Shown: one piece after another, positions 1-64,000 of the stretch
How the letters are laid out: every line of letters starts with the position of its first letter
Position numbering within the stretch: position 1 is the stretch's first letter
NCBI RefSeq assembly: GCF_000196895.1
Contig: NC_014297.1
Coordinates: 2,339,770-2,403,769, forward strand
Length of the DNA stretch: 64,000 nucleotides
Direction of reading: 5' to 3'
From: Halalkalicoccus jeotgali B3
GTDB taxonomy: Archaea; Halobacteriota; Halobacteria; Halobacteriales; Halalkalicoccaceae
The notes under the pieces: model-generated
Database searches by the model: none
What the model saw: the letters and a program-made list of their open reading frames with translations, nothing else
What the model was told of the DNA's origin: nothing
Translations under genes and position numbers: made by a program

Positions 1-1
1 G

Positions 2-190
2 ATCGCGCTCTTCTATCCCCTCTGGCGCCGCGAGTTCGGCTTTCCCTTCGGGGTGCCCGTCAGGAGCCGGTGGTCGCCCGTCGTGACCCTCGTCGTGACG
101 GGTCTCGAACTCGCGTTCGGGGCGGCCGTGATCCACTGGCTCCCCGCCCCGATGGCCGAGGGCGCCCTGACCCTCTTGGGCGTCCGATAG
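2..190 (+). CDS. C-terminal end of a membrane protein, possibly DUF457-type membrane-bound hydrolase (partial)
   Basis: The reading frame is open from the window edge and stops at TAG 188-190, leaving 62 residues. The piece contains the stretch VPVRSRWSPVVTL, then a hydrophobic helix, a conserved-looking IHWLP and a short tail. The 'VRSRWS' context before a last transmembrane helix resembles haloarchaeal membrane-bound metal-dependent hydrolases (DUF457/YdjM type), but the catalytic part lies outside the window, so the family call is tentative. The start is not visible. Confidence 0.5.
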   Translation: MALFYPLWRREFGFPFGVPVRSRWSPVVTLVVTGLELAFGAAVIHWLPAPMAEGALTLLGVR

Positions 191-305
191 CGTCCGACAC
201 CGGCGTGCGTCGAGGAGGGATCGGTGTTGATATAACACGGTTGATCGTAGTGAGAAGCGTCTCGACAATCGGCGCGAGGACGGGCGACATGACGGTGATG
301 GAAGG

Positions 306-821
306 ATGGTCACAGGTTCAAACCAGCACTTGACGGAAGCCCAGATCCACGACGTGCTGCGTAACGACCGTCGGCGGGCGGTGATCTCGACGCTCGGCGA
401 CGCCGACGGGGTGGCACAGATCCGGGACCTCGCCGATCGGATCGCGAGCACCGAAACCGGCACCACGCCCCCGCCACAGAACGCCAGACAGAGCGTCTAC
501 GTCTCGTTGCACCAGACCCATCTCCCGAAACTCGACTCGCTTGGCGTCGTCGAGTACGACACCGACACCAACACGGTGTCGCTGCGCGAGGAGGCGAGCG
601 AGGTCGCGGCGTACATGGGTGGTGCGCCGGGATCGACCGTCCACTGGGCGCGGATCTATCTGGCCCTGAGCGTCCTCGGACTGGTCAAGACGGTCGTTGC
701 GCTGCTCGCGATCGAACCACTGACGCGCGCGGCACTCGTGGGGGCGCTGATCATGTTCGTCGTCATGATGGGGCTTGCGGGCTATCACGTCTGGTTACAG
801 CGCGACCGGCCGCTGCGCTGA
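306..821 (+). CDS. DUF7344-type winged-helix membrane protein
   Basis: A 171-residue protein. Residues 8-100 look like a winged-helix domain: VLRNDRRRAVISTL, then a basic wing and LDSLGVVEYD, the usual haloarchaeal DUF7344 pattern. Two transmembrane helices follow (about 117-136 and 141-161), so this is a DNA-binding-like domain tethered to the membrane. A TATA-like element (gatataac, about 228-235) lies upstream. The ligand and targets are unknown. It stands alone, facing the convergent PHP-domain gene. Confidence 0.75.
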   Translation: MVTGSNQHLTEAQIHDVLRNDRRRAVISTLGDADGVAQIRDLADRIASTETGTTPPPQNARQSVYVSLHQTHLPKLDSLGVVEYDTDTNTVSLREEASEVAAYMGGAPGSTVHWARIYLALSVLGLVKTVVALLAIEPLTRAALVGALIMFVVMMGLAGYHVWLQRDRPLR

Positions 822-826
822 TCCGA

Positions 827-1579
827 TCAGTACACTGCCACGTCGTCGAACCGGCCTTCGTACGCGGGGTGGCGCGGATGGGTCGGTTCCATCCCCGAGA
901 GCGCGAGGCGATCGACCTTCTTCCAGGAGTTCTCCCATGCGAGGTGAGCGAACTCGATCCGACACCGGCGGCCGTGGCGCCGTCCCGACCGGTGGAACAC
1001 CCGGCGGGCCACACCCGAGCGAAGCGCGGTATACAGGTCCGCCGCCGAGTCGATGTCGATCCCGAACTCGGTCCAGACCTCGCCGACGGTTCGAGGGAGG
1101 TGAGCGTACGACGAGCCGAAGGCCGGGAGACTGGTTTCACGGGCGATCTCGCGTGCGCGGCGGTTGTGATGCGGGAGGTGTTTCGGGTTGTAGATCTCGA
1201 CGCCACAGAAACAGTCGGGGTGGCGATTCAGGTCGACGACGTCCAAACTGACCGTCGCGAACTCCGGGTGCGGGACGAGCGCGAGGGCGTCCCGGCGGTC
1301 GAGTTCTTCGAGCGTGCCCTCGAGCGTGAGGAAGTCCGGAATCGGCTCCTCGAGATCGAGCGCGAGGACGTGTTTTCGGTCGCGGAAACTCCCCGTGAAG
1401 ACCTCACGGGCCGGAACGACCAGCAGGTCGTCGTCGCTGAAGCGCGCCGCGCGCTCGCGGATCTCCGGCAGGCGGGTGAAATGGGGCGCGTAGACGAGGA
1501 CGTCGATTCCACGGTCTTTCGCCCGGCGGGCGACTCCTTCGTCGAGGATCTTCACATGCGGGTCGACACGAGTCGGCAT
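827..1579 (-). CDS. PHP-domain metal-dependent phosphoesterase-like protein
   Basis: A 250-residue protein of the haloarchaeal PHP family. The N-terminus has the first metal-ligand His (DPHVK), followed by YAPHF, PAREVFTG, LVPHPEF, a glutamate in GVEIYNPKH and the late SSYAH motif. Together these make up the PHP barrel metal sites. The substrate is unknown; relatives act on phosphoesters or histidinol phosphate. The start ATG at 1579 gives a leader of about 30-40 bases from the AT-rich promoter shared with the divergent zinc-finger gene. Confidence 0.8.
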   Translation of the reverse strand: MPTRVDPHVKILDEGVARRAKDRGIDVLVYAPHFTRLPEIRERAARFSDDDLLVVPAREVFTGSFRDRKHVLALDLEEPIPDFLTLEGTLEELDRRDALALVPHPEFATVSLDVVDLNRHPDCFCGVEIYNPKHLPHHNRRAREIARETSLPAFGSSYAHLPRTVGEVWTEFGIDIDSAADLYTALRSGVARRVFHRSGRRHGRRCRIEFAHLAWENSWKKVDRLALSGMEPTHPRHPAYEGRFDDVAVY

Positions 1580-1630
1580 ACCGACTGGGTACTCCGGTCG
1601 CCGGTTTGCGACTTACGGTTCCAGTACCCT

Positions 1631-1664
1631 AAAATACATGGTATAAAATAAAGTATTTTATATC
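1631..1664. promoter_or_regulatory. Bidirectional AT-rich promoter with inverted repeat
   Basis: This AT-rich block stands out in GC-rich DNA. AAAATAC (1631-1637) and GTATTTT (1653-1659) form a 7-base inverted repeat. The rightward TATA (TTTTATATC, about 1656-1664) sits about 27 bases before the ATG at 1686, so the zinc-finger mRNA is probably leaderless. TATTTTATAC on the other strand can serve the PHP gene. The overlap of repeat and TATA boxes suggests an operator (inference). Confidence 0.6.
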
Positions 1665-1685
1665 AGTAGGCCCTGTCGAACGTCG

Positions 1686-1973
1686 ATGACCGGCTGGGAG
1701 TGTGCGATCGACGGCTGTGGCGTGACCTTCGAGTCCGCCGAGGAGCTGATCGCCCACCAGAAGGGCGAACACGCGGGCCACGAGTGTCGGGTCTGCGGGG
1801 TCGAGGTTCCCGACGGCTATCCGGCGATCAGACACGCCTTCGGGGAACACACCCGCGCGCAGTACGTCCGGGTCTACGACGCCGACGCGGAGGCGATCCG
1901 CGTCCGTGAGGCGGTGCTCCGACGGGTCCAGTCGGCGCTCGACGGGTCGATTTCGGCCGTCAATTCCGAGTGA
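1686..1973 (+). CDS. Small C2H2-type zinc-finger protein
   Basis: A 95-residue protein with a C2H2-like finger near the N-terminus (WECAIDGC, then HQKGEH) and a second CRVC plus two histidines (RHAFGEH). Such small haloarchaeal zinc-finger proteins are widespread and mostly uncharacterised. The predicted TATA spacing fits a leaderless transcript from this ATG. It could bind DNA or a protein partner; no function can be assigned. Confidence 0.75.
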   Translation: MTGWECAIDGCGVTFESAEELIAHQKGEHAGHECRVCGVEVPDGYPAIRHAFGEHTRAQYVRVYDADAEAIRVREAVLRRVQSALDGSISAVNSE

Positions 1974-2013
1974 AGAACGCGAGAGAGCGGGCGCTTTCGT
2001 CGCGACGCCGACT

Positions 2014-2451
2014 CTAGCGTTCTTCGGAGTCGAGCACGCGGATCTGATCGCCGCGCACCGTCACGGGGATCGGAACGGTCGCCTCGTAGAGTTCGACCGT
2101 GACCTGGTCTTTACCCTCGTCGATGCGCTGGACTTGGGCCTTCTCGCCCTTGAACGGGCCGGCGATGAGTTCGACGATGTCGCCCTCGGCAATCCCCTCG
2201 ACGTCCGGTTTCGGACTGAGGAAGTGTTCGACCTCGGTGATCGAACTCTGTCCGGGGACGATCGAGCGCGCGTGGGGGATCTCGTCGAGGACGCGCTCGA
2301 TGATCGCGTGGTCGTCGGATTCGACCATCACGTAGCTCGTCAGCGAGTCGGGCGCCAGCGCCGCGTGGATCGCGGGCTCCTCACGGTTCATGATCATGTC
2401 CGCGACGGTGCGCTCCTGGCTCGCCGTGGTTTTGACGGCGTAGATCGGCAT
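2014..2451 (-). CDS. spt5: Transcription elongation factor Spt5 (NusG family)
   Basis: A 145-residue protein with an N-terminal NGN domain (residues 1 to about 85, IYAVKTTASQERTVADMI) and a C-terminal KOW domain (about 86-145, GDIVELIAGPFKGEKAQV). The family binds the RNA polymerase clamp and raises processivity, usually with Spt4. It lies directly downstream of secE on the same strand, one base after its stop, an arrangement conserved in haloarchaea. Confidence 0.96.
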   Translation of the reverse strand: MPIYAVKTTASQERTVADMIMNREEPAIHAALAPDSLTSYVMVESDDHAIIERVLDEIPHARSIVPGQSSITEVEHFLSPKPDVEGIAEGDIVELIAGPFKGEKAQVQRIDEGKDQVTVELYEATVPIPVTVRGDQIRVLDSEER

Positions 2452-2452
2452 T

Positions 2453-2626
2453 TCAGAGCCCTCCGGGGAGGAAGCTCATGACGACGAACATGAAAAAGCC
2501 GATGAGGCCGACGAGGACGATACCGACGGCGGCGATCAGCGCCACGCGGGAGAACTCCTCCCACGCCGGGGTCGTGGCGAACTTCAGGACGCGGACGTAG
2601 GAGTTGAGATCGGTCGGGACGTTCAT
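2453..2626 (-). CDS. secE: Protein translocase subunit SecE (Sec61 gamma)
   Basis: A 57-residue protein read from the minus strand, beginning MNVPTDLNSYVRVLKFA. An amphipathic helix with PAWEEFSRVA leads into one transmembrane helix (about 31-52). This is the standard archaeal SecE/Sec61-gamma plan, which clamps the SecY channel. The stop TGA is one base before the spt5 ATG, so the two are very likely cotranscribed. In many haloarchaea ftsZ1 lies immediately upstream; here two genes on the opposite strand separate them. Confidence 0.95.
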   Translation of the reverse strand: MNVPTDLNSYVRVLKFATTPAWEEFSRVALIAAVGIVLVGLIGFFMFVVMSFLPGGL

Positions 2627-2716
2627 ACTGGCCGACGATAGGACAGCAGGGGTTTTCTATCTATTGATGGGCGCCTGAGCGACAGGTAGAGAACCCTCCG
2701 GTGTCGAGTACCGACG

Positions 2717-4108
2717 ATGGGTACGAGGAGACGCGGGGTGGCCCTTCTGGCCCTCGCGCTCGCGGGACTGGTGTTCGCGACCGATGCGGTTGCGGCGAGC
2801 AACGTCGCGACCGGCCTCCAGGGCGACGGCCGTGATCTGCAGGTGCCGACGTGGCTCTACCTCGGTACCGGCGGGGCGGCGGTCGGCGCCTCGGGCCTGC
2901 TCGCGATGTTCGTCACCGACCGGCGGCTGATCGATCGCCTCCACACCTGGCGGCGGTCGACCGCCCTCGGCGAGGGGCTCGCGGGACCGTTTCGGGGTCT
3001 CGCCGGCACGCTCGCGGTCGTCGGCCTCGCGTTCGTGGTCTTCGTCGGACTGACCGGGCCGACGATCGCGAACGCCAACCTCGCCGTGCTCGTCGTCTTC
3101 GTCGGCGTGCGCGCGGGACTCGTGATGGTCGCGTACCTGCTCGCGAACCCCTGGCCCGCCCTCAACCCGTGGCGGGCGCTCGCGCGACTCGCGCCGACCG
3201 GGTTCGTCGAGTACCCCGACCGCTGGGGCGTCTGGCCCGCGGTCTGTGGCCTGCTCTGTATCCTCTGGGTCGAGGTCGTCGTCCCGATCAACACCGTCCC
3301 CGGGACGCTCGCGCTCGCCGTCCTCGCGTACAGCGCCTCCACGCTCACCGGAGCGGTCGTCTTCGGTCCCGACGACTGGTTTCGCTACGGCGACCCGCTT
3401 GCGGTGCTCTTTCGGTACTACGGGGCCGTCGCGCCGATCCAGCGAACGGACGAGGGGGTGGAACTAGTCCTGCCGGGCGCGAAACTCCGCGAATCCTCCG
3501 TCGTCGACGGGGCGAGCGGCGTGGCGTTCGTCCTCCTGTTGGTCTGGGAACTCACCTACAGCGCCTTCATCGTCGTCCCCGCGGGGATCGCGAGCGTCGA
3601 GTTCCTCGTCTCGCTCGGCGTCCCGCCCTCGGTGACCTACGCGGGGCTATTGCTCGCGGGCTACGGCCTTTTTCTGGGGAGTTACTGGTTCGCGACCCGC
3701 TTCGGAAAGCGCCTCGCCGAGACGTACGTCACCACGGAGCACCTCGCGGTGTGCTTTGCGCCGCCGCTGTTGGCGATCGCGGCGGGCTATCACCTCGCAC
3801 ACTACTTCACCTTTCTCGTCTCGCTTTCCCCGTCGCTCGCGCTCGTCCTCGCCTCGCCGCTGTCGCCGCCGGTGCCGCCGCTGACGCTCGTTCTGCCCAC
3901 TTGGTTCGGCCTGCTCGATATCGGGTTCGTTCTGGCGGGCCACCTGCTCGCGATCTGGGCGGCCCACGCGGTCTCGTTTTCGGTGTTTCCGAGCCGACTG
4001 CAGGCGATCCGCAGCCAGTACCCCGTTGTGATCGTGATGATCGTCTATACGATGATCAGCCTCTGGTTGATCTCGCTTCCCACCGCCGACCCCGCGTTCG
4101 TCGGCTAA
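2717..4108 (+). CDS. Polytopic membrane protein of unknown function, paired with a P19-like lipoprotein
   Basis: A 463-residue protein with a signal-like N-terminus (residues 1-26) and about ten hydrophobic helices. Motifs that look conserved include NPWPALNPWRAL, FRYYGAVAPI, GYHLAHYFTF, AGHLLAIWAAHAVSFSVF and RSQYPVVIVMIVYT. From memory, this pattern matches a family in actinobacteria that is often, and doubtfully, annotated as fenitrothion hydrolase. The intramembrane histidine pairs would suit metal or haem handling (inference). The next gene, 36 bases downstream on the same strand, encodes a metal-binding-type lipoprotein, so the two probably act together at the membrane. Confidence 0.75.
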   Translation: MGTRRRGVALLALALAGLVFATDAVAASNVATGLQGDGRDLQVPTWLYLGTGGAAVGASGLLAMFVTDRRLIDRLHTWRRSTALGEGLAGPFRGLAGTLAVVGLAFVVFVGLTGPTIANANLAVLVVFVGVRAGLVMVAYLLANPWPALNPWRALARLAPTGFVEYPDRWGVWPAVCGLLCILWVEVVVPINTVPGTLALAVLAYSASTLTGAVVFGPDDWFRYGDPLAVLFRYYGAVAPIQRTDEGVELVLPGAKLRESSVVDGASGVAFVLLLVWELTYSAFIVVPAGIASVEFLVSLGVPPSVTYAGLLLAGYGLFLGSYWFATRFGKRLAETYVTTEHLAVCFAPPLLAIAAGYHLAHYFTFLVSLSPSLALVLASPLSPPVPPLTLVLPTWFGLLDIGFVLAGHLLAIWAAHAVSFSVFPSRLQAIRSQYPVVIVMIVYTMISLWLISLPTADPAFVG

Positions 4109-4144
4109 CGCAACCCGTAAGACCGCGAGGACCCGAGGGCCGAC

Positions 4145-5221
4145 ATGGACCGCCGTGACTTCCTCCGGGTCGGTGCCCTCCTCGGAACGATCGGGACTGC
4201 GGGCTGTCTCGGTGTCTTCGAGACGCAATCGGCCTGGCGCGACCCCCCGCTCGTCGAGGACCGCCCTGAGGCGGCCTACATCCCCGCCTCGACCGAGGAA
4301 ATGGGCACCTACGGAGTTACGGAGGTCGGCGAGTACACCGTTTCCTTACTCTATACCTTCCCCCATCGCTTCTGGACGGTCACCGGCACCGAGACCAACA
4401 TGGTCGACGTCGGCGACGAGGACGCGTTACATCTGATGGCGAGCGTCTGGGAGACCGACTCGGGCATCGTCGTCCCGGCGGACGTCAGGCTGACCGTCGA
4501 GGGCGAATCGGCCCCCTACACGGGCCAACTCTGGGCGATGCTCGCCCAGCGGATGGGGTTTCACTACGGCGACAACCTCGCGATCGAGGAGGGCGAGTAC
4601 ACCGCGCGCCTCGATATCAACCCCGCCGGGGCCCGCGGGGTCGGTCGGTTGGAGGGGTTGTTCGAGGAGCCCCGCACTGCCGAGATCGACTTCGAGTACA
4701 CGAGCGACGACGTCTACGACCTGACGTTCGATCTCGTCGAGGAGAGCCGCCGGGGAAATCGCGGGGAACTCCCCCTGATGGACCACGAGGGGATGGCCCA
4801 CGGGGGCGACGGCGACCACACCCACGGCGGGATGGCCCGGCCGACGGTCCCGCCGGCCGACTCGTTTCCCGCCGAGGTGCTCGGAACCGGCGAGAGCGGG
4901 GACGCGACGTTCGTCGTCGCCAGCGAACCCGCACGGTTCGACGAGCCCACGCTCGTGGTCTCGCCGCGAACGCCCCACAACCGGACCATGCTCCCGCTGA
5001 TGGCGCTGTCGGCGACCGTCCAGAGGGGGACGGAGACGGTCTTCGAGGGGGCTCTCGAAAGCAGGCTCGATACTGAACTGGGGTTTCACTACGGCGCGCC
5101 CGTCGGGATCGACGGGGGCGAGACGATCCGGATCGATATCGAGTCGGTCCCGCAGGTCGCCCGCCACGACGGCTACGAGACGGCCTTCTTCGAGATGCCG
5201 CCGGTCGAGATCGAAAACTGA
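4145..5221 (+). CDS. Tat-exported lipoprotein with duplicated P19-like (iron-transport protein) domain
   Basis: A 358-residue protein. The N-terminus has a twin-arginine signal (DRRDFLRVG) and a lipobox ending at Cys21 (GTAGC), so it should be exported folded and lipid-anchored. Two similar domains follow, each with a late GFHYG motif (residues 138-142 and 313-317) and an acidic beta tail (EGEYTARLDI; GGETIRIDI), as in P19/Tp34-type periplasmic Fe/Cu-binding proteins. The linker at about 210-232 is rich in His, Met and Asp. The role is inferred to be metal capture. Its TGA directly abuts the ftsZ1 stop codon. Confidence 0.75.
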   Translation: MDRRDFLRVGALLGTIGTAGCLGVFETQSAWRDPPLVEDRPEAAYIPASTEEMGTYGVTEVGEYTVSLLYTFPHRFWTVTGTETNMVDVGDEDALHLMASVWETDSGIVVPADVRLTVEGESAPYTGQLWAMLAQRMGFHYGDNLAIEEGEYTARLDINPAGARGVGRLEGLFEEPRTAEIDFEYTSDDVYDLTFDLVEESRRGNRGELPLMDHEGMAHGGDGDHTHGGMARPTVPPADSFPAEVLGTGESGDATFVVASEPARFDEPTLVVSPRTPHNRTMLPLMALSATVQRGTETVFEGALESRLDTELGFHYGAPVGIDGGETIRIDIESVPQVARHDGYETAFFEMPPVEIEN

Positions 5222-6367
5222 CTACTCGACGTAGTCGATGTCCTGTAGCTGACCGGTACTTTGCTCCTGTTGGCCCTCGTCCTCGCGGCCGTAGATCTGC
5301 GGGGAGTCGACCCCGGTAACGACGATCATGGTGCGCATCGCGCCGTCGAGTTCCTCGTCGACGGAGGTGCCCCAGATGATGCGGGCGTCGGGATCGATCC
5401 GCTCGTAGATCTCCTCGACGACGCCTTCTGCCTCCTCGATACTCATGTCGTTGCCACCGGTGACGTTGACCAGCGCGGAGTTCGCCCCGGAGATGTCGAC
5501 GTCAAGCAGCGGAGAGCGAAGTGCCGACTTGACCGAGTCCTTCGCCTTCGATTCCGAATCGCTCTCGCCGAGTCCGATCATGGCGACCCCGCCTTTCTCC
5601 ATGACGGTGCGAACGTCCGCGAAGTCGAGGTTCACTAATCCGGGTTTGGTGATCAGCTCGGTAATGCCCTTGACCGAGCGCATGAGCACCTCGTCTGCGA
5701 CCTTGAACGCCTGGCGCACCGGCAGTTTACCGACGGCGTCGAGCAGGCGGTCGTTCGGCACGACGATCACGGTGTCGGCGACGTCTCGCAGCCGTTCGAG
5801 GCCGGCCTCGGCGTTGGTGCGTCGGACCTCGCCCTCGGCCGTGAACGGCGTCGTGACGATGGCGATGGTGAGCGCGCCCGACTCGCGGGCGGCTTTGGCG
5901 ACGACGGGGGCCGAACCGGTGCCGGTCCCGCCGCCCAGACCCGCGGTCACGAAGACCATGTCCGAGCCCTGAATCGCGTCGTTGACCTCGTCCTGGCTCT
6001 CGAGGGCGGCCTCCTCGCCCACTTGGGGGAGTGACCCCGCGCCCCGGCCGCGCGTTTTCTGTTCGCCAAGCAGGATCTTGGTGTCGGCCTCGATCTCCAC
6101 GAGGTGCTGGACGTCCGTGTTGGCGGCGACCAGCTTCGCGCCGTGGATGCCCTCCTCTTCCATCCGGTCGACCGTGTTGCCGCCCGCACCGCCACAGCCG
6201 ACCACCGTTATATTGGTCTGGAGGTCCTCCAGTACGTCCCGAAGCTCCTCGTCGGTCATCTGGCCCGACTGGCTGACCTCGGGGGCGACGCCGTCCTCGG
6301 CGTCCTCTCGTGTCGCCGCCTGCTCCGCCTCGTCGCTCTCGACGGCGTCCTGAATGATCGAGTCCAT
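5222..6367 (-). CDS. ftsZ1: Cell division protein FtsZ1
   Basis: A 381-residue tubulin-like GTPase. An acidic N-terminal extension begins [10 protein letters not shown]. The nucleotide fold has [10 protein letters not shown] (about 57-65), the signature GGGTGTGS (145-152) and the T7 loop NLDFADV (246-252); the tail ends DIDYVE. It matches FtsZ1 rather than FtsZ2 by its N-terminus and AANTDVQHL. In Haloferax, FtsZ1 helps place and stabilise the Z ring. I chose the ATG at 6367 because the family start is MDSI; an in-frame ATG at 6394 would add nine residues. Confidence 0.95.
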
Positions 6368-6379
6368 TGTCTTGCGCGC

Positions 6380-6401
6380 TCGTAATGTACCCATCGTAAT
6401 G
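6380..6401. repeat. Direct repeat TCGTAATG x2 upstream of ftsZ1
   Basis: TCGTAATG occurs at 6380-6387 and again at 6394-6401, with a 14-base period, just upstream of the chosen ftsZ1 start. It may be an operator or chance. If translation began at the alternative ATG 6394, the proximal copy would be coding. Confidence 0.4.
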
Positions 6402-6436
6402 ATTGTTCCCGTTTACGTCCGACGAGCGTCCGACTC

Positions 6437-7759
6437 TCAGGCCCGATAGGACAGCTCTCGGACCCGCTCTGAGGTTACTGCCTCGGGCTCGATGGTCCGG
6501 CCGTCGACTTCGACAGCCTCTCCGGAGGCGAGTTTGCCGAACGCCGGCCCCTCGGGCACGCCGAGGGTCGCCGCCTTCTCTGGATCGAAGGCTCGCTCGC
6601 GGATCCGGATGTCCTCGGAACCCCGTTCGACCTCGTACTCGCGGTCGAGGAGCGCCACGAAATCGTCGAGGAGCGCCTCCCGATCGTTCGCTCCCGCGAA
6701 TGCGGCGCGCTCGCCGATCTCGCTACCGTTCTCGGTGGTGTCGAAGGCGACTGTGTGGCGCTCGACCGCCCCGCGAACCGCCTCGGAATCGATCGGGCGG
6801 GCCGTTTCGAGCAGCTCGACGGGCAACGGTTCGACCGCGAACGCTTCGCCCTCGCCCTCGCCGAACCGCAACCCCTCCTCGACGGACCCGAGTTCGGATT
6901 CGAGCCGTTCTACGAGTTCGAGGTCCCGGTCGCCGACCTCGCGGAGCCACGTCTCGCCCACGACCCGATAGCCCAGTTCCTCGATAACCGATTCAAGTTC
7001 GGGCCGGTCGCCGTCGATGACCGCGAGTTCGGCCCCGCTTTGCTCGAAGGCCTGTCGGATCACGTCGGGGTCGAGCGCACCCATCGCCTCCAAACACCAG
7101 TCGGCGCCGATATGGCCGACCGCCCACGGCGTTTCCCTCACGACCCGCTCGGGTCGCGGGACGTAATGGCCCCCACCGAAGGCGACGACCTGTCGTTCCT
7201 GGTGGGCGCCTCCCTCGAGGTCGAGGACCGACCGGGCGAGCGCGCGGGCGCCCGCGTCGTCCTCCCACTGGGCCTCGTCGCTTCCCAGTTCCGCGAACAG
7301 GGAGGGGACCCCCACCGAGGTCGGCCCGTGGTGGGTACACTCCATACCGACCTCGTAGCCATCGGGGGCGTGCTCGCGGAAGTTTTCGAGGAGGCGTTTG
7401 TGTGCCGCCGGGGCGGCCGCCGCGAGTTCGCCCTCCTCGCCGCCGAACTCCGCGGGTCCGAAGTTCCCGGTGAAATGAGCCGTCAGCAGTGGCCCCGTCT
7501 CGCCCGAATGCCGGGAGGCGAACACCACGAGATCAGGCTCGGAGAAAGCCTCGGCGACGCCCTCCAGTTCGAGGTGCCACGCCTCGAAGGTGCGAAGCTC
7601 GAAGCTCGTCGTCTCGGTTTCGAGGGTATGGTAGGTGCTCCCGCCCTCGGAGTCGGGTCGGGCCGGGTCCTCCCGGGCGCGCCAGTCGGCGACGTCCAGC
7701 AGGTGCTCACGGATCAGTTCGGAGGCGCAGTCGGCGCGGCTGGCGACGATCGCGATCAC
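6437..7759 (-). CDS. dtdA: D-aminoacyl-tRNA deacylase DtdA (GEK1 family)
   Basis: A 440-residue protein of the archaeal/plant DTD2 family, which removes D-amino acids from mischarged tRNA. Visible family motifs are SRHSGETGPLLTAHFTGN, MECTHHGPTS and FGGGHYVPR, with His and Asp residues that form the metal-dependent site. It lies upstream of ftsZ1 on the same strand, about 70 bases before the ftsZ1 start, so readthrough is possible. Confidence 0.92.
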   Translation of the reverse strand: MIAIVASRADCASELIREHLLDVADWRAREDPARPDSEGGSTYHTLETETTSFELRTFEAWHLELEGVAEAFSEPDLVVFASRHSGETGPLLTAHFTGNFGPAEFGGEEGELAAAAPAAHKRLLENFREHAPDGYEVGMECTHHGPTSVGVPSLFAELGSDEAQWEDDAGARALARSVLDLEGGAHQERQVVAFGGGHYVPRPERVVRETPWAVGHIGADWCLEAMGALDPDVIRQAFEQSGAELAVIDGDRPELESVIEELGYRVVGETWLREVGDRDLELVERLESELGSVEEGLRFGEGEGEAFAVEPLPVELLETARPIDSEAVRGAVERHTVAFDTTENGSEIGERAAFAGANDREALLDDFVALLDREYEVERGSEDIRIRERAFDPEKAATLGVPEGPAFGKLASGEAVEVDGRTIEPEAVTSERVRELSYRA

Positions 7760-7799
7760 TCACGTCGGTAGGGGCCCGGGAGGAAAAAACCGGTCGGGA

Positions 7800-9188
7800 T
7801 CAGTCAGCCCCGCCGGGACGGACTTCGCGCGAGCCGACGGCGGATCGGGCGGTTGCTCCCGCCCGGGCGAAGAGGTTCCGGAGCTCCCCGCGGCGGGTCA
7901 CAAGCAGGTAGCCCCCGAGCAGGAGATAGACGGCGGTATACCCGTACAGGAGATCGAGGCTTAGCGCCTCGGCGACGCCCTCGGGATAGATCCGGATGAC
8001 GGCGAACTCGATGGCGACCTGCGAGACGAACAGGACCAAGAGGACGAGCGCCTCGCGCACGCTGATCTCGAAGTTCGAGAGGATCGCGAGCGCGAAGAGG
8101 CTCTGGGCGGCGGTGATCCAGATCTCGGCGACCTGCTTCTGGTCGAACGGAAGCGCTCCAAGGTGGCCCGCAGCGATGGAGTAAACCACCGCGAGCGTCC
8201 CGATCAGGAGCGTCCACTGGTTGAGCTTCGAGGAGATCAACGCGTTGAACCCCGCCGTCGAGCGGGCCTTGTTGACGAGGTAGGCGACGACGATGAGTTC
8301 GGGCGATTCACTCGCGAGCGGCGCGATCCACTGGATCATGAAGAACTCCGGGATGCCGTTCTGGATGCCGATGGTCTCAAGACCCATCGCGAAGGGGTGG
8401 ACGGCGGTGTAAATCATCGCCCCCGAATAGGCAAACAGCGAAAGGACGACCCCGATCCGGGCCGGCTTCGGGAACGACTGGAAGTACGCGGGAACCCCGA
8501 CCTGTTCTTCGTGTTCCTCGACATCGCCGCGCGCGATGATGAGGATGTACAGCACGTACAGTCCCACGAGGACGGCCGTATCGAAGAGGCCGATCCCGCC
8601 GGCGGACCCGCCGCCGGTCAGGCTCGCCATGCTGAACGGGACGACGAAGGCGAAGGCGGTCGCCGCAAAGAGGAACGCGATCTCGACGCTCAGATCCCGG
8701 TCGATGGAGACGGCGTTTCGTAGGCGTCCCTCCCGGTGCTCGACGGCAGGATCGCTCGCGGACCCCGCCCGGTAGACGGTAAAGAGCGCGATGGCCGACC
8801 AGCCGAGACCGATGAGGATGCGGTTCGCGCCGGTCATGTTCGCGACCGCGAGGTTCGCGGCGTCGGCTCCCCGCTGGGTGCCCTCTAGCGAGCCGGCCTG
8901 CCAGGCGTACAGCGCGTCGACGGCGTACTCGGGGGCGACCGCAAGCACCGCAAGCACCGCGATGGCGAAGGCACGAGGGACGTCCTTCTCCGCGGTTTCG
9001 GCCCCCCACGCCAGCAGGAACGACGAGCCGAGGACTGCGATCCCGGAGACCGCGACGGTAAGCACCGCCGAGTAGGGGGCACCGGGTTCGACGTGACCGC
9101 CGTGGGTGAACCACGTATACACCCACGGAACGGTGAGGACGAACGTCAGGACGACCGCGACGAGCGGGTGGCGAAAACGCTGTAGCAT
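7800..9188 (-). CDS. Sodium/calcium exchanger family membrane antiporter
   Basis: A 462-residue protein with about 11-12 hydrophobic helices. Two inverted repeats each carry an acidic signature: AVAPEYAVDALYAW in the first half and APLASESPELIVVAY in the second, as in the alpha repeats of the Na/Ca exchanger superfamily. A cytoplasmic-type loop (DVEEHEEQVGVP) joins the halves. I chose ATG 9188 (MLQRFRHPL); the reading frame stays open to 9302, but that would run into the shared promoter with aroE. The exact cation is not predictable. Confidence 0.85.
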   Translation of the reverse strand: MLQRFRHPLVAVVLTFVLTVPWVYTWFTHGGHVEPGAPYSAVLTVAVSGIAVLGSSFLLAWGAETAEKDVPRAFAIAVLAVLAVAPEYAVDALYAWQAGSLEGTQRGADAANLAVANMTGANRILIGLGWSAIALFTVYRAGSASDPAVEHREGRLRNAVSIDRDLSVEIAFLFAATAFAFVVPFSMASLTGGGSAGGIGLFDTAVLVGLYVLYILIIARGDVEEHEEQVGVPAYFQSFPKPARIGVVLSLFAYSGAMIYTAVHPFAMGLETIGIQNGIPEFFMIQWIAPLASESPELIVVAYLVNKARSTAGFNALISSKLNQWTLLIGTLAVVYSIAAGHLGALPFDQKQVAEIWITAAQSLFALAILSNFEISVREALVLLVLFVSQVAIEFAVIRIYPEGVAEALSLDLLYGYTAVYLLLGGYLLVTRRGELRNLFARAGATARSAVGSREVRPGGAD

Positions 9189-9312
9189 CGTCCTGAGAGG
9201 GGCGGGATAGGCACGTATCTCTTTTGTTACTCGGTCGGCCCGCAAACGGAGGTTCGTGGACCGGGTTCGGTCCGGTCCGTTTATCGGGTGGGGCGACGAC
9301 ACTACTCTCGTT

Positions 9313-10134
9313 ATGGACGTCTACGGACTCCTCGGCAACCCCGTCGGCCACTCGCTATCCCCGCCGATGCACGAGGCGGCCTACCGGGAACTCGGAATGG
9401 ACGCCCGGTACGTCACCTTCGAGCCCGACCCGGAGTCGCTCGAGGCTGCGATCTCCGGGGCGAGCGCGCTCGGGATCAAGGGACTGAACGTGACGATCCC
9501 GTTCAAACAGGAGGTGCTCACGCTCGTGGAACTCGACGACCTGGCCGACCGGATCGGTGCGGTCAACACCATCGACCTTACGGGGACGCCGACGGGGTAC
9601 AACACCGACGCCGCGGGTGCGCGCCGGGCGCTCGAGCGCCACGACGTCGATCTCGACGGCGCGCGTGCGGTGCTGATCGGGGCCGGCGGGGCCGCACGCG
9701 CGATCGCGTTCGTCCTCGCCGACGAAGGGGCGACGATTCAGATCGCAAACCGGACCAAAGAGCGCGCAGAGGAACTCGCAACGGCGGTCCCGCAGACGAC
9801 CGGCCACGGCCTCCCGGACCTGCCGGACCTGCTCGAAAACGCCGATGTGCTCATCAACGCCACCAGCGTCGGGATGGAGACGGACACCTCGCCGGTGCCC
9901 GCGGAGTCGCTACACCGCCATCTGACGGTCATGGACGTCGTCTACCGGCCCCTCGAGACCCGGCTGCTCAGGGACGCAAAGCAGACCGGCGCCGAGACGG
10001 TCGACGGGGGGTGGATGTTGCTCTATCAGGGCGTCGAAGCACTCGAACGCTGGACGGGACGGGAGGCGCCGGTCGAGGCGATGAACGAAACCCTCCGAGG
10101 GGAACTGACCGACGAGGCGGGCGCTTTTAAGTAG
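9313..10134 (+). CDS. aroE: Shikimate dehydrogenase
   Basis: A 273-residue protein. The N-terminal substrate domain has [14 protein letters not shown] and the catalytic Lys in NVTIPFKQ. The NADP domain has [11 protein letters not shown] and [10 protein letters not shown], and the C-terminal signature is [16 protein letters not shown]. It reduces 3-dehydroshikimate in the aromatic amino acid pathway. The start is the ATG at 9313; the promoter is shared divergently with the antiporter. Confidence 0.96.
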
Positions 10135-10155
10135 GTCGGCACGTATATCCCCCCA

Positions 10156-10797
10156 ATGGCACTGCTGAACAAGCTGAAATCGTTGCTCGGACTCGACGAC
10201 GGGCAGTCGGGTAGCGATCGGCAGGGCACCGACGACGTCGGCGTCACGGTCGAACGCGACTCCGGCGCCAGCGCCGGCAAACCGGCCGAGGAGTCCCCGC
10301 CGTCGACGCCCGCTCCCGGATCCGAGGACGCCGAACCCGAACCGGCAGACGGGAGCAAGTCCGATCCCGAACCCGAGGCCGGGACGGAGCCGGCCGCTGG
10401 GACCGACGTCGAGGCCGAGATCGAGTCCCCGTCGCCGGCCACCGGGACGGACGACGTCGAGGAGCATTCGGAGGGCCAGGAGGGCCCGCTCATCGACTCG
10501 GAGTCCGAGCCCATGGAGACGGTCGAGTCCGAACCCGTCGACGAAACCGGGACCGAAACCGAGGACGCGGACCGAGACTCCCACACCGGAACCGACGCCG
10601 CGGGACCGGAGGCGGCCGAACAGGAGGCCCTCCGGGAGATCAAGGGGATCGGGCCCTCGTATGCGACGAAGCTCTCGGAGGCCGGCGTCGACTCGGTCGC
10701 GGACTTAGCTGCGGCCGACGCGGGCGAGCTCTCGTCGGCGACGGGCCTCTCCGAGAAGCGCATTCAGGGTTGGATCGACCGCGCACAGGCGCGCTGA
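10156..10797 (+). CDS. Acidic protein with C-terminal helix-hairpin-helix domain
   Basis: A 213-residue protein. Residues 15-155 are low-complexity and rich in Glu, Asp, Pro, Ser and Thr, so probably disordered. The last 55 residues form a helix-hairpin-helix pair (LREIKGIGPSYATKLSEAGV and ATGLSEKRIQGWIDRA) of the DNA-binding or Rad51-like type. It starts 22 bases after aroE on the same strand and may be cotranscribed. Function unknown; an N-terminal basic helix (MALLNKLKSLLGL) could be a tether. Confidence 0.75.
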   Translation: MALLNKLKSLLGLDDGQSGSDRQGTDDVGVTVERDSGASAGKPAEESPPSTPAPGSEDAEPEPADGSKSDPEPEAGTEPAAGTDVEAEIESPSPATGTDDVEEHSEGQEGPLIDSESEPMETVESEPVDETGTETEDADRDSHTGTDAAGPEAAEQEALREIKGIGPSYATKLSEAGVDSVADLAAADAGELSSATGLSEKRIQGWIDRAQAR

Positions 10798-10812
10798 GTG
10801 GCGTCGGTCGGA

Positions 10813-11103
10813 CTACTCGATGAGGAACGCGGGTTCCTCGACGCTTTCTGCCTTGCAGTCGGGACACCGAGAAGGGACGTTCAGCGGGTCGTCGAACGCC
10901 GAGAACCCACACTCGCGACACGTCGGCGGGGAGACCAGCAGGCGTCCGTCCGTGCCCTCGGTGCTCCGAGAGACGTGCTCGACGTGTGAGAGTGCGCTTT
11001 CGGTCGTGATCGCGAACTCGCTTGCGAGCGCGCTGGGGGTCGCAGGCCCCTCGCGCAGGCGGGCGGCGATGCGCTGGCGTGTGGTGGCGCTCGATTCGCG
11101 CAT
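10813..11103 (-). CDS. Small HTH regulator with zinc ribbon
   Basis: A 96-residue protein from ATG 11103. The first half is a winged-helix pattern (TRQRIAARLREGPATPSALASEFAI); the second half is a zinc ribbon (TCRECGFSAF, then RCPDCKAES). This layout is common in haloarchaeal predicted transcription regulators. A longer frame to 11127 exists but lacks support. It is divergent from the nucleotidyltransferase gene and could regulate it (inference). Confidence 0.75.
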   Translation of the reverse strand: MRESSATTRQRIAARLREGPATPSALASEFAITTESALSHVEHVSRSTEGTDGRLLVSPPTCRECGFSAFDDPLNVPSRCPDCKAESVEEPAFLIE

Positions 11104-11204
11104 ACGAATCGGAGACGGCGCGAGCACAAAAACCGTCGGTGTCGTGGTCGGTGGGAGCGCCCGGCACGGGAAAACGACTTAGCGTCGGGGCCTCATGTGC
11201 GAGC

Positions 11205-12176
11205 ATGGACGCCATCGTGTTGGCAGGTGGGTACGCGACCCGGTTGTGGCCGATCACGAAACACAGGCCGAAGATGTTCCTCCCGGTCGGCGGGGAGACG
11301 GTCATCGATCAGGTGTTTGCGGGACTCGAGGCCGACGAGCGGATCGAGGACGTCTACGTCAGCACCAACGAGCGCTTCGCCGAGGACTTCGAGGAGCACA
11401 TCGCGGCGAGTCGCTTCGAGAAACCCCGCGTCTCCGTCGAGGACACGAGCGCCGAGGACGAGAAGTTCGGCGTGGTCGGCGCGCTCGCCCAGTTGATCGA
11501 ACGGGAGGGACTCGCCGAGGACACCCTCGTCATCGCGGGGGACAACCTGATCAGTTTCGACGTCAGCGACTTTATCGACTTCTTCGAACGGAAGGATGCG
11601 CCGGTGCTTGCGGCCTACGACGTCGGCTCGTACGAGCGCGCGAGTCAGTACGGGATCGTCGATATCGAGGGCGATCGGGTGGTCGGCTTCCAGGAGAAAC
11701 CCGACGAACCCGAGAGCACCCTCGCCTCGATCGCCTGTTACGGCTTTCCGGCCCGGACCCTCCCGCAACTGGGCGAGTACCTCGAAGACGGTAACAACCC
11801 CGACGAGCCGGGCTGGTTTATCCAGTGGCTCGTCGATCAGGGCGAAGTCTACGCCTTTACCTTCGACGAGGCGTGGTACGACATCGGCACGCCCGAGAGC
11901 TATCTCGAGGCCGTCTCGTGGTTTCTCGACGGCGATTCGCACGTCCATCCCGACGCGACCGTCGAGGACTGCGAGATCGGCGAGAACGTCCACATCATGG
12001 CCGGCGCGCACCTCGAAGGCGTGACCGCCGTAAACTCGGTGGTCTTCCCCGACGTGACCGCCAGGAACTGTGAACTGCGGGGGACGATCATCGACGAGGG
12101 GACCCACGTCGAGGAGATCAACCTCGCGGGCGCGCTCATCGGGGCCCACACCCGGATCAACGGCGAAGAGCAGTGA
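11205..12176 (+). CDS. Sugar-phosphate nucleotidyltransferase
   Basis: A 323-residue NDP-sugar pyrophosphorylase. The nucleotide-binding start is LAGGYATRLWPITKHRPKMFLPVGG, with GDNLISFD (metal Asp), FQEKP and WYDIGTPESYLEA. The C-terminal 80 residues show left-handed beta-helix hexapeptides (DATVEDCEIGENVHI). It activates a sugar-1-phosphate, glucose-1-phosphate or similar; specificity is unclear. Its TGA directly abuts the stop codon of the convergent Dph6-type gene. Confidence 0.9.
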   Translation: MDAIVLAGGYATRLWPITKHRPKMFLPVGGETVIDQVFAGLEADERIEDVYVSTNERFAEDFEEHIAASRFEKPRVSVEDTSAEDEKFGVVGALAQLIEREGLAEDTLVIAGDNLISFDVSDFIDFFERKDAPVLAAYDVGSYERASQYGIVDIEGDRVVGFQEKPDEPESTLASIACYGFPARTLPQLGEYLEDGNNPDEPGWFIQWLVDQGEVYAFTFDEAWYDIGTPESYLEAVSWFLDGDSHVHPDATVEDCEIGENVHIMAGAHLEGVTAVNSVVFPDVTARNCELRGTIIDEGTHVEEINLAGALIGAHTRINGEEQ

Positions 12177-12881
12177 CTACTCGCCAAGCCAGGCGTCGGT
12201 GACCTGTAGCTTCCCGCGAGTGCCGTCCCACTCGACGGCGTACTCGAGTTCGATCGGACGATCCATATGCGGGCCGTCGGTCACGAGCGTCTCGAACTCC
12301 CCGCCCTCGCCAAGCACGTGGACGCCGTAGCGCTCGTTGAGGGCGATCAACTCCTCGAGGGCTGCCCGGTCGAGACTGCGGCCGAGCCATGACTCGTCGA
12401 GGCCGGCCGCGGCGACCTGCACGATCTGTATCTCGAAACCCGCCGCGAGCATTGCCTCGGCGAGCGCGACGGGGTCGCGCTCCCACAGCGGAGTGTACGT
12501 CTCCGCGTCCAGCCGTTCTGCCATCGCTTCGATCCGGGTCGTTTGAAACTCGCTTTCGACCGCGCCGGCGATGATCCCGTCGACCCCGACCGCCGTATCG
12601 AGGTCCGAAAGGGCGCGTTCGAGCGGTTCGAGTTCCGCGTCACCCTGTGTGCCCGAGTCGACGACGCCGTCGGTCCCGACGGCCGACTCGACCTCGAGGA
12701 GGTCGATGCCGATGCTGTCGGCCGCGAGGGCCGCGAGGTCGGTCGCGGGGACGTGATACATATACGAGTCGGCGGCGGGGTGGACGGTGAGCAGTCGCGA
12801 GACCGTCCGCCCGGAGTCGAGCGCGCGATACAGCGCCCACGAGGAGTCCTTCCCGCCCGAGAAGAGCGCGATCCAGTTCAT
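12177..12881 (-). CDS. dph6: Diphthine--ammonia ligase-type ATP pyrophosphatase (Dph6 family)
   Basis: A 234-residue protein with an N-terminal PP-loop (ALFSGGKDSSWAL) and the family motifs VESEFQTTRIEAMAERL, PLWERDP and GEGGEFETLVTDGP. The family amidates diphthine on elongation factor 2, the last step in diphthamide formation. Length and the single-domain form match archaeal members. It lies downstream of the DUF373 gene with a 28-base gap. Confidence 0.88.
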   Translation of the reverse strand: MNWIALFSGGKDSSWALYRALDSGRTVSRLLTVHPAADSYMYHVPATDLAALAADSIGIDLLEVESAVGTDGVVDSGTQGDAELEPLERALSDLDTAVGVDGIIAGAVESEFQTTRIEAMAERLDAETYTPLWERDPVALAEAMLAAGFEIQIVQVAAAGLDESWLGRSLDRAALEELIALNERYGVHVLGEGGEFETLVTDGPHMDRPIELEYAVEWDGTRGKLQVTDAWLGE

Positions 12882-12909
12882 ACGGAGTGTTCGCCCCGAT
12901 CGACAAAGG

Positions 12910-14046
12910 TCAGTCGGTCGCTTCCGCCGGTTCGGGCGCGCCGGCAAAGCGGGCCGCAGCCCGGACCCCGACGAGGCTCACGACGACGCCGGCGACGACG
13001 AAGACGGCGAGGCGCTGGAGCGGCGAGAGGACGAACGCCTCGACCGAGACGACCCCCACGTCGACCGGCGGGACGGCGCTGTGGTCGATCACGCCGCTTC
13101 GCTGGAGGAAGTACGCCGCGAACCCGCGGACGATCAGCCCCAGTGCGATCACCCCGAACGGGAGATTGAGCGCGGCCGTCGGAAGGGGCTCGTCGTGGAT
13201 CGCCTCGTCGAGCAACCGGCCGGTACTGGCCGCCAGCGCGGCCATCGCGAGCCAGGGGACGCTATCGAAAACGAACCGCATGGCGGGCTCGAAGACCCCC
13301 TCCTGGGATTCGAGCCCCGAGACACCGAGCAGCCCGGCGAACACGCCGATCAGCGCGAGGCCCGCCCCGACGACGTAGGTCACGACCGAGACCTGCCCCG
13401 AGTAGAGTGCGTCTCGCACCCCGGCGGGCACCGTCGAAACGTAGACGTCGACGCCGAGCCCCTTATAGAGGAGAAACAGCCCGAAGACGGCCGTCAGCGA
13501 GGCGACGGCGACGACCGGCCCCATCGTCGCGAGCAGTATCGGAAAGACGATCAGCGCGAGCCCGAGGGGCACGAGCGTCGTCTGGCGGAGCTCCTCGTCG
13601 CCGAGGAACTGCTTGAGCAGGTAGTACGTCGACTCGATGTCGCGGGCCTGGCGGACGACCACCCGGTCGACCGAGTCGACGGACAGGCGGCTCTCGATGA
13701 CGGGGACAAACCGTTCGTCCTCGGCGCTGTCGGTGACGATGATCGCCGAGTCGACCGCGTGGGCGTCGCGGATCGCCTCGATCTGGGCGGCGATCGACCG
13801 GCCCGCGCCGACCGCGTCGGGGCCGCCGGTGACGAGCGCGACCGTCGGCTCCTCCCCGTCCTCTTGGAGGTCGCGGGCCACTCGCAGCGTCTCGAGCAGA
13901 CAGTTGACGCTCGAATCCTCCGGATCCGCGAGCCCGACGTCGATCACCAGCGACCGCACCGCGTCCCAACCGACGACCGGCGGGGAGGCGTCGGCCGCCC
14001 GCGCGATCCCGTCCGACCGGTCGAGACACACCACCAACGTACTCAC
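12910..14046 (-). CDS. DUF373 family membrane protein
   Basis: A 378-residue protein. The cytoplasmic N-terminal domain (about 1-150) starts STLVVCLDRSDG and includes VALVTGGPDAVGAGRSIAAQIEAI. Six or so transmembrane helices follow. This is the archaeal DUF373 family, function unknown. I chose the GTG at 14046, since the family begins at the TLVVCLDR strand; the frame upstream is open but of unlikely composition. Confidence 0.85.
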   Translation of the reverse strand: MSTLVVCLDRSDGIARAADASPPVVGWDAVRSLVIDVGLADPEDSSVNCLLETLRVARDLQEDGEEPTVALVTGGPDAVGAGRSIAAQIEAIRDAHAVDSAIIVTDSAEDERFVPVIESRLSVDSVDRVVVRQARDIESTYYLLKQFLGDEELRQTTLVPLGLALIVFPILLATMGPVVAVASLTAVFGLFLLYKGLGVDVYVSTVPAGVRDALYSGQVSVVTYVVGAGLALIGVFAGLLGVSGLESQEGVFEPAMRFVFDSVPWLAMAALAASTGRLLDEAIHDEPLPTAALNLPFGVIALGLIVRGFAAYFLQRSGVIDHSAVPPVDVGVVSVEAFVLSPLQRLAVFVVAGVVVSLVGVRAAARFAGAPEPAEATD

Positions 14047-14080
14047 GGTGTGCGCACACAAACGCCGGCCGGATAAAAAC

Positions 14081-15076
14081 CTACAGGCGAACCTCGATCT
14101 CCCGATCCGACTCGCCGAGCACGCTCGCGATCCCCGCGCCGAAGGCGTACGCGACCGAGGCACTCCCGATCGAGAGCCGGGCCATCATCCCCTGATCGGG
14201 CTCGAACGCCCGGACCTCGGGGTCGATATCGAGGAGGTCGGCGAGCCGGTCCTCGGCGTCCTCGCGGGTGCCGAGCGCGTCGACCAGCCCCAGTTCGAGG
14301 GCCTCCTCGCCGACGTAGACGCGGGCCTCGGTCGCGCGGACCTCCTCCTCGGAGAGCTCGCGGCCCTCGGCGACCCGCTCGACGAACTGGCCGTAGAAAT
14401 CGTCGATCAGCCCCTGGAGGTAGGCCCGTTCGTGGTCGTCCATCTCCCGGAGGGGGACGCCCGCGTCCTTGAACTCGCCCGCCGCGAAGCGCTCGTAGGA
14501 CAGCCCCACCCGCTCTGCGAGGGCCGCGGCGTTGACTCGCGAGCCGATCACGCCGATACTTCCCACGAGGGAGGCCTCACGTGCCAGCAACTCGTCACAG
14601 CCGCTGGCAATCCAGTAGCCCCCGCTCCCACAGACGTCGGTCGTATAGGCGATCGCCGGTCCCTCGAAGGCGACGATCGCCCGCCTGATGTCGTCGCTCG
14701 GGACGACCTCCCCGCCGGGCGTGTTGAGCTTCACCAGGAGTCCCTCGACGTCCCCGTCGTCGGCGGCGGCCTCGATCTGTTCGACGACGTCGTCGGTCGG
14801 AGTGGTGTTGGGACCGTTCGGGAGCCGCCCACCCCCTCCGTCCCGCGAGATGGGTCCCTCGACGGCCACCTGTGCGACGTTGTAGGTCGTAAAGGCCTTG
14901 CTGGCCAGCCGACTCGCGATCCGCAGCCCGATAAGCGCGGTAGCGATCACGAGCAGGACCCCGATGAGTTCCACGCCCGTTGTCGGCAGTGCGAAAAACA
15001 GCACGTAACCGACGGCCGCGGCGAGTAGCGCACCGACCAGTGAAACCGCTAGTCGTCCGATAGCGTCCGAGTTCAT
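14081..15076 (-). CDS. sppA: Signal peptide peptidase SppA-like serine protease (S49)
   Basis: A 331-residue membrane protease. Two N-terminal transmembrane helices (about 8-30 and 35-53) precede the S49 domain. Visible are LNTPGGEVVPSDDI, the nucleophile Ser151 in CGSGGYW, VGSIGVIGSR, and the general base Lys203 in FAAGEFKDAG, so the Ser/Lys dyad is intact. The family clears membrane-embedded signal peptides. The upstream 200 bases carry no gene. Confidence 0.9.
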   Translation of the reverse strand: MNSDAIGRLAVSLVGALLAAAVGYVLFFALPTTGVELIGVLLVIATALIGLRIASRLASKAFTTYNVAQVAVEGPISRDGGGGRLPNGPNTTPTDDVVEQIEAAADDGDVEGLLVKLNTPGGEVVPSDDIRRAIVAFEGPAIAYTTDVCGSGGYWIASGCDELLAREASLVGSIGVIGSRVNAAALAERVGLSYERFAAGEFKDAGVPLREMDDHERAYLQGLIDDFYGQFVERVAEGRELSEEEVRATEARVYVGEEALELGLVDALGTREDAEDRLADLLDIDPEVRAFEPDQGMMARLSIGSASVAYAFGAGIASVLGESDREIEVRL

Positions 15077-15282
15077 GCAGACCTCCGAATCATACCCACT
15101 GCTTACGCTCTCGGGCGGTTAACGTTTCGTCTACGGGGCCAGCCTCGCTACTCGTCAGATCGCTCCGTCAACTACCGTTTCGTTAGCGTTGCCTAGTACT
15201 AATACCCGGTTCGACGAATCGCACCGGTTCTCATCAGTAGCAGATGCCAGTTCCTATCGTATTCGATCGGCGTTTAAAGAAA

Positions 15283-15498
15283 TCAAGTACTATTAGACGA
15301 ATTTAGCACGGGTCGAAGGAAGCCACGCACGAAAGCGACGATACCAATGACGACTCCTAGTAGATATCCAGGGTTAGACGCTGCCTCTAGACTGCTGGCA
15401 GGTGAGTTGACCACCGCGATAATAGCTAATCCGACGAGATATCCAATTGGAAGGAAAATTGCTATCAAAACCCAGCCATTATTTCTGATGTCATCCAC
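15283..15498 (-). CDS. Small two-helix membrane protein
   Basis: A 71-residue protein from GTG 15498 with two hydrophobic segments (about 9-29 and 42-62). Its DNA is clearly richer in A+T than its neighbours and uses codons such as ATA, AGA and AAT, suggesting recent acquisition or weak selection. No family recognised. Two TATA-like blocks lie directly upstream, supporting expression. Confidence 0.5.
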   Translation of the reverse strand: MDDIRNNGWVLIAIFLPIGYLVGLAIIAVVNSPASSLEAASNPGYLLGVVIGIVAFVRGFLRPVLNSSNST

Positions 15499-15514
15499 TT
15501 CCCGTAATTAGAAT

Positions 15515-15539
15515 GTTATATATATGTATATATATAAAT
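15515..15539 (-). promoter_or_regulatory. Double TATA box for the small membrane gene
   Basis: Two nearly continuous TATATATA blocks (about 15516-15525 and 15528-15537) lie about 20-35 bases before the GTG at 15498, the spacing expected for a leaderless or near-leaderless haloarchaeal transcript. Confidence 0.55.
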
Positions 15540-15653
15540 TACGGACAATAACAACCGCAATAGCCGCGGTGGCGGACCGGCGCGGCTCCGTCACGTCGGT
15601 TTTTCGAGAAGATTTTTGCGGCGAGCGCACCCGAGCCGGAAAGAGGTCCGTTT

Positions 15654-16535
15654 CTAGAGCAGGCCGGTCTTCTGGAGCTTCATGAGGTCCTCGGTGTCGA
15701 GGGTTTCCCCTTCCTTGAACTTCTGGTAGATCTCCTCGGCTTCCTCTTTGGCTTCCTCGCGCTCTTGCTCGCGGTTGGACTTGCGAGCTTTCTCCTCTTT
15801 CTTGTCGAGTTCGCGCAGGCGCTTTTGGACGCGGACGAAGTCCTCGTGGTGCTGGTCTGCAGCCTCCTGGACCTCGACGAAGGCTTCGTGCATCTCGTCG
15901 GCCTCGTCCCTGATATCGTCGGCCTCCCGGTAGGCCTCGATCATCTGGTTGTGGTGTTCCTGGGCCTGGTCGGCGAGTTCCGTGACCTGCTGGTGGTGCT
16001 GGGAGGCTTCCGAGCGGACCTCTTCGGCTTCTTCGACCATCCCTTCGAGGTCGTCGTTGCCTTCGAGTTTCTCCTGGCGGGTCCGGTACTCCTCGCGTTT
16101 GTTCTCGATCTTCTCGATGAGTTCGCGCTCGTCCTCCGTCGAGAGGACCTCGGTCTGTTGTTTGAACTCGAGCTGTTCGATCTCCTCTTCGAGCTCCTCG
16201 AGCCCCTTGCCGTCGTCGAGTTCGAGGTCCGATTTCCGACCCTCGACCTCGTCGAACAGCTCGTTGGCCTTCGCGTTGAGCTCGTTTCGCTTCTGTTTGT
16301 GCTCTTGGACCTGCTCGTTGAGCTCGTCGCGTTTCTCCCTGTGCTCCTGGGCTTCGTCGACCTTCTCGCGGGTCGCCGCGTTGAGCTCGTCGCGCTTCCC
16401 GGCGCGCTTCGAGGCCATCTGGTTGAGGTCGTTCCGGCGGTCCCGGAGCTTGCCGGCGAGTTTGATGAGCTGTCCTTTCGAGTCGCTTTCGAGGTCGGAG
16501 TCGCTGACCTCGATGTTCTTGCTTTCGTCTACCAT
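15654..16535 (-). CDS. Archaeal coiled-coil protein (COG1340 type)
   Basis: A 293-residue, highly charged protein that is heptad-rich from about residue 15 to 275 (KLRDRRNDLNQMASKRAGKRDELNAA and later RQEKLEGND). It has no membrane segment. It fits the conserved archaeal coiled-coil family, whose role is unknown; some members are misannotated as phosphoserine phosphatase. The tail LDTEDLMKLQKTGLL is typical. A TATA box on the minus strand (16604-16613) gives a leader of about 45 bases. Confidence 0.85.
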   Translation of the reverse strand: MVDESKNIEVSDSDLESDSKGQLIKLAGKLRDRRNDLNQMASKRAGKRDELNAATREKVDEAQEHREKRDELNEQVQEHKQKRNELNAKANELFDEVEGRKSDLELDDGKGLEELEEEIEQLEFKQQTEVLSTEDERELIEKIENKREEYRTRQEKLEGNDDLEGMVEEAEEVRSEASQHHQQVTELADQAQEHHNQMIEAYREADDIRDEADEMHEAFVEVQEAADQHHEDFVRVQKRLRELDKKEEKARKSNREQEREEAKEEAEEIYQKFKEGETLDTEDLMKLQKTGLL

Positions 16536-16603
16536 GCGTAGTTAATCCGTTATCCATCCCTCCACCGAAACCCGGCAGTGTACACTCGTCATCGCAACCA
16601 CCC

Positions 16604-16613
16604 GTGTATAAGG
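16604..16613 (-). promoter_or_regulatory. TATA box of the coiled-coil gene
   Basis: CCTTATACAC on the minus strand, about 70 bases before the ATG at 16535, predicts a start site near 16582. The rest of 16536-16826 shows no other gene. Confidence 0.5.
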
Positions 16614-16826
16614 ATGCCCTCTCATTTTTCGAGCGATACTGCCGCCACGTCGGTGGCGTTCTGGTACCCCATACTACCGTCACGATCGGTTTAACTGTTG
16701 CGGTCGTGACACCCTGTAAATCGGTACCAAGACGCTCGAAATCGGGGTTTTGGCCCTCGGCGGATCAGTTTCACTTCCAGTCCGCCCGTGGCGCAGGGTA
16801 ATGGCCCCGCAGCCCGAGTATCGAGT

Positions 16827-16976
16827 ATGTTCGAACGGCTCGCGTGTACTTGCGAGGGGTGCGATCGGCCTCTGACGGTGGACGATCCCGAACTCGAGTT
16901 CCGACGGGGCGAGTGTCGCCGTCGGGCGTACGAGTGTGGTTGTGGGACGGTGACGATCACGGTCGCTCGTCGGTAA
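16827..16976 (+). CDS. Small cysteine-rich zinc-binding protein
   Basis: A 49-residue protein with CTCEGC near the N-terminus and C-x5-C-x-C ([10 protein letters not shown]) near the end, enough to form one zinc site. Haloarchaea encode many such one-domain zinc proteins of unknown role. I chose ATG 16827 (MFERLAC); an upstream in-frame ATG at 16788 would add 13 residues. It lies 38 bases before the endonuclease IV gene. Confidence 0.6.
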
Positions 16977-17014
16977 GTCGAAGCCACTATCCCCCCCGGC
17001 GGGCTCCCCCCTGC

Positions 17015-17845
17015 ATGCACGTCGGAGCACACGTCTCGATCGCCGGCGGGGTCGACAACGCCGTCCCGCGACAGCTCGATATCGGGGGCAACTGCGGGCA
17101 GATCTTCACCACCTCACCGCAGGTCTGGGCCCAGCCCGAGATCGGCGAGGAGGAAGCGGAGCGCTTTCGCGAGGGAACGGACGAGAGCCTCGACGGGCCG
17201 TGGGTGATCCACTCGTCGTACCTCGTGAACCTCTGTACGCCCAAGGAGGACCTGCGCGAGAAATCGGTCGCGAGCATGCAGGCCGAACTCGAGGCGGCCG
17301 AACAGTTGGACATCGAGTTCGTCAACGTCCACCTGGGTGCCCACACCGGTGCGGGCGTCGAGGGCGGGCTCGAGAACGCCGCGAGCGCACTCGACGAGTT
17401 GGACGTCCCTGACGGGGTGACGATCCTGATCGAGAGCGACGCCGGGTCGGGAACGAAACTCGGCGGGGAGTTCGAACATCTCGCACGCGTGCTCGAAGCC
17501 AGCGCGCAGGATCTGGACGTCTGTGTCGACACCGCCCACGCCTTCGCGGCGGGCTATGACCTCTCGACCGCCGCGGGCGTTCGGGAGGCGGTCAGCGAGT
17601 TCGACGACGTCGTCGGGCTGGAGCATCTGCGGTGTATCCACCTCAACGATTCGAAACACGCCTGTGGCACCAACAAGGACGAACACGCCCACGTCGGCGA
17701 GGGCCTGATCGGAATCGATGGAATGGAGGCGATCATCAACCACCCCGACCTCGAAGACGTACCGCTGGTGCTCGAAACGCCCACCGAGGACGGCAAGAGC
17801 TACGAGTGGAACATCGACCGGGTCCGCGAGTTGCGCGGCGAGTAG
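17015..17845 (+). CDS. nfo: Deoxyribonuclease IV (AP endonuclease)
   Basis: A 276-residue protein of the endonuclease IV family. Visible motifs are [11 protein letters not shown] at the N-terminus, [16 protein letters not shown] (metal Glu), [37 protein letters not shown] and the late LVLETP. All expected His, Glu and Asp zinc ligands appear present. It cleaves abasic sites in DNA repair. The methyltransferase gene begins at the base after its stop. Confidence 0.95.
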
Positions 17846-18643
17846 ATGCGCCGGTTCGATGCCGACTACCTCGAGGAGACGCGCCGCGGGATGTGGGAGG
17901 AGGTCGGCAAACTGGTGGACCTCGACCTCGGGTCGCGAACGCGGGTCGCGGACGTTGGCTGTGGGACGGGCGAACTCACGCGCGTGCTCGCCCGCGAGAG
18001 CCCCGCCGAGGTGGTCGGGATCGACGCCGACCCGGCTCTACTGGACGCCGCCCGCGAACACGGTCCCGTGCTGGCGGGCGACGCGACCCATCTCCCCCTG
18101 CGGACGAACGCGGTCGACCTGGTGACCTGTCAGGCCCTGCTGATCAACCTGCCCGAACCCCGGCGAGCCGTCGCGGAGTTCGCGCGGGTCTCCTCGGCGC
18201 TGGTCTGTGCGATCGAACCCGACAACGGGGGCGTCGAGGTGAAGTCGACGGTCGGTCGTGAGGTGGACCTCGCACGGCGCGCCCGCGAGCACTACATCGA
18301 GGGCGTCGGGACGGACGTCACCCTCGGGGCCGATAGTAGGGACCTGTTCGAAGCGGTCGGGTTGTCCGAGGTTCGGACCCGCCGGTACGACCACGAGAAG
18401 GTCATCGAGCCGCCCTACGGCGAGGCGGCCCTCGAGAGCGCGAGGCGAAAGGCGACGGGCGAGGGACTCGAAAGCGATCGCAGGACCATGCTCGGGGGCG
18501 ATCTCGCGCCCGCAGCGTTCGACGAGTTGCGCGCCGAGTGGCGCGAGATGGGCCGCGAGGTGATCGGGCAGATGCAGGCCGGCGAGTACGAGCGAACGGA
18601 ACGGGTGCCCTTTTACGTGACCGTCGGACGGGTCGACAGTTAG
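17846..18643 (+). CDS. Class I SAM-dependent methyltransferase
   Basis: A 265-residue protein with motif I VADVGCGTGELTRVL (about 32-46), motif II GIDADPALLDAA and LLINLPEPRRAVAEFARVS. Substrate unknown. It starts directly after the nfo stop codon, so it is translationally linked. Its TAG overlaps the convergent gene's TAA in the four bases at 18640-18643. Confidence 0.85.
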   Translation: MRRFDADYLEETRRGMWEEVGKLVDLDLGSRTRVADVGCGTGELTRVLARESPAEVVGIDADPALLDAAREHGPVLAGDATHLPLRTNAVDLVTCQALLINLPEPRRAVAEFARVSSALVCAIEPDNGGVEVKSTVGREVDLARRAREHYIEGVGTDVTLGADSRDLFEAVGLSEVRTRRYDHEKVIEPPYGEAALESARRKATGEGLESDRRTMLGGDLAPAAFDELRAEWREMGREVIGQMQAGEYERTERVPFYVTVGRVDS

Positions 18644-19284
18644 ACCACGTCCCCTCGCACCGTCGCGCCCTCCTGGCGCTCGCGGTAGGCCTGTAGGGTA
18701 TCGGCGGCCTCGCGGGCCTCGCCCTCGTCCATGCCGAGCATCTCGAGGGCGTTCGGAAGCGTCGGAAGGACGAGTTCGCCCGAGCGCAGTTTCTCGAGGG
18801 CCTTCGCGCTTCGTTGCCCGTCGACCCACAGACAGACCCCACGGGGGTCGAGGATCCGCTCGTAGTCGTTTCGCATCATCGCGCCCTGCAGGCGTTGGGT
18901 GACGTTGTCCTCGAAACTCGCGTTGCAGACCTCCAGATGGATCGGCTCGTCGTCCCCGAGGAGATGAGCCGCCAGACACCGCTCGGGAGCGGCGTAGCCG
19001 TTGTCGTTGGCCCGAACGAACTCGGGGAACGCTTCGGCCCACTCGCCTCTGACCGTCTGTCCGACCCCCTTCACGCCGTATCGCTCCTCGAAGGCCTCGC
19101 TTCGGCCCCCGTCGCTTTCGAGGAGGATGTCCTTGGTCAGGTAGACGTCGAGGCGCTCGATGGGGTCGAGTCCCAGCGAGACCTCGCCGTAGACCCAGAT
19201 CTCCCGTACCGGAACGGGCATCGGCTCGGACTCGACGGTCTCGATCAGTCGTTCGACGCGCTCGACCGCCGCGGAACGGTCCAT
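18640..19284 (-). CDS. Conserved haloarchaeal protein (DUF7095-like)
   Basis: A 214-residue soluble protein starting MDRSAAVERVERLIETVE. It includes REIWVYGEVSLGLDPIERLDVYLTKD, which looks like a nucleotidyltransferase-style strand-turn with two acidic residues, and DPRGVCLWVDGQRSAKALEKL. It is widely conserved in haloarchaea as far as I recall, but has no known function. I chose ATG 19284 over the frame extension to 19311. Confidence 0.7.
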   Translation of the reverse strand: MDRSAAVERVERLIETVESEPMPVPVREIWVYGEVSLGLDPIERLDVYLTKDILLESDGGRSEAFEERYGVKGVGQTVRGEWAEAFPEFVRANDNGYAAPERCLAAHLLGDDEPIHLEVCNASFEDNVTQRLQGAMMRNDYERILDPRGVCLWVDGQRSAKALEKLRSGELVLPTLPNALEMLGMDEGEAREAADTLQAYRERQEGATVRGDVV

Positions 19285-19362
19285 TGGGTGTCGTTGGCGA
19301 CCTGCCCGCAAAACCCCCTCGGAGCGAAACCGTCATACGCCGAGGTGGGTTAGAGTCGGGCG

Positions 19363-20364
19363 ATGGAGTGTACGAAGTGCGACCGCGAGGCGGTCATGCA
19401 CGCGGCGTACTCCGGAGCACACCTCTGTGAAACCCACTTCTGTGAGTCGGTCGATCGGCGGGTCAGAAAGCGGATCCGGGAGGACTCGCTGCTGTCGGAC
19501 GCGGCGACCCCCGAGGACCCCGAGACGTGGGTGATCGGTCTCTCCGGGGGAAAAGACAGCGTCGTCCTCACACACGTCCTCCACGAGACGTTCGCACAGG
19601 ACCCCCGCGTGGAGATCGTCGGACTGACGATCCACGAAGGAATCGAGGGCTATCGCGATAAGAGTCTGGACGCCTGTGTCGAACTCGCCGACGAGATAGG
19701 AATTCGCCACGAGGTCGTCAGCTACGCCGAGGAGTTCGGCGTGCGCATGGACGACGTCGTAGAGGACGACCCCGAGAACATGGCCGCCTGTGCATACTGT
19801 GGCGTGTTCCGCCGGGACGTCCTCTCGCGGTACGCCGAAAGGCTAGACGCCGATAAACTGCTGACGGGCCACAACCTCGACGACGAAGCCCAGACCGCCT
19901 TGATGAACTTCTTGGAGGGTGACGTCGCCCAGATCGCCAAACACTTCGACGCCTCGCTGGGCGGGTTCGGGGACGAAACAGGAGGATCGAACGGGCGAAA
20001 CAACGACGGAACACGGGCGGAAAGCGACGAGTTCGTCCCCCGGGCAAAACCCCTGCGGGACGTCCCCGAGAAGGAGGTCGCGCTCTATGCCCATCTGAAG
20101 GACTTGCCGGCTCACATCACCGAGTGTCCCCATTCGAGCGAGGCCTACCGGGGCGAGATCCAACGCTTGCTCTACGATCTGGAGGAGAACCACCCCGGGA
20201 CGCGCCACTCGATCATGGCCGGCTACGAGGAGTTAGGAGAGATCGTCTCCCACGAGTACGACGACCGGAGTGCCGATCTGCGCGAGTGTGATCGGTGTGG
20301 ATCGGCGACGACGCGCGAGATCTGCCGGAAGTGCTCGCTGCTTTCGGCGATCGAGGCGGTGTAA
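19363..20364 (+). CDS. ncsA: tRNA 2-thiolation enzyme NcsA (Ncs6/TtuA family)
   Basis: A 333-residue protein. It has an N-terminal zinc finger (CTKC 3-6; C22 and C27), a PP-loop SGGKDS (61-66), the catalytic-type CAYC (143-146), TGHNLDDEAQTALMNFL, and a C-terminal zinc finger (ECDRCG, CRKCS). The family adenylates uridine 34 of tRNA and transfers sulfur, in haloarchaea from the SAMP2 carrier. A low-complexity insert (GGSNGRNNDGTRAESD, about 208-223) is unusual. In Haloferax ncsA lies next to ftsZ2; that neighbourhood is kept here with one gene between. Confidence 0.92.
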   Translation: MECTKCDREAVMHAAYSGAHLCETHFCESVDRRVRKRIREDSLLSDAATPEDPETWVIGLSGGKDSVVLTHVLHETFAQDPRVEIVGLTIHEGIEGYRDKSLDACVELADEIGIRHEVVSYAEEFGVRMDDVVEDDPENMAACAYCGVFRRDVLSRYAERLDADKLLTGHNLDDEAQTALMNFLEGDVAQIAKHFDASLGGFGDETGGSNGRNNDGTRAESDEFVPRAKPLRDVPEKEVALYAHLKDLPAHITECPHSSEAYRGEIQRLLYDLEENHPGTRHSIMAGYEELGEIVSHEYDDRSADLRECDRCGSATTREICRKCSLLSAIEAV

Positions 20365-20400
20365 GCGAAGCTACAAGCGGCTAGCGTTCCCGGTTGAACC

Positions 20401-21384
20401 ATGCGACAGCGCCCGCTCGGACGCACCGGTTGGACCGTCTCGGAGATCGGCCTCGGCACCTGGCAGGTCGGCTCCGATTGGGGCGACGTCTCCGACGAGG
20501 AAGGGCGGCGCGCGATCCACGCCGCCCTCGACGCCGGCGTCGACTTCATCGACACGGCCGACGTCTACGGCGACGGCCGCAGCGAACGGCACATCGCGAC
20601 TGTCCTCGAGGAACGCGAGGAGGAGCCGGTCGTCGCCACCAAGGCCGGTCGCCGGCTCTCGCCACACGAGGCCGACGGCTACACCGAAGAGAACCTGAGA
20701 GAGTTCGTCGACCGGAGCCGGGAGAACCTCGCCGTCGAGACGATCGACCTGCTCCAACTGCACTGCCCGCCCACCGAGGCCTACTACCGACCGGAGACCG
20801 TCGACGCGCTCGATACCCTCGTCTCCGAGGGCCGGATCGGCGAGTACGGCGTCAGCGTCGAACGGGTCGAGGAGGGGCTGAAGGCCATCGAGTACCCCGG
20901 CGTCCAGACGGTCCAGATCATCTTCAATCCGTTCCGCCAGCGCCCCGCCGAACTGTTCTTCCGCGAGGCTGAGCGCCGCGACATCGGCGTGATCGTGCGC
21001 GTGCCCCTGGCCTCGGGCCTGTTGACCGGAACCATCGACGCCGACGACCAGTTCCCCGAGGGCGACCACCGCAACTACAACCGCGAGGGCGAGGCGTTCG
21101 ACCGCGGCGAGACGTTCGCGGGCGTCCCCCTCGAAGACGGCGTCGAGGCCGTCGAGGAACTCGAACGGGTCGTCCCCGAGGACGCGACCATGGCGCAGTT
21201 CGCGCTGCGCTGGATCCTGAGCTTCGACGCCGTCAGCACGGTGATCCCCGGCTCGACGAGCACCGAGCACATCGAACAGAACGTCGCGGCGGCCGACCTC
21301 CCGGCGCCCGATGACGCACAACACCGGGCGGTTCGGGACGTCTACGAACGCCACATCGCGCCGGCGGTTCACCACCGCTGGTAG
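20401..21384 (+). CDS. Aldo/keto reductase
   Basis: A 327-residue NADP-dependent oxidoreductase. It begins MRQRPLGRTGWTVSEIGLGTWQVG, has DVYGDGRSE with the catalytic Tyr, KAGRRLSPH, LLQLHCP and the cofactor-binding late motif STVIPGSTSTEHIEQN. Substrate unknown. It lies between ncsA and the convergent ftsZ2 gene. Confidence 0.9.
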   Translation: MRQRPLGRTGWTVSEIGLGTWQVGSDWGDVSDEEGRRAIHAALDAGVDFIDTADVYGDGRSERHIATVLEEREEEPVVATKAGRRLSPHEADGYTEENLREFVDRSRENLAVETIDLLQLHCPPTEAYYRPETVDALDTLVSEGRIGEYGVSVERVEEGLKAIEYPGVQTVQIIFNPFRQRPAELFFREAERRDIGVIVRVPLASGLLTGTIDADDQFPEGDHRNYNREGEAFDRGETFAGVPLEDGVEAVEELERVVPEDATMAQFALRWILSFDAVSTVIPGSTSTEHIEQNVAAADLPAPDDAQHRAVRDVYERHIAPAVHHRW

Positions 21385-21444
21385 ACGATAGACGCACGAT
21401 CGGAGAGGTCGAAAAGAAAAGGAGGGCGACGGGGTGTGGTCGCC

Positions 21445-22590
21445 TCAGCGAATGACGTCCAGCCCGTTGTTTTTCTCGCGTTCGTCCCGCCCGCCGTCGC
21501 TCTGAGCGCCGGTGTCGACCTGCTGGCCGTTGATCGAGGCACGCGAGCGGTCGGCCTGTTTCTGTGTGCTCGGCCCGAGGATCTGGGCGCTCTGGACGCC
21601 CGTCATGATGGCCATCACCCGCACCTTGCCCTTGTACTCCTCCTGAATGCGCGCGCCCCAGATGACGTTCGCGCTGGCCTCGAGGCGCTCGGTGATGTTG
21701 TCGGCGATGCCTTCGGCCTCCTTCAGGGTGAGGTCCGGGCCACCGGTGATGTGGACCAGCCCACCCGAAGCGCCACGATAGTCGACGTCCAGAAGCGGGT
21801 GGTTCATCGCGTCCCGGACCACCTCGTCGGTCTTGTTCTTGTCCTGGGTCTCGCCGACGAGCATCACCGCGACGCCGCCCTGGTTCATGATCGCGGTCAT
21901 GTCGGCATAATCGAGGTTGATCAGGGAGGGCTGGGTGATCGTCTCGGCGATCCCCTTGACCGTCTCGGCGATGATCTGGTCCATCACCGAAAAGGCCTTT
22001 CCGATCGGGAGGTTCGGGACGTAATCGAGCAGGCGGTTGTTGTCGAGCACGATGATCGAGTCGGCCTCGTTGCGCAACTTCTCGAGGCCTTCCTCGGCTT
22101 TTACTGTGCGTGCACGCTCGACGTTAAAGGGCGTCGAGACCATGCCCACGACGATGGCGCCCTGGCTCTTTGCGATCTTCGAGACGACGGGCGCAGCGCC
22201 GGTTCCGGTGCCGCCGCCCATACCGGCGGTAACGAACACGAGGTCGGCGTCGCCCAGTACTTCCTCGACGGTGCCCGTAGCCATCTCGGTGGCGCGTTCG
22301 CCCATCTCGGGGTCGCCACCGGCACCGAGCCCCTGCGTGAGGGACTTGCCCACGAGGATCTTGGTGTCGGCCTCGATCATCTGGAGGTGCTGTTTGTCGG
22401 TGTTGATCGCGACCGTCTCGGCACCCTCGACGCCGATGTTGTAGAGGCGGTTGACGGTGTTGTTGCCGGCACCGCCACAGCCGACGATCACGATACGAGG
22501 GTCGCCGAAATCATCGGCCTCGCCGAGTTCGCGCTTTCGTTCCTGCTCTGCCTCGGCGTTATCGAGCGCGTCGCGGACGATGTCCTGCAT
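21445..22590 (-). CDS. ftsZ2: Cell division protein FtsZ2
   Basis: A 381-residue tubulin-like GTPase beginning [16 protein letters not shown]. Motifs are [13 protein letters not shown] (37-49), the signature GGGTGTGA (125-132), NLDYADMT in the T7 loop and the conserved tail NGLDVIR. These identify FtsZ2, which drives constriction in Haloferax. I chose ATG 22590, two bases after the cdrS stop; the frame is open to 22815, but that overlaps cdrS and its sequence is not FtsZ-like. Confidence 0.97.
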
Positions 22591-22592
22591 CG

Positions 22593-22772
22593 TTACACCT
22601 TTGCCCACGTGCGGTCGGAGCCTTGGGTGTCCTGGCTTACACCCCGTTCGTCGAGCATCTCCCGTACCGCGGCGCGAATCGCCTCGCTGCGGTTGGGGAA
22701 CTGCCCCGTTTCGACCATCCGTTCGACCTCCTCGATCTGTTGTTCGGGAATTCGTAGTGTCACACGTTCCAT
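22593..22772 (-). CDS. cdrS: Ribbon-helix-helix regulator CdrS
   Basis: A 59-residue protein. [19 protein letters not shown] is the ribbon strand and first helix, and [19 protein letters not shown] is the second helix. CdrS is known from Halobacterium and Haloferax as a short transcription regulator cotranscribed with ftsZ2 that sets division gene expression. The start ATG 22772 is chosen because the ribbon must begin here; an extension to 22880 is not family-like. The stop is two bases before ftsZ2. Confidence 0.93.
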
Positions 22773-22788
22773 GGTATCTTCCCCTGTC

Positions 22789-22825
22789 GTAAGACGAGGA
22801 CCGTTTGGCGGCCATAGTGTCTTAC
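22789..22825. promoter_or_regulatory. Two half-sites GTAAGAC/GTCTTAC close to the cdrS start
   Basis: GTAAGAC at 22789-22795 and GTCTTAC at 22819-22825 lie within the cdrS-ftsZ2 leader, on opposite strands and 30 bases apart. They repeat the half-site of the palindrome further upstream. They are candidate operators for CdrS or CdrL (inference). Confidence 0.55.
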
Positions 22826-22871
22826 ACTGTAGCCAAACTCGCCCCATCCGTGGCGAGAAGGTGGCTAGCGC

Positions 22872-22920
22872 GTAAGACACGTCTTACATGGCCGTATCGT
22901 GCTCCCGTGAACTATTAAAA
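22872..22920 (-). promoter_or_regulatory. cdrS-ftsZ2 promoter: TATA box plus 16-base palindrome
   Basis: GTAAGAC-AC-GTCTTAC (22872-22887) is a near-perfect palindrome with two 7-base arms around a 2-base centre. On the minus strand a TATA-like TTTTAATA (22913-22920) precedes it, predicting transcription start near 22890, so the palindrome would cover the first transcribed bases. The resulting leader to the cdrS ATG is about 115 bases. Confidence 0.65.
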
Positions 22921-22938
22921 CTACCGGCCGGTGTACGA

Positions 22939-23433
22939 CTACGGATCGAGGACATCGGCGGCCGGTGTCCGACGGCCGCAGCTCGGACAGAACGCCCAGT
23001 CGGTCCGCAGTTCGACTCCACACTCGCATGAAGCGGGGTCAGCGGCCTTCTCGCCACAGTTCGGACAGTAGACGTGATCGGCGTCGACGAGTTCACCACA
23101 CTGCACACAGTGGACGTCCGGGGGACGCTCGGCCGCATCGGATCCGTGCGTTTGCGGCGTTTGCGCCGACTCTCCATCGGAACGGGGACGGTCGTCCTCG
23201 ACCGTCACAGTGACGTTTACGCCCGGAGCGGACTGCTCGTCGAGACGGTCCGTGATCCGGGAGTCGATCCGATCGGTGATGAGCGCATCGAGCGAATCCG
23301 ACGCCGTCGGTTCGGCGGCGGGGGACTCGAGGTACGCGCGAAGCGCTTTGCGCATGACCTCGCTCTTCGAGGCGTCCATGGCCTCGATGCGTGCGACGAG
23401 GTCGTCGTCCGCGCGAAACGTGATCTTGCTCAT
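22939..23433 (-). CDS. cdrL: Ribbon-helix-helix/zinc-ribbon regulator CdrL
   Basis: A 164-residue protein. Residues 1-36 form a ribbon-helix-helix (SKITFRADDDLVARIEAMD, SKSEVMRKALRAYL). A variable acidic linker follows, then two zinc ribbons with cysteines at 109, 112, 123, 126, 136, 138, 149 and 152. This matches CdrL, the longer partner encoded upstream of cdrS in haloarchaea and reported to control cdrS-ftsZ2. The 166-base gap to cdrS holds the palindrome described separately. Confidence 0.88.
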   Translation of the reverse strand: MSKITFRADDDLVARIEAMDASKSEVMRKALRAYLESPAAEPTASDSLDALITDRIDSRITDRLDEQSAPGVNVTVTVEDDRPRSDGESAQTPQTHGSDAAERPPDVHCVQCGELVDADHVYCPNCGEKAADPASCECGVELRTDWAFCPSCGRRTPAADVLDP

Positions 23434-23442
23434 CCAGCTAGG

Positions 23443-23472
23443 CGTTCATAACCCGTCCGGGTATTTGAACGT
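23443..23472. promoter_or_regulatory. Imperfect inverted repeat in the cdrL promoter
   Basis: CGTTCA-TAACCCG (23443-23455) and CGGGTAT-TTGAACG (23459-23472) form an inverted repeat with one unpaired base, 10 bases before the cdrL ATG. It is a candidate autoregulatory operator. Confidence 0.45.
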
Positions 23473-23570
23473 TTAGCATCGTGTCGGACGGGTGTCTCCC
23501 GCGTCCCTCGTGGCGAGTGTGGGTCGAATAACAACCCTTAAGTCCGAAAACGCACGACGGGTAGGTGTCG

Positions 23571-23644
23571 CCGCTCTTAGCTCAGCCTGGTAGAGCAGCC
23601 GACTGTAGATCGGCTTGTCCCCCGTTCGAATCGGGGAGAGCGGA
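23571..23644 (+). tRNA. tRNA-Tyr (GUA)
   Basis: The 74-base cloverleaf is complete: acceptor CCGCTCT pairs with AGAGCGG, anticodon stem GCCGA/TCGGC (23598-23602, 23610-23614) encloses loop CTGTAGA with anticodon GTA at 23605-23607, and T arm CCCCG-TTCGAAT-CGGGG follows. The discriminator is A and no CCA is encoded. The C1:G72 pair is the archaeal tRNA-Tyr identity element. No intron. Confidence 0.96.
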
Positions 23645-23780
23645 CTCGGATTTTCTCCGCGCCCACCTGCGAGAGCGACCGCCTCGCCAGCGGCGCGCCC
23701 GATGACGCCATCCCCGAGCTCGACGGCCGAAATCCCTCATCGGAGAGAACAGTAAATTGATAAGTCGTTTATCTCGTAAC

Positions 23781-23790
23781 TATTATATAA
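23781..23790 (+). promoter_or_regulatory. TATA box of the pilin gene
   Basis: TATTATATAA in AT-rich DNA predicts a start near 23811, giving a leader of about 120 bases before ATG 23930. The stretch 23645-23929 between tRNA-Tyr and the pilin otherwise shows no gene. Confidence 0.45.
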
Positions 23791-23929
23791 TCTCCCAAAC
23801 ATATTGGATAACAAGCACGAAGGCATCGAGGAGGACACCGGCCCTGGTGGCCGGTTCCGCCGTCGAGCCTCACGACCGTATCGGGGTGTGGTCACGGCGC
23901 TGTTCTCGTCCTTTCGTGTGCAGACAATC

Positions 23930-24340
23930 ATGAGCTTGAAAACACTCACACACAAGGTCCGCGGCCTCTGCAGCGGCGAGGACCGCGGCGTATCGCCCGT
24001 GATCGGCGTCATCCTGATGGTCGCTATCACCGTGATCCTCGCGGCCGTCATCGGGGCGTTCGTCCTCGGCTTAGGTGATGACCTAGGCGAGAATCCGCAA
24101 GCAAGTATTAGTACCAGTAATGGGAACGTGACCGTGGATAGTCTCGGTAATGCAGATGGAATCGCGATTACTGATGATTCCAACAGTGTGCAGACAACGA
24201 TAGAGAGTACAGGAGGGAGTGATACGATCGACGATGGAGATACCAGAGTTTGGGTCTATATTGGAGATACACCTGCGGATGGTGAAAATATGGACGAGTA
24301 CAATGGTGATGCACAGCTAATGGAATCTGATCTTAGCTAG
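23930..24340 (+). CDS. Type IV pilin-like protein (archaeal PilA type)
   Basis: A 136-residue protein with a class III signal: basic leader to about residue 22 (GEDRG), then the hydrophobic [20 protein letters not shown], cleaved by a PibD-type peptidase. The family forms adhesion pili. The exposed C-terminal half is encoded by AT-rich DNA quite unlike the leader half, and the protein ends early for a pilin. ATG 23930 fits the short leader; the open frame back to a TTG at 23804 is less likely. Confidence 0.8.
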
Positions 24341-24418
24341 GATAAAGACACTCTAAGTTTATAATGTACTAATTTCCTGCTACCATCTTTGCATTTGTGG
24401 AAGGACGATCATTAGAGA

Positions 24419-24718
24419 CTAATCAGCGAGTTCTTCCGGATCCAGTTCCCCGCTGAGGTAGGCCCGACCGCGCTCGGCCAGCCGGTACTCGCCGCCCTCA
24501 CGTTCGAGCAGGTCCCGGATCGCGAGCTGTCGGCACCGATCCGCGACGTACTCCTCGCTCTTTTCGAGGCTCGTCGCGATCTCGGCGGGCCGCATGGGAC
24601 CCTCCACGAGCTGTTCCATGACCCGCTCGTCGGTGTGGGTCATCCAGTCGATCCGCAGGCGCGCCTGCTGTTCGCGAAACCCGCCACGCACGAGCCGCGA
24701 GAGGAGTCCGTCGCTCAT
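24419..24718 (-). CDS. Small winged-helix transcription regulator
   Basis: A 99-residue protein. MTHTDERVMEQLVEGPMRPAEIATSLEKSEEYVADRCRQL is a helix-turn-helix and REGGEYRLAERGRAYLSGEL a beta wing, similar to PhiH1-repressor-like haloarchaeal regulators. No ligand domain. It diverges from the M24 peptidase gene. Confidence 0.75.
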   Translation of the reverse strand: MSDGLLSRLVRGGFREQQARLRIDWMTHTDERVMEQLVEGPMRPAEIATSLEKSEEYVADRCRQLAIRDLLEREGGEYRLAERGRAYLSGELDPEELAD

Positions 24719-24804
24719 ACCGGGCGTTCGGGCGCGAGCGCCTTAGGCCCGCCGCCCGGGTCGCTTCGGGAGGCTTATCCGCCGGCTTCGCGTCGCCCGG
24801 TGAC

Positions 24805-26004
24805 ATGGCGACACGGCTTCCCAACGAGGAGTTCGACGCGCGACTCGAAACCGTCCGCAGGCGGATCGCCCGGAGCGAGCACGACGCGGGCGTCTGGTTC
24901 GACGCGACCAGCATCGAGTACCTCACCGGCTTCGCGCACGTCCAGACCGAACGCCCCGTCGTCCTCGGCCTCACCGACGAGCGCTGTGAACTGGTCGTGC
25001 CCCGACTGGAGGTCGAGCGATGCGAGGACAACCCGCGGATCGACCGGGTCCACAGCTACTTCGACTATCCGGGCGGGCACCCGATGGAGACCGTCGTCGA
25101 AATGCTCCGGGAGATGGGCGTCGAGTCGGTGCTGGCGGACGCCGACGGCGCACCGGGCGTCATGGGCTACGAGGGGCCCGCCCTCTCGGCGTCTCTCGGG
25201 GTCGAAACCCAGTCGTGGGTCCCGCGGATGCGCTGGGAGAAGTCGTCGGCCGAGATCGATCTGATTCGGGAGTCCGCGAAATGGGCGAACCTCGGCCATC
25301 GCTATCTCGCCGAGTGCACCGAACCCGGCGCTCACCCCGCGACGGTGAGCCAGCGCGCCTCGATGGAGGCGTCCAGAGCCATGCTCGATACCCTCGGCGA
25401 GCGGTTCGTCGAGCGGGTGCGGGCAAGCGGGCCGGTACAGGCGGGCTACATTAGCGCCCGCGAGACCGCCCTGCCCCACGGCCATACACCCAACCAACGG
25501 CTGCGCGAGGGCGACGTCCTGATCACGGGTGCGAGCGCGAACGTCGACGGCTATCGCTCGGAACTCGAACGCACCATGTTCGTCGGCCATTATACGGACG
25601 AACAGGCCCACTATTTCGAGGTGATGCTCGAGGCACAAGACATCGCCATCGAGGCGCTCGGGCCGGGTGTCCCGCTCGCGGACGTCGACGAGGCGGTGTG
25701 GAGCTACTTCGAGGAGCAGGGACTCACCGACCTCGCCCGGCACCACGTCGGCCACAACATCGGGCTTGGGGCCCACGAACCGCCCTACATCGACCGGGGG
25801 TGGGCCGCCCACTGCGAGGCGGAGGCGACGGGCTACGGGGAGTCGGACGCCGTGATGCGACCCGGACACGTCTATACGATCGAACCGGGGATCTACACCG
25901 AAACCGAGGGCTATCGTCACTCGGATACGATTGCGATCACCGAGGAGGGCACCGAGTCCCTCACCTACTTCCCGCGGGATCTCGAATCGAACGTGATCCG
26001 CTGA
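24805..26004 (+). CDS. M24 family metallopeptidase (Xaa-Pro dipeptidase type)
   Basis: A 399-residue protein: an N-terminal creatinase-like domain (about 1-150) and a pita-bread catalytic domain. HHVGHNIGLGAHEPP supplies a conserved metal or catalytic His, and PGHVYTIEPGIY plus EEGTESLT supply the C-terminal glutamates. The first expected metal Asp appears replaced: the sequence reads ITGASANVDGYRSELERTMFVG, with only the second Asp (NVDG) in place. It may therefore have altered metal binding or activity. Confidence 0.85.
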   Translation: MATRLPNEEFDARLETVRRRIARSEHDAGVWFDATSIEYLTGFAHVQTERPVVLGLTDERCELVVPRLEVERCEDNPRIDRVHSYFDYPGGHPMETVVEMLREMGVESVLADADGAPGVMGYEGPALSASLGVETQSWVPRMRWEKSSAEIDLIRESAKWANLGHRYLAECTEPGAHPATVSQRASMEASRAMLDTLGERFVERVRASGPVQAGYISARETALPHGHTPNQRLREGDVLITGASANVDGYRSELERTMFVGHYTDEQAHYFEVMLEAQDIAIEALGPGVPLADVDEAVWSYFEEQGLTDLARHHVGHNIGLGAHEPPYIDRGWAAHCEAEATGYGESDAVMRPGHVYTIEPGIYTETEGYRHSDTIAITEEGTESLTYFPRDLESNVIR

Positions 26005-26044
26005 GGCGGACGGTCGCGGGCGACGCCCGCAGCCACGACCGGTC

Positions 26045-26233
26045 TCAGAGCTGTCGTTCGGCCTCGCGCACCCCTTGTGCGATCGATTCGCGCTCGAAGT
26101 AGACCGCCTCGACGGTGAAGACCGCGGCCGCGATGGGGCGACGAGCCAGAAGACCGAGGGGAGCTGTGCGTAGAGGTACCACGTCAGCATGACGAAGAAG
26201 GCGCCCGATCGACGGCCCCGACCAGCGGCCTCA
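26045..26233 (-). pseudogene. Frameshifted small membrane protein gene
   Basis: Three minus-strand segments read in different frames but make one plausible small protein: a start like VRPLVGAVD, then GAFFVMLTWYLYAQLPSVFWLVAP, then IAAAVFTVEAVYFERESIAQ ending QL-TGA at 26045. At least one base is missing near 26134 and another change lies near 26200. The gene is decayed, or the read has indels. This fills most of the gap between the peptidase and HAD genes. Confidence 0.5.
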
Positions 26234-26304
26234 CGTTTGTGCTTGCATCAGCACCCCCTGAACCGACCGAGCGATTCAAGTTCGCTTTCGCCAATCACAC
26301 GGTA

Positions 26305-26922
26305 GTGGCAGTCTCGTTCGACCTCTTCGGCACGCTCGTTCGTGCCCCCAAACCCGCCGACCCGGCGCGGGCGATCGCCGCCGAACTCGAATCGCGGGGC
26401 GTCGAGGTTCCCGACGACTGGGAGGTGGCCTATCGCACCCCGTGGATCGACGCGCCCGAGGGCGCGGAGGTACCCTTACCGGCCCACGTCGCGCGGGCAC
26501 TTTCGGCCCGCGGGGTCTCGGTCCCCGAAAACGCGGCCCGACGCGCCGTGATCGCGGCGTTTGACCCCGACGTCGAGCGTCGCGAGGGGGCCGTGGAGGC
26601 CATCGCGGCGGCTCGCGAGTACGGTCCCGTCGGCCTGCTCTCGAACTGCAGCGTGCCCGAACTCGTCTCTCGGACCCTGATCCGCGCCGGCCTGCGCGGG
26701 GAGTTCGACGCGGTCGTCACGAGCGTGGGCTGTGGCTGGCGCAAACCCGATCCGAAGGCGTTCAAGGCCGTCGCCGCCGAACTCGACGTGCCCGTCGCGG
26801 ACCTCGTCCACGTCGGGGATTCGCCGGATGCCGACGGCGGAATCGAGGCCTGCGGGGGCCGGGCGATACTGCTCGATCGAGTTGCGCTCCCGGCGGTTCC
26901 CGAGCGCCTCGCAGAGCGATGA
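26305..26922 (+). CDS. HAD-superfamily hydrolase at the head of the cobamide block
   Basis: A 205-residue HAD phosphatase. Motif I is SFDLFGTLVR with the nucleophile Asp and acid/base position Phe-Gly-Thr-type spacing, motif II LLSNCS, motif III Lys in CGWRKPDPKAFK, and motif IV VHVGDSPDADGG. I chose GTG 26305 because the family begins one strand before DLFGTL; the frame is open to 26239. Its TGA overlaps the cbiB ATG, so it is tightly coupled with cobamide genes and could be the missing phosphatase that removes the 5'-phosphate in nucleotide-loop assembly (inference). Confidence 0.8.
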   Translation: MAVSFDLFGTLVRAPKPADPARAIAAELESRGVEVPDDWEVAYRTPWIDAPEGAEVPLPAHVARALSARGVSVPENAARRAVIAAFDPDVERREGAVEAIAAAREYGPVGLLSNCSVPELVSRTLIRAGLRGEFDAVVTSVGCGWRKPDPKAFKAVAAELDVPVADLVHVGDSPDADGGIEACGGRAILLDRVALPAVPERLAER

Positions 26923-27818
26923 GCGACGCGCTCGTGGCGCTCGCGCTCGCGGTCGGCCTCGAACTCGCGATGGGAGAGCCACCTACGACGGCCCACCCCG
27001 TCGCGTGGTTCGGCCGACTCGTCGGGCGGGCGGATCGGGCGTGGTCCCGTCCCCGCACGGCGGGACTCGCCGTCGCCATCGCGTTGCCCGTGCTGGCGGC
27101 GGGGGTGGTCGTCGGGGCAGTCGCGCTCGCGGGCGGCGTCCATCACCTCGTGGGGGCCCTCGCCGCCGGAACCCTCCTGTTCGTCTCGACGAGCCTGCGG
27201 ATGTTGCTGGACGTGGCGCGGACGGTGATCGCCGAAAGCGAACACGATCCCGTACGAGCGCGCGAGTCGGTTCGCGCGCTCGCCGGACGGGACGCGACGG
27301 ACCTCTCAGCCGGCGAGATACGGAGCGCCGCCGTCGAGAGCGCCGCGGAGAACCTCGCGGACGGGCTAGTGGCACCCCTCGGCGCGTTCGCGGTTCTCGC
27401 CCCGGTCTCGCTGTCGCTCGCGGCGGGTGCGGCGACGTGGGTCAAGGCGGTCAACACGCTCGATTCCATGCTCGGCTATCCCGAGAAGCCCCACGGCACT
27501 GCGAGCGCTCGCCTCGACGACGCCGTGATGTGGCTGCCTGCCCGCGCGAGCGCCCTCCTGCTCGCACTGGTCAGCGGGCGCCCGTACGCGCTCGTCCGGG
27601 CCGCCGAGTGGGCGCGCGCGCCGCCCTCGCCCAACTCGGGGTGGCCGATGGCGACCCTGTCGAGCGTCCTCGACGTCCGCCTCGAAAAGCCGGGCGTCTA
27701 CGTCCTGAACTCCTCGCGGGGGCTGCCGACGGTTGCCGAGGCGCGCCGCGGGGTCCGGACCGTCGCGCTCGCGGGCGCGCTTGCGTACCTGCTCGCAGGG
27801 GTGTTCGCGTGGTCCTAA
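26919..27818 (+). CDS. cbiB: Adenosylcobinamide-phosphate synthase CbiB
   Basis: A 299-residue integral membrane protein. It has GEPPTTAHPVAWFGRLVG near the N-terminus, ESAAENLADGLVAPL, and KAVNTLDSMLGYPEKPHGTASARLDD, all hallmarks of CbiB/CobD. It joins aminopropanol phosphate to adenosylcobyric acid. It overlaps the HAD gene by four bases and cobS by ten. Confidence 0.95.
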   Translation: MSDALVALALAVGLELAMGEPPTTAHPVAWFGRLVGRADRAWSRPRTAGLAVAIALPVLAAGVVVGAVALAGGVHHLVGALAAGTLLFVSTSLRMLLDVARTVIAESEHDPVRARESVRALAGRDATDLSAGEIRSAAVESAAENLADGLVAPLGAFAVLAPVSLSLAAGAATWVKAVNTLDSMLGYPEKPHGTASARLDDAVMWLPARASALLLALVSGRPYALVRAAEWARAPPSPNSGWPMATLSSVLDVRLEKPGVYVLNSSRGLPTVAEARRGVRTVALAGALAYLLAGVFAWS

Positions 27819-28543
27819 ACGCGCTCCGGGGGGCGCTCGGGTTTCTGACCCGCCTGCCGGTCGGCCGGGACGAACGCGCGTGGGAGGCGTTTCGCCGGAC
27901 GCCGACCGCGTTCCCGCTCGCGGGCTATCCCGTGGGGGCACTGCTCGCCGTCCCCCTGCTCGTTCCAGGCCCGTCCCCGACCGTCGCGTTCGCGTTCCTT
28001 CTGGGGGTCTACCTCCTCACCGGGATCAACCACGCCGACGGCGTCGCGGATCTGGGCGACGCGGCGGTCGTCCACGGGGGGCCGGAGAAACGACGGGACG
28101 CCATGCACGACACCACCACCGGCGTCGGCGCGATCCTCGCGCTGGGAACCGTCCTCGTGGGCCTGGCGCTCGCAGGACTGGCGCTGGCGGCGCTCCCGCT
28201 CGCGGTCGCCGCCGGGATCGTCCTTGCGGCCGAGGTCGGCGCGAAGTTCGGGATTGCGCTGCTTTGCTGTCTCGGCGACCCGGCCCACGAGGGGCTGGGC
28301 TCGCAGTTCGCCGACCACGCGCCGCGGGCGCTTCTCGGTCCGCTGGCCGCGACCCTTCCAGTAGCGGTCCTCTCGCTACCGGCGTTCGCGAGCGTCTGTG
28401 GGGCGGGACTCGCGGCCGTCGTCGTCGGCCGGTGGGCCAACCGCCGACTGGGCGGGGTCAGCGGCGACGTACTGGGCGCGGCGAACGAGATCGGACGGGT
28501 CCTCGCGCTGCACGCGGGGGTGATCGCGTGGACGCTCTGGTGA
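27809..28543 (+). CDS. cobS: Adenosylcobinamide-GDP ribazoletransferase CobS
   Basis: A 244-residue multi-helix membrane protein from GTG 27809. The family motifs are GFLTRLPVG, NHADGVADLGDA (acidic active site), KRRDAMHDTTTGVGAI and GDVLGAANEIGR. It joins the lower-ligand nucleotide to adenosylcobinamide-GDP. It overlaps cbiB upstream and cobY downstream. Confidence 0.94.
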   Translation: MVLNALRGALGFLTRLPVGRDERAWEAFRRTPTAFPLAGYPVGALLAVPLLVPGPSPTVAFAFLLGVYLLTGINHADGVADLGDAAVVHGGPEKRRDAMHDTTTGVGAILALGTVLVGLALAGLALAALPLAVAAGIVLAAEVGAKFGIALLCCLGDPAHEGLGSQFADHAPRALLGPLAATLPVAVLSLPAFASVCGAGLAAVVVGRWANRRLGGVSGDVLGAANEIGRVLALHAGVIAWTLW

Positions 28544-29088
28544 TGTGTGGCGGGCGGGGGACCCGACTCGAGATGGGCGAAAAGCCGCTGGTCGAGGTCG
28601 GCAGAAAGGCGATGGTCGACCGGGTGATCGGGGCCGTCTCGCCGGTCGTCGGGACCGTCCACGCCGCGCCCTCCCCCCACACCCCCGAGACGCGGGCGCA
28701 CCTCGCGGGCCGGGTCCCGCTCGTCGGGACGCCCGGCGAGGGCTACGTCGAGGACCTCACGGCGGCGCTCGCGGTGATCGGACGCCCGGTCCTGACGGTC
28801 ACGGCGGACCTGCCGCTTCTCCGGCCGGCGGACGTACGGGCCGCACTCGACGCCTATGGATCGGGCTCGCTGACGGTGGGCGTACCCGCCGAGCGAAAGC
28901 GCGAACTGGGCGTCAGCGTCGATACGAGCTTCGAACACGAGGGTCGCGAGATCGCGCCGACCGGGCTGAACGTGGTCGGGGACCACGGGGAGGCGGTCCG
29001 GGTGCTCGACCGGATCGGCCTCGCGGTCAACGTCAACACATGCTCTGATTTGGAAGTCGCTTCGGCTGTCATTTCCGAACGCTTCTAA
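28528..29088 (+). CDS. cobY: GTP:adenosylcobinamide-phosphate guanylyltransferase CobY
   Basis: A 186-residue nucleotidyltransferase. VMCGGRGTRLEMGEKPLVEVG is the nucleotide-binding loop, and TVTADLPLLRPADV holds the metal Asp. It is the archaeal substitute for CobU. I took GTG 28528 (inside cobS); ATG 28543 is an alternative that would drop five residues. Confidence 0.92.
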   Translation: MDALVMCGGRGTRLEMGEKPLVEVGRKAMVDRVIGAVSPVVGTVHAAPSPHTPETRAHLAGRVPLVGTPGEGYVEDLTAALAVIGRPVLTVTADLPLLRPADVRAALDAYGSGSLTVGVPAERKRELGVSVDTSFEHEGREIAPTGLNVVGDHGEAVRVLDRIGLAVNVNTCSDLEVASAVISERF

Positions 29089-29111
29089 GCCCGCGCGGTA
29101 ATGAAGAACGC

Positions 29112-30122
29112 ATGAAGCCGGACGCTATCGAGGGGGCGCGGCGCGTACCACACGGGGGTTGTACCGATCCGGGGATCACCGACTTCAGCGCGAACATCAA
29201 CCCACGGATCCCATCCGGAATCGCGGGCGTCTACGAAGGGGCGTTGATGCAGTCGAAACGCTACCCGGCCGACGACTACCCCGAATATCGGACTGTCGCC
29301 GGCGAGTACGTCGGCTGTCCGCCCGAGGACATCGTCCCCACACCGGGCGGGCTCGCGGGGATCAGACTGGCGCTCGCGACGAGCGTCTCCTGTGATGACT
29401 CCGTGCTCGTCCCGGCCCCGAGTTTCGGCGAGTACGCCCGCGAGGTCGAACTTCAGGGAGGTGTCGTCGAGCGTGTCCCCCACGACGAGATCCTCCGGAC
29501 CGACCCGAGCGACCACGCGATGGCGATCGTCTGTAACCCGAACAACCCGACCGGGACGGTCTACGAGTCCGGCGATCTGCTGGATTTCCTCGCGCGCTGT
29601 CGGCACGCCGACACCACCTTGCTCGTCGACGAGGCGTTTCTCGGGTTCACCGACCGGCCCTCGATGGCGGGCCAGCGCGGCGCGATCGTCGCCCGGTCGC
29701 TCACCAAACTCTTCGGGCTCCCGGGCCTCCGGGCGGGGTTTCTGGTCGCCTCCGGCGCTCCGGGTGAGCGCCTCAAGAACGCCCGGCGGACCTGGAACCT
29801 CTCGACGCCGGCGGTGGCGGTCGGTGCCCACTGCATGGCCCAGCGGGAGTTCGTCACCGAAACCCGAGAGCGCGTCCGAACCGAGCGCGAACGGCTGGTC
29901 GCGGCCCTCGACGGCGAGTACGACGTCAGCCCCTCGGAGGCACCGTTCCTCCTGCTCGAAACGGGCGAGCGCGCGGTCGACCGGGTGATCGAGCGCGTCG
30001 CACTCGAGGACATGACCGTCCGGGACGCCCGCACGTTTCGGGGCCTCGATTCGCACGTCAGGGTCGCGATCAGGACCCCTGAGGAGAACGACCGGCTGCT
30101 CGACGCGCTGCTGGATGTTTGA
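29112..30122 (+). CDS. cobD: L-threonine-O-3-phosphate decarboxylase CobD
   Basis: A 336-residue PLP enzyme of aminotransferase fold I. It has DFSANINPRIP, IVCNPNNPTGTVY, LLVDEAFLGF and the Schiff-base Lys in SLTKLFGLPGLRAGF. Placement between cobY and cbiZ identifies it as the decarboxylase that makes aminopropanol phosphate rather than histidinol-phosphate aminotransferase. Confidence 0.92.
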   Translation: MKPDAIEGARRVPHGGCTDPGITDFSANINPRIPSGIAGVYEGALMQSKRYPADDYPEYRTVAGEYVGCPPEDIVPTPGGLAGIRLALATSVSCDDSVLVPAPSFGEYAREVELQGGVVERVPHDEILRTDPSDHAMAIVCNPNNPTGTVYESGDLLDFLARCRHADTTLLVDEAFLGFTDRPSMAGQRGAIVARSLTKLFGLPGLRAGFLVASGAPGERLKNARRTWNLSTPAVAVGAHCMAQREFVTETRERVRTERERLVAALDGEYDVSPSEAPFLLLETGERAVDRVIERVALEDMTVRDARTFRGLDSHVRVAIRTPEENDRLLDALLDV

Positions 30123-30834
30123 GACGCGGGTCCGCGAGGGCGTCCTGCAGGTCGAACGCGAGGGGACCCGATGGCTCAGCACCGGCTGGGACGGGGGCCC
30201 CTCGGAAGGCGCGGTGGCGTACAACGTCTCGGTGCCCGAGGGGTGGGACGAGACCGACCTCGCGGCGTACGTCGATGCGCGGTGCGAGCGGGCAGGCTTC
30301 GAGCGGCCGGGACCGGCGCTTCTGACCGGCGTCGACCTCGAACACGCCCGGAGAGCGCGCTATGGCTCCGTGGAAGCGATCGCCACGGCGGGCGTCTCGA
30401 ACCCAGCCGGGCTGCCGATGGAGCCCTCCGGCGAGCCGAGCGTGCCCGCCGGGGAGGGCGTCGGCACCGTCAACCTGATCGTCGGAACGACCCGTGCCCT
30501 GGCGCCGGGGGCGCTCGCGAACCTCGTTGCCATCACAGCGGAGGCCAAGGCCGCGACCCTCTTAGAGCGGGCGGGCGCCCCGGGGACGACCACCGACGCG
30601 GTGATCGCGGCCTGTGACCCCGCCGGTGAGCGCGTCGCGTTCACCGGGAGCGCCACGCCGGTAGGAGCCGCAACCCGCGCCTGCGTGCGGGAAGCAGTGG
30701 CCGCAAGCCTCGACTCGCGCTACGCCGACCGGGCACTCCCCACCGTCGCGGAGGCCGAGTACGGTGTCGAGACCACGGAACGCGCCGCGGTCAGTACGAT
30801 AGGGGACCGAACCGGCGAAGTGGGTTCACGATAA
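30115..30834 (+). CDS. cbiZ: Adenosylcobinamide amidohydrolase CbiZ
   Basis: A 239-residue protein with TAGVSNPAGLP, GTVNLIVGTTRALAPGALANLVAITAEAKAATLL and DAVIAACDP, typical of CbiZ. It hydrolyses adenosylcobinamide to adenosylcobyric acid, the archaeal salvage route for imported cobinamides. Its ATG overlaps the last eight bases of cobD. Confidence 0.93.
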   Translation: MFETRVREGVLQVEREGTRWLSTGWDGGPSEGAVAYNVSVPEGWDETDLAAYVDARCERAGFERPGPALLTGVDLEHARRARYGSVEAIATAGVSNPAGLPMEPSGEPSVPAGEGVGTVNLIVGTTRALAPGALANLVAITAEAKAATLLERAGAPGTTTDAVIAACDPAGERVAFTGSATPVGAATRACVREAVAASLDSRYADRALPTVAEAEYGVETTERAAVSTIGDRTGEVGSR

Positions 30835-30844
30835 GGGGGTGGGT

Positions 30845-31516
30845 ATGAGCAACACGGCCGAGAACACGCCCGGCAAGGGCAAGACACCCGAAGCCCGCGA
30901 GATCGAACCGAGCGCACCCGAGGCGTTCGGACGCGTCCAACTCTGGTGGGGCGACGGCAAGGGCAAGACCACGGCGGCGATGGGGATGGGCTTTCGCGCC
31001 GCGGGCCACGGCTTCCGTGTGCATATGCTCCAGTTCATGAAAGGTGGCGCATCGAGCGTCGAGGACGTCCGCGGGGAGTACAACGCGATCCGGGCGATGC
31101 CGGGGTTCACCTACGAGAACGCGGGCCACTACGGCTGGCACGGAATGGCCGACGGCAGCGAGGACGCCGATCACGAGGGCGAGGCCGCGGCGGGCTTCGA
31201 GCGCGCCCACGAACTGGTCGAGGCCGCGCACGGGGCGGACCTCTCGGCGCCACTCGATCTCGATGGCGAGCCCGAGGCGGGGATGCACATGCTGCTCCTC
31301 GACGAGGTCGTCTACGCCGCAAACCGGGGGCTGGTCGATCCCGACGACCTCGTCGAACTGATCGGGAACAAACCCGCGTCGCTCGAACTGGTTCTGACCG
31401 GCGGGCACGAGAAGCCCGAGTACCTCTATGAACGCGCCGACCTGATCACCCGCGTCGGAAAGGAGAAACACCAGTTCGAGGCGGGCGGGCGCGCCCGCAA
31501 GGGCACCGAGTACTGA
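30845..31516 (+). CDS. cobA: Cob(I)yrinic acid a,c-diamide adenosyltransferase (CobA/CobO)
   Basis: A 223-residue ATP:corrinoid adenosyltransferase. The P-loop is WWGDGKGKTTAAMGMGFRA, followed by HMLQFMKGG and LLLDEVVYAANRGLV. It attaches the upper adenosyl ligand. The gap to cbiZ is ten bases and cbiP starts at the next base after its stop, so the block is one operon. Confidence 0.94.
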   Translation: MSNTAENTPGKGKTPEAREIEPSAPEAFGRVQLWWGDGKGKTTAAMGMGFRAAGHGFRVHMLQFMKGGASSVEDVRGEYNAIRAMPGFTYENAGHYGWHGMADGSEDADHEGEAAAGFERAHELVEAAHGADLSAPLDLDGEPEAGMHMLLLDEVVYAANRGLVDPDDLVELIGNKPASLELVLTGGHEKPEYLYERADLITRVGKEKHQFEAGGRARKGTEY

Positions 31517-33010
31517 ATGGCCCGCACTCTCCTGATTGCGGGCACCGCAAGCCACGTCGGCAAGAGCACGGTCGCGGCGGGGTTGTGTCGGCATCTCGCC
31601 GACCGGGGGGTGGCCGTCGCGCCGTTCAAGGCCCAGAACATGTCGAACAACGCGCGGGCGGTGCCACGGGCGACCGAGCCCACGGAAGCCGGCGAGATCG
31701 GCGTCTCCCAGTACGTCCAGGCGCGGGCCGCCCGCACGGAGGCGACCACCGACATGAACCCCGTGCTCCTCAAGCCGCGTGGCGACGGCGAAAGTCAACT
31801 GATTATCGACGGCGAAGCAGTCGAGAACGTCGGTGCGGGCGAGTACTACGAGGCGGGTTGGGAGCGCGCCCGCGAGGCCGCCCGCAAAGCCTACTCACGC
31901 CTCGCCGCCGAGTACGACGTGATAATCGCCGAGGGCGCAGGCTCCATCGCGGAGATCAACCTCGCGGATCGGGATCTGGCGAACGTCGAGACGGCTCGTT
32001 TCGCGGACGCCGACGTGTTCTTGCTGGTCGATATCGAGCGTGGCGGGGCGTTCGCGAGCCTCTATGGCACCCTCGAACTGATGCCCGAAGACCTGCGCGA
32101 CCGGGTGGTCGGGGCCGCGATCACGAAGTTCCGGGGCGATCCCTCGCTGCTCGAGTCGGGAATCGTGGAGATCGAAGAGCGCACGGGCGTCCCGATACTG
32201 GGCGTACTGCCGTACGACGACCCCGGCCTTCCCCAAGAGGACAGCGTCTCGCTACCCGCAGCGGGCGAGACGGCCCTTTATGGAGACTCCTCGGAAGTGC
32301 GCATCGCAGTGCCCCGACTCTCGCGGATCTCCAATTTCACCGACCTCGAACCGCTGGCTCGCGAACCCGGCGTGGGCGTCGCCTACGGGCCGCCCGAGAC
32401 GGTTCTAGAGGGTGCGGACGCGGTCGTGCTCCCCGGAACGAAAAACACCGTCGACGACCTGCTCGAACTCCGCACGTCGGGCTTCGGCGAACGCCTCCGG
32501 ACCTTTTCGGGCCCGATCGTCGGGCTCTGTGGGGGCTATCAGATGCTCGGCGAGCGGATCACGAACGCCGCGGTCGAGGGGACCGGCGACGAGGCGACCG
32601 TCGAGGGGTTCGGCCTACTGCCCGTCGAGACGCACTTTTCGCGGGAAAAACGCGTCGAACGCGTCGAGCGCGAGATTCGAGGCGTCGGCCCGCTCGCTGG
32701 TGCATTGGGGCGGGTGACCGGCTACGAGATACACATGGGCGAGACGGCCCTCACGGGGCCCGCAGACCGCCCCTTCAGGGACGAGGGAGCCGCGACCGAG
32801 CAGGTGTTCGGGACCTATCTCCACGGTCTGTTCGAAAACCGGGTCGCACGCGAAGCGTTCCTCGATCGGGTCTTCGAGTACGCCGGTCGTATGCGCCCCG
32901 AGTCGCACGCGGAACCGTCGCCATACGAACGCGCTGGGGCCCTCGTGGCCGACCATCTCGCGCTCGACGCGCTCGGAGTGAGCCATGAGAACATGTCGGA
33001 ACGGGTATGA
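31517..33010 (+). CDS. cbiP: Cobyric acid synthase CbiP/CobQ
   Basis: A 497-residue glutamine-dependent amidotransferase. The synthetase P-loop [17 protein letters not shown] is at the N-terminus, with [11 protein letters not shown] and [14 protein letters not shown]; the class I glutaminase has its nucleophile Cys in [11 protein letters not shown] and a late GTYLHGLF His. It amidates cobyrinic acid diamide. It ends the operon; tRNA-Ser follows 84 bases later. Confidence 0.95.
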
Positions 33011-33093
33011 AGCGAACCACCAGACTGTATGTCAACAGGTGTCACAAATGAAAGCGAAACAACTAAAATACAGCCCCGTGTAGGTGGAGACGA

Positions 33094-33178
33094 GCCGAGG
33101 TAGCCTAGCCCGGCCAAGGCGGCAGATTCGAAATCTGCTGTCCTCACGGACTCGAGAGTTCAAATCTCTCCCTCGGCG
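33094..33178 (+). tRNA. tRNA-Ser (CGA)
   Basis: An 85-base class II tRNA: acceptor GCCGAGG pairs with CCTCGGC, anticodon stem GCAGA/TCTGC encloses TTCGAAA with anticodon CGA (33129-33131), a long variable arm covers about 33139-33154 and the T arm has TTCAAAT. The discriminator G and long variable arm fit serine. No intron and no encoded CCA. Confidence 0.95.
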
Positions 33179-33341
33179 CTTCTCAATGTCGCTGTTTTCC
33201 GAGCGACGCGTGTCGTCGAACTCCGGCCCCGACGGACGGCGGGAATATTATATATGTTATCTGTTATCCCGTCTTGGAGCTCAAAAAAGCCATAGAGGGA
33301 CCCATCGAAACCAGTGTCACGTGATTAGAAGCGAGAATATA

Positions 33342-33348
33342 TTTATAC
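33342..33348 (+). promoter_or_regulatory. TATA box of the HalOD1 gene
   Basis: TTTATAC inside an AT-rich block (33336-33350) predicts a start near 33372, about 30 bases before the ATG. A second AT-rich block lies at 33244-33258. Otherwise 33179-33402 shows no gene. Confidence 0.5.
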
Positions 33349-33402
33349 GATGAGGATAATGGTTGAATGTATTATGCGCAGGTCGGCGAGGTCCGATAGG
33401 GT

Positions 33403-33726
33403 ATGACGGACGACGATCGGGGTGATCGCGGGACGGCGACCGTAGAGGGGCGTCGGGTCTATCGGACGACCCACGACTTCGAGGGGCGTCGTGCCCTGAG
33501 CACGACCGTTATCGAGGCCATCGAGGAAACCGTTGACATCGACGGCCCCTCCTCGCGGGTGCTTGCCGACGTCATCGATCCCGATTGTCTCGACGGGTTG
33601 TTCAGACCCGTTCGCCACCGGACCGACCGCGACAACGGGGCAGTAGAGTTCCCGCTCGAAGAACACCGGATCACCGTCTACGCGAACGGGGAGATCGAAC
33701 TCCGGCGGATCGACGGGGAGGACTAG
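33403..33726 (+). CDS. HalOD1 output-domain protein
   Basis: A 107-residue protein consisting of the halobacterial output domain 1: LSTTVIEAIEETVDID, LADVIDPDCLDGLF and the closing ITVYANGEIELRR. These domains usually end signalling proteins; here it stands alone. Its TAG and the stop of the next gene share the palindrome CTAG at 33723-33726. Confidence 0.85.
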   Translation: MTDDDRGDRGTATVEGRRVYRTTHDFEGRRALSTTVIEAIEETVDIDGPSSRVLADVIDPDCLDGLFRPVRHRTDRDNGAVEFPLEEHRITVYANGEIELRRIDGED

Positions 33727-35336
33727 TCGTCGGCGGGCGGCGTCGGCGCTCGGTCGACGAGCAGGCGATCGAGCGCGTCGACCATCGCGACCACGCTCGC
33801 GCGCGTGATGTCGGCGTCGCTGCGCGCGACCGTTACGGTGCGATCCCCGCGGGACATCGTGACCTCGACGGTGACCACGGCGTCGGTCCCGCCGGTGATC
33901 GCGTCGACGTGATACGAGTCGAGTTGGGCGTCGGCCGCCGAGCCCAGCGCTTCCCGGACAGCCGAGACCGCGGCGTCCACGGGACCGCTTCCGAGGCCGC
34001 TTGCGACCCGTTCCTCGTCGTCGACCCGCAGGCGAACGCTCGCGGTCGGGGTGTCGCCGCCGCTGGCGGCGGTCAGATCGAGCAGTTCGACCCGCCGATC
34101 GCGCTCGCGCCCGCGGACGTCCTCGGCGATCGCCAGCAGGTCGGCGTCGGTGACGCGCTTGCCCCGATCCGCGAGTTCCTTGACCCGGGGGACGATCTCG
34201 GCGAGGGCCTCGTCGCTTACCGCGACGTCGTGCTCGGCGAGCGCGGCGCGTGCCCCCGCCCGGCCGGTGTGCTTTCCGAGGACGAGCCGGCGTTCGCGGC
34301 CCACCCGCTCGGGCGCGTAGGGCTCGTACATCCGCTCGTCCTTCAGCGTGCCGTCGGTGTGGATACCGCTCTCGTGTGCGAAGGCGTTCTCGCCGACGAC
34401 CGCCTTGTTCGGGGGCAGCGGGACGCCCGTATAGCGCGAGACGACGCCCGCCAGATCGTATAACTGGGTAGTGTCGACCGTCTCGACCCCATAGGAGTGA
34501 TCGAGCGCGATCGCGACCTCCTCGAGGGCGACGTTGCCCGCACGCTCGCCGACGCCGTTGACCGTGGCGTGGACGAGGTCCGCGCCCGCGGCGATGCTCG
34601 CGAGCGCGTTGGCCATTCCCAGTCCCAGATCGTCGTGGGTGTGGGTGCTGGTCGGCCCCAGTTCGGCGAGCCGGGAGACGGCCTCGTAGGCGGCTTCGGG
34701 GCCCGCGTGGCCGACGGTGTCGGCATAACAGACCCGATCGGCGCCGGCTTCGAGGGCGCTTCCGAGCAGATCGACCAGATACTCGAGGTCGGCCCGCGAG
34801 CCGTCCTCGCCGATGACCTCGACCCAGAGGCCGTGATCGCGAGCGTAGTCGACCAGTTCGACCGTCCGTTCGAGGACGCCTTCGCGGGTGGAATCGACCT
34901 TGCCCTCGATGTGTCGATCGCTCGCGGGCACGACGAGGTTGATCCCGTCGACGCCACACTCCATCGCGAGGTCGACGTCGCCGCGCACACCGCGGGCGAA
35001 GCTCGTGACCGTGGCGTCGAGTCCCAGATCCGTCACCCGCGAGATGGTTCGGCGTTCGCCCTCGCCGGTGCAGGCGCTGCCGGCCTCGATGTAGGGGACG
35101 GCGGCCGCATCGAGCGCGCGGGCGATGTCGGCCTTCTGGTCGGGCGACAGCGAGATACCCGGCGCTTGCTCGCCGTCACGAAGCGTCGTATCCAGCAGGT
35201 CGACCGAGTCGAGCGATTCGAGCCCGTCGAAAAGTGAGTTACTTTCGGGGGAGAATTTCGCATCCAGCCGGGTCGCCCCGACTTCCTCTATCCTCCGAGT
35301 CCGAATGGTGAGGGTTGCTCTCCATTGTACCCCCAC
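33723..35336 (-). CDS. Alpha-isopropylmalate/(R)-citramalate synthase family enzyme
   Basis: A 537-residue protein. The DRE-TIM catalytic domain has DTTLRDGEQAPGISLSPDQK, THTHDDLGLGMANALA and NGVGERAGNVALEE (metal His pair); the C-terminal third is the LeuA regulatory dimer domain (STRVRL-like strands from about residue 410). LESLDSVDL and the motif order suit either citramalate synthase (isoleucine) or LeuA. The start is unsettled: the only in-frame start is GTG 35336, while a TATA at 35351-35356 predicts transcription from about 35327. Confidence 0.85.
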   Translation of the reverse strand: MGVQWRATLTIRTRRIEEVGATRLDAKFSPESNSLFDGLESLDSVDLLDTTLRDGEQAPGISLSPDQKADIARALDAAAVPYIEAGSACTGEGERRTISRVTDLGLDATVTSFARGVRGDVDLAMECGVDGINLVVPASDRHIEGKVDSTREGVLERTVELVDYARDHGLWVEVIGEDGSRADLEYLVDLLGSALEAGADRVCYADTVGHAGPEAAYEAVSRLAELGPTSTHTHDDLGLGMANALASIAAGADLVHATVNGVGERAGNVALEEVAIALDHSYGVETVDTTQLYDLAGVVSRYTGVPLPPNKAVVGENAFAHESGIHTDGTLKDERMYEPYAPERVGRERRLVLGKHTGRAGARAALAEHDVAVSDEALAEIVPRVKELADRGKRVTDADLLAIAEDVRGRERDRRVELLDLTAASGGDTPTASVRLRVDDEERVASGLGSGPVDAAVSAVREALGSAADAQLDSYHVDAITGGTDAVVTVEVTMSRGDRTVTVARSDADITRASVVAMVDALDRLLVDRAPTPPADD

Positions 35337-35350
35337 TGAGGGCGAGACGG

Positions 35351-35356
35351 TATATC
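35351..35356 (-). promoter_or_regulatory. TATA box of the citramalate/isopropylmalate synthase gene
   Basis: GATATA on the minus strand predicts a start near 35325-35328. An ATG at 35325 is at the right place for a leaderless start but opens a different frame of 28 codons (MESNPHHSDSEDRG and so on). Confidence 0.45.
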
Positions 35357-35388
35357 AAGCTGCTGGTCCCGACAGATACCGCAGCGGG

Positions 35389-35733
35389 TCACTCCTCGTC
35401 GAGTTCGAGTCGGTCACCCTCCCGGATCCCCTCGGCCGCGCCCGCCGGGAGTTCGAGGATCGTATCGGCCCACCCGCGCCCGAGGCCGGTCCAAGCATCG
35501 AGGCGTGCGGTGTGTGTGACCTCCCCGTCGACCAGCCAGACCGCGTCGATCGGGAAGGGGACACAGAGCATGTGTAGCGAGCGGGTGACCGGCTTTCCGA
35601 ACTCGAAGACCAGCGCGTAGTCGTCGGGAATCGACCGCCGGAACATCAGCCCGCGCGCACGGGCGAGAAACGAGTCCGCGAGCTCGACGTGCTCGGCGAC
35701 GACGATCTCGAGGTCGCGGTGAACGAGGCGCAC
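35389..35733 (-). CDS. DUF192 family protein
   Basis: A 114-residue single-domain DUF192 protein: VELADSFLARARGLMFRRSIPDDYALVF, HMLCVPFPIDAVWLVDGEV and AGAAEGIREGDRL. The fold is a small beta barrel; function unknown. It has no signal peptide, unlike many bacterial members. Upstream of the synthase gene with a 52-base gap. Confidence 0.9.
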   Translation of the reverse strand: MRLVHRDLEIVVAEHVELADSFLARARGLMFRRSIPDDYALVFEFGKPVTRSLHMLCVPFPIDAVWLVDGEVTHTARLDAWTGLGRGWADTILELPAGAAEGIREGDRLELDEE

Positions 35734-35816
35734 AGGGGAACTGGGAAAACCGTCGTCATGAGCCTTGTGGCCCGCGGAACCCTTTTGTTCGCGCGTACTA
35801 ACGAACGGCTGTTTCC

Positions 35817-37466
35817 ATGAGGAGTGTGGCGATACTCGGCGGCGGGATCGGCGGCCTGAGCGCGGCCCACGAACTCGCCGAGCGGGGCGTTTCCGTGACC
35901 GTCTACGAGCGAAACGACCGCTTCGGCGGGAAGGCCCGGAGCGTCGCCGGGCCGGATCGGGGTTCGAGGACGCCGTTGCCCGCCGAACACGGCTTTCGGT
36001 TCTTCCCGGGGTACTACCGCCACGTCACCGAGACGATGGAACGGATCCCGACGGACGGGTCGGACAGGACGGTCGCCGACGCCCTCGTCCCGACCGAGGG
36101 CACGTTGCTCGCGCGCACGGCCGGCGAGGAGACGATCAGTTCGACGCGCACTCCCGAAGGGATCGAGGAGTGGCTCTCGGTCCTGCGACCGAGTTTCGCC
36201 ACCGAGGAGCTCTCGAACGCGGAGGCGCGCTTTTTCGCCGAGCGCATGCTCGTCCTCCTCACCAGTTGCGAGGCCCGGCTGGACGAACAGTGGGACCGCA
36301 CCTCGTGGTGGGAGTTCGTCGACGCCGGCAACCGCTCTCGGGCCTACCAGCGGGCCGTCTCGGCGACACAACTGCTGGTCGCCCTGCGCCCCCAGTTGGG
36401 TAGCGCCCGCACGGTGGGACGGATCTACCTCCAGCTCATGCGGGGACATCTCGACCCCGAAATCGAGACCGAACGGGTACTCGACGGCCCCACGAGCGAG
36501 GTCTGGATCGACCCGTGGGTCAGGTATCTCGACGGGCTGGGCGTCGAGTTGCGGACGAACGCGACGGTTCGGGAACTGCAGTTCGACGGCGAACGGATCT
36601 CCGGGCTGGTCGTCGAGGACGGGTCGGGAACCCACATCGAGCGCGCCGACCAGTACGTCCTCGCCGTGTCCGTCGAGGCGGCCCGGAGGCTCGTCTCCGA
36701 GGGGATCGGCCGAGCCGCACCCTCGCTGTCGCGACTGGACCGGCTGCGAACGGAGTGGATGAACGGCATCCAGTTCTACCTTCGCGAGGACCGCCCGCTG
36801 GTGCGGGGCCACGGCGTCTACACGGACTCGCCGTGGGCGCTGACCTCCGTCTCACAGGCACAGTTCTGGGACCGGGACCTCGCGGCGTACGGCGACGGCC
36901 AAGCGGGGGGCGTGCTCTCGGTGATCGCCTCCGACTGGGAGACGCCCGGGATCGTCTACGGCAAGCCCGCCCGGGAGTGTACCCGCGAGGAGATCGCAAC
37001 GGAGATCTGGGAGCAGCTCAAGGCCCACCTCAACCGCGAGGGCGTTCGTCTCACCGACGAGAACCTCCTCGAGTGGTCCCTCGATCCGGCGATCGTCGAA
37101 CGCGAGGGCGAACCCGGCGTCGAGAACCGCGAGCCCTTGCTCGTGAACACCGTCGGCTCGTGGCGTTACCGGCCGGCGGCCCGGACCGAGATCGACAACC
37201 TGACCGTGGCCGCCGATTACGTCCGCACCGAGAGCGATCTCGCGACCATGGAATCGGCCAACGAGGCCGCCCGGCGGGCGACCAATGTGATCCTCGAACG
37301 GGTCGGATCGAACGCGGAGCCGTGTGCGATTTACCCCCTCGAGGAACCGGCGATCTTCGGGCCGTTGAAGGCCCACGACCGGCTCCGGTATCGACTCGGC
37401 CTGCCCCATCCCGGCGAGATACACGACGGCATCCGACGGACGATCGGCCGGATCGCTCGCGCGTAG
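35817..37466 (+). CDS. FAD-dependent amine oxidase/phytoene desaturase-like oxidoreductase
   Basis: A 549-residue flavoprotein. The N-terminal dinucleotide fold is AILGGGIGGLSAAHELAERG followed by VYERNDRFGGKARS; AEHGFRFFPGYYRHV is typical of hydroxysqualene-dehydroxylase and carotene-desaturase relatives; the C-terminal FAD segment reads NLTVAADYVRTESDLATMESANEAARRA. The substrate is probably an isoprenoid (inference). Divergent from DUF192. Confidence 0.85.
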   Translation: MRSVAILGGGIGGLSAAHELAERGVSVTVYERNDRFGGKARSVAGPDRGSRTPLPAEHGFRFFPGYYRHVTETMERIPTDGSDRTVADALVPTEGTLLARTAGEETISSTRTPEGIEEWLSVLRPSFATEELSNAEARFFAERMLVLLTSCEARLDEQWDRTSWWEFVDAGNRSRAYQRAVSATQLLVALRPQLGSARTVGRIYLQLMRGHLDPEIETERVLDGPTSEVWIDPWVRYLDGLGVELRTNATVRELQFDGERISGLVVEDGSGTHIERADQYVLAVSVEAARRLVSEGIGRAAPSLSRLDRLRTEWMNGIQFYLREDRPLVRGHGVYTDSPWALTSVSQAQFWDRDLAAYGDGQAGGVLSVIASDWETPGIVYGKPARECTREEIATEIWEQLKAHLNREGVRLTDENLLEWSLDPAIVEREGEPGVENREPLLVNTVGSWRYRPAARTEIDNLTVAADYVRTESDLATMESANEAARRATNVILERVGSNAEPCAIYPLEEPAIFGPLKAHDRLRYRLGLPHPGEIHDGIRRTIGRIARA

Positions 37467-37988
37467 ATGGAGCGAACACCCACCGGAACGTCGGTCGGCG
37501 TCGACGACCCTTACGAGCACACGGACCGATGCGATCACCTCACCGACGACGGGCGCTGTCGACTCGCCGTCGAGCGCCCCGAGACCGATCCCGAGTTCGC
37601 CCGCGAGCGACGCGCCGAGGACTACGCCTGTCTCGTGAGCGAGGCGGGCGTCGGGTGGCGGGACTGTCCGCACTTTCGCTCGCGGGCCAACGAGCGGGAG
37701 TGTCGCCGGTGTGGACTCGACGAGCGCCGGATGGCCCACTCGGGCGAGCGCCCCCTCTTGGAGGAACACCACCTCTCGTATCGGGCGGAGGGCGCCGAGC
37801 CCTCCCACGAGATCACGGTCGTCCTCTGTCGGTGGTGTCACGCGAAGGTCCACGGGTCGTGGGCGCGCATCGACGACGACGTTTCTCCGAGCGCCGAGGC
37901 GCTCGCGGAAGCCGAGGGCAGGCGCAGTCGCGAGCGCGACGAACTCGGGTTTCGTCGCGCGAGCGAGTGCGAACGCGAGGAGCGCTGA
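37467..37988 (+). CDS. HNH-like zinc protein (DUF7097 type)
   Basis: A 173-residue protein that starts at the base after the oxidoreductase stop. It has several CxxC-type pairs (RCDHLTDDGRC, RECRRCGLDE) and an HNH-like core (LLEEHHLSYRAE, then VVLCRWCHAKVHGSW). Nuclease activity is not proven. The C-terminal 35 residues are charged and probably disordered. Confidence 0.75.
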   Translation: MERTPTGTSVGVDDPYEHTDRCDHLTDDGRCRLAVERPETDPEFARERRAEDYACLVSEAGVGWRDCPHFRSRANERECRRCGLDERRMAHSGERPLLEEHHLSYRAEGAEPSHEITVVLCRWCHAKVHGSWARIDDDVSPSAEALAEAEGRRSRERDELGFRRASECEREER

Positions 37989-38025
37989 TCGCTCACCTTT
38001 TTGCCCCCCGTCGGCTACCCACAGT

Positions 38026-38571
38026 ATGCGAATCGACGTGGTCGACAACCACGGCCAGTTCACCCACCTCGAAGGGCGCGCGCTGCGCGATCTTGGCATC
38101 GAGACCGAGACCATCGACAACGAAACACCCCCCGAGGAGATCGACGCCGACGGGCTCGTCCTCTCGGGGGGCCCGGACATCGAGCGGGCGGGCCGGTGTG
38201 GCGAGTATCTCGACCTCGACATCCCCCTCCTGGGGATCTGTCTGGGGATGCAGGTGATCGCCGACGAACTCGGGGGGAGCGTTGGCAGCGGCGAGTACGG
38301 CGGGTACGCCGACGTCACCGTCGAGATCGTCGACGACGAGGACCCGCTGATCGGCTCGCTCGCACCCGAAACCCGCGTCTGGGCGAGCCATGGCGACGAG
38401 GTCAAAGAACTGCCTGAGGGGTTTTCGCTCACCGGAAAAAGCGACATCTGCGGGATCGAAGCGATGAGTTTCGAGGAGCGAGACCTCTACGGTGTCCAGT
38501 GGCATCCCGAAGTCGCTCACACCGAAGAGGGTGAGGCGGTGTTCGAGAACTTCCGGACGATCTGCGAATAG
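38026..38571 (+). CDS. guaAA: GMP synthase glutaminase subunit A
   Basis: A 181-residue class I glutamine amidotransferase. The nucleophile Cys is in LLGICLGMQVIADEL, the oxyanion GG in LSGGPDIERAG, and the catalytic His-Glu in GVQWHPEVAHTEEG. In archaea this subunit is separate from the synthetase subunit B, which is not in this window. Start ATG 38026. Confidence 0.95.
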   Translation: MRIDVVDNHGQFTHLEGRALRDLGIETETIDNETPPEEIDADGLVLSGGPDIERAGRCGEYLDLDIPLLGICLGMQVIADELGGSVGSGEYGGYADVTVEIVDDEDPLIGSLAPETRVWASHGDEVKELPEGFSLTGKSDICGIEAMSFEERDLYGVQWHPEVAHTEEGEAVFENFRTICE

Positions 38572-38576
38572 GCGTT

Positions 38577-38819
38577 CTACTCTTCTCGTTCGGCGAACAG
38601 TTCGTCGACGGCCGACTCGGCGGCCAGCACGGCGTCTTCTGCGACGTCGTCGGCCGCGCCGTCCTCGACGTTGAGATAGACGTCGACTTCCAACAGACCG
38701 TCCTCGAAGTGCACCGTCACGTCCAGATCATCGACTTCCGAGCGGCGATACCGCGAGAAAACGAACCCCTCGGCGGCTTCTGCGGCCGTCCGGACGACTT
38801 CCTCGTCGGTCGGTTCCAT
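38577..38819 (-). CDS. DUF3194 family protein
   Basis: An 80-residue acidic protein (TDEEVVRTAAEAAEGFVFS, DLDVTVHFEDGLLEVDVYLN). The archaeal DUF3194 family is encoded next to prefoldin beta; its role is unknown. Its ATG follows directly on the prefoldin stop. Confidence 0.88.
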   Translation of the reverse strand: MEPTDEEVVRTAAEAAEGFVFSRYRRSEVDDLDVTVHFEDGLLEVDVYLNVEDGAADDVAEDAVLAAESAVDELFAEREE

Positions 38820-39218
38820 CTACGCGCCGCCGGGACCGGGGCTCGGACCGCCTGCCGGGCCCGCCGGACCGCCTGCGCCGCCAAGCATCTGCTGGAGTTC
38901 CTGCTGGAGCTCCTCGAACTGCGTCTGGACACGCTCTTCTTGCTTTTTCAGCGTTTCGAGGCGGACTTCGAGGCTGTCGACCTTCTCCGAGAGCTCGTCC
39001 TCTGCAGTCTCGCGGTCGGTCTCGATCAGCAACTCGCCGGCCTCGCGGTACATCGTGGTGTCCTCGTCGACGTCCTCTAAGGTTTCGAGGGCGTTCTGCG
39101 AGTCGTTGAGGCTCGATTCGGTCTGGTTCTTCTGGGTGGCGACCTGCTGGGCCGTATCCTGAAGGTCCTGCAGCTGTTCGAGTTTCTCCTGTGCTTCCGG
39201 CGGTAGGTTACCCTGCAT
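38820..39218 (-). CDS. pfdB: Prefoldin subunit beta
   Basis: A 132-residue chaperone subunit: two long coiled-coil helices ([25 protein letters not shown] and [25 protein letters not shown]) flank the short hairpin region. A Gly/Pro-rich tail follows. I chose ATG 39218 ([14 protein letters not shown]), the family start, over the open frame to 39407. With the alpha subunit it delivers unfolded proteins to the thermosome. Confidence 0.95.
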
Positions 39219-39256
39219 ACCTGCTCCGAGGTGGCCCGGACTGAAAAACCCCCGTT

Positions 39257-39517
39257 TTATGTCTCGACGAGGTCGCCCGCCTGGGCGCTCCGCTCCGCGA
39301 CATCGAGCAGCGTCAGCCAAGTGTTCGCCGCCGCCCGCAGCGCAACGAGATCCGTCGCCTCGATCCGGATCGAGAGCGTCGCGCCCGACCGCGAGACGTC
39401 CGTCCACGAGCGCTCGTCCGCGAGGTCGGCGAGTTCGGGACGGAGCGAGCGCTCGATAAGGCGTGCACGGTGCTGGTCGTTGTACTCTGTGGTGAGAAAC
39501 GCGTCGTGGGCAGTCAC
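39257..39517 (-). CDS. pcc1: KEOPS complex subunit Pcc1
   Basis: An 86-residue protein ([52 protein letters not shown]), the Pcc1 dimerisation fold. KEOPS makes t6A37 in tRNA. It starts at GTG 39517, whose bases overlap the rpoP stop TGA by two. Confidence 0.93.
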
Positions 39518-39648
39518 TTGACGCCGACTTCTTTGACGTCGCGGCTGCGCTCTTTGAGGAGCACGCGGTGGCCGCAGTACGGACAGCGGACGCCGCCGTA
39601 CTCGTCGAGTTCGACGTCGCGCTTGCACCGCGAACACTTGTAGCTCAT
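39514..39648 (-). CDS. rpoP: DNA-directed RNA polymerase subunit Rpo12 (P)
   Basis: A 44-residue zinc protein, [19 protein letters not shown], then [16 protein letters not shown]. Both cysteine pairs of the Rpb12 zinc ribbon are intact. Its start overlaps the rpl37ae stop by two bases and its stop overlaps the pcc1 start, so translation is coupled. Confidence 0.95.
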
Positions 39649-39917
39649 TCGTCGTCCGACTCGTCGAGCGCCGCGCGGATCGACCGCGAGACGGTGCGCC
39701 CGGCGGGCGTCTGAGGGCGGTAGGCGCCGCCGGCGAAGACCTCGCCGGTCGCCTCGTTCTTCCAGATTCCCGTGCCGACGCGGGTGACGTCGTCACCGTC
39801 GACGGTGGCGTGTTCCATGTCGTGTTCGATGTCCGCGACCCGGCGGCGGGCGACGCGGCCGTAGCGTGCGCCAAAACGTCCCGCGCTGCCGACACTGCCC
39901 GATTTTCTCTTAGCCAT
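39645..39917 (-). CDS. rpl37ae: 50S ribosomal protein L37Ae lacking zinc cysteines
   Basis: A 90-residue protein with the L37Ae head ([22 protein letters not shown]) and tail ([22 protein letters not shown]). In the middle, where archaeal L37Ae normally carries two C-x2-C pairs, it reads [20 protein letters not shown] and EATGEVF: there is no cysteine at all, so no zinc can be held. First gene of the operon rpl37ae-rpoP-pcc1-pfdB-DUF3194. Confidence 0.92.
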
Positions 39918-40066
39918 AGTGCCAGTAGCTACCCGCAGGGCGCACATAAGCCTGTTGAACCGCGCCCCTCCCCGGGTTCGAAACCACCGGGCACGGATCG
40001 CCTGGGGCCGTCTGTAACGCGGCCGAGCCCGAACGATTAAGTCAGATAACGTATATTTCGTAGGTG

Positions 40067-40507
40067 ATGTCAGCTAGGTCCTCGTGGAACGTCAACAACT
40101 CGTTCGACGACGATCTGCGAACGGCGACGCTGCTCGGGTTCGCGTCGATCCCGGCGACCGTCGCTCTCAACTGGCAGGGGGATCCGAGCTCAATCGAGGG
40201 CGAGGCGCTCTTCCTCGCGTGTGTGCTCGCGGGCTATCTCTATGCGGACCGGTCAATGGGGTCCACTCATGCCGGGGCACAGACCGCGCTTATCGGAACG
40301 ATCCCGGTCGTCGTCTGGTGGTTGATCGAGCTCATCAGCCAGCCGATCTCGGACTCGTTCGGACTGGCGTTCCTCTTCGTCGCCGGCCCGATCGTCCTGA
40401 TCGGTGGGGTTCTATTAGTAGTGCTAATGGGAGCCCTGTGTGCAGTCGGCGGCGACCTACTACACCGACTCCTGGATCGCATTCGGGCGGGCGCCGTCAG
40501 AAACTGA
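40067..40507 (+). CDS. Small membrane protein, DUF5518-like
   Basis: A 146-residue protein with four hydrophobic helices after a short polar N-terminus ([20 protein letters not shown]). The pattern resembles haloarchaeal DUF5518 proteins of unknown role. A TATA-like gtatatttc (40051-40059) lies close upstream. Start ATG 40067. Confidence 0.65.
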
Positions 40508-40527
40508 CTGAACCGGCCGGATTTCGA

Positions 40528-41253
40528 CTAACTCACGCCGTAGCCTTCCTCGTCCAACAGTTCGTTCAAATCCTCCCGAACCCGCTCGCCGGTCTCGCGA
40601 TCGGGGGCCGTCGTCACGACCCGGTTTTCCTGTACGCTGGAGCCGTCGCGCAGAAGCAGCCGGACGTTCCCGTTCGCACCTGCGCGGGTCGCCTTCGCGC
40701 GCAGCCCCGAGCGCGAGCCGCTGCCGCCGGCGTCGATCGGTCCCGGGATCACCTTCTTGACGTGGGGGTGGCCCGCGACGTGGTGGATGGCCTTCATTCC
40801 TGCGCGCCCCCCGATCAGCGTCGAGTGACTGCCGCCGATCTTCTCCTTCGGCGGGGTTTCGACAACCGCGAGCGCGGGCTCGCCGATCCGGCTGCGGACG
40901 GCCTCGACGGGGTCGTCATCCGAGACGCGATAGAAGTCGTAGTGCAACTGGGCGCGGATCTCCCGGAGGACCTCCCGGTCGCCGGCGGCATAGACCTCCT
41001 CGGGGCGCTTCCTCCGGATCTCGTCTGCGACCCGACCCGCGAAGTTCCGGCGCTCGACGACCTCGGCGGGGTCGCCCGATTCGGGCACAGTAGTTATGAT
41101 CGTCTCGCCGAGGACCTCCTCGCCGTCGAGCATCGTCAGCGTCACGCGATCGCGCGCGATCGCACAGACCACGCCATCGGTGTTCGCCGAGCGACAGACC
41201 AGACAGTAATCGCCCGGTTTGTCGAGTTCCGAATGACACGCGCGACACCGCAT
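40528..41253 (-). CDS. DUF2103 family zinc-ribbon protein
   Basis: A 241-residue protein. An N-terminal zinc ribbon (RCRACHSEL, DYCLVCRS) is followed by a charged middle and the DUF2103 signature GGSHSTLIGGRAGMKAIHHVAGHPHVKKVIPGPI, rich in histidines. Predicted metal-binding; function unknown. It could bind RNA, given the KH-like pattern VIPGPI-GSR-R (inference). Confidence 0.82.
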   Translation of the reverse strand: MRCRACHSELDKPGDYCLVCRSANTDGVVCAIARDRVTLTMLDGEEVLGETIITTVPESGDPAEVVERRNFAGRVADEIRRKRPEEVYAAGDREVLREIRAQLHYDFYRVSDDDPVEAVRSRIGEPALAVVETPPKEKIGGSHSTLIGGRAGMKAIHHVAGHPHVKKVIPGPIDAGGSGSRSGLRAKATRAGANGNVRLLLRDGSSVQENRVVTTAPDRETGERVREDLNELLDEEGYGVS

Positions 41254-41330
41254 CGCTTTCCCTACCCCGCGGCGGGATAAAACCCGACCGTTTCCGACAG
41301 CGATTCGTCCGGGGCCCCCGAGAGCCGAGC

Positions 41331-42098
41331 ATGGACCTCGAACTCCCCCCGATCGGCCTCGGAACGATGGGTATCGACGAACCCGAGACGATCGCCAGCG
41401 CGATCGAAATGGGGTACAGACACCTCGACACGGCCCAGATCTACGAGAACGAGGCAGTCGTTGGCGAGGGGATCTCCCGCGCCGACGTGCCCCGCGAGGA
41501 ACTAACGGTGGCGACGAAAGTCTGGGCCGACAGCCTCGCGCCCGCGGACGTCCGCGAGAGCACGGAAGCGAGCCTCGACCGACTGGGACTCGACGCCGTC
41601 GACCTGCTCTACGTCCACCGGCCCATCGAGGCCTACGACCCCGAAACGACGCTGCCGGCGTTCGATTCGCTTCGCGAGGACGGGCTGATCGAACGGATAG
41701 GGATGAGCAACTTCACCACCACCCAGCTCGGGGAGGCTCGTGAGATCCTCGACGCACCGATCGCCGCCCACCAGGTCGAGCGCCATCCATTCTACCGCGA
41801 GGACGACCTGCTCGAATACGCCCGCGAGGACGGCCACACGCTTGTGGCCTACGCACCGCTCGCCCAGGGCAACGTCTTCGACGACCCCATCCTCGGGGAG
41901 ATCGCCGCCGAGCGCGGGGTCAGCGAGGCGCAGGTGAGCCTGGCATGGCTCGCGGGGACAGCGGGAGTCGTTTCGATCCCGAAAGCGAGCAGCGAAGAGC
42001 ACCTGAAGGCGAACCTCGCAGCCGCGGAGATCGAGCTCACGAGCGAGGAGCGCGCGCGGATCGACGGGGTCGAGGGCGAAGGGAAGCTGTTCGAGTAG
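41331..42098 (+). CDS. Aldo/keto reductase (2,5-diketogluconate reductase-like)
   Basis: A 255-residue TIM-barrel oxidoreductase, shorter than the one at 20401. Motifs are MGYRHLDTAQIYENEAVVGEGI (Asp and Tyr), TKVWADSL (Lys), LLYVHRP (His) and the cofactor motif VSIPKASSEEHLKANL. Substrate unknown. Confidence 0.9.
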   Translation: MDLELPPIGLGTMGIDEPETIASAIEMGYRHLDTAQIYENEAVVGEGISRADVPREELTVATKVWADSLAPADVRESTEASLDRLGLDAVDLLYVHRPIEAYDPETTLPAFDSLREDGLIERIGMSNFTTTQLGEAREILDAPIAAHQVERHPFYREDDLLEYAREDGHTLVAYAPLAQGNVFDDPILGEIAAERGVSEAQVSLAWLAGTAGVVSIPKASSEEHLKANLAAAEIELTSEERARIDGVEGEGKLFE

Positions 42099-42133
42099 TA
42101 AAGGTAAACGGGTCCTGCGAGTATTTCGGAGGA

Positions 42134-42659
42134 GTGGACGAGACAGCCGGGCTTCGAGGGCGCGTGTTCGACCTGTCGTGGCCGGTGATGGCAGAACAGG
42201 TCCTGCGGACGCTGATGCGGACGGTCGACATCATCGTCGCGGGCTTCTTTTCGCCGGCGGCGGTCGCCCCGGTCGGTCTTGCCGATGTCTATGTGCGCCT
42301 GCCGCTGTGACTCGGGCTCGGCGACGGCGCGATCGCGCTGTCGAGTCAGGACACGGGCAGCGGCGCCGAGGCCAACAGGAACCGGGCGTCGCGTGGGCGC
42401 TGACGATCGCGGGCTCGCTTCGCGGGGGCAGCGAGACGGTCGCCCCGTTTCTCGCGAAGCTCACCGGGACGGTACTGTTCCTGTTGGAATCTCCTACGTC
42501 TTCGGCCTCAGGCTGGAGTACGGCGTCGCCGCCTACGTCGCCATCGTGGCCGATTACGTCTGGCGAAACCTGGTCGTCGGGGCGGTCTACTACCGGCGCA
42601 ACTGGCTCGAACGGGGAACCCGGCTGATGGCCGACCGCGGCAGTTTCGATGAGGACTAG
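42134..42659 (+). pseudogene. MATE family transporter remnant
   Basis: The N-terminal 59 codons are intact (WPVMAEQVLRTLMRTVDII, FFSPAAVAPVGLADVY) until a TGA at 42308-42310, where relatives have Trp. The frame goes on with LGLGDGAIALSSQDTGSG, stops again, then two C-terminal pieces follow in other frames (ALTIAGSLRGGSETVAPFLAKLTGTV; GISYVFGLRLEYGVAAY to the tag at 42659). About 300 residues of the middle are missing. A typical MATE pump is about 450-480 residues. Confidence 0.85.
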
Positions 42660-43159
42660 TTGAGCGCCCAGATCGAGTAGTTCAGAACGGCGGCGAAGGA
42701 GACCCACGCGAGATACGGCACGAGCAACGCGGCCGCACGCCGATCCACCCGCGAGAAGGCGACGATGGTCGCGACGATCAGAACCCAGAGGGCGACGATA
42801 ATTCCCAAGGCGAGCAGGAGCTCCTGTGCGGCGAAGAAGGCCGGCGACCACGCGACGTTGACGACCATCTGCAGGGCGAAAACGCCGAGGGCGAGTTTCA
42901 CCGCGCGGTTCTCGAATCCCCGCCGGTAGATCAGAAAGGCGGCGAGCCCCATCAGGGTAAAGAGGACCGTCCAGACGATCCCGAAGGCCGCGCCCGGCGG
43001 GTAGAACCACGGCTTCTCGAGCGCCTGGAACCACGCGCTGTCGGGGGTCGTAAAGGGGACGCCGAGCGCGCCGATCAAGTTGATCAGGACCGCCGCGGCG
43101 ATCGCTCCGAGGATCTCGCGGCCGGTGAGCCGGACGCCGCCAATGGAAACGTGGGTCAT
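42656..43159 (-). CDS. tspO: TspO/MBR family tryptophan-rich sensory protein
   Basis: A 167-residue five-helix membrane protein: FTTPDSAWFQALEKPWFYPPGAAFGIVWTVLFTLMG, NVAWSPAFFA and the closing PYLAWVSFAAVLNYSIWALN. The family binds porphyrins and other tetrapyrroles and affects pigment expression. I chose ATG 43159 (MTHVSIGG); an in-frame ATG lies at 43180. Its stop shares CTAG with the MATE pseudogene end. Confidence 0.9.
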   Translation of the reverse strand: MTHVSIGGVRLTGREILGAIAAAVLINLIGALGVPFTTPDSAWFQALEKPWFYPPGAAFGIVWTVLFTLMGLAAFLIYRRGFENRAVKLALGVFALQMVVNVAWSPAFFAAQELLLALGIIVALWVLIVATIVAFSRVDRRAAALLVPYLAWVSFAAVLNYSIWALN

Positions 43160-43192
43160 GGCCGTCAGTAGGATCGCCACGACGATAAACGC

Positions 43193-44575
43193 TCAGCCCA
43201 GATCTCGCGGGTCGCACTTCAGGTATTCGCGGAGCAGAACGGTAGCATACGAGCCGCTCGGGAGCGCAAAGTCGAACGTGAGCGGGTCGCGCTTGACCGA
43301 GAGGTCGGTCGTCAGCAGGATCGCTCGCCGGGTGCCGGTCGAGTGGAACTCGCCGGGTAGGTCGAAGTCAGTAGTAGTGACTCCGGCTTCGGCGAGTACC
43401 TCGCGTTCGATCGCGCCGGGTTCGCCCTCGCCGAGTTCGGTCTCGGTGCCCACGAGCGGCGCGGTGACGAACGCCCGACCCCGCTCGACGTGGCGATTGA
43501 CCGTCTCGACACGGTTTTCGGTCACGCGCTGGGTTCGGCTGGTATCCGGCCGGGCAAGCCCCTCGGGGGCGTCGGTATCCGCAAAACAGACGACGTCACC
43601 TGCGACCGCACGGTCGAACGGTAGATCGCGTTCGAGGCGCTCGCTCAGGATCCGGTTGAACAGGGAGGATTGAGCGGCGTTGACGAAGAGCCGCTGGAGG
43701 TTCGTCGGCGCGGTTTCGAGCGCAGCGCGGAAGTCCGCCTCGCTTTCCGCACCGCCTTCGACCAGCCGGTGGAGCATAGCGCGTTCGAAGCCGAGTTTGC
43801 GGGGAAACCGTTCGAGCGCGCCGTCCCAGTCTTCCGTCTCGTCGAGCGGGTCGCTTCCTTCCTCGCCCTCCTTCGAGGCGCGTCGCGCCTCGCGGTCGAC
43901 GTATCCTCTGGCCGCCTGCGTGTCTTCCGGCTCGGACTCGCGGGGATTGCCGAGGTACTCCATGACCGCCCCGCGCCAGTCCTCACGGGCGATCGCGAGC
44001 CCGACCCGGTGGGTAACGGGCCGGCGACTACCGAAACGCTGCTGGCCGAAGTAGTTCGGAACTCCCACTCGTCCCCCGCCGAACTCCCGAAGCGCCGCCG
44101 TGATCGCGTCGCAGTTCTCGGGGTCGGCGTCCCGAACCCGGATGCGAAACTCGTTGCCCGCTAAGTCGCCGAACTGCAGGTCCCGACCGGCGCGGCCGAC
44201 GACCTCGATGTCGGCGCCGCGGACCTCGGGGAGTGCCTCGGGCTCGCCCTTCATCACGCTGAATAGTTGCGTGGTCACGGCGCGTTTGTCCTTCGTCCCG
44301 GCCCACGAGACGCGCTCTCGGCTGGCCCCCATCGCATCCGACAGGCGACGGGCGAAGTCGTTGGTATCCCAACCTCGGAGGGTGACCCGGAGCACGAGAT
44401 GCGGGTAGGCAGCGGGGTCGGCGTTGACGGGCTCGGTCGGAAAGTCCTCGATCTCCCGGACCCGGAAGTCCCCGTCGCGATCGCGGATCCGCCCGCCGAT
44501 GCCGTCCGACCCGCTGGCGTAGAACTCCATGCCGACCTCGCGCTCGATCGGGTGGGCAGGGAGGTGCTCGTTCAT
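43193..44575 (-). CDS. truD: tRNA pseudouridine(13) synthase TruD
   Basis: A 460-residue protein with the catalytic motif [18 protein letters not shown] (Asp), [27 protein letters not shown] and the late [16 protein letters not shown]. It modifies U13 of tRNA. The TRUD insert domain lies at about 195-330. It is a single gene between tspO and cbiA on the minus strand. Confidence 0.94.
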
Positions 44576-44609
44576 ACCGGCTCTCGACCCGGCGGGCGGA
44601 TAAACCCTC

Positions 44610-45905
44610 TCAGAGCGCCTCGCAGAAACGGTCGAACGCGCCGCTCTCGGCGTGGACGTGCGTGTAGGTCCCCAGCGTACGATATTCGCTCAGTCCGTCG
44701 TGCTCGCCGTCGATGCCCGCGCCGCGCTCGACGTCGAAGGCGAAGCGAGCATCCGAGCCCACCGCGGCGCTGGAGTAGTGAAACTCGTGGCCCCGAAGGG
44801 ACTCGTCTTTTCGCGCAGAAAGGGTGTCCTCGCGCGCCCGGAGTTCGACGTGGTCGAGCGCCTGATACCGCTCGCACATCTCGATGTCGGCGGGGAGGAC
44901 GCCGGCCATGTCGTAGCGCTCGCCCTCGACGGTCGTCAGGGACTCGGCGAGCGCCATCAGCCCGCCACACACCCCGAGGACGGCAAGCCCCTCGCTCGCC
45001 CGCTCGGCGAGGGTTTCGAGGGCGGGGCTGTCGGCGAGCGCGGCAGCGTGCAGTTCGGGGTAGCCCCCGGGAAGGTAGACGCCGTCACACTCGGGGAGCG
45101 CGTCGCCCCGGATGGGCGAGAAGGGGACGACCTCGGCGCGTTCCTGCAGGCGCTCGATGGTCGCGGGATACCGAAAGCAGAAGGCGCCGTCGCGGGCGAC
45201 CGCGACCCGTGTTCCGGTAGCTGGACGGGGTTCGGCGGGATCGGGTCGCGGCGGTGCGCGTGCGAGGGCCGCGAGCGCATCCGCGTCGAGGTGAGCGGCG
45301 GCCTCGTCGAGGATCGAGAGGTCGATCGGGGACTCCCCACCCATGTGGAGCCCGAGGTGGCGCTCGGGGATTTCGAGCCCGTCGAGGGGCGGGATCCGGC
45401 CGAAATACGACAGCGAGTCGGGCAGCGCCTCGCGGATCCCCCGCTCGTGGCGCCCGCCGTGGGCCCGCCCGGCGATGATCCCGACCACGTCGATATCGAC
45501 CCCGGCATGGGCGGCGTATTCTCGAAAGCCGAGTGCGCTCGCTGCGACGCTCTCCATGCCCGCGCTCGCATCGCAGACGAGGACGACGGGCAAGTCGAGC
45601 AGCTCGGCGACGCGTGCAGTGCTCGTCTCGCCGTCGTACAGCCCCATCATCCCCTCGACAATACAGATATCGCCCTCGCCGCGGTAGTAGTTCCGGCGCA
45701 TTCCCGCCTCGCCACAGAGCCACGGGTCGAGCGTGCGCGAGGCGCGTCCGGCGACTGCGGTGTGGTGGCTCGGGTCGATGAAGTCGGGGCCACCTTTTGC
45801 CGGTTGGACGGTGTAGCCCGCCGCCGAAAGGGCTCGGATCGCCGTGAGCGTCGCGACGGTCTTGCCGACGCCCGAGGCGGTCCCCGCGATGACGAATCCC
45901 TTCAT
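44610..45905 (-). CDS. cbiA: Cobyrinate a,c-diamide synthase CbiA
   Basis: A 431-residue glutamine amidotransferase. P-loop [19 protein letters not shown], then [27 protein letters not shown], and the glutaminase Cys in [13 protein letters not shown] with a late [10 protein letters not shown]. It amidates the a and c side chains of cobyrinic acid. It is 12 kb from the main cobamide operon, near truD. ATG 45905 matches the family start. Confidence 0.94.
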
Positions 45906-45968
45906 GGCGGGCGTACGCGATCCGGTAGCATCAACGCCACGGGACCCGACGCACTCGCTTCGCGTAGG

Positions 45969-45975
45969 TTTATAC
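45969..45975 (+). promoter_or_regulatory. TATA box for the leaderless gene at 45999
   Basis: TTTATAC is centred 27 bases before the GTG at 45999, the spacing expected of a leaderless haloarchaeal mRNA. This fixes the start choice. Confidence 0.65.
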
Positions 45976-45998
45976 GCGATGGCGGATCCAGAGGGCGC

Positions 45999-46427
45999 GT
46001 GGCCCGCAGAACCCTCCTCGCAAGAGCGCTCGATAACGGTTCGTACGTACTCACAGAGCGGCGCGAACCCGCCGCGGACGGCGACGAGCCGGTGGCGACG
46101 GCTCTCTCGCGGCGCGCGGTCTTCGAGTTCGCGGAGTTCGGGGTCCATGACGCAGTCGTCGTTCGCGAGGAGACGGAGACGACCTACGTCGTACTGCCCT
46201 TCTCGATACCGACGGCCGATTCCCTATCTCCCACGGGCGGGGCCTGTATCGCGCTCAGACCCGAAGCGGGGCTGAGCGAGGACTACCTCCGGGGCTGGGC
46301 CCACGCGATGAAGGGTGCGCTCGGCGACGCGATCGAAGCAGGCCTGCTCGACGAACGAGCCGCGACAGTGTATTTCGAGGGGCGAATCCAGCGGTTCGCC
46401 GACGCGACGGAGGTGATTGTCCCGTAG
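45999..46427 (+). CDS. Conserved haloarchaeal protein of unknown function
   Basis: A 142-residue soluble protein from GTG 45999 (ARRTLLARALDNGSYVLTERRE). It ends QRFADATEVIVP. No family recognised: there is no cysteine-rich or transmembrane segment. It is divergent from cbiA and 40 bases before nucS. Confidence 0.65.
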   Translation: MARRTLLARALDNGSYVLTERREPAADGDEPVATALSRRAVFEFAEFGVHDAVVVREETETTYVVLPFSIPTADSLSPTGGACIALRPEAGLSEDYLRGWAHAMKGALGDAIEAGLLDERAATVYFEGRIQRFADATEVIVP

Positions 46428-46437
46428 TGGGGCGTGG

Positions 46438-46446
46438 TTTTTATCC
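46438..46446 (+). promoter_or_regulatory. TATA box of nucS
   Basis: TTTTTATCC, centred about 26 bases before GTG 46468, indicates a leaderless start and supports the GTG over the longer open frame from 46417. Confidence 0.6.
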
Positions 46447-46467
46447 GCCGAGCCGGTAGGGAGCACA

Positions 46468-47196
46468 GTGACAGCGACCGAGGAGGGGAGTGCGCTCTCG
46501 GAGCCGACCAGCGAGGAGGCCTGTGACCGGCTGGCAGGAGCGATCGAACGGGGCGCGCTGGCGACGCTCTTTGGCGAGTGTACCGTCGCGTACGACGGGC
46601 GAGCGGCGAGCGAACTGGGCCCGGGAAAGCGCCACGTGATGTGCAAACCCGACGGGACGGTCCTCGTCCACACCGACGAGGGACAGAAGCCGATCAACTG
46701 GCAGCCGCCGGGCAGCGACCAGTCCGTCCGGATCGAAGACGGGCGTCTCGTCCTGCATAGTCAGCGCTCGAATCCCGACGAGGAACTCGTGGTGCGGTTC
46801 ACTAATATCGATCAGCTCGCGGTCTTCGAAACGGGCGAAACGAGTACGAGCCTCTCGGTGACGGGCACCGAGGCGGAGATGAAACAACGCATCCTAGAGG
46901 AGCCGGAGCTGATCGAACCCGGCTTCCGGCCGCTCGCGACCGAGCGAACCACCCCGGCGGGGGCGGTCGATATCTTCGGCGAGGACGGGAAGGGACGGGT
47001 CGTGATCCTCGAACTGAAGCGCCGGCGGGTCGGCCCGGACGCCGTCGGCCAGCTGAACCGCTACGTCGAGGCACTCGAGCGCGACCTCCATGCCGGCGTC
47101 GAGATCAGAGGCGTTCTCGTTGCACCCTCGATCACGGATCGGGTCCGCCGGCTGCTCGCGACCAACGGGTTAGAGTTCGTTGCGCTCGCGCCCTAA
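46468..47196 (+). CDS. nucS: Endonuclease NucS (EndoMS)
   Basis: A 242-residue protein. The N-terminal ssDNA-binding half includes [25 protein letters not shown], and the C-terminal nuclease has [25 protein letters not shown] with the D-ExK metal residues and QLNRYVE. EndoMS cuts both strands at mismatches in archaea and actinobacteria. It faces mutS convergently, with stops overlapping by three bases. Confidence 0.93.
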
Positions 47197-49841
47197 TCCT
47201 CGTTGGCCTCGTGTTTCAGCCGGTCGAGCGTCGTCAGCGCCTCGATGGGCGTCATGTTCGCGACGTCGAGCGCGCGCAGCGCCTCCGTGAGCTCCCCGTC
47301 GGCCGACGAAGGGGCGGGACCGCCAGAAGAAGGGTTGTCGTCGGAATCGGGGTTCGGCAGGGTACGGGAACCAACGATCGTTTCGCCGCCGTCGGTCGCG
47401 TTCTCCGGGGAACCCTCCGCAACGAGCGCACGCGACCGCTCGACGACACGGTCAGGAACGCCCGCGGCACGGGCGACCTCGATCCCGTAGGAAGCGGTCG
47501 CGGCCCCCCGCGAGACGTCGTGGCGGAATGTGACGCCGTCGTCGGTCTGGGTCGCCGCGAAGTGGAGGTTGAAGCCGCCCGCAAGCGCGTCGGCGAGCTC
47601 GGTGAGCTCGTGGTGGTGGGTCGCAAAGAGCGTCAATGCGCCCACCTCGCTGTGGACGTACTCGGTGATGGCGCGGGCGATCGCCAGCCCGTCGGCGGTG
47701 CTGGTTCCCCGTCCGACCTCGTCAAGCAGGACCAGCGAGCGCTCGCTGGCTCCCCTGAGAATGGTCGCGAGCTCGCTCATCTCGACCATGAAGGTAGAGC
47801 GCCCGCCGGCGATGTCGTCGCTCGCGCCGACGCGGGTGAAGACCCGGTCGACGATCCCGATACGGGCCCGGCTCGCGGGCACGAAACTCCCGATCTGTGC
47901 GAGGATCGTGATCAGCGCGATCTGGCGCATGTACGTCGATTTCCCGCTCATGTTCGGGCCCGTCAGCACCGCGAGGCGTTCGTCGGGCGTGAGCTCGGCC
48001 CCGTTGGGAACGAACGACTCCTGGGTCCGCTCGACGACCGGGTGGCGTCCGCCCTCGATGGCGATCCCCGGCTCCTCGTCGATCTCGGGGCGGGCGTAGC
48101 CGTACTTCGCGGCGACCGCCGCAAGCGAGACCAGCACGTCGAGGGTCGCAAGCGTCTCGGCGACCGCTTGTACCCGTTCGGACTCGCCGGCGACTTCTTG
48201 GCGTACCTCGACGAACAGCTCGTACTCGAGGTCGTCGGCCCGTTCCTCGGCGGTGATGATCTCGTCCTCTCGCTGTTTGAGCTCGGGCGTATAGAAGCGC
48301 TCCGAGTTCTTGAGCGTCTGTCTGCGGGTGTAGTTCTCAGGTACCCTCTCCAGATTGGGGTTCGTGACCTCGATGTAGTAGCCATGCACTTGGTTGAACC
48401 CGACCTTCAACGAGTCGACCCCGGTGCGCTCGCGTTCCCGGGCTTCGAGCGAGTCGATCCATTCCTTGCCCTCGCGTTCGGTCTCGCGAAGGCCGTCGAG
48501 ATCGGCGTCGTAACCCGGCGCGATAACGTCGCCCTCGGTGATCTCGATCGGCGGGCTCTCCGCGATTGCCCGGTCGATCAGCTCCCGCACCCCTTCGAGT
48601 TCGTCGAGCCCCTCCCGGAGCTCGTGGAGGGTGTCGCTTTCGACGCCCGCCATCGCCGCACGAATCTCCGGAACCCTGTCGAGGGTGTCCTTCAGCGCGC
48701 GCAGGTCGCGGGCGTTCGCCCGCCCGCGCGAAACCCGTGCGATCAGGCGCTCGATGTCATACACGTCGCTCAGCAGGTCGTGGACCGTTTCCCGTGGTCC
48801 CACGAGCGTCGTCCACTCGGAGACGGCGTCCAGCCGGGCCTCGATCCGAGCGCGATCGAGCAGGGGCCGGCGCAGCCAGTCGGTGAGCTTCCGTCGGCCG
48901 AGCGCGCAGGCGGTCTCGTCGAGAACCCCCAAGATCGTGTGTTCGCTATCGCCGCCGACCGCACGCGGCTCGAACAGTTCGAGGCTCCTGAATGCGACCC
49001 GGTCGAGTAGCATGTACTCGCGGGGTTCGTAGCGGGTGAGGTGGTTGAGGTAGTCCAGACGGCCGTCCTGCCCCCCGCGGGCGTATTCGGCATACGAGAG
49101 CAACGCGCCACAGGCGCGGATCTCGGCGTCGCTCGCCAGTCGCTTTTCAGGAGTGCCGAAGTACGAATCGAGCAGCTCGCGGGCCCCTTCGAGGGCGAAC
49201 CTAGAGGGGTCGTACGGCGTGACCATACAATCGCTATCGAACCCGTCGAACCCCTCCAGCCCGGGGCCGACGATCGCCTCCGCGGGGGCGAAGCGGCTGA
49301 TCTCGTCCCTGATCGTCTCCTCCGATATGGCGCCCGTAGCGACGAAATCGCCCGTCGAAACGTCGAGGAACGCCAGCCCGTACTCCCGTTCGTCCCCACT
49401 CTCGTCCTCGGCGAGCGCCGCGACGTAGTTGTTGTCTTCGCTTCTAAGCAGTTCGGCTTCGGTGAGCGTGCCGGGTGTAACGATTCTCGTCACCGCGCGG
49501 TCGACCACGCCGCTCGCCTCCTCTGGGTCCTGGACCTGGTCCGCGACCGCGACCCGAAAGCCCGCATCCAGCAGCGTCTCGATGTAGGATTCGGCGCTGT
49601 CGATGGGGATCCCCGCCATCGGGTACGTTCCAGTACTGTCCTCGCGTTTGGTCAGCGTGATCTCCAACAGCCGGGCCGAAACCTCGGCGGCCTCACAGAA
49701 CGTCTCGTAGAAGTCCCCTACCTGAAAGAGCACCAGCGACTCGTCGTAGCGCTCACAGAGGTCACAGTACTGGCGCATCATCGGCGTCAGCTCCCCGTGG
49801 CGCTCTTTCATCTTCGCGGGTGCGCCGAGCGCCCGTTCCAT
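47193..49841 (-). CDS. mutS: DNA mismatch repair protein MutS
   Basis: An 882-residue MutS of the MutS1 type. The mismatch-reading domain has the F-Y-E motif in [12 protein letters not shown] (about residue 43), then the connector, the lever and clamp helices, and the ATPase with [19 protein letters not shown] (Walker A), [13 protein letters not shown] (Walker B) and [14 protein letters not shown] low-complexity insert lies in the C-terminal 60 residues ([13 protein letters not shown]). mutL is not next to it on either side within this window. Confidence 0.97.
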
Positions 49842-49932
49842 AGCAGTGGATGGCCCTCCGCGTGGAAATACCCCTCGGAATCGGACTCTCGTACGGCGAT
49901 TCGCCTAACCGGATCGAACTCATAGGGAGCCC

Positions 49933-50271
49933 ATGACCGCTTCGCAGAAACCGATCCGCGCGGAGACCGGCGAGGAGCTCGGCGCGCTGGTCGCCGAATA
50001 CGACGTCGTCCTCGCGGAGTTCTACACCAAGGGCTGTACGCTCTGTCGGTCGATCGAGCCTGTACTCGGAACTGTCGCGCGAGCCACCGACGCCCGCGTC
50101 GTCATGCTCAACCCGGAGACGGACCTCTCGCTGGTCGAGACCTACGACATCAGGAGCGTCCCGACGCTGATCCTATTCGAGAACGGTGAGCGGGTAGGAC
50201 GAGTAGCGAAGGGGTTCCAGGGCGCCGAGGAGATCCTCGGGTTCATCGAAGGAAACACGGGTGATCGATAG
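49933..50271 (+). CDS. Thioredoxin family protein
   Basis: A 112-residue thioredoxin fold: VVLAEFYTKGCTLCRSIEPVL with the active-site pair Cys35 and Cys38 (C-T-L-C, atypical for thioredoxin's CGPC) and the cis-Pro in IRSVPTLILFENGE. Redox partner unknown. Divergent from mutS. Confidence 0.9.
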   Translation: MTASQKPIRAETGEELGALVAEYDVVLAEFYTKGCTLCRSIEPVLGTVARATDARVVMLNPETDLSLVETYDIRSVPTLILFENGERVGRVAKGFQGAEEILGFIEGNTGDR

Positions 50272-50304
50272 GGGCTAAAGCCGGCGGGCCCTCAGTCGAC
50301 GACG

Positions 50305-50880
50305 ATGCGAGTTATCTCGACCCTGAGCCGTCGGTCCCCCTCGTGGGTCGCAGCCATGGCCGTACTAACTACCCTACTAGCCGTTGAACCGGCTGCCGCG
50401 CGCTCGGCGACCGACCTGTTCGTCGAGTCGGGCGGACCACTAGGGTACGCGCTGGTCTTCCTGTTCGCCGCGATCCCGTGGTTCGAGATCTTCCTCGTGA
50501 TCCCGCTCGGGATCGGCCTCGGGATGAACGTCGTCGGCGTCGCCGTCTTCGCTTTCCTCGGGAACGCCCTGTCGGTCTACGCAGTCATCGCCTTCCACGA
50601 CCGGGCGCGGGCCTGGTGGATGAGGCGCCGTAAGACGGAGACGGAGCCGCGCGAGCGGGCCAGAGGGCGGGCGCGGGCCATCTGGGACCGCTACGGGCTG
50701 GCCGGACTCGCGCTCTCCTCGCCGCTGGTCACGGGAGTGCACCTCGCGGCGCTCATCGCGCTCGCGACCGGATCGAAAAAGCGGGCCGTCGGCGCGTGGC
50801 TGACCGCGAGCATCGCCCTCTGGACCGTAGTCCTGACCGCCGCCTCCTACTACGGTTTCGGGTTCGTCGCGGGGCTGTGA
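50305..50880 (+). CDS. Small multidrug export-family (PF06695-type) membrane protein
   Basis: A 191-residue protein with four to five helices. The core IPWFEIFLVIPLGIGLGMNVVGVAVFAFLGNALSVYAVI, a basic loop (MRRRKTETEPRERARGRAR), and SPLVTGVHLAALIALATGSKKRAVG fit the small multidrug export (DedA-like) family. Function is not established despite the name. 33 bases after the thioredoxin gene. Confidence 0.8.
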   Translation: MRVISTLSRRSPSWVAAMAVLTTLLAVEPAAARSATDLFVESGGPLGYALVFLFAAIPWFEIFLVIPLGIGLGMNVVGVAVFAFLGNALSVYAVIAFHDRARAWWMRRRKTETEPRERARGRARAIWDRYGLAGLALSSPLVTGVHLAALIALATGSKKRAVGAWLTASIALWTVVLTAASYYGFGFVAGL

Positions 50881-50881
50881 G

Positions 50882-51517
50882 TCAGGCGCCCTCGACGAGC
50901 CGTTCTAACTGTTCGGGCGGGACCGCACCGCGGGCAGCATACCCCCCGTAGGCGAACGTCGGCACGCCGGTCACGCCCTGCTCGCGGGCCGCGGTAAAGC
51001 GCTCGGCGAGGCGCGCACGAAGGTCTTCGTCCTCGCTGGCGGCGAGGACTTCCTCGGGATCGAGCCCCACGCTCTCGATGACGTCCGAAAGCACCTCGCG
51101 ATCGCCGATGTCACGGCCTTCTTTCCAGAGTGCGGCGTAGATCGCCCCGTCGAGGTCGGCCCACCGCTCGGGACGGATCTCCTTGACGGTCAGCGAGGCG
51201 GCCTGTGCGGGCAGGGAATCGACCTCGGTCGCGATCTCCTGGGCCATCTCGACGCCGTAGCGCTCCTGGAGCCGGCGGACGTTTTCCCTGGCTTGCTCGA
51301 AGTACTCCTCGTCCTTCCCATCAGGGACGCCGTGGTCGATCTCCCCGTCGGGGCCGCGTTTCCCGCTTCGGAGGTCGAAGGGCTGCCAGTCGATCTCGAC
51401 GGGTTCCTCTCGAGTTTCCTGATACCGGGCAAGGGACTGGCGGCCGAGATAACAGAATGGACAGACGTAATCGGCGTAGATCGTGAGCCGCTCGTCGGGG
51501 GAGTCGGAATCGGCCAT
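50882..51517 (-). CDS. DsbA family oxidoreductase (FrnE-like)
   Basis: A 211-residue protein with an N-terminal YADYVCPFCYLGRQSLARY active site (Cys19, Cys22), a helical insertion, and GVTGVPTFAYGGY with cis-Pro. Lacks a signal peptide, so probably cytoplasmic. I chose ATG 51517 (MADSDSPDERLTIYADYVCP); the open frame upstream is low-complexity. Confidence 0.9.
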   Translation of the reverse strand: MADSDSPDERLTIYADYVCPFCYLGRQSLARYQETREEPVEIDWQPFDLRSGKRGPDGEIDHGVPDGKDEEYFEQARENVRRLQERYGVEMAQEIATEVDSLPAQAASLTVKEIRPERWADLDGAIYAALWKEGRDIGDREVLSDVIESVGLDPEEVLAASEDEDLRARLAERFTAAREQGVTGVPTFAYGGYAARGAVPPEQLERLVEGA

Positions 51518-51570
51518 ACCGGCGGTTCGGTGTCGAGCCGGTAAAGCGGCCGGGTCGCGGCGACCCGCGA

Positions 51571-51909
51571 TCAGAACAGCGAGAGGTGTCCCGTCACGCG
51601 ATCGACCCGGTCGTCGGCGGCGGGCCCGACCGCCAGGGCCGTCACCGTCCCGGATTCGAGTTGGGTGTGGCCCGCGTCGCGGATCACCGCGTGGGGGACC
51701 CCCTCTCGCTCCGCGCGGTCCGCGAGCTCGAAGATCTCCTGTTCGCCCGACGCCTTCAGCACCACCTTCTTCTGGCCGCTGCCTTTCCACTCCTTCCATG
51801 CGCCCGAGTCGGTGTCCTCGTAGGCCGATAGTGCGGCGTGTGCGACCTGTGCGGCCAGCTTTCCCTGTCCCATACCGATGTCCGTGCGCGCGACGATCGC
51901 CTGTTTCAT
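51571..51909 (-). CDS. pth2: Peptidyl-tRNA hydrolase Pth2
   Basis: A 112-residue archaeal-type hydrolase: [49 protein letters not shown] and [18 protein letters not shown]. It frees tRNA from prematurely released peptidyl-tRNA. Divergent from dcd. Confidence 0.96.
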
Positions 51910-51991
51910 ACCCCAACTGGCCCGGCGAGGGTTATAGCGGTGGCTACTCGCTATCGAGAAGGTTTACACCCTCTCGTGCGATCGTTCGGGT

Positions 51992-52651
51992 ATGATCCTC
52001 TCGGACGCCGATATCCTCCGCCGTCTCGAAGCGGGCGATCTGGTGATCGAGCCACTCGATGACCCCGATCTCCAGATCCAGCCCGCGAGCGTTGACCTAC
52101 GGCTCGGTCGCGAATTTTTGGAATTTCAGCGCGCGAACATTCCCTGTATCCATCCAGGCAGCGAGCGCGAAGTCTCCGAGTACGTCTCCGAAACCATCAT
52201 CGACGAGGGCGAGGAGTTCGTGCTTCATCCCGGCGACTTCGTGCTCGGCACCACGAAAGAGCGCGTCGAGATCCCCCCGGACCTCTTGGCGAACGTCGAA
52301 GGACGGTCCTCGCTGGGCCGGCTTGCGATCGTGGTCCACGCGACTGCGGGGCTCTGCGATCCGGGGTATCGCGGACAGATCACGCTCGAACTCTCGAACC
52401 TGGGCACCGCGCCCGTCGCGCTCACGCCGGGGATGCGCATCTCCCAACTGGTGTTCACCGAGATGAAAAACGCCGCCGAGCGGCCCTACGGCTCGGGCCG
52501 GGGCTCGAAATACCAGGACCAGCAGGGCCCCCAAGCGTCGAGAATACAGGGCGATCACGAGTTCGGCGGCGATCAACGGGATGCCGAGCGCACCGAGGAC
52601 GGACATGATTCGCCGAGCGGATCGACCGGGTCCGGGGGCGAACGACGATGA
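51992..52651 (+). CDS. dcd: dCTP deaminase
   Basis: A 219-residue enzyme: [73 protein letters not shown] and the canonical end [13 protein letters not shown]. It converts dCTP to dUTP. About 22 extra polar residues ([16 protein letters not shown] and so on) follow the usual end, suggesting a shifted or extended 3' end. Its TGA overlaps the thiR ATG. Confidence 0.95.
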
Positions 52652-53550
52652 AGTTCATCGAGGAGGTCGTCGTCGAGGAGTTCCTCCCGACCGTCCGGTC
52701 GATGCTCGCCGAGGACTTACGCGAGCGGGGGTTGACCCAGAGCGAGGTCGCGGCGATGTTGGGGATCAGTCAGAGTGCCGTCTCGAAATACGCCCACGGT
52801 GAGGTCGCCCGCAACGAGGTAGTTCTCGGGGACGAACGGGTTACGGACCTCGTCTCTCGCGTCGGCGAGGGGCTCTCGACGGGCGATATGAGCCGGGTAC
52901 AGGCGCTCATCGAGGCCGAAGTACTGATCCGTCGGCTCGAAACCCGCGGGGACCTCCTTGCGACGCTCCACGAGGAGTCGATGCCCGAACTCGCCGATCA
53001 CGAGGGGGAGTTCCGGATCCACGACCCCGAAAGCGAGCTTCGGACCACCGAGCGCGTGCTCTCGTCGGTGCGCCGCGGGCTCAGAACCCTCGAAAACGCA
53101 AGCGGTTTTGCGGGGTTGATCCCCAACGTCGGGTCGAACCTCGTCGAATGCTCCCCTGATGCCGTGACGATCGACGACGTCGCGGGCGTTCCGGGGCGGA
53201 TCTTCGACGTGAAGGGGCGGGCGACGATCCCCGGCGACCCCGAGTTCGGGGTCAGCGAACACGTCGCGAACGTGCTGCTGACCGCCCGCGAACACGGTAG
53301 CGAGGCGAGTGCGGCGCTGAACGTGCGCTACGACCCCTCGCTGTCGGCACTGCTCTCGGAGAACGGCCACACCGTCGTCGAGTTCGAGGGCGAGAAAGAC
53401 CTCGACGAGGCGATCGCCGCCGCGCTCGATTCGGAACCCGATGCAACCGTCCTCGCTCAGACCGGCGGGTTCGGTATCGAGCCCGTGATCTACGTCCTCG
53501 GCGAGGACGCCCCCGCGGTGGCGGAAGCGATCAAACCCCTACTCCGATGA
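52648..53550 (+). CDS. thiR: Thiamine regulator ThiR (HTH plus ThiN domain)
   Basis: A 300-residue protein. An XRE-like helix-turn-helix ([29 protein letters not shown], about 26-54) is followed by a ThiN-type domain (about 130-300, [54 protein letters not shown]). Archaeal ThiR represses thiamine genes when thiamine phosphate is bound by a ThiN domain that no longer catalyses. It overlaps dcd and the next methyltransferase by four bases each, and thi4 lies 2.6 kb away. Confidence 0.9.
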
Positions 53551-54197
53551 GCGCCGCCGACTTCTACACCCGGTGGGCCGACCTCTACGATCCGCTCTCC
53601 CGGCTGATCCCGGGGATCGCCGGTCTCCGGCGGAAAACGGCTGTGGCGCTCGACCTCGAACTCGGGGACGTAGTGGTCGAAATGGGCTGTGGAACGGGTG
53701 CGAACCTCGCCTCTCTCAGGGAGGAAGTCGGCCCGGAAGGAACGGTGATCGGCGTGGATGTCTCGGCGGGCGTCCTCGAACGCGCCCGCGAACACGTCAC
53801 ACGCGAGGGCTGGGAGAACGTCCACCTCGTCCGTGGAGACGCAACTGCGCCCCCCGTACAGCGAGCCGACGCCGTCGTCGCCACCTTCGTCATCGGGATG
53901 TTCTCCGATCCCGAACGTGTGGTCGAGGGGTGGTGTGAGTTCGTCGGGAGCGGGGGGACGGTTGCACTGCTCAACGCCACGCGGAGCCGCCGGGCGTACG
54001 GCCCGCTGGTCAACCTCCTCTTCCGGGCGTTCGTCTACGCCTCGACGCCGGGAAAGCGCCGGTTCGACGACCCCACTGAGGTGCTCGACCGGCGGGTCGC
54101 GGCGGGCCACAGGACCGTCGAACGTCGCTGTGAACGGACCGTCCACGACGATGGCGCGTTGGGATTAGTCCGTCTGACTGCCGGCCGCGTCCGCTAA
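53547..54197 (+). CDS. Class I SAM-dependent methyltransferase (UbiE-like)
   Basis: A 216-residue protein with VVEMGCGTGANLASLREEVG (motif I), GVDVSAGVLERAREHV (motif II) and VVATFVIGMFSDPERVVEG. Similar to small quinone or phospholipid methyltransferases; substrate unknown. It is translationally coupled to thiR and its last 33 bases overlap the end of the convergent thioesterase. Confidence 0.85.
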   Translation: MSAADFYTRWADLYDPLSRLIPGIAGLRRKTAVALDLELGDVVVEMGCGTGANLASLREEVGPEGTVIGVDVSAGVLERAREHVTREGWENVHLVRGDATAPPVQRADAVVATFVIGMFSDPERVVEGWCEFVGSGGTVALLNATRSRRAYGPLVNLLFRAFVYASTPGKRRFDDPTEVLDRRVAAGHRTVERRCERTVHDDGALGLVRLTAGRVR

Positions 54198-54587
54198 GCC
54201 TTCGAACTCGGCGATGCGCTCGCGGAAGCGGTCGGGGATCGGACTCGGTTTCTCGGTTTCGGGGTCGAGGAACACCTGGATCGACTCGGCAGTCGCCACC
54301 CGCTCGCCGTCGGCGAGGACCTCGTAAGTCATCGGGAGGCTCGATCGGCCCATCTCGGGGACGTCGATCTCGACCGTGACGGACTGCTCCAGCAGGATCG
54401 GGCGCTCGTAGGAGAGTTCCAGCGAAGCGAGCACGCTCGGGACGGCGTCCAGTCCCGTTTCGAGCACCTGTTTGAAGTACTCGGTACGGGCCTGTTCGAC
54501 GTAGGTCGCATACACGGCGTTGTTCACGTGGCCCATCGCGTCGATGTCCCGAAAGCGGACTTGGACGTCCGAGGAGAAGTTCCCCAT
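54165..54587 (-). CDS. Acyl-CoA thioesterase (hotdog fold)
   Basis: A 140-residue 4-hydroxybenzoyl-CoA thioesterase-like protein: VQVRFRDIDAMGHVNNAVYATYVEQARTEYF, with the catalytic Asp, then SLELSYERPILLEQSVTVEI. Likely hydrolyses an acyl-CoA. I chose ATG 54587 (MGNFSSDVQVRFRD). Confidence 0.9.
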   Translation of the reverse strand: MGNFSSDVQVRFRDIDAMGHVNNAVYATYVEQARTEYFKQVLETGLDAVPSVLASLELSYERPILLEQSVTVEIDVPEMGRSSLPMTYEVLADGERVATAESIQVFLDPETEKPSPIPDRFRERIAEFEGLADAAGSQTD

Positions 54588-54664
54588 TGTGTAGTCCAAA
54601 ACGGATGGGCGAAATAACTCCCGCGATCCGTCCGGCTGTCCTGTGCGAACCTTCGATTCGCTGA

Positions 54665-55017
54665 TCAGCGACGCCGAAAGGCCTCGACAACGAGAATCGA
54701 AGGGATGGCACCGACGAGGTAGCTGCTTACGACGACGGGGTCCGGTTCGAAAACAGCCATCCCGCTCCAGATCAGCGCTGCCGCGACGATGATGACGACG
54801 AGCCGTCCGGAAACCCCCATCGCACGGAACCACCGCCCGACGGCCCGAAACCCATCACGAGCCCGTTCACGAGAGCGCCGACGAGCACCCAGCACCACGC
54901 TACCGTTCCGGCTTCGACGAGGGCCGCCACAGGGATCAAAAGAACCATCAAGCAGAGAACGGCGTTGAACCACAGGCTCCCCACGTCGGACTCCGAGCCG
55001 GTGGTAGATGTCGCCAT
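54665..55017 (-). pseudogene. Frameshifted membrane protein gene
   Basis: The frame from ATG 55017 (MATSTTGSESDVGSLWFNAVL, two helices) runs to LVNGLVMGF near 54857, then continues sensibly only in the next frame (FRAVGRWFRAMGVSGRLVVII through SYLVGAIPSILVVEAFRRR to the stop at 54665). Adding one G in the G run near 54855 restores a four-helix protein of about 118 residues. Either true decay or a sequencing error. No family recognised. Confidence 0.6.
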
Positions 55018-55215
55018 TGGGACACACTATGGGTGGAGCAACTATAATATTTCTGTAACTATCGACCGGCCAGCGGCTATATCGACTCTCAGCGAACCGG
55101 GAAAACAGTGGAACTGCGACGGCGCGATTCCGACGGAACGTCACTCGGCATCAAAGCCCTGGCGGGGATCATCGATCTCTGTGCGGCCGCTGTCGAAAGC
55201 GAGAACTATCGCCGC

Positions 55216-56157
55216 TCAATCGTCGCCCGAGGCTGCCGCGGCGGCCTGCCGGTCGGTCAGTTCGACCGGATCGGCGTCGATTTCGAGTTCGTTGAGGGCG
55301 GCCTGGGCGGCGCGCTTGCCCGAGAGCAACATCGCGCCGAACGTCGGGCCCATCCGCGGGAGGCCGTAGGTCGTTGCCGTAGCCATCCCGGTGACGATCA
55401 GCCCGTCGTGTGCCAGTCCGGTATGCTCGACGACGGCGTCCTCGCTTTGTCCGACCCACATCGAGTCGTGGCCCGGCGAGTCGTGGCCGGGCGCGCCGTA
55501 GGTGTCGTCGTCGGTCTGGTCCATCCCGCCCGCGCTCGCGGCGGCGTCGCCGATGCCCGGGGCGTCGAGCACACCCCGCTCGTGGAGCTTCTTGATCGCC
55601 ATCGCGTCGTGTCCCGTCGCGTCGATCACCAGGTCCGCCTCGACCGCGATCGGGTCGACGCAGGTGATTTCTCTGGGGAGGGCGTGGACCGGCGTCCAGT
55701 TCATGACGATTCCCCCGACTCTGTGATCCTCGCGGATCACGATGTCGGTGAACTCCGTCATGTTCTGCATCTTCGCACCGGCGTCACACGCCGCCTTGAT
55801 CAGCCCCGAACAGGCCTCGGGCCCGTTTGCGACGTAGAGCCCCTCGGTGTCGCTTGCGGGCTTGTACTCGACATCGAGGTCTTCTAGTACGTCTTGTGCG
55901 GGCTGGCGGACGGTGACCTTGTTCATTAGGAAGCCCCCGAGCCAGAACCCACCACCCAGGTAGTTGTTCTTCTCGACGACCATCGTCTTCACGCCCCGTT
56001 CGGCGAGTTCCTTCGCGGCCATCAGCCCCGAGGGGCCGCCTCCGACGATGATGACGTCCGAATCCGAGAAGTCCATGAACTCCTCGGTCCACTCCTGGCC
56101 GATCGCGCGCGTTACGTCCGCCTCGCCGACGTCGCTGAACCGTTCGTACTGGCTCAT
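55216..56157 (-). CDS. thi4: Thiazole biosynthesis enzyme THI4
   Basis: A 313-residue FAD/NAD-fold protein: [41 protein letters not shown] and [36 protein letters not shown] Cys sits at residue 166 ([15 protein letters not shown]), the position of the sulfur-donor cysteine in yeast-type THI4 and in Haloferax. So this is probably the cysteine type, which gives up its own sulfur. A probable ThiR target. Confidence 0.95.
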
Positions 56158-56230
56158 ACAACTAAGTCATATTACCGAGTAGTTGAAAGACGTTGTGGTA
56201 GCTCTCAGGGAGGTGATACGACGTCGGTGA

Positions 56231-56800
56231 CTACTCGACGCTTCGAAGGATGGCGAGCAGTTCCGCACGGTAAGCAACCGGATCGAGATCAATGGGAAGC
56301 CCCGAGACGGGGTAGGCCCCGCCCGCGACGCGGAACTCGCCCGAATGGGTCCAGACGCCGAACCACGCCTCGATGCCGGCGTCGACCCCGCCCGCCGCGA
56401 ACCGGGCGGTGTACTTCGTGAGCCGAACACGGTCCCCCGAATCGGTTCGCACCCGCTGAGTCCGCCCGCGCTCGACGGCCTCGAACCCTCGGGCTTCGAG
56501 GTCGGCGACGAACGCCCGCCGGGCGTTCGAGAGTACCATCGGGAAGACGGCCATCGGTCCGATTCCCATCAGCGGCGGGTCGAACGTCAGTCGCGTCGCG
56601 AAGAAAAAGCGCCACGGTTGGTCGAGACCCCCGTCGGTCGCGTCTCGAACCGGCCCGCGAAGGTCGGCCCGCTCGTAGAGCGCGGTGTGGCCCTCGACGT
56701 CGAGCCCGGACATCGAGAACACCGTCTCGGTGGTTCGCCCGTCGAGGGTCCACTCGTCGAGGAGTTCGGAGGCCACCGTCGGAAAGGGATCGCCGGCCAT
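56231..56800 (-). CDS. Conserved haloarchaeal protein of unknown function
   Basis: A 189-residue protein with MSGLDVEGHTALYERADLR, a weakly hydrophobic region GPMAVFPMVL and VRLTKYTARFAAGGVDAGIEAWFGVWTHSGEFRVAGGAYP. No membrane or signal sequence is evident. Not recognised; the last part looks like a beta-rich lipid-binding-type fold, but that is a guess. Lies upstream of thi4, 70 bases apart. Confidence 0.65.
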   Translation of the reverse strand: MAGDPFPTVASELLDEWTLDGRTTETVFSMSGLDVEGHTALYERADLRGPVRDATDGGLDQPWRFFFATRLTFDPPLMGIGPMAVFPMVLSNARRAFVADLEARGFEAVERGRTQRVRTDSGDRVRLTKYTARFAAGGVDAGIEAWFGVWTHSGEFRVAGGAYPVSGLPIDLDPVAYRAELLAILRSVE

Positions 56801-56866
56801 AGCGGGCGTTCGGAGGCGATCGCATTAGTCGGTGTGTATATGCGTCCCGGACCCGTAACCGGGCCA

Positions 56867-57304
56867 ATGCGCCGCCGGGAGCTACTCGTCTCGACGGTTC
56901 TCGCGTGTCTCGCCGGCTGTGTCGGTGGCAAGGACGGTTCCGGTACGCCCGAGGAGCCGAACGAATCGGGCGAACCGGCCGCTCCCGCCGGGGAACCCGA
57001 CCGGCCGGAGGAAGGCGAACGCGTCGAGATCGTCGAGAGCGGACTGGTCCGACGGGACGTCGGCACCGACGAGGAGACCGTCTCAGTCAGGGGCGCGGTC
57101 GTCCCGCGGGCGGACGTGACGGTCAGCTACGTCGAGGTCCGGGCGAGCTTCTACGACATAGAAGGGGAGTTGCTGGATACGACGATCGAGCAGGTCGACA
57201 TCGACGAGGGCGAGCGCTGGGAGTTCGAGGTCACGTATCCGGGCGTCGGCGACCGGGCCGCCGCAGTCGAGGACTACGAACTCGAGGTCGGCACCGAACT
57301 ATAG
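56867..57304 (+). CDS. Secreted lipoprotein with FxLYD-like domain
   Basis: A 145-residue protein: a Tat-like signal MRRRELLVSTVLACLAGC with lipobox Cys18, a Ser/Glu/Pro-rich linker (about 20-50), then a beta domain (VSVRGAVVPRADVTVSYVEVRASFYD, LDTTIEQV) resembling FxLYD/intracellular transport repeats. It is immediately followed by the flippase gene, with no gap. Confidence 0.8.
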   Translation: MRRRELLVSTVLACLAGCVGGKDGSGTPEEPNESGEPAAPAGEPDRPEEGERVEIVESGLVRRDVGTDEETVSVRGAVVPRADVTVSYVEVRASFYDIEGELLDTTIEQVDIDEGERWEFEVTYPGVGDRAAAVEDYELEVGTEL

Positions 57305-58816
57305 ATGAGCGGGGACGACTCGACGGCGACGATGGCCCGTGAGGGCTCGATCACCTTCCTCGGCAACGTCATCGGGAAGGTGTTCGGATTTTTCATGATC
57401 GCCGTCATCACCCGGCTGGTGAGCCCGTCGGTGTACGGCCTGTTCATCCTCGCGACCTCGATCATCCTGTTCCTCCAGGCGTTCGGGAACCTCGGGCTTC
57501 CGAAGGCGATCGACTACTTCGTCCCCCAGTACCTGAGCGACGGCGACCACGGGAAGGCTCGTGGGGTCATCGTCGTCGTGTTCGCGCTCGCGCTCGCGAC
57601 CTCCGCGGTCGTCGCCGGACTGATCGTGCTTGGCGCGCGACCCATCGCCGACGCCTTCGGGGAACCCGCACTCGGGGTGGCGCTGCTCGTATTGAGCGTC
57701 ACGATCCCGTTTCTCGCGATCTACAACGCCCTGCTCGCGAGTTTCAGCGCGATCAAGCGCCTGAAGTTCCGCGTCTACACGCGCGACGTCGTCCGGCCGA
57801 CGGTTCGCCTCCTCGCCACCGCCGCGCTGTTGCTCGCGGGATACGGCCTGCTCGGGGTGGTCGGGGGCTACCTGATCGGACTGGTCGCCGCGATCCTCGC
57901 CGGCGCGTACTTCCTCCGGGAGAACGCCCCCCGTATCGTCAGCGCCGAGACGGCACGTGTCGCCTCCCGACCCCTGCTGTGGTACTCCGTGCCGCTGGCC
58001 TTTGCCGGCATCATCTACGTCTTCTTGGGTCAGGTCGACTACTTCGTCATCGGCTACTTCTACGGTTCGGAGGAGGTCGGCATCTACCGCGTGGGCTACG
58101 CGCTGGCGGCGAACCTGATGATCTTCTCGAGTTCGCTCGGGCCGATCTTCAAGCCGCTGATCGCAGAGACCAAGGCCGACCGCGCGGCGGTCAGGACGCG
58201 CTATCGGACCGCGACCCGCTGGATCGCGGGGTTGACCCTCCCGGTGGCGCTGGTCGTGGTCTTCGGCGCGAGCGCCTACCTCTCGGTCGTCTTCACCCCC
58301 CAGTACACGGTCGCGACCGCCGCGGTCGTGATCCTCGCGGTCGGGATCACCATCAGCGCCACCTGCGGGGGTCCCGACGGCGGCCTGCTACAGGGGCTCG
58401 GGTACTCGCGACTGGTCCTCTGTAACACCGCCGTCCTGGTGGCCGTCAACGTCGGCGTGAGCGTCCTACTGGTGCCCCGTATCGGCATCACCGGCGCGGC
58501 AATCGGGACCGCGAGCGCGCTCACGATAAACGGTCTGTTGGCCGTCGCCGAGGGCTATCGCTTTCACGACGTGCACCCGCTCACTCGGGACCTCGGTAAG
58601 GTCTTTCTCGCTGCGGTCCCCGCCGCCGTCGGCGCGAGCGCCGTCGTCACCCTCGTCGAGTCGCCGCTTTTCGTCGCGATCGCACTGCCGGTCGTCGTCC
58701 TCTCGCTGTACGTCGGCGCGCTCCATCTGACGAACGCCTTCACGGCCGAGGACGGCGAGATCGCCGCCCGGATCAGTCCTGCACTCCGTCGGGCGATCGC
58801 TCTGAGCCGCCGGTAG
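57305..58816 (+). CDS. Polysaccharide/oligosaccharide flippase
   Basis: A 503-residue protein with about 12-14 helices, of the RfbX/Wzx (MOP) superfamily: STATMAREGSITFLGNVIGKVFGFFMIAVITRLVSPSVYG, FGNLGLPKAIDYFVPQYLS, GYFYGSEEVGIYRVGYALA, and GLLQGLGYSRLVLCNT. It moves lipid-linked glycans to the cell surface. Its last 44 bases overlap the convergent gene's end. Confidence 0.9.
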   Translation: MSGDDSTATMAREGSITFLGNVIGKVFGFFMIAVITRLVSPSVYGLFILATSIILFLQAFGNLGLPKAIDYFVPQYLSDGDHGKARGVIVVVFALALATSAVVAGLIVLGARPIADAFGEPALGVALLVLSVTIPFLAIYNALLASFSAIKRLKFRVYTRDVVRPTVRLLATAALLLAGYGLLGVVGGYLIGLVAAILAGAYFLRENAPRIVSAETARVASRPLLWYSVPLAFAGIIYVFLGQVDYFVIGYFYGSEEVGIYRVGYALAANLMIFSSSLGPIFKPLIAETKADRAAVRTRYRTATRWIAGLTLPVALVVVFGASAYLSVVFTPQYTVATAAVVILAVGITISATCGGPDGGLLQGLGYSRLVLCNTAVLVAVNVGVSVLLVPRIGITGAAIGTASALTINGLLAVAEGYRFHDVHPLTRDLGKVFLAAVPAAVGASAVVTLVESPLFVAIALPVVVLSLYVGALHLTNAFTAEDGEIAARISPALRRAIALSRR

Positions 58817-59543
58817 CATCCCGGATCGCCCGCTCGGCGGCCGCAAGCACCGCTTCGGGGTCGAACCCCGCGGTCAGGTCCTCCAGATCCGCGTCCGACC
58901 CGCGAAGCTCGCGGGCGTGGCGGGCGATGTTGGGTACCGCCCGGACGACGTTGTCGATGATTGGGACCGCCGCAACCTGCGCCGAACGCGAGAGAGGGTT
59001 GAGATCGATCACGATCTCGGTTTTGCCCATCGTCCCCAGCGCCGCCGCGCGGTCGCCGTCCTCGAGGGGGACGAGCACCACGTCGGCGTCGTAGATTCCG
59101 TCCGAATCGACCTTCGCGCGCTCGTGTGAGAGGTCGGGGATCCGCGCGTCGGCCCGTAGGCCCTTGACCTCGCTCGCACCGTGTTCGCGAAGGTGGTCTG
59201 CGATCGCCCGCACGCGCTCGGCGGTGCGTCCGAACAGGTTGACTTCGAGGTCCGCACCGACGGCCTCCGCGAGGTCGACGATCTCGCCGGGACACAGTGC
59301 GGCGACGTTACCGTTGACCGAGAGCACGGGATGGCGCGCCCGAAGGAGGTGGGCGGCCGCCACGCGGGCGGCGGCGTCGGCGCTCTCGGTGGTGCGTTCG
59401 CCGAGCAAGTAGTCGAAGGCCTCGCCCCGTCCCTGCGCGATCAGCCCCTGTTTGCTCGTGATCCCCTGCTCGACGCCCGCCTCGATCCGGTGGCGGGTCA
59501 CCAGCGAGTCGTGGCGGGGGTGGTCGGCCGGAATGTCGGTCAT
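58773..59543 (-). CDS. 4-phosphopantoate--beta-alanine ligase (phosphopantothenate synthetase)
   Basis: A 256-residue archaeal enzyme: IPADHPRHDSLVTRHRIEAGVEQGITSKQGLIAQGRGEAFDYLLGE, HLLRARHPVLSVNGNVAALCP and VVLVPLEDGDRAAALGTMGKTEIVIDLNPLSRSA. It joins phosphopantoate to beta-alanine in the archaeal CoA pathway. It lies downstream of pantoate kinase, 20 bases away. Confidence 0.94.
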   Translation of the reverse strand: MTDIPADHPRHDSLVTRHRIEAGVEQGITSKQGLIAQGRGEAFDYLLGERTTESADAAARVAAAHLLRARHPVLSVNGNVAALCPGEIVDLAEAVGADLEVNLFGRTAERVRAIADHLREHGASEVKGLRADARIPDLSHERAKVDSDGIYDADVVLVPLEDGDRAAALGTMGKTEIVIDLNPLSRSAQVAAVPIIDNVVRAVPNIARHARELRGSDADLEDLTAGFDPEAVLAAAERAIRDATGGSERSPDGVQD

Positions 59544-59563
59544 ACGCGTTCTCGACGAAGCAG

Positions 59564-60457
59564 TCACAAATCGCCTGCGTTGTTCGCCCGCGGCGGCCCC
59601 GAGGCACTCGGCGGCGGGGCCGCCCCCTCGAGAACGGTCGCTCCCGCGGCGTGGGTCCGACAGACCGACGGGTCGTAGCCCGCCTCGGAGAGCCCCGTTC
59701 CGAGCGCGAAGACGGTCTCGCCGAGCATCGCCATCGAGGCCTCGCCGCCGGCAGCCGAGACGTCCTCGATGGCCCCGCGAACCCGGTCGGTCAGCAGGTC
59801 CGCCTCGCGGGCGAACCGGCGGGAGGCGTACATGAACGTCGAAAGGGTCGGCTCCTCCGCGAGGATCGAGAGCGACTCGAGACCCGCGTCGGTCAGTCGG
59901 TCGGTGTCGCCCGAGAGCACCGACTCCGTCGAGAGGTCGCCGAAGGTCAGATACTCGATCCGAGTGCTCGCGGGGATCGCGTCGAGGCGATTGTGTGCGG
60001 GGCCACCGGGATCGAGCCGGATCGGGACGCCACCGCGGGCCTGCGCGACGACGTCACCAAGGCCGGTCCCCGAGCGGACCTCCGCGGCGTGGGCGATAGT
60101 GACGAGTTCGTTCGCAGAGAGTCGTCGGTCGAAGAGTTGATTGGCCGCGAACGCGGTCCCGAGCGCGAGCGCGCCCGAGGTTCCGAATCCCGCGCCCAGC
60201 GGGAGGTCGGTCGTCGCCTCGACATGAACGGAAATGGAGAGGGCGTCGAGTACGCGATCGACCGGTTCAACGACGATTTCGGTCCCGTCGAGGGTCGTCC
60301 GGGCCCGGGCGGCGGGCGTGGCGCGAACGGTCACGCCGTCGGTGAGCGTCACCCCTGCTCCCCGCGATCCCGCCTTCGAGGGGTCGTCGTCGGGGTGGCT
60401 ACTGAAGAAACCGGTGACGTGTCCGGGGACGAACGCCGTCACCGCGTCGTCGTCCAT
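59564..60457 (-). CDS. Pantoate kinase (GHMP family)
   Basis: A 297-residue GHMP kinase: AFVPGHVTGFFSSHPDD, DLPLGAGFGTSGALALGTAFAAN (phosphate loop) and EASMAMLGETVFALG. The first step of the archaeal CoA route, which phosphorylates pantoate before joining beta-alanine. Paired with the ligase downstream; the C-terminal tail (PPPSASGPPRANNAGDL) is poorly conserved-looking. Confidence 0.93.
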   Translation of the reverse strand: MDDDAVTAFVPGHVTGFFSSHPDDDPSKAGSRGAGVTLTDGVTVRATPAARARTTLDGTEIVVEPVDRVLDALSISVHVEATTDLPLGAGFGTSGALALGTAFAANQLFDRRLSANELVTIAHAAEVRSGTGLGDVVAQARGGVPIRLDPGGPAHNRLDAIPASTRIEYLTFGDLSTESVLSGDTDRLTDAGLESLSILAEEPTLSTFMYASRRFAREADLLTDRVRGAIEDVSAAGGEASMAMLGETVFALGTGLSEAGYDPSVCRTHAAGATVLEGAAPPPSASGPPRANNAGDL

Positions 60458-60488
60458 GCCGGAAGTTCGCGAGCCCTTCGGTTAAGCC

Positions 60489-61295
60489 TTATACTCTCTC
60501 GCGCATGACGCGGGCGATCCGGTCGCTCGAGGTGCGCCCGATCGAGTGGACGGCTTGTGCGGTCGATTTGCCCGCTTCGGCGGCGACGTCCCACGCCACC
60601 CGCTGGACGTGTTCGGCGGGGTTTCGCGACCACCGGCCGGGGTGGACGAGCAGGTACAGGCGTTCACAACCCTCGGATTCGAGGCCCGCGATCAGGTCGT
60701 CGGTCGTCGAGATCCGTCCGAAGTCGCCCACGGTCGTCCCCCAGTCGCGCCCCGTATCCGAGACGTACGAGGGTTTGGTGGCGTCGTCGCTGGCGGTCTC
60801 GACCGAGAGATACGCTTCTGCCAGCAGGTCGTACTCCTCGATCGTGCGCTCCCCCCGCCACATGTCTAGGTTGTGATAGGGCGAGAGCGGACTCCCGTGG
60901 GGACAGATCGTCCGCACGTCGACGTGCTCGCGAAATCGTGCGAGGTTCTGCGTGAAGCGCTCGTGGGCCGCCTCGAAATCCCCGCGGGTCTTGACGTAGT
61001 CCTCGTAGTGATAGCCGACTTCGTGGCCCAACTCGGCGACCTCGCTGACGGTTTCGGGACTGAACGTCGAGGTCCGGAAGTAGTAGCTCGTGGGGATCTC
61101 GCGGGCGGCCTCGACACGGGCCATCGACCGGGCGGTGCTGACTTTCCGGTCGACGTCGTGGCGGATCACGATATGCGGGTCCTCGTGGTCGGTGTGCCTG
61201 ACGTACTCCTCGAGCGTGTAGAACGTGTACCCGGCGTCGAGTGCGGCGTCCAGTAGCCGCCCGTAGTGATCGAACGTGAAATCACTGATGTTCAT
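60489..61295 (-). CDS. Polysaccharide deacetylase-like protein
   Basis: A 268-residue carbohydrate esterase 4-like protein: ISDFTFDHYGRLLDAAL, HIVIRHDVDRKVSTARSMARVEA (metal Asp-Asp-type HDVD motif), TSYYFRT, GHEVGYHYEDY and CPHGSPLSPYHN. It has no signal peptide. The substrate is probably a sugar on an intracellular glycan or lipid precursor (inference). I chose ATG 61295; the TATA lies about 33 bases upstream. Confidence 0.85.
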   Translation of the reverse strand: MNISDFTFDHYGRLLDAALDAGYTFYTLEEYVRHTDHEDPHIVIRHDVDRKVSTARSMARVEAAREIPTSYYFRTSTFSPETVSEVAELGHEVGYHYEDYVKTRGDFEAAHERFTQNLARFREHVDVRTICPHGSPLSPYHNLDMWRGERTIEEYDLLAEAYLSVETASDDATKPSYVSDTGRDWGTTVGDFGRISTTDDLIAGLESEGCERLYLLVHPGRWSRNPAEHVQRVAWDVAAEAGKSTAQAVHSIGRTSSDRIARVMRERV

Positions 61296-61327
61296 TCGGA
61301 TTCTATATCTCACAACTACAGCCCCCG

Positions 61328-61339
61328 ATATATATATGT
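61328..61339 (-). promoter_or_regulatory. TATA box of the deacetylase-like gene
   Basis: A run of alternating TA (61328-61337) reads ATATATATAT on the minus strand and predicts a start near 61306, 11 bases before the ATG. The rest of 61296-61537 shows no other gene. Confidence 0.55.
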
Positions 61340-61537
61340 GTTCACTAACTGATGATAACGAGTTCCTACCGGCCCAAACCAACAGACGTCACCGCGTTCC
61401 CCGATTCGAAATTAAGCCCACCCTACGGATATGTTAGGACATCTGTACGACGATAACGGCCCCAGTGGTTCCGTATTCGATCCGATTCGGCGGCCTCGAA
61501 AGGGGGATGACGACCGCAGGGGGTATCGACGGGCGAA

Positions 61538-62137
61538 TCAGTAATCGAGCCAGTCGTCGCGCATCTCGCTGGTCTCCTCGGTGAGGTAGACCCGGGCCTC
61601 GGGATGTTGGTCGGCGTCCTGTACGAGCCCACCATCACGGCGATGGCGTTCGAGACGGTCTTTCGCCGTATCGCGATCGGCACCGTCGATAACGCTGATC
61701 GCGTCCAGCAACAGCGGTTCGGGAACGCCCGTCCCGATGCCGCCTTTCGGCGCGTCGGGTTCGGTATCCGTCGAGGCGGTGTCGTCCTCGATAACGGCGA
61801 CGTACTCGCGGACATCGTCGCTGTCGCCGAGGCGGTCGTGCCAGCGCTGGGGAAAGAGACTGACTCGATCGTCCCCGACCCTGTAGTAGGCCTCGGCGTC
61901 GTGCCACCCCTCGCCCGTCGAGAGGGTGTCTTCGATGGACGAGCGAAGCTGTCCCTCTTTGAACGGAAGGCTGTCGTCCTCGGCGACTGCACGGTCGTAG
62001 GCGGCGAGCGTCTCGCGATCGAGACCGCGCCCGTCGGACCGGTGGTGGTGTTCGATGATGCGCAGTAGCTCCGAGGACGTGAGGGTCCCGCCGTACTGTC
62101 GCGCCTCCGCGAGCGCCTGCTGGTTCGGTTCGGCCAT
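61538..62137 (-). CDS. Conserved haloarchaeal protein of unknown function
   Basis: A 199-residue acidic soluble protein from ATG 62137 (MAEPNQQALAEARQYGGTLTSSELLRIIEHHHRS). It contains GWHDAEAYYRVGDDRVSLFPQRWHDRLG and a winged-helix-like C-terminal segment (DRDTAKDRLERHRRDGGLV). No recognised family. A frame extension to 62230 is unlikely. The flanks (62138-62319) hold no gene. Confidence 0.6.
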   Translation of the reverse strand: MAEPNQQALAEARQYGGTLTSSELLRIIEHHHRSDGRGLDRETLAAYDRAVAEDDSLPFKEGQLRSSIEDTLSTGEGWHDAEAYYRVGDDRVSLFPQRWHDRLGDSDDVREYVAVIEDDTASTDTEPDAPKGGIGTGVPEPLLLDAISVIDGADRDTAKDRLERHRRDGGLVQDADQHPEARVYLTEETSEMRDDWLDY

Positions 62138-62319
62138 CGCTCGTCTATCGGGGCGAACGGCGAATAAAACCATTGCTGGCGATATGCGAGGTGCCACGGA
62201 AGGACGCCTCGTTCCCGCCGGCATCCCCACGCTATCACCGCCTTCGCCCGACGAACGCGATCGCTGACGGTCCGTAGAAACGGCACGGGATCGAAGCTCC
62301 CGCGAGCACCCGAGGGACC

Positions 62320-63618
62320 TTACGGCGAAAGCCGTTGGCGGTCCCTCGGAAACAGAACCGCCTCGCGGATGTTGCCCAGGTCGAGCATCGTCATCACGAG
62401 CCGCTCGACGCCGTAGGCCCAGCCGGCGTGCGGCGGCATCCCGTACTTGAACATCTTCGTGTAGTACTCGAACTGTGCGGGGTCGAGCCCCTGCTGTTCG
62501 AACCCCTCCACGAGGTGGTCGTAGCGGTGTTCGCGCTGCCCGCCCGAGACCAGTTCCATGCGCGGATGCATCAGGTCGAAGCCCTTCGAGAGCTCGCCGC
62601 CCTCGTGGTCCTGGATGTAGAAGGGCTTGATCTCGCTTGGCCAGTCAGTGACGAAGTAGTGCCCGCCGACGTCGTCGCCGAGGGCCTTCTCGCCCTCCGT
62701 GGGCAGGTCGTCGCCCCAGACGAGTTGCTCGTCGAGCTCGCCGGTGGCGTTGATGCGCTCGATTGCCTCCTCGTAGGTCAGGCGCGGGAACCCCTCGGCG
62801 GGCACCTCGAAGTCGTCGTAGCCGAGCGTCTCCAACTGGGCCTCGCAGTTCTCCGCGACGCCCTCGTACGCGGCCAGGAGGGTGCGCTCGCAGGCGTCCA
62901 TCGCCTCCTCGTGGTCGATGAATGCGCTCTCGAAGTCGATCATCGTCGCCTCGTTCAGGTGCCGGGGCGTGTTGTGCTCCTCGGCCCGAAATATGGGACC
63001 GATCTCGAAGACCCGTTCGAGCCCGGAACCGACCATCAGCTGTTTGAACAGCTGCGGGCTCTGGTTCATGAAGGCCTCCTGTCCGAAGTAGGTGATCGGG
63101 AACAGCTCCGTGCCGCCTTCCGTTCCTGTGGCGACGATCTTCGGCGTGTTGATCTCCGTACAGCCGATCTCTCGGAAGCTCTCCCTGACTGCTCGGAGGA
63201 CCTCCGCGCGGATCTCGAAGATGGCTTTGGTTTCCTCTTTTCGCAGATCCAGCGTCCGGTTGTCGAGTCGCGTCGAGAGTTCGGCATCGACCTTGCCCGA
63301 GGGATCGAGCGGGAGTTCGGGTTCGGCCGACGCGATCACGTCGAGTTCCTCGGGCGTGATCTCGACGCCCGTGGGCGCGCGTGGCTCCTCCTCGACCGCG
63401 CCGGTCACCGATATCACGCTCTCGCGCGCGAGGTCGAGTCCCGTCTCGACGATCTCGTCGTCCATCTCGTCTTTCTCGAACTTGATCTGGATCTTCCCGG
63501 ATTTGTCCCGAAGGATGAGAAACGCGATGCCACCCAGATCGCGGACCTCGTGGACCCAGCCCGCGACCGTGGCGGTCTCGCCGGGTTCGGCCTCGGCGGT
63601 GTAGGTTCGGTTTTCCAT
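62320..63618 (-). CDS. aspS: Aspartate--tRNA(Asp/Asn) ligase
   Basis: A 432-residue class IIb synthetase: N-terminal OB-fold ([29 protein letters not shown]), motif 2 [47 protein letters not shown] (motif 3). I cannot tell from sequence alone whether it is discriminating or also charges tRNA-Asn. It precedes the partial GtrA gene with a 70-base gap. Confidence 0.96.
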
Positions 63619-63689
63619 ACGGAGCGTTGAGCAAAGCGGGACTTAAGCCCGGCCATTTCGCTCATCCGGTCGGTCGACGGGGAGCCGAT

Positions 63690-64000
63690 TCAGACGTCCC
63701 ACGTCCAGCGCGCGTCGAGTACGTACCGGTAGACCCCGCTTATGAGGATGGCGATGATGTTCGCGATCAGGTACGCGATCCCAGACCACGTGACGATCCC
63801 GTAGAGGACGCCGAGTTGGATCGGGATCGCAGACCCCCGCACCAGGTTGGTCTTGATCAGACCGTGGAGGTACTCGCCCCAGCCCGTGTTCTTGACCGCC
63901 CGGAACGTCCAGAAGTTGTTGAGCGCGTACTGGAAGACGATCGTGATCTCGATGGCGATCGCCGCCGCGAGCAGGTAGTGGATGCCGGCGTACTCGACGA
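63690..64000 (-). CDS. GtrA family protein, C-terminal part (partial)
   Basis: The minus-strand frame is open from the window edge, with 103 codons before the TGA at 63690-63692. It shows AIAIEITIVFQYALNNFWTFRAVKN, IAYLIANIIAILISGVYRYVLDARWTWDV, the standard three-helix end of GtrA, often fused to a glycosyltransferase. It moves or helps transfer sugars through the membrane. N-terminal part lies outside the window. Confidence 0.85.
   Translation of the reverse strand, partial: VEYAGIHYLLAAAIAIEITIVFQYALNNFWTFRAVKNTGWGEYLHGLIKTNLVRGSAIPIQLGVLYGIVTWSGIAYLIANIIAILISGVYRYVLDARWTWDV

Follow-up and report, generated by a model that had tools for sequence, protein, structure and literature searches.

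A conserved single-copy palindrome as candidate operator of the cdrS-ftsZ2 division operon in haloarchaea

The comparative analysis of the cdrS-ftsZ2 promoter, carried out in a window of 64 kb (the whole stretch of DNA that was analysed, 64,000 nucleotides of the Halalkalicoccus jeotgali B3 genome) and in other archaeal genomes, has revealed a palindrome (P) at the predicted transcription start that is strongly supported, from its conservation, uniqueness and position, as a real conserved control site and the putative operator of this operon. The persistence of the palindrome in species that lack CdrL suggests that CdrS is likely to read the operator and that the division switch is probably self-controlling. 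The explanation favoured here, with a confidence a little better than even, is that P would be an inherited autoregulatory operator of the CdrS type that occludes the start, CdrL being a further reader in most haloarchaea.

Operator sites and their conservation

The promoter lies between cdrL and cdrS, the first gene of the operon (Table 1). The ribbon-helix-helix (RHH) family RHH_1 was found above the Pfam cut-off in both CdrS (E 1.1e-9) and CdrL (E 3.1e-4), which places two regulators of the CopG/Arc/MetJ class at the locus; Pfam also assigned a double zinc ribbon to CdrL and FtsZ domains to FtsZ2. The earlier note on this DNA had described the palindrome GTAAGAC-AC-GTCTTAC at the predicted start, two further exact half-sites and a TATA box, and the sequences and positions of all of them were confirmed. 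Its claim that half-sites are unusually dense in this region also holds, as four of the six copies of the GTAAGAC 7-mer in the 64-kb window fall within 99 bp, and no more than four 7-mers of the window are found in four or more non-overlapping copies within 100 bp. A fifth heptad missed by that note, U2, is located exactly 52 bp from P1, and the window carries all five heptads, with U2 degenerate. In archaea, the distance from the TATA centre to the transcription start is about 26 bp, and on this basis P would occupy about +3 to +20. The exact palindrome is single-copy in the 3.7-Mb genome, with one match at 0 mismatches and the next best at 2 mismatches.

Table 1. Features of the window discussed in the text, with positions counted from its first letter.
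Feature	Positions	Strand	Description
P, core palindrome	22872-22887	-	Heptads P1 (22881-22887) and P2 (22872-22878), over the predicted start, at about +3 to +18
D1, third exact heptad	22819-22825	-	In the 5' leader; GTAAGAC on the mRNA strand (GTCTTAC on the + strand), distance to the P1 start 62 bp
D2, fourth exact heptad	22789-22795	-	GTCTTAC on the mRNA strand (GTAAGAC on the + strand); closely followed by AGGGGAA, the ribosome-binding site
U2, fifth heptad	22933-22939	-	Degenerate, GTCGTAC; upstream of the TATA box, touches the end of cdrL
TATA box of cdrS-ftsZ2	22913-22920	-	TTTTAATA (TATTAAAA on the + strand); consensus TTTTATA in 74 sequences
M	22826-22871	-	Leader segment from P2 to D1, hairpin-forming potential; structure kept, sequence variable
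D loop	22796-22818	-	Segment from D1 to D2; hairpin potential weaker than in M
Structured leader	22796-22871	-	Structure conserved more than sequence; candidate cis-regulatory RNA
cdrS	22593-22772	-	59-aa RHH regulator (RHH_1) with which the operon begins
ftsZ2	21445-22590	-	Division tubulin homologue, starts 2 nt past cdrS
cdrL	22939-23433	-	N-terminal RHH domain, C-terminal double zinc ribbon; directly upstream of cdrS
tRNA-Tyr	23571-23645	+	Upstream of cdrL
ftsZ1	~5222-6367	-	
GTCNGAC pair	6417-6434	-	GTCGGAC-GCTC-GTCGGAC upstream of the ftsZ1 TATA box; probable CdrS site

The genome search and cross-haloarchaeal alignment that the earlier note had put forward as a check bore out the conservation of the palindrome. 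When 243 genomes of the haloarchaeal order were searched for GTAAGAC-N(1-8)-GTCTTAC, the palindrome was found in 228, including 203 of the 205 good genomes, with one copy per good genome (sole exception G052, with two), and the reversed pattern used as control gave almost always zero. Outside the order, it appeared in one of about 164 genomes of a phylum-wide sample. Wherever the locus was inspected, every match that could be placed was upstream of cdrS. The two good genomes negative for the exact pattern (G064 and G068, both CdrL-positive) contain the degenerate forms GTGAGAC-GGTC-GTCTTAC and GTAAGAC-GGT-GTATGAC.

The anatomy of the site was established with 75 non-redundant cdrS upstream regions, of which 74 could be aligned at P. 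Both P1 (CGTAAGAC) and P2 (GTCTTACA) are near-invariant in these 74 sequences; in P1, only one of the seven bases varies at all, in a single sequence. The TATA consensus TTTTATA is located at -32 to -26 relative to P1. At the U2 offset, 52 bp before P1, GTCTTAC is exact in 26 sequences and present with one mismatch in 17, covering most families, in which the variants GTCTTAC, GTCATAC, GTTTTAC and GTCGTAC (the form in the window) occur. D1 is exact in 49/75 sequences, 62-68 bp past P1, and D2 in 63/75, just before the ribosome-binding site; they are lost independently of each other and without compensating changes. No strict 11-bp phase with P was observed for U, D1 or D2, which counts against the CdrS explanation set out below.

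A 4-bp spacer separates the heptads of P in 132 of 150 sequences, and 7 have 5 bp. Both named Haloferax species in the set (L088, L111) present the canonical site. In most haloarchaea the two heptads are thus paired with an 11-bp centre spacing, an arrangement of repeated, inverted boxes like that of RHH operators. Spacers of 2-3 bp, which shift the two heptads of P off the one-turn register, are almost confined to the family of the window (L005-L012, L035, L036), the window itself having 2 bp.

CdrL and CdrS as readers of the operator

In Halobacterium salinarum, CdrL ChIP-seq yielded a single reproducible site in the whole genome, located upstream of cdrS-ftsZ2 (PMC7439475). CdrL has been stated to be encoded in all Halobacteria; the ChIP study reports its absence from methanogen-side relatives, and also that a cdrL deletion mutant carried second-site mutations and that its analysis was taken no further. 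Conservation, uniqueness and position strongly support the proposal of the earlier note that the palindrome serves as operator of the division switch, and the Halobacterium ChIP data support CdrL as one of its readers; CdrL as the sole cause of site retention is not supported.

An operator read only by CdrL, which would repress cdrS-ftsZ2 from over the start and be replaced by another RHH protein where it is absent, is consistent with that lone ChIP site, with a palindrome that is equally single in each genome and with the near-invariance of the CdrL RHH strand SKITFRAD. The cdrS promoter is, in addition, unreported by CdrS ChIP (PMC8406309), and both the palindrome and, according to the CdrL study (PMC7439475), CdrL are confined to the haloarchaeal order. 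This explanation is nevertheless considered unlikely because P stays intact without CdrL. The CdrL profile search, which scored 14 candidates per genome and was complemented by the local neighbourhood, detected CdrL in 196 of the 205 good genomes, and the nine negative ones (G012, G021, G034, G045, G046, G100, G103, G190 and G226, from families f4, f5, f11 and f13) each keep exactly one palindrome. Separate single-sequence searches of G012, G034 and G045 did not find CdrL either. In the eight inspected loci of CdrL-negative genomes, no CdrL reading frame was present upstream of cdrS, and exact P and exact D2 were kept in all eight. The presence of sites does not follow that of CdrL in the opposite direction either, since the two genomes with only degenerate forms are CdrL-positive.

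A sister family with small genomes (f2) also presents CGTAAGAC, GTCNTAC and an exact D2 (GTCTTAC) upstream of cdrS, and no CdrL was found in its genomes, which are incomplete. Together with the phased arrays of sister heptads in the cdrS leaders of methanogen-side archaea, where CdrL is reportedly absent, the nine CdrL-less genomes indicate that CdrL is not the sole reason for site retention.

The CdrL-less haloarchaeal loci and genomes are L028, L031, L229-L234 and G100. The tRNA-Tyr gene is upstream of cdrS in seven of the eight inspected CdrL-less loci, which points to a gain or loss of cdrL in the interval from tRNA-Tyr to cdrS. Two other possibilities were discarded: autoregulation of cdrL, as a half-site is present in only 2/131 cdrL upstream regions, and loss of D1 as a marker of CdrL loss, which is confounded by phylogeny.

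For CdrS, ChIP-seq in Haloferax volcanii gave 18 sites that share a symmetric motif; ftsZ1, at -50, is one of them and the cdrS promoter is not, and the protein used bore an N-terminal FLAG (PMC8406309). The lack of a CdrS peak at the cdrS promoter is a negative result and speaks most strongly against CdrS as reader; it could possibly be explained by competition with CdrL or by the position of the FLAG, which adjoins the DNA-contacting recognition strand of CdrS (residues 3-7).

The CdrS site could be re-derived at ftsZ1, where GTCNGAC-N4-GTCNGAC is exact in 15 of 22 haloarchaeal promoters and has one mismatch in 5 more, compared with 1/440 in the shuffled control. The spacer of these pairs is always 4 bp, and they are placed at -46 to -52.5 from the predicted start, compared with the published -50 (PMC8406309). 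The occurrence in 20/22 promoters and the match to the ChIP position identify GTCNGAC pairs as the CdrS site with fair confidence. GTAAGAC itself was rejected as the CdrS site at ftsZ1, being exact within 200 bp in just 2/22 promoters and off the motif position. The host genome contains 18 GTCNGAC pairs, with a mild preference for the 4-bp spacer and uninformative downstream genes, and the pair upstream of its ftsZ1 TATA box is a probable CdrS site.

Phased sites at cdrS itself, without CdrL, were observed in methanogen-side archaea (loci L235-L259, final 130 bp before cdrS), in which 17 non-redundant leaders contain GTCNGAC heptads spaced in multiples of 11 bp. Heptad pairs at lags of 11, 22, 33, 44 and 55 bp numbered 17, 26, 18, 8 and 15, versus about 0.02 expected for each, an effect too large to be explained by the array having been first spotted and then scored in one and the same sequence set. 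P has the 7+4+7 geometry and the inner arms GAC-N4-GTC of the ftsZ1 site and differs from it in the outer arm (GTA versus GTC). Against CdrS as reader, one arm of the haloarchaeal heptad has a third position unlike that of GTCNGAC, although the recognition strand of CdrS is unchanged, and no GTCNGAC pair was found upstream of cdrS in the 75 haloarchaeal sequences. Judged from these patterns in the DNA, CdrS would be likelier than CdrL as the original reader of the operator.

A wider reading that joins these observations can be proposed only tentatively. An 11-bp autoregulatory array, with CdrS dimers aligned on the heptads across the transcription start of cdrS, would be common to methanogen-side archaea and haloarchaea, one arm would have changed from GTC to GTA in haloarchaea, and CdrL would have joined there as second reader of this operator. 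On the same tentative footing, one code may have been split in two, with GTCNGAC at ftsZ1 and other CdrS targets and GTAAGAC at the cdrS operon.

Leader hairpins and proposed mechanism

The half-sites can also pair with each other in the transcript (P1-P2, P2-D1, D1-D2, P1-D2), and a structured 5' leader that controls how well the cdrS-ftsZ2 mRNA is translated or how stable it is could be the primary cause of the repeats. The leader segments do have strong hairpin potential: the mean z against dinucleotide shuffles was -1.98 for M (74 sequences; control 0.01; p ~6e-17) and -1.12 for the D1-D2 segment (63 sequences). D2 adjoins the ribosome-binding site, and in Hbt. salinarum the level and the ribosome occupancy of the cdrS-ftsZ2 mRNA diverge (PMC8303175). 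As the main cause of the repeats, RNA pairing was rejected and is held to be quite improbable, because the heptad letters are invariant or lost singly, with no double change, D1 and D2 decay independently, the U heptads are upstream of the promoter and beyond the transcript, and the ancestral arrays are heptads fixed in both sequence and phase.

The hairpins may form a separate, additional layer, and they are real candidates in their own right. Some compensatory change does occur between the half-sites: in the family of the window, 7 of 23 leader stem pairs show two-sided changes, the stems of Halorubrum being mostly invariant. No Rfam family matches the leader. A structured leader could match the split between mRNA and ribosome occupancy, a claim separate from that of the operator. 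A non-RHH haloarchaeal factor binding P as a general or stress-specific regulator is the least probable alternative, for although the sequence does not name its binder and a position over +1 would suit any repressor, P has one copy per genome, located at an operon that encodes an RHH protein, has the 7+4+7 geometry also seen at ftsZ1 where CdrS was mapped by ChIP, and belongs to a promoter that CdrL is known to bind (PMC7439475).

In the favoured mechanism, that of CdrS autoregulation, the operator would consist of 7-bp heptads, GTAAGAC and its reverse, with a core pair one helical turn apart (7+4+7 bp) that in the family of the window is shortened to 7+2+7, extra heptads being placed upstream of the TATA box and in the leader. 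One RHH dimer would bind each heptad and neighbouring dimers would cooperate. CdrS would most likely be the reader behind the conservation of the operator, through autoregulation, CdrL an additional reader of the same operator in most haloarchaea, and the haloarchaeal heptad would derive from the ancestral CdrS site GTCNGAC. A regulator bound over about +3 to +20 would prevent initiation and so put the dose of CdrS and FtsZ2 under negative feedback, and the repression also suggested by the earlier note would suit the position of P over the start site. Upstream of the TATA box of ftsZ1, CdrS would activate.

Comparison with known systems

An operator that is present once per genome and has a defined heptad code bears on how archaea control the amount of their FtsZ proteins. 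It would make the CdrS/CdrL division circuit testable by point mutation in Haloferax or Halobacterium, and it predicts negative autoregulation of cdrS-ftsZ2 and allows CdrS targets to be predicted from sequence. The operator is phased like bacterial RHH operators and may be traced from methanogen-side archaea to haloarchaea. The results challenge the presence of CdrL in all Halobacteria and the assumption that CdrL is the only regulator at this promoter.

RHH operators and autoregulation as kinds, the binding of CdrL at cdrS-ftsZ2 and a CdrS motif were already published. In the literature searched, which left most subscription journals and preprints outside, no sequence for the cdrS-ftsZ2 operator was found; new here are this sequence, its conservation as one copy per genome, its retention where CdrL is lacking, and the methanogen-side arrays with their 11-bp phase. 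The CdrL site of Halobacterium salinarum (Darnell 2020, PMC7439475) is at the same promoter and, like the palindrome, single in the genome, and the present analysis gives the sequence of the operator, its geometry and its independence of CdrL. The motif of the 18 CdrS ChIP sites of Haloferax volcanii, ftsZ1 among them (Liao 2021, PMC8406309), is symmetric and similar in length. At ftsZ1, the site re-derived here has the two-heptad geometry of P and differs in its arms (GTC/GTC instead of GTA/GTC) and in its location upstream of the TATA box, an activator position, instead of over the start.

A sequence search for close RHH structures gave weak matches only (CopG/Arc/MetJ antidotes and NikR). 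The operators of RHH repressors (Arc, MetJ boxes, omega heptads, CopG) consist of short pseudo-symmetric boxes that recur at intervals of roughly a helical turn or shorter, with autoregulation over the promoter. The cdrS operator resembles them in its short, repeated, pseudo-symmetric boxes over a promoter and, presumably, in autoregulation. It differs from them in its specific heptad, its 11-bp period and its archaeal TATA/TFB promoter, and in having two regulators, CdrS and CdrL, on one division operon.
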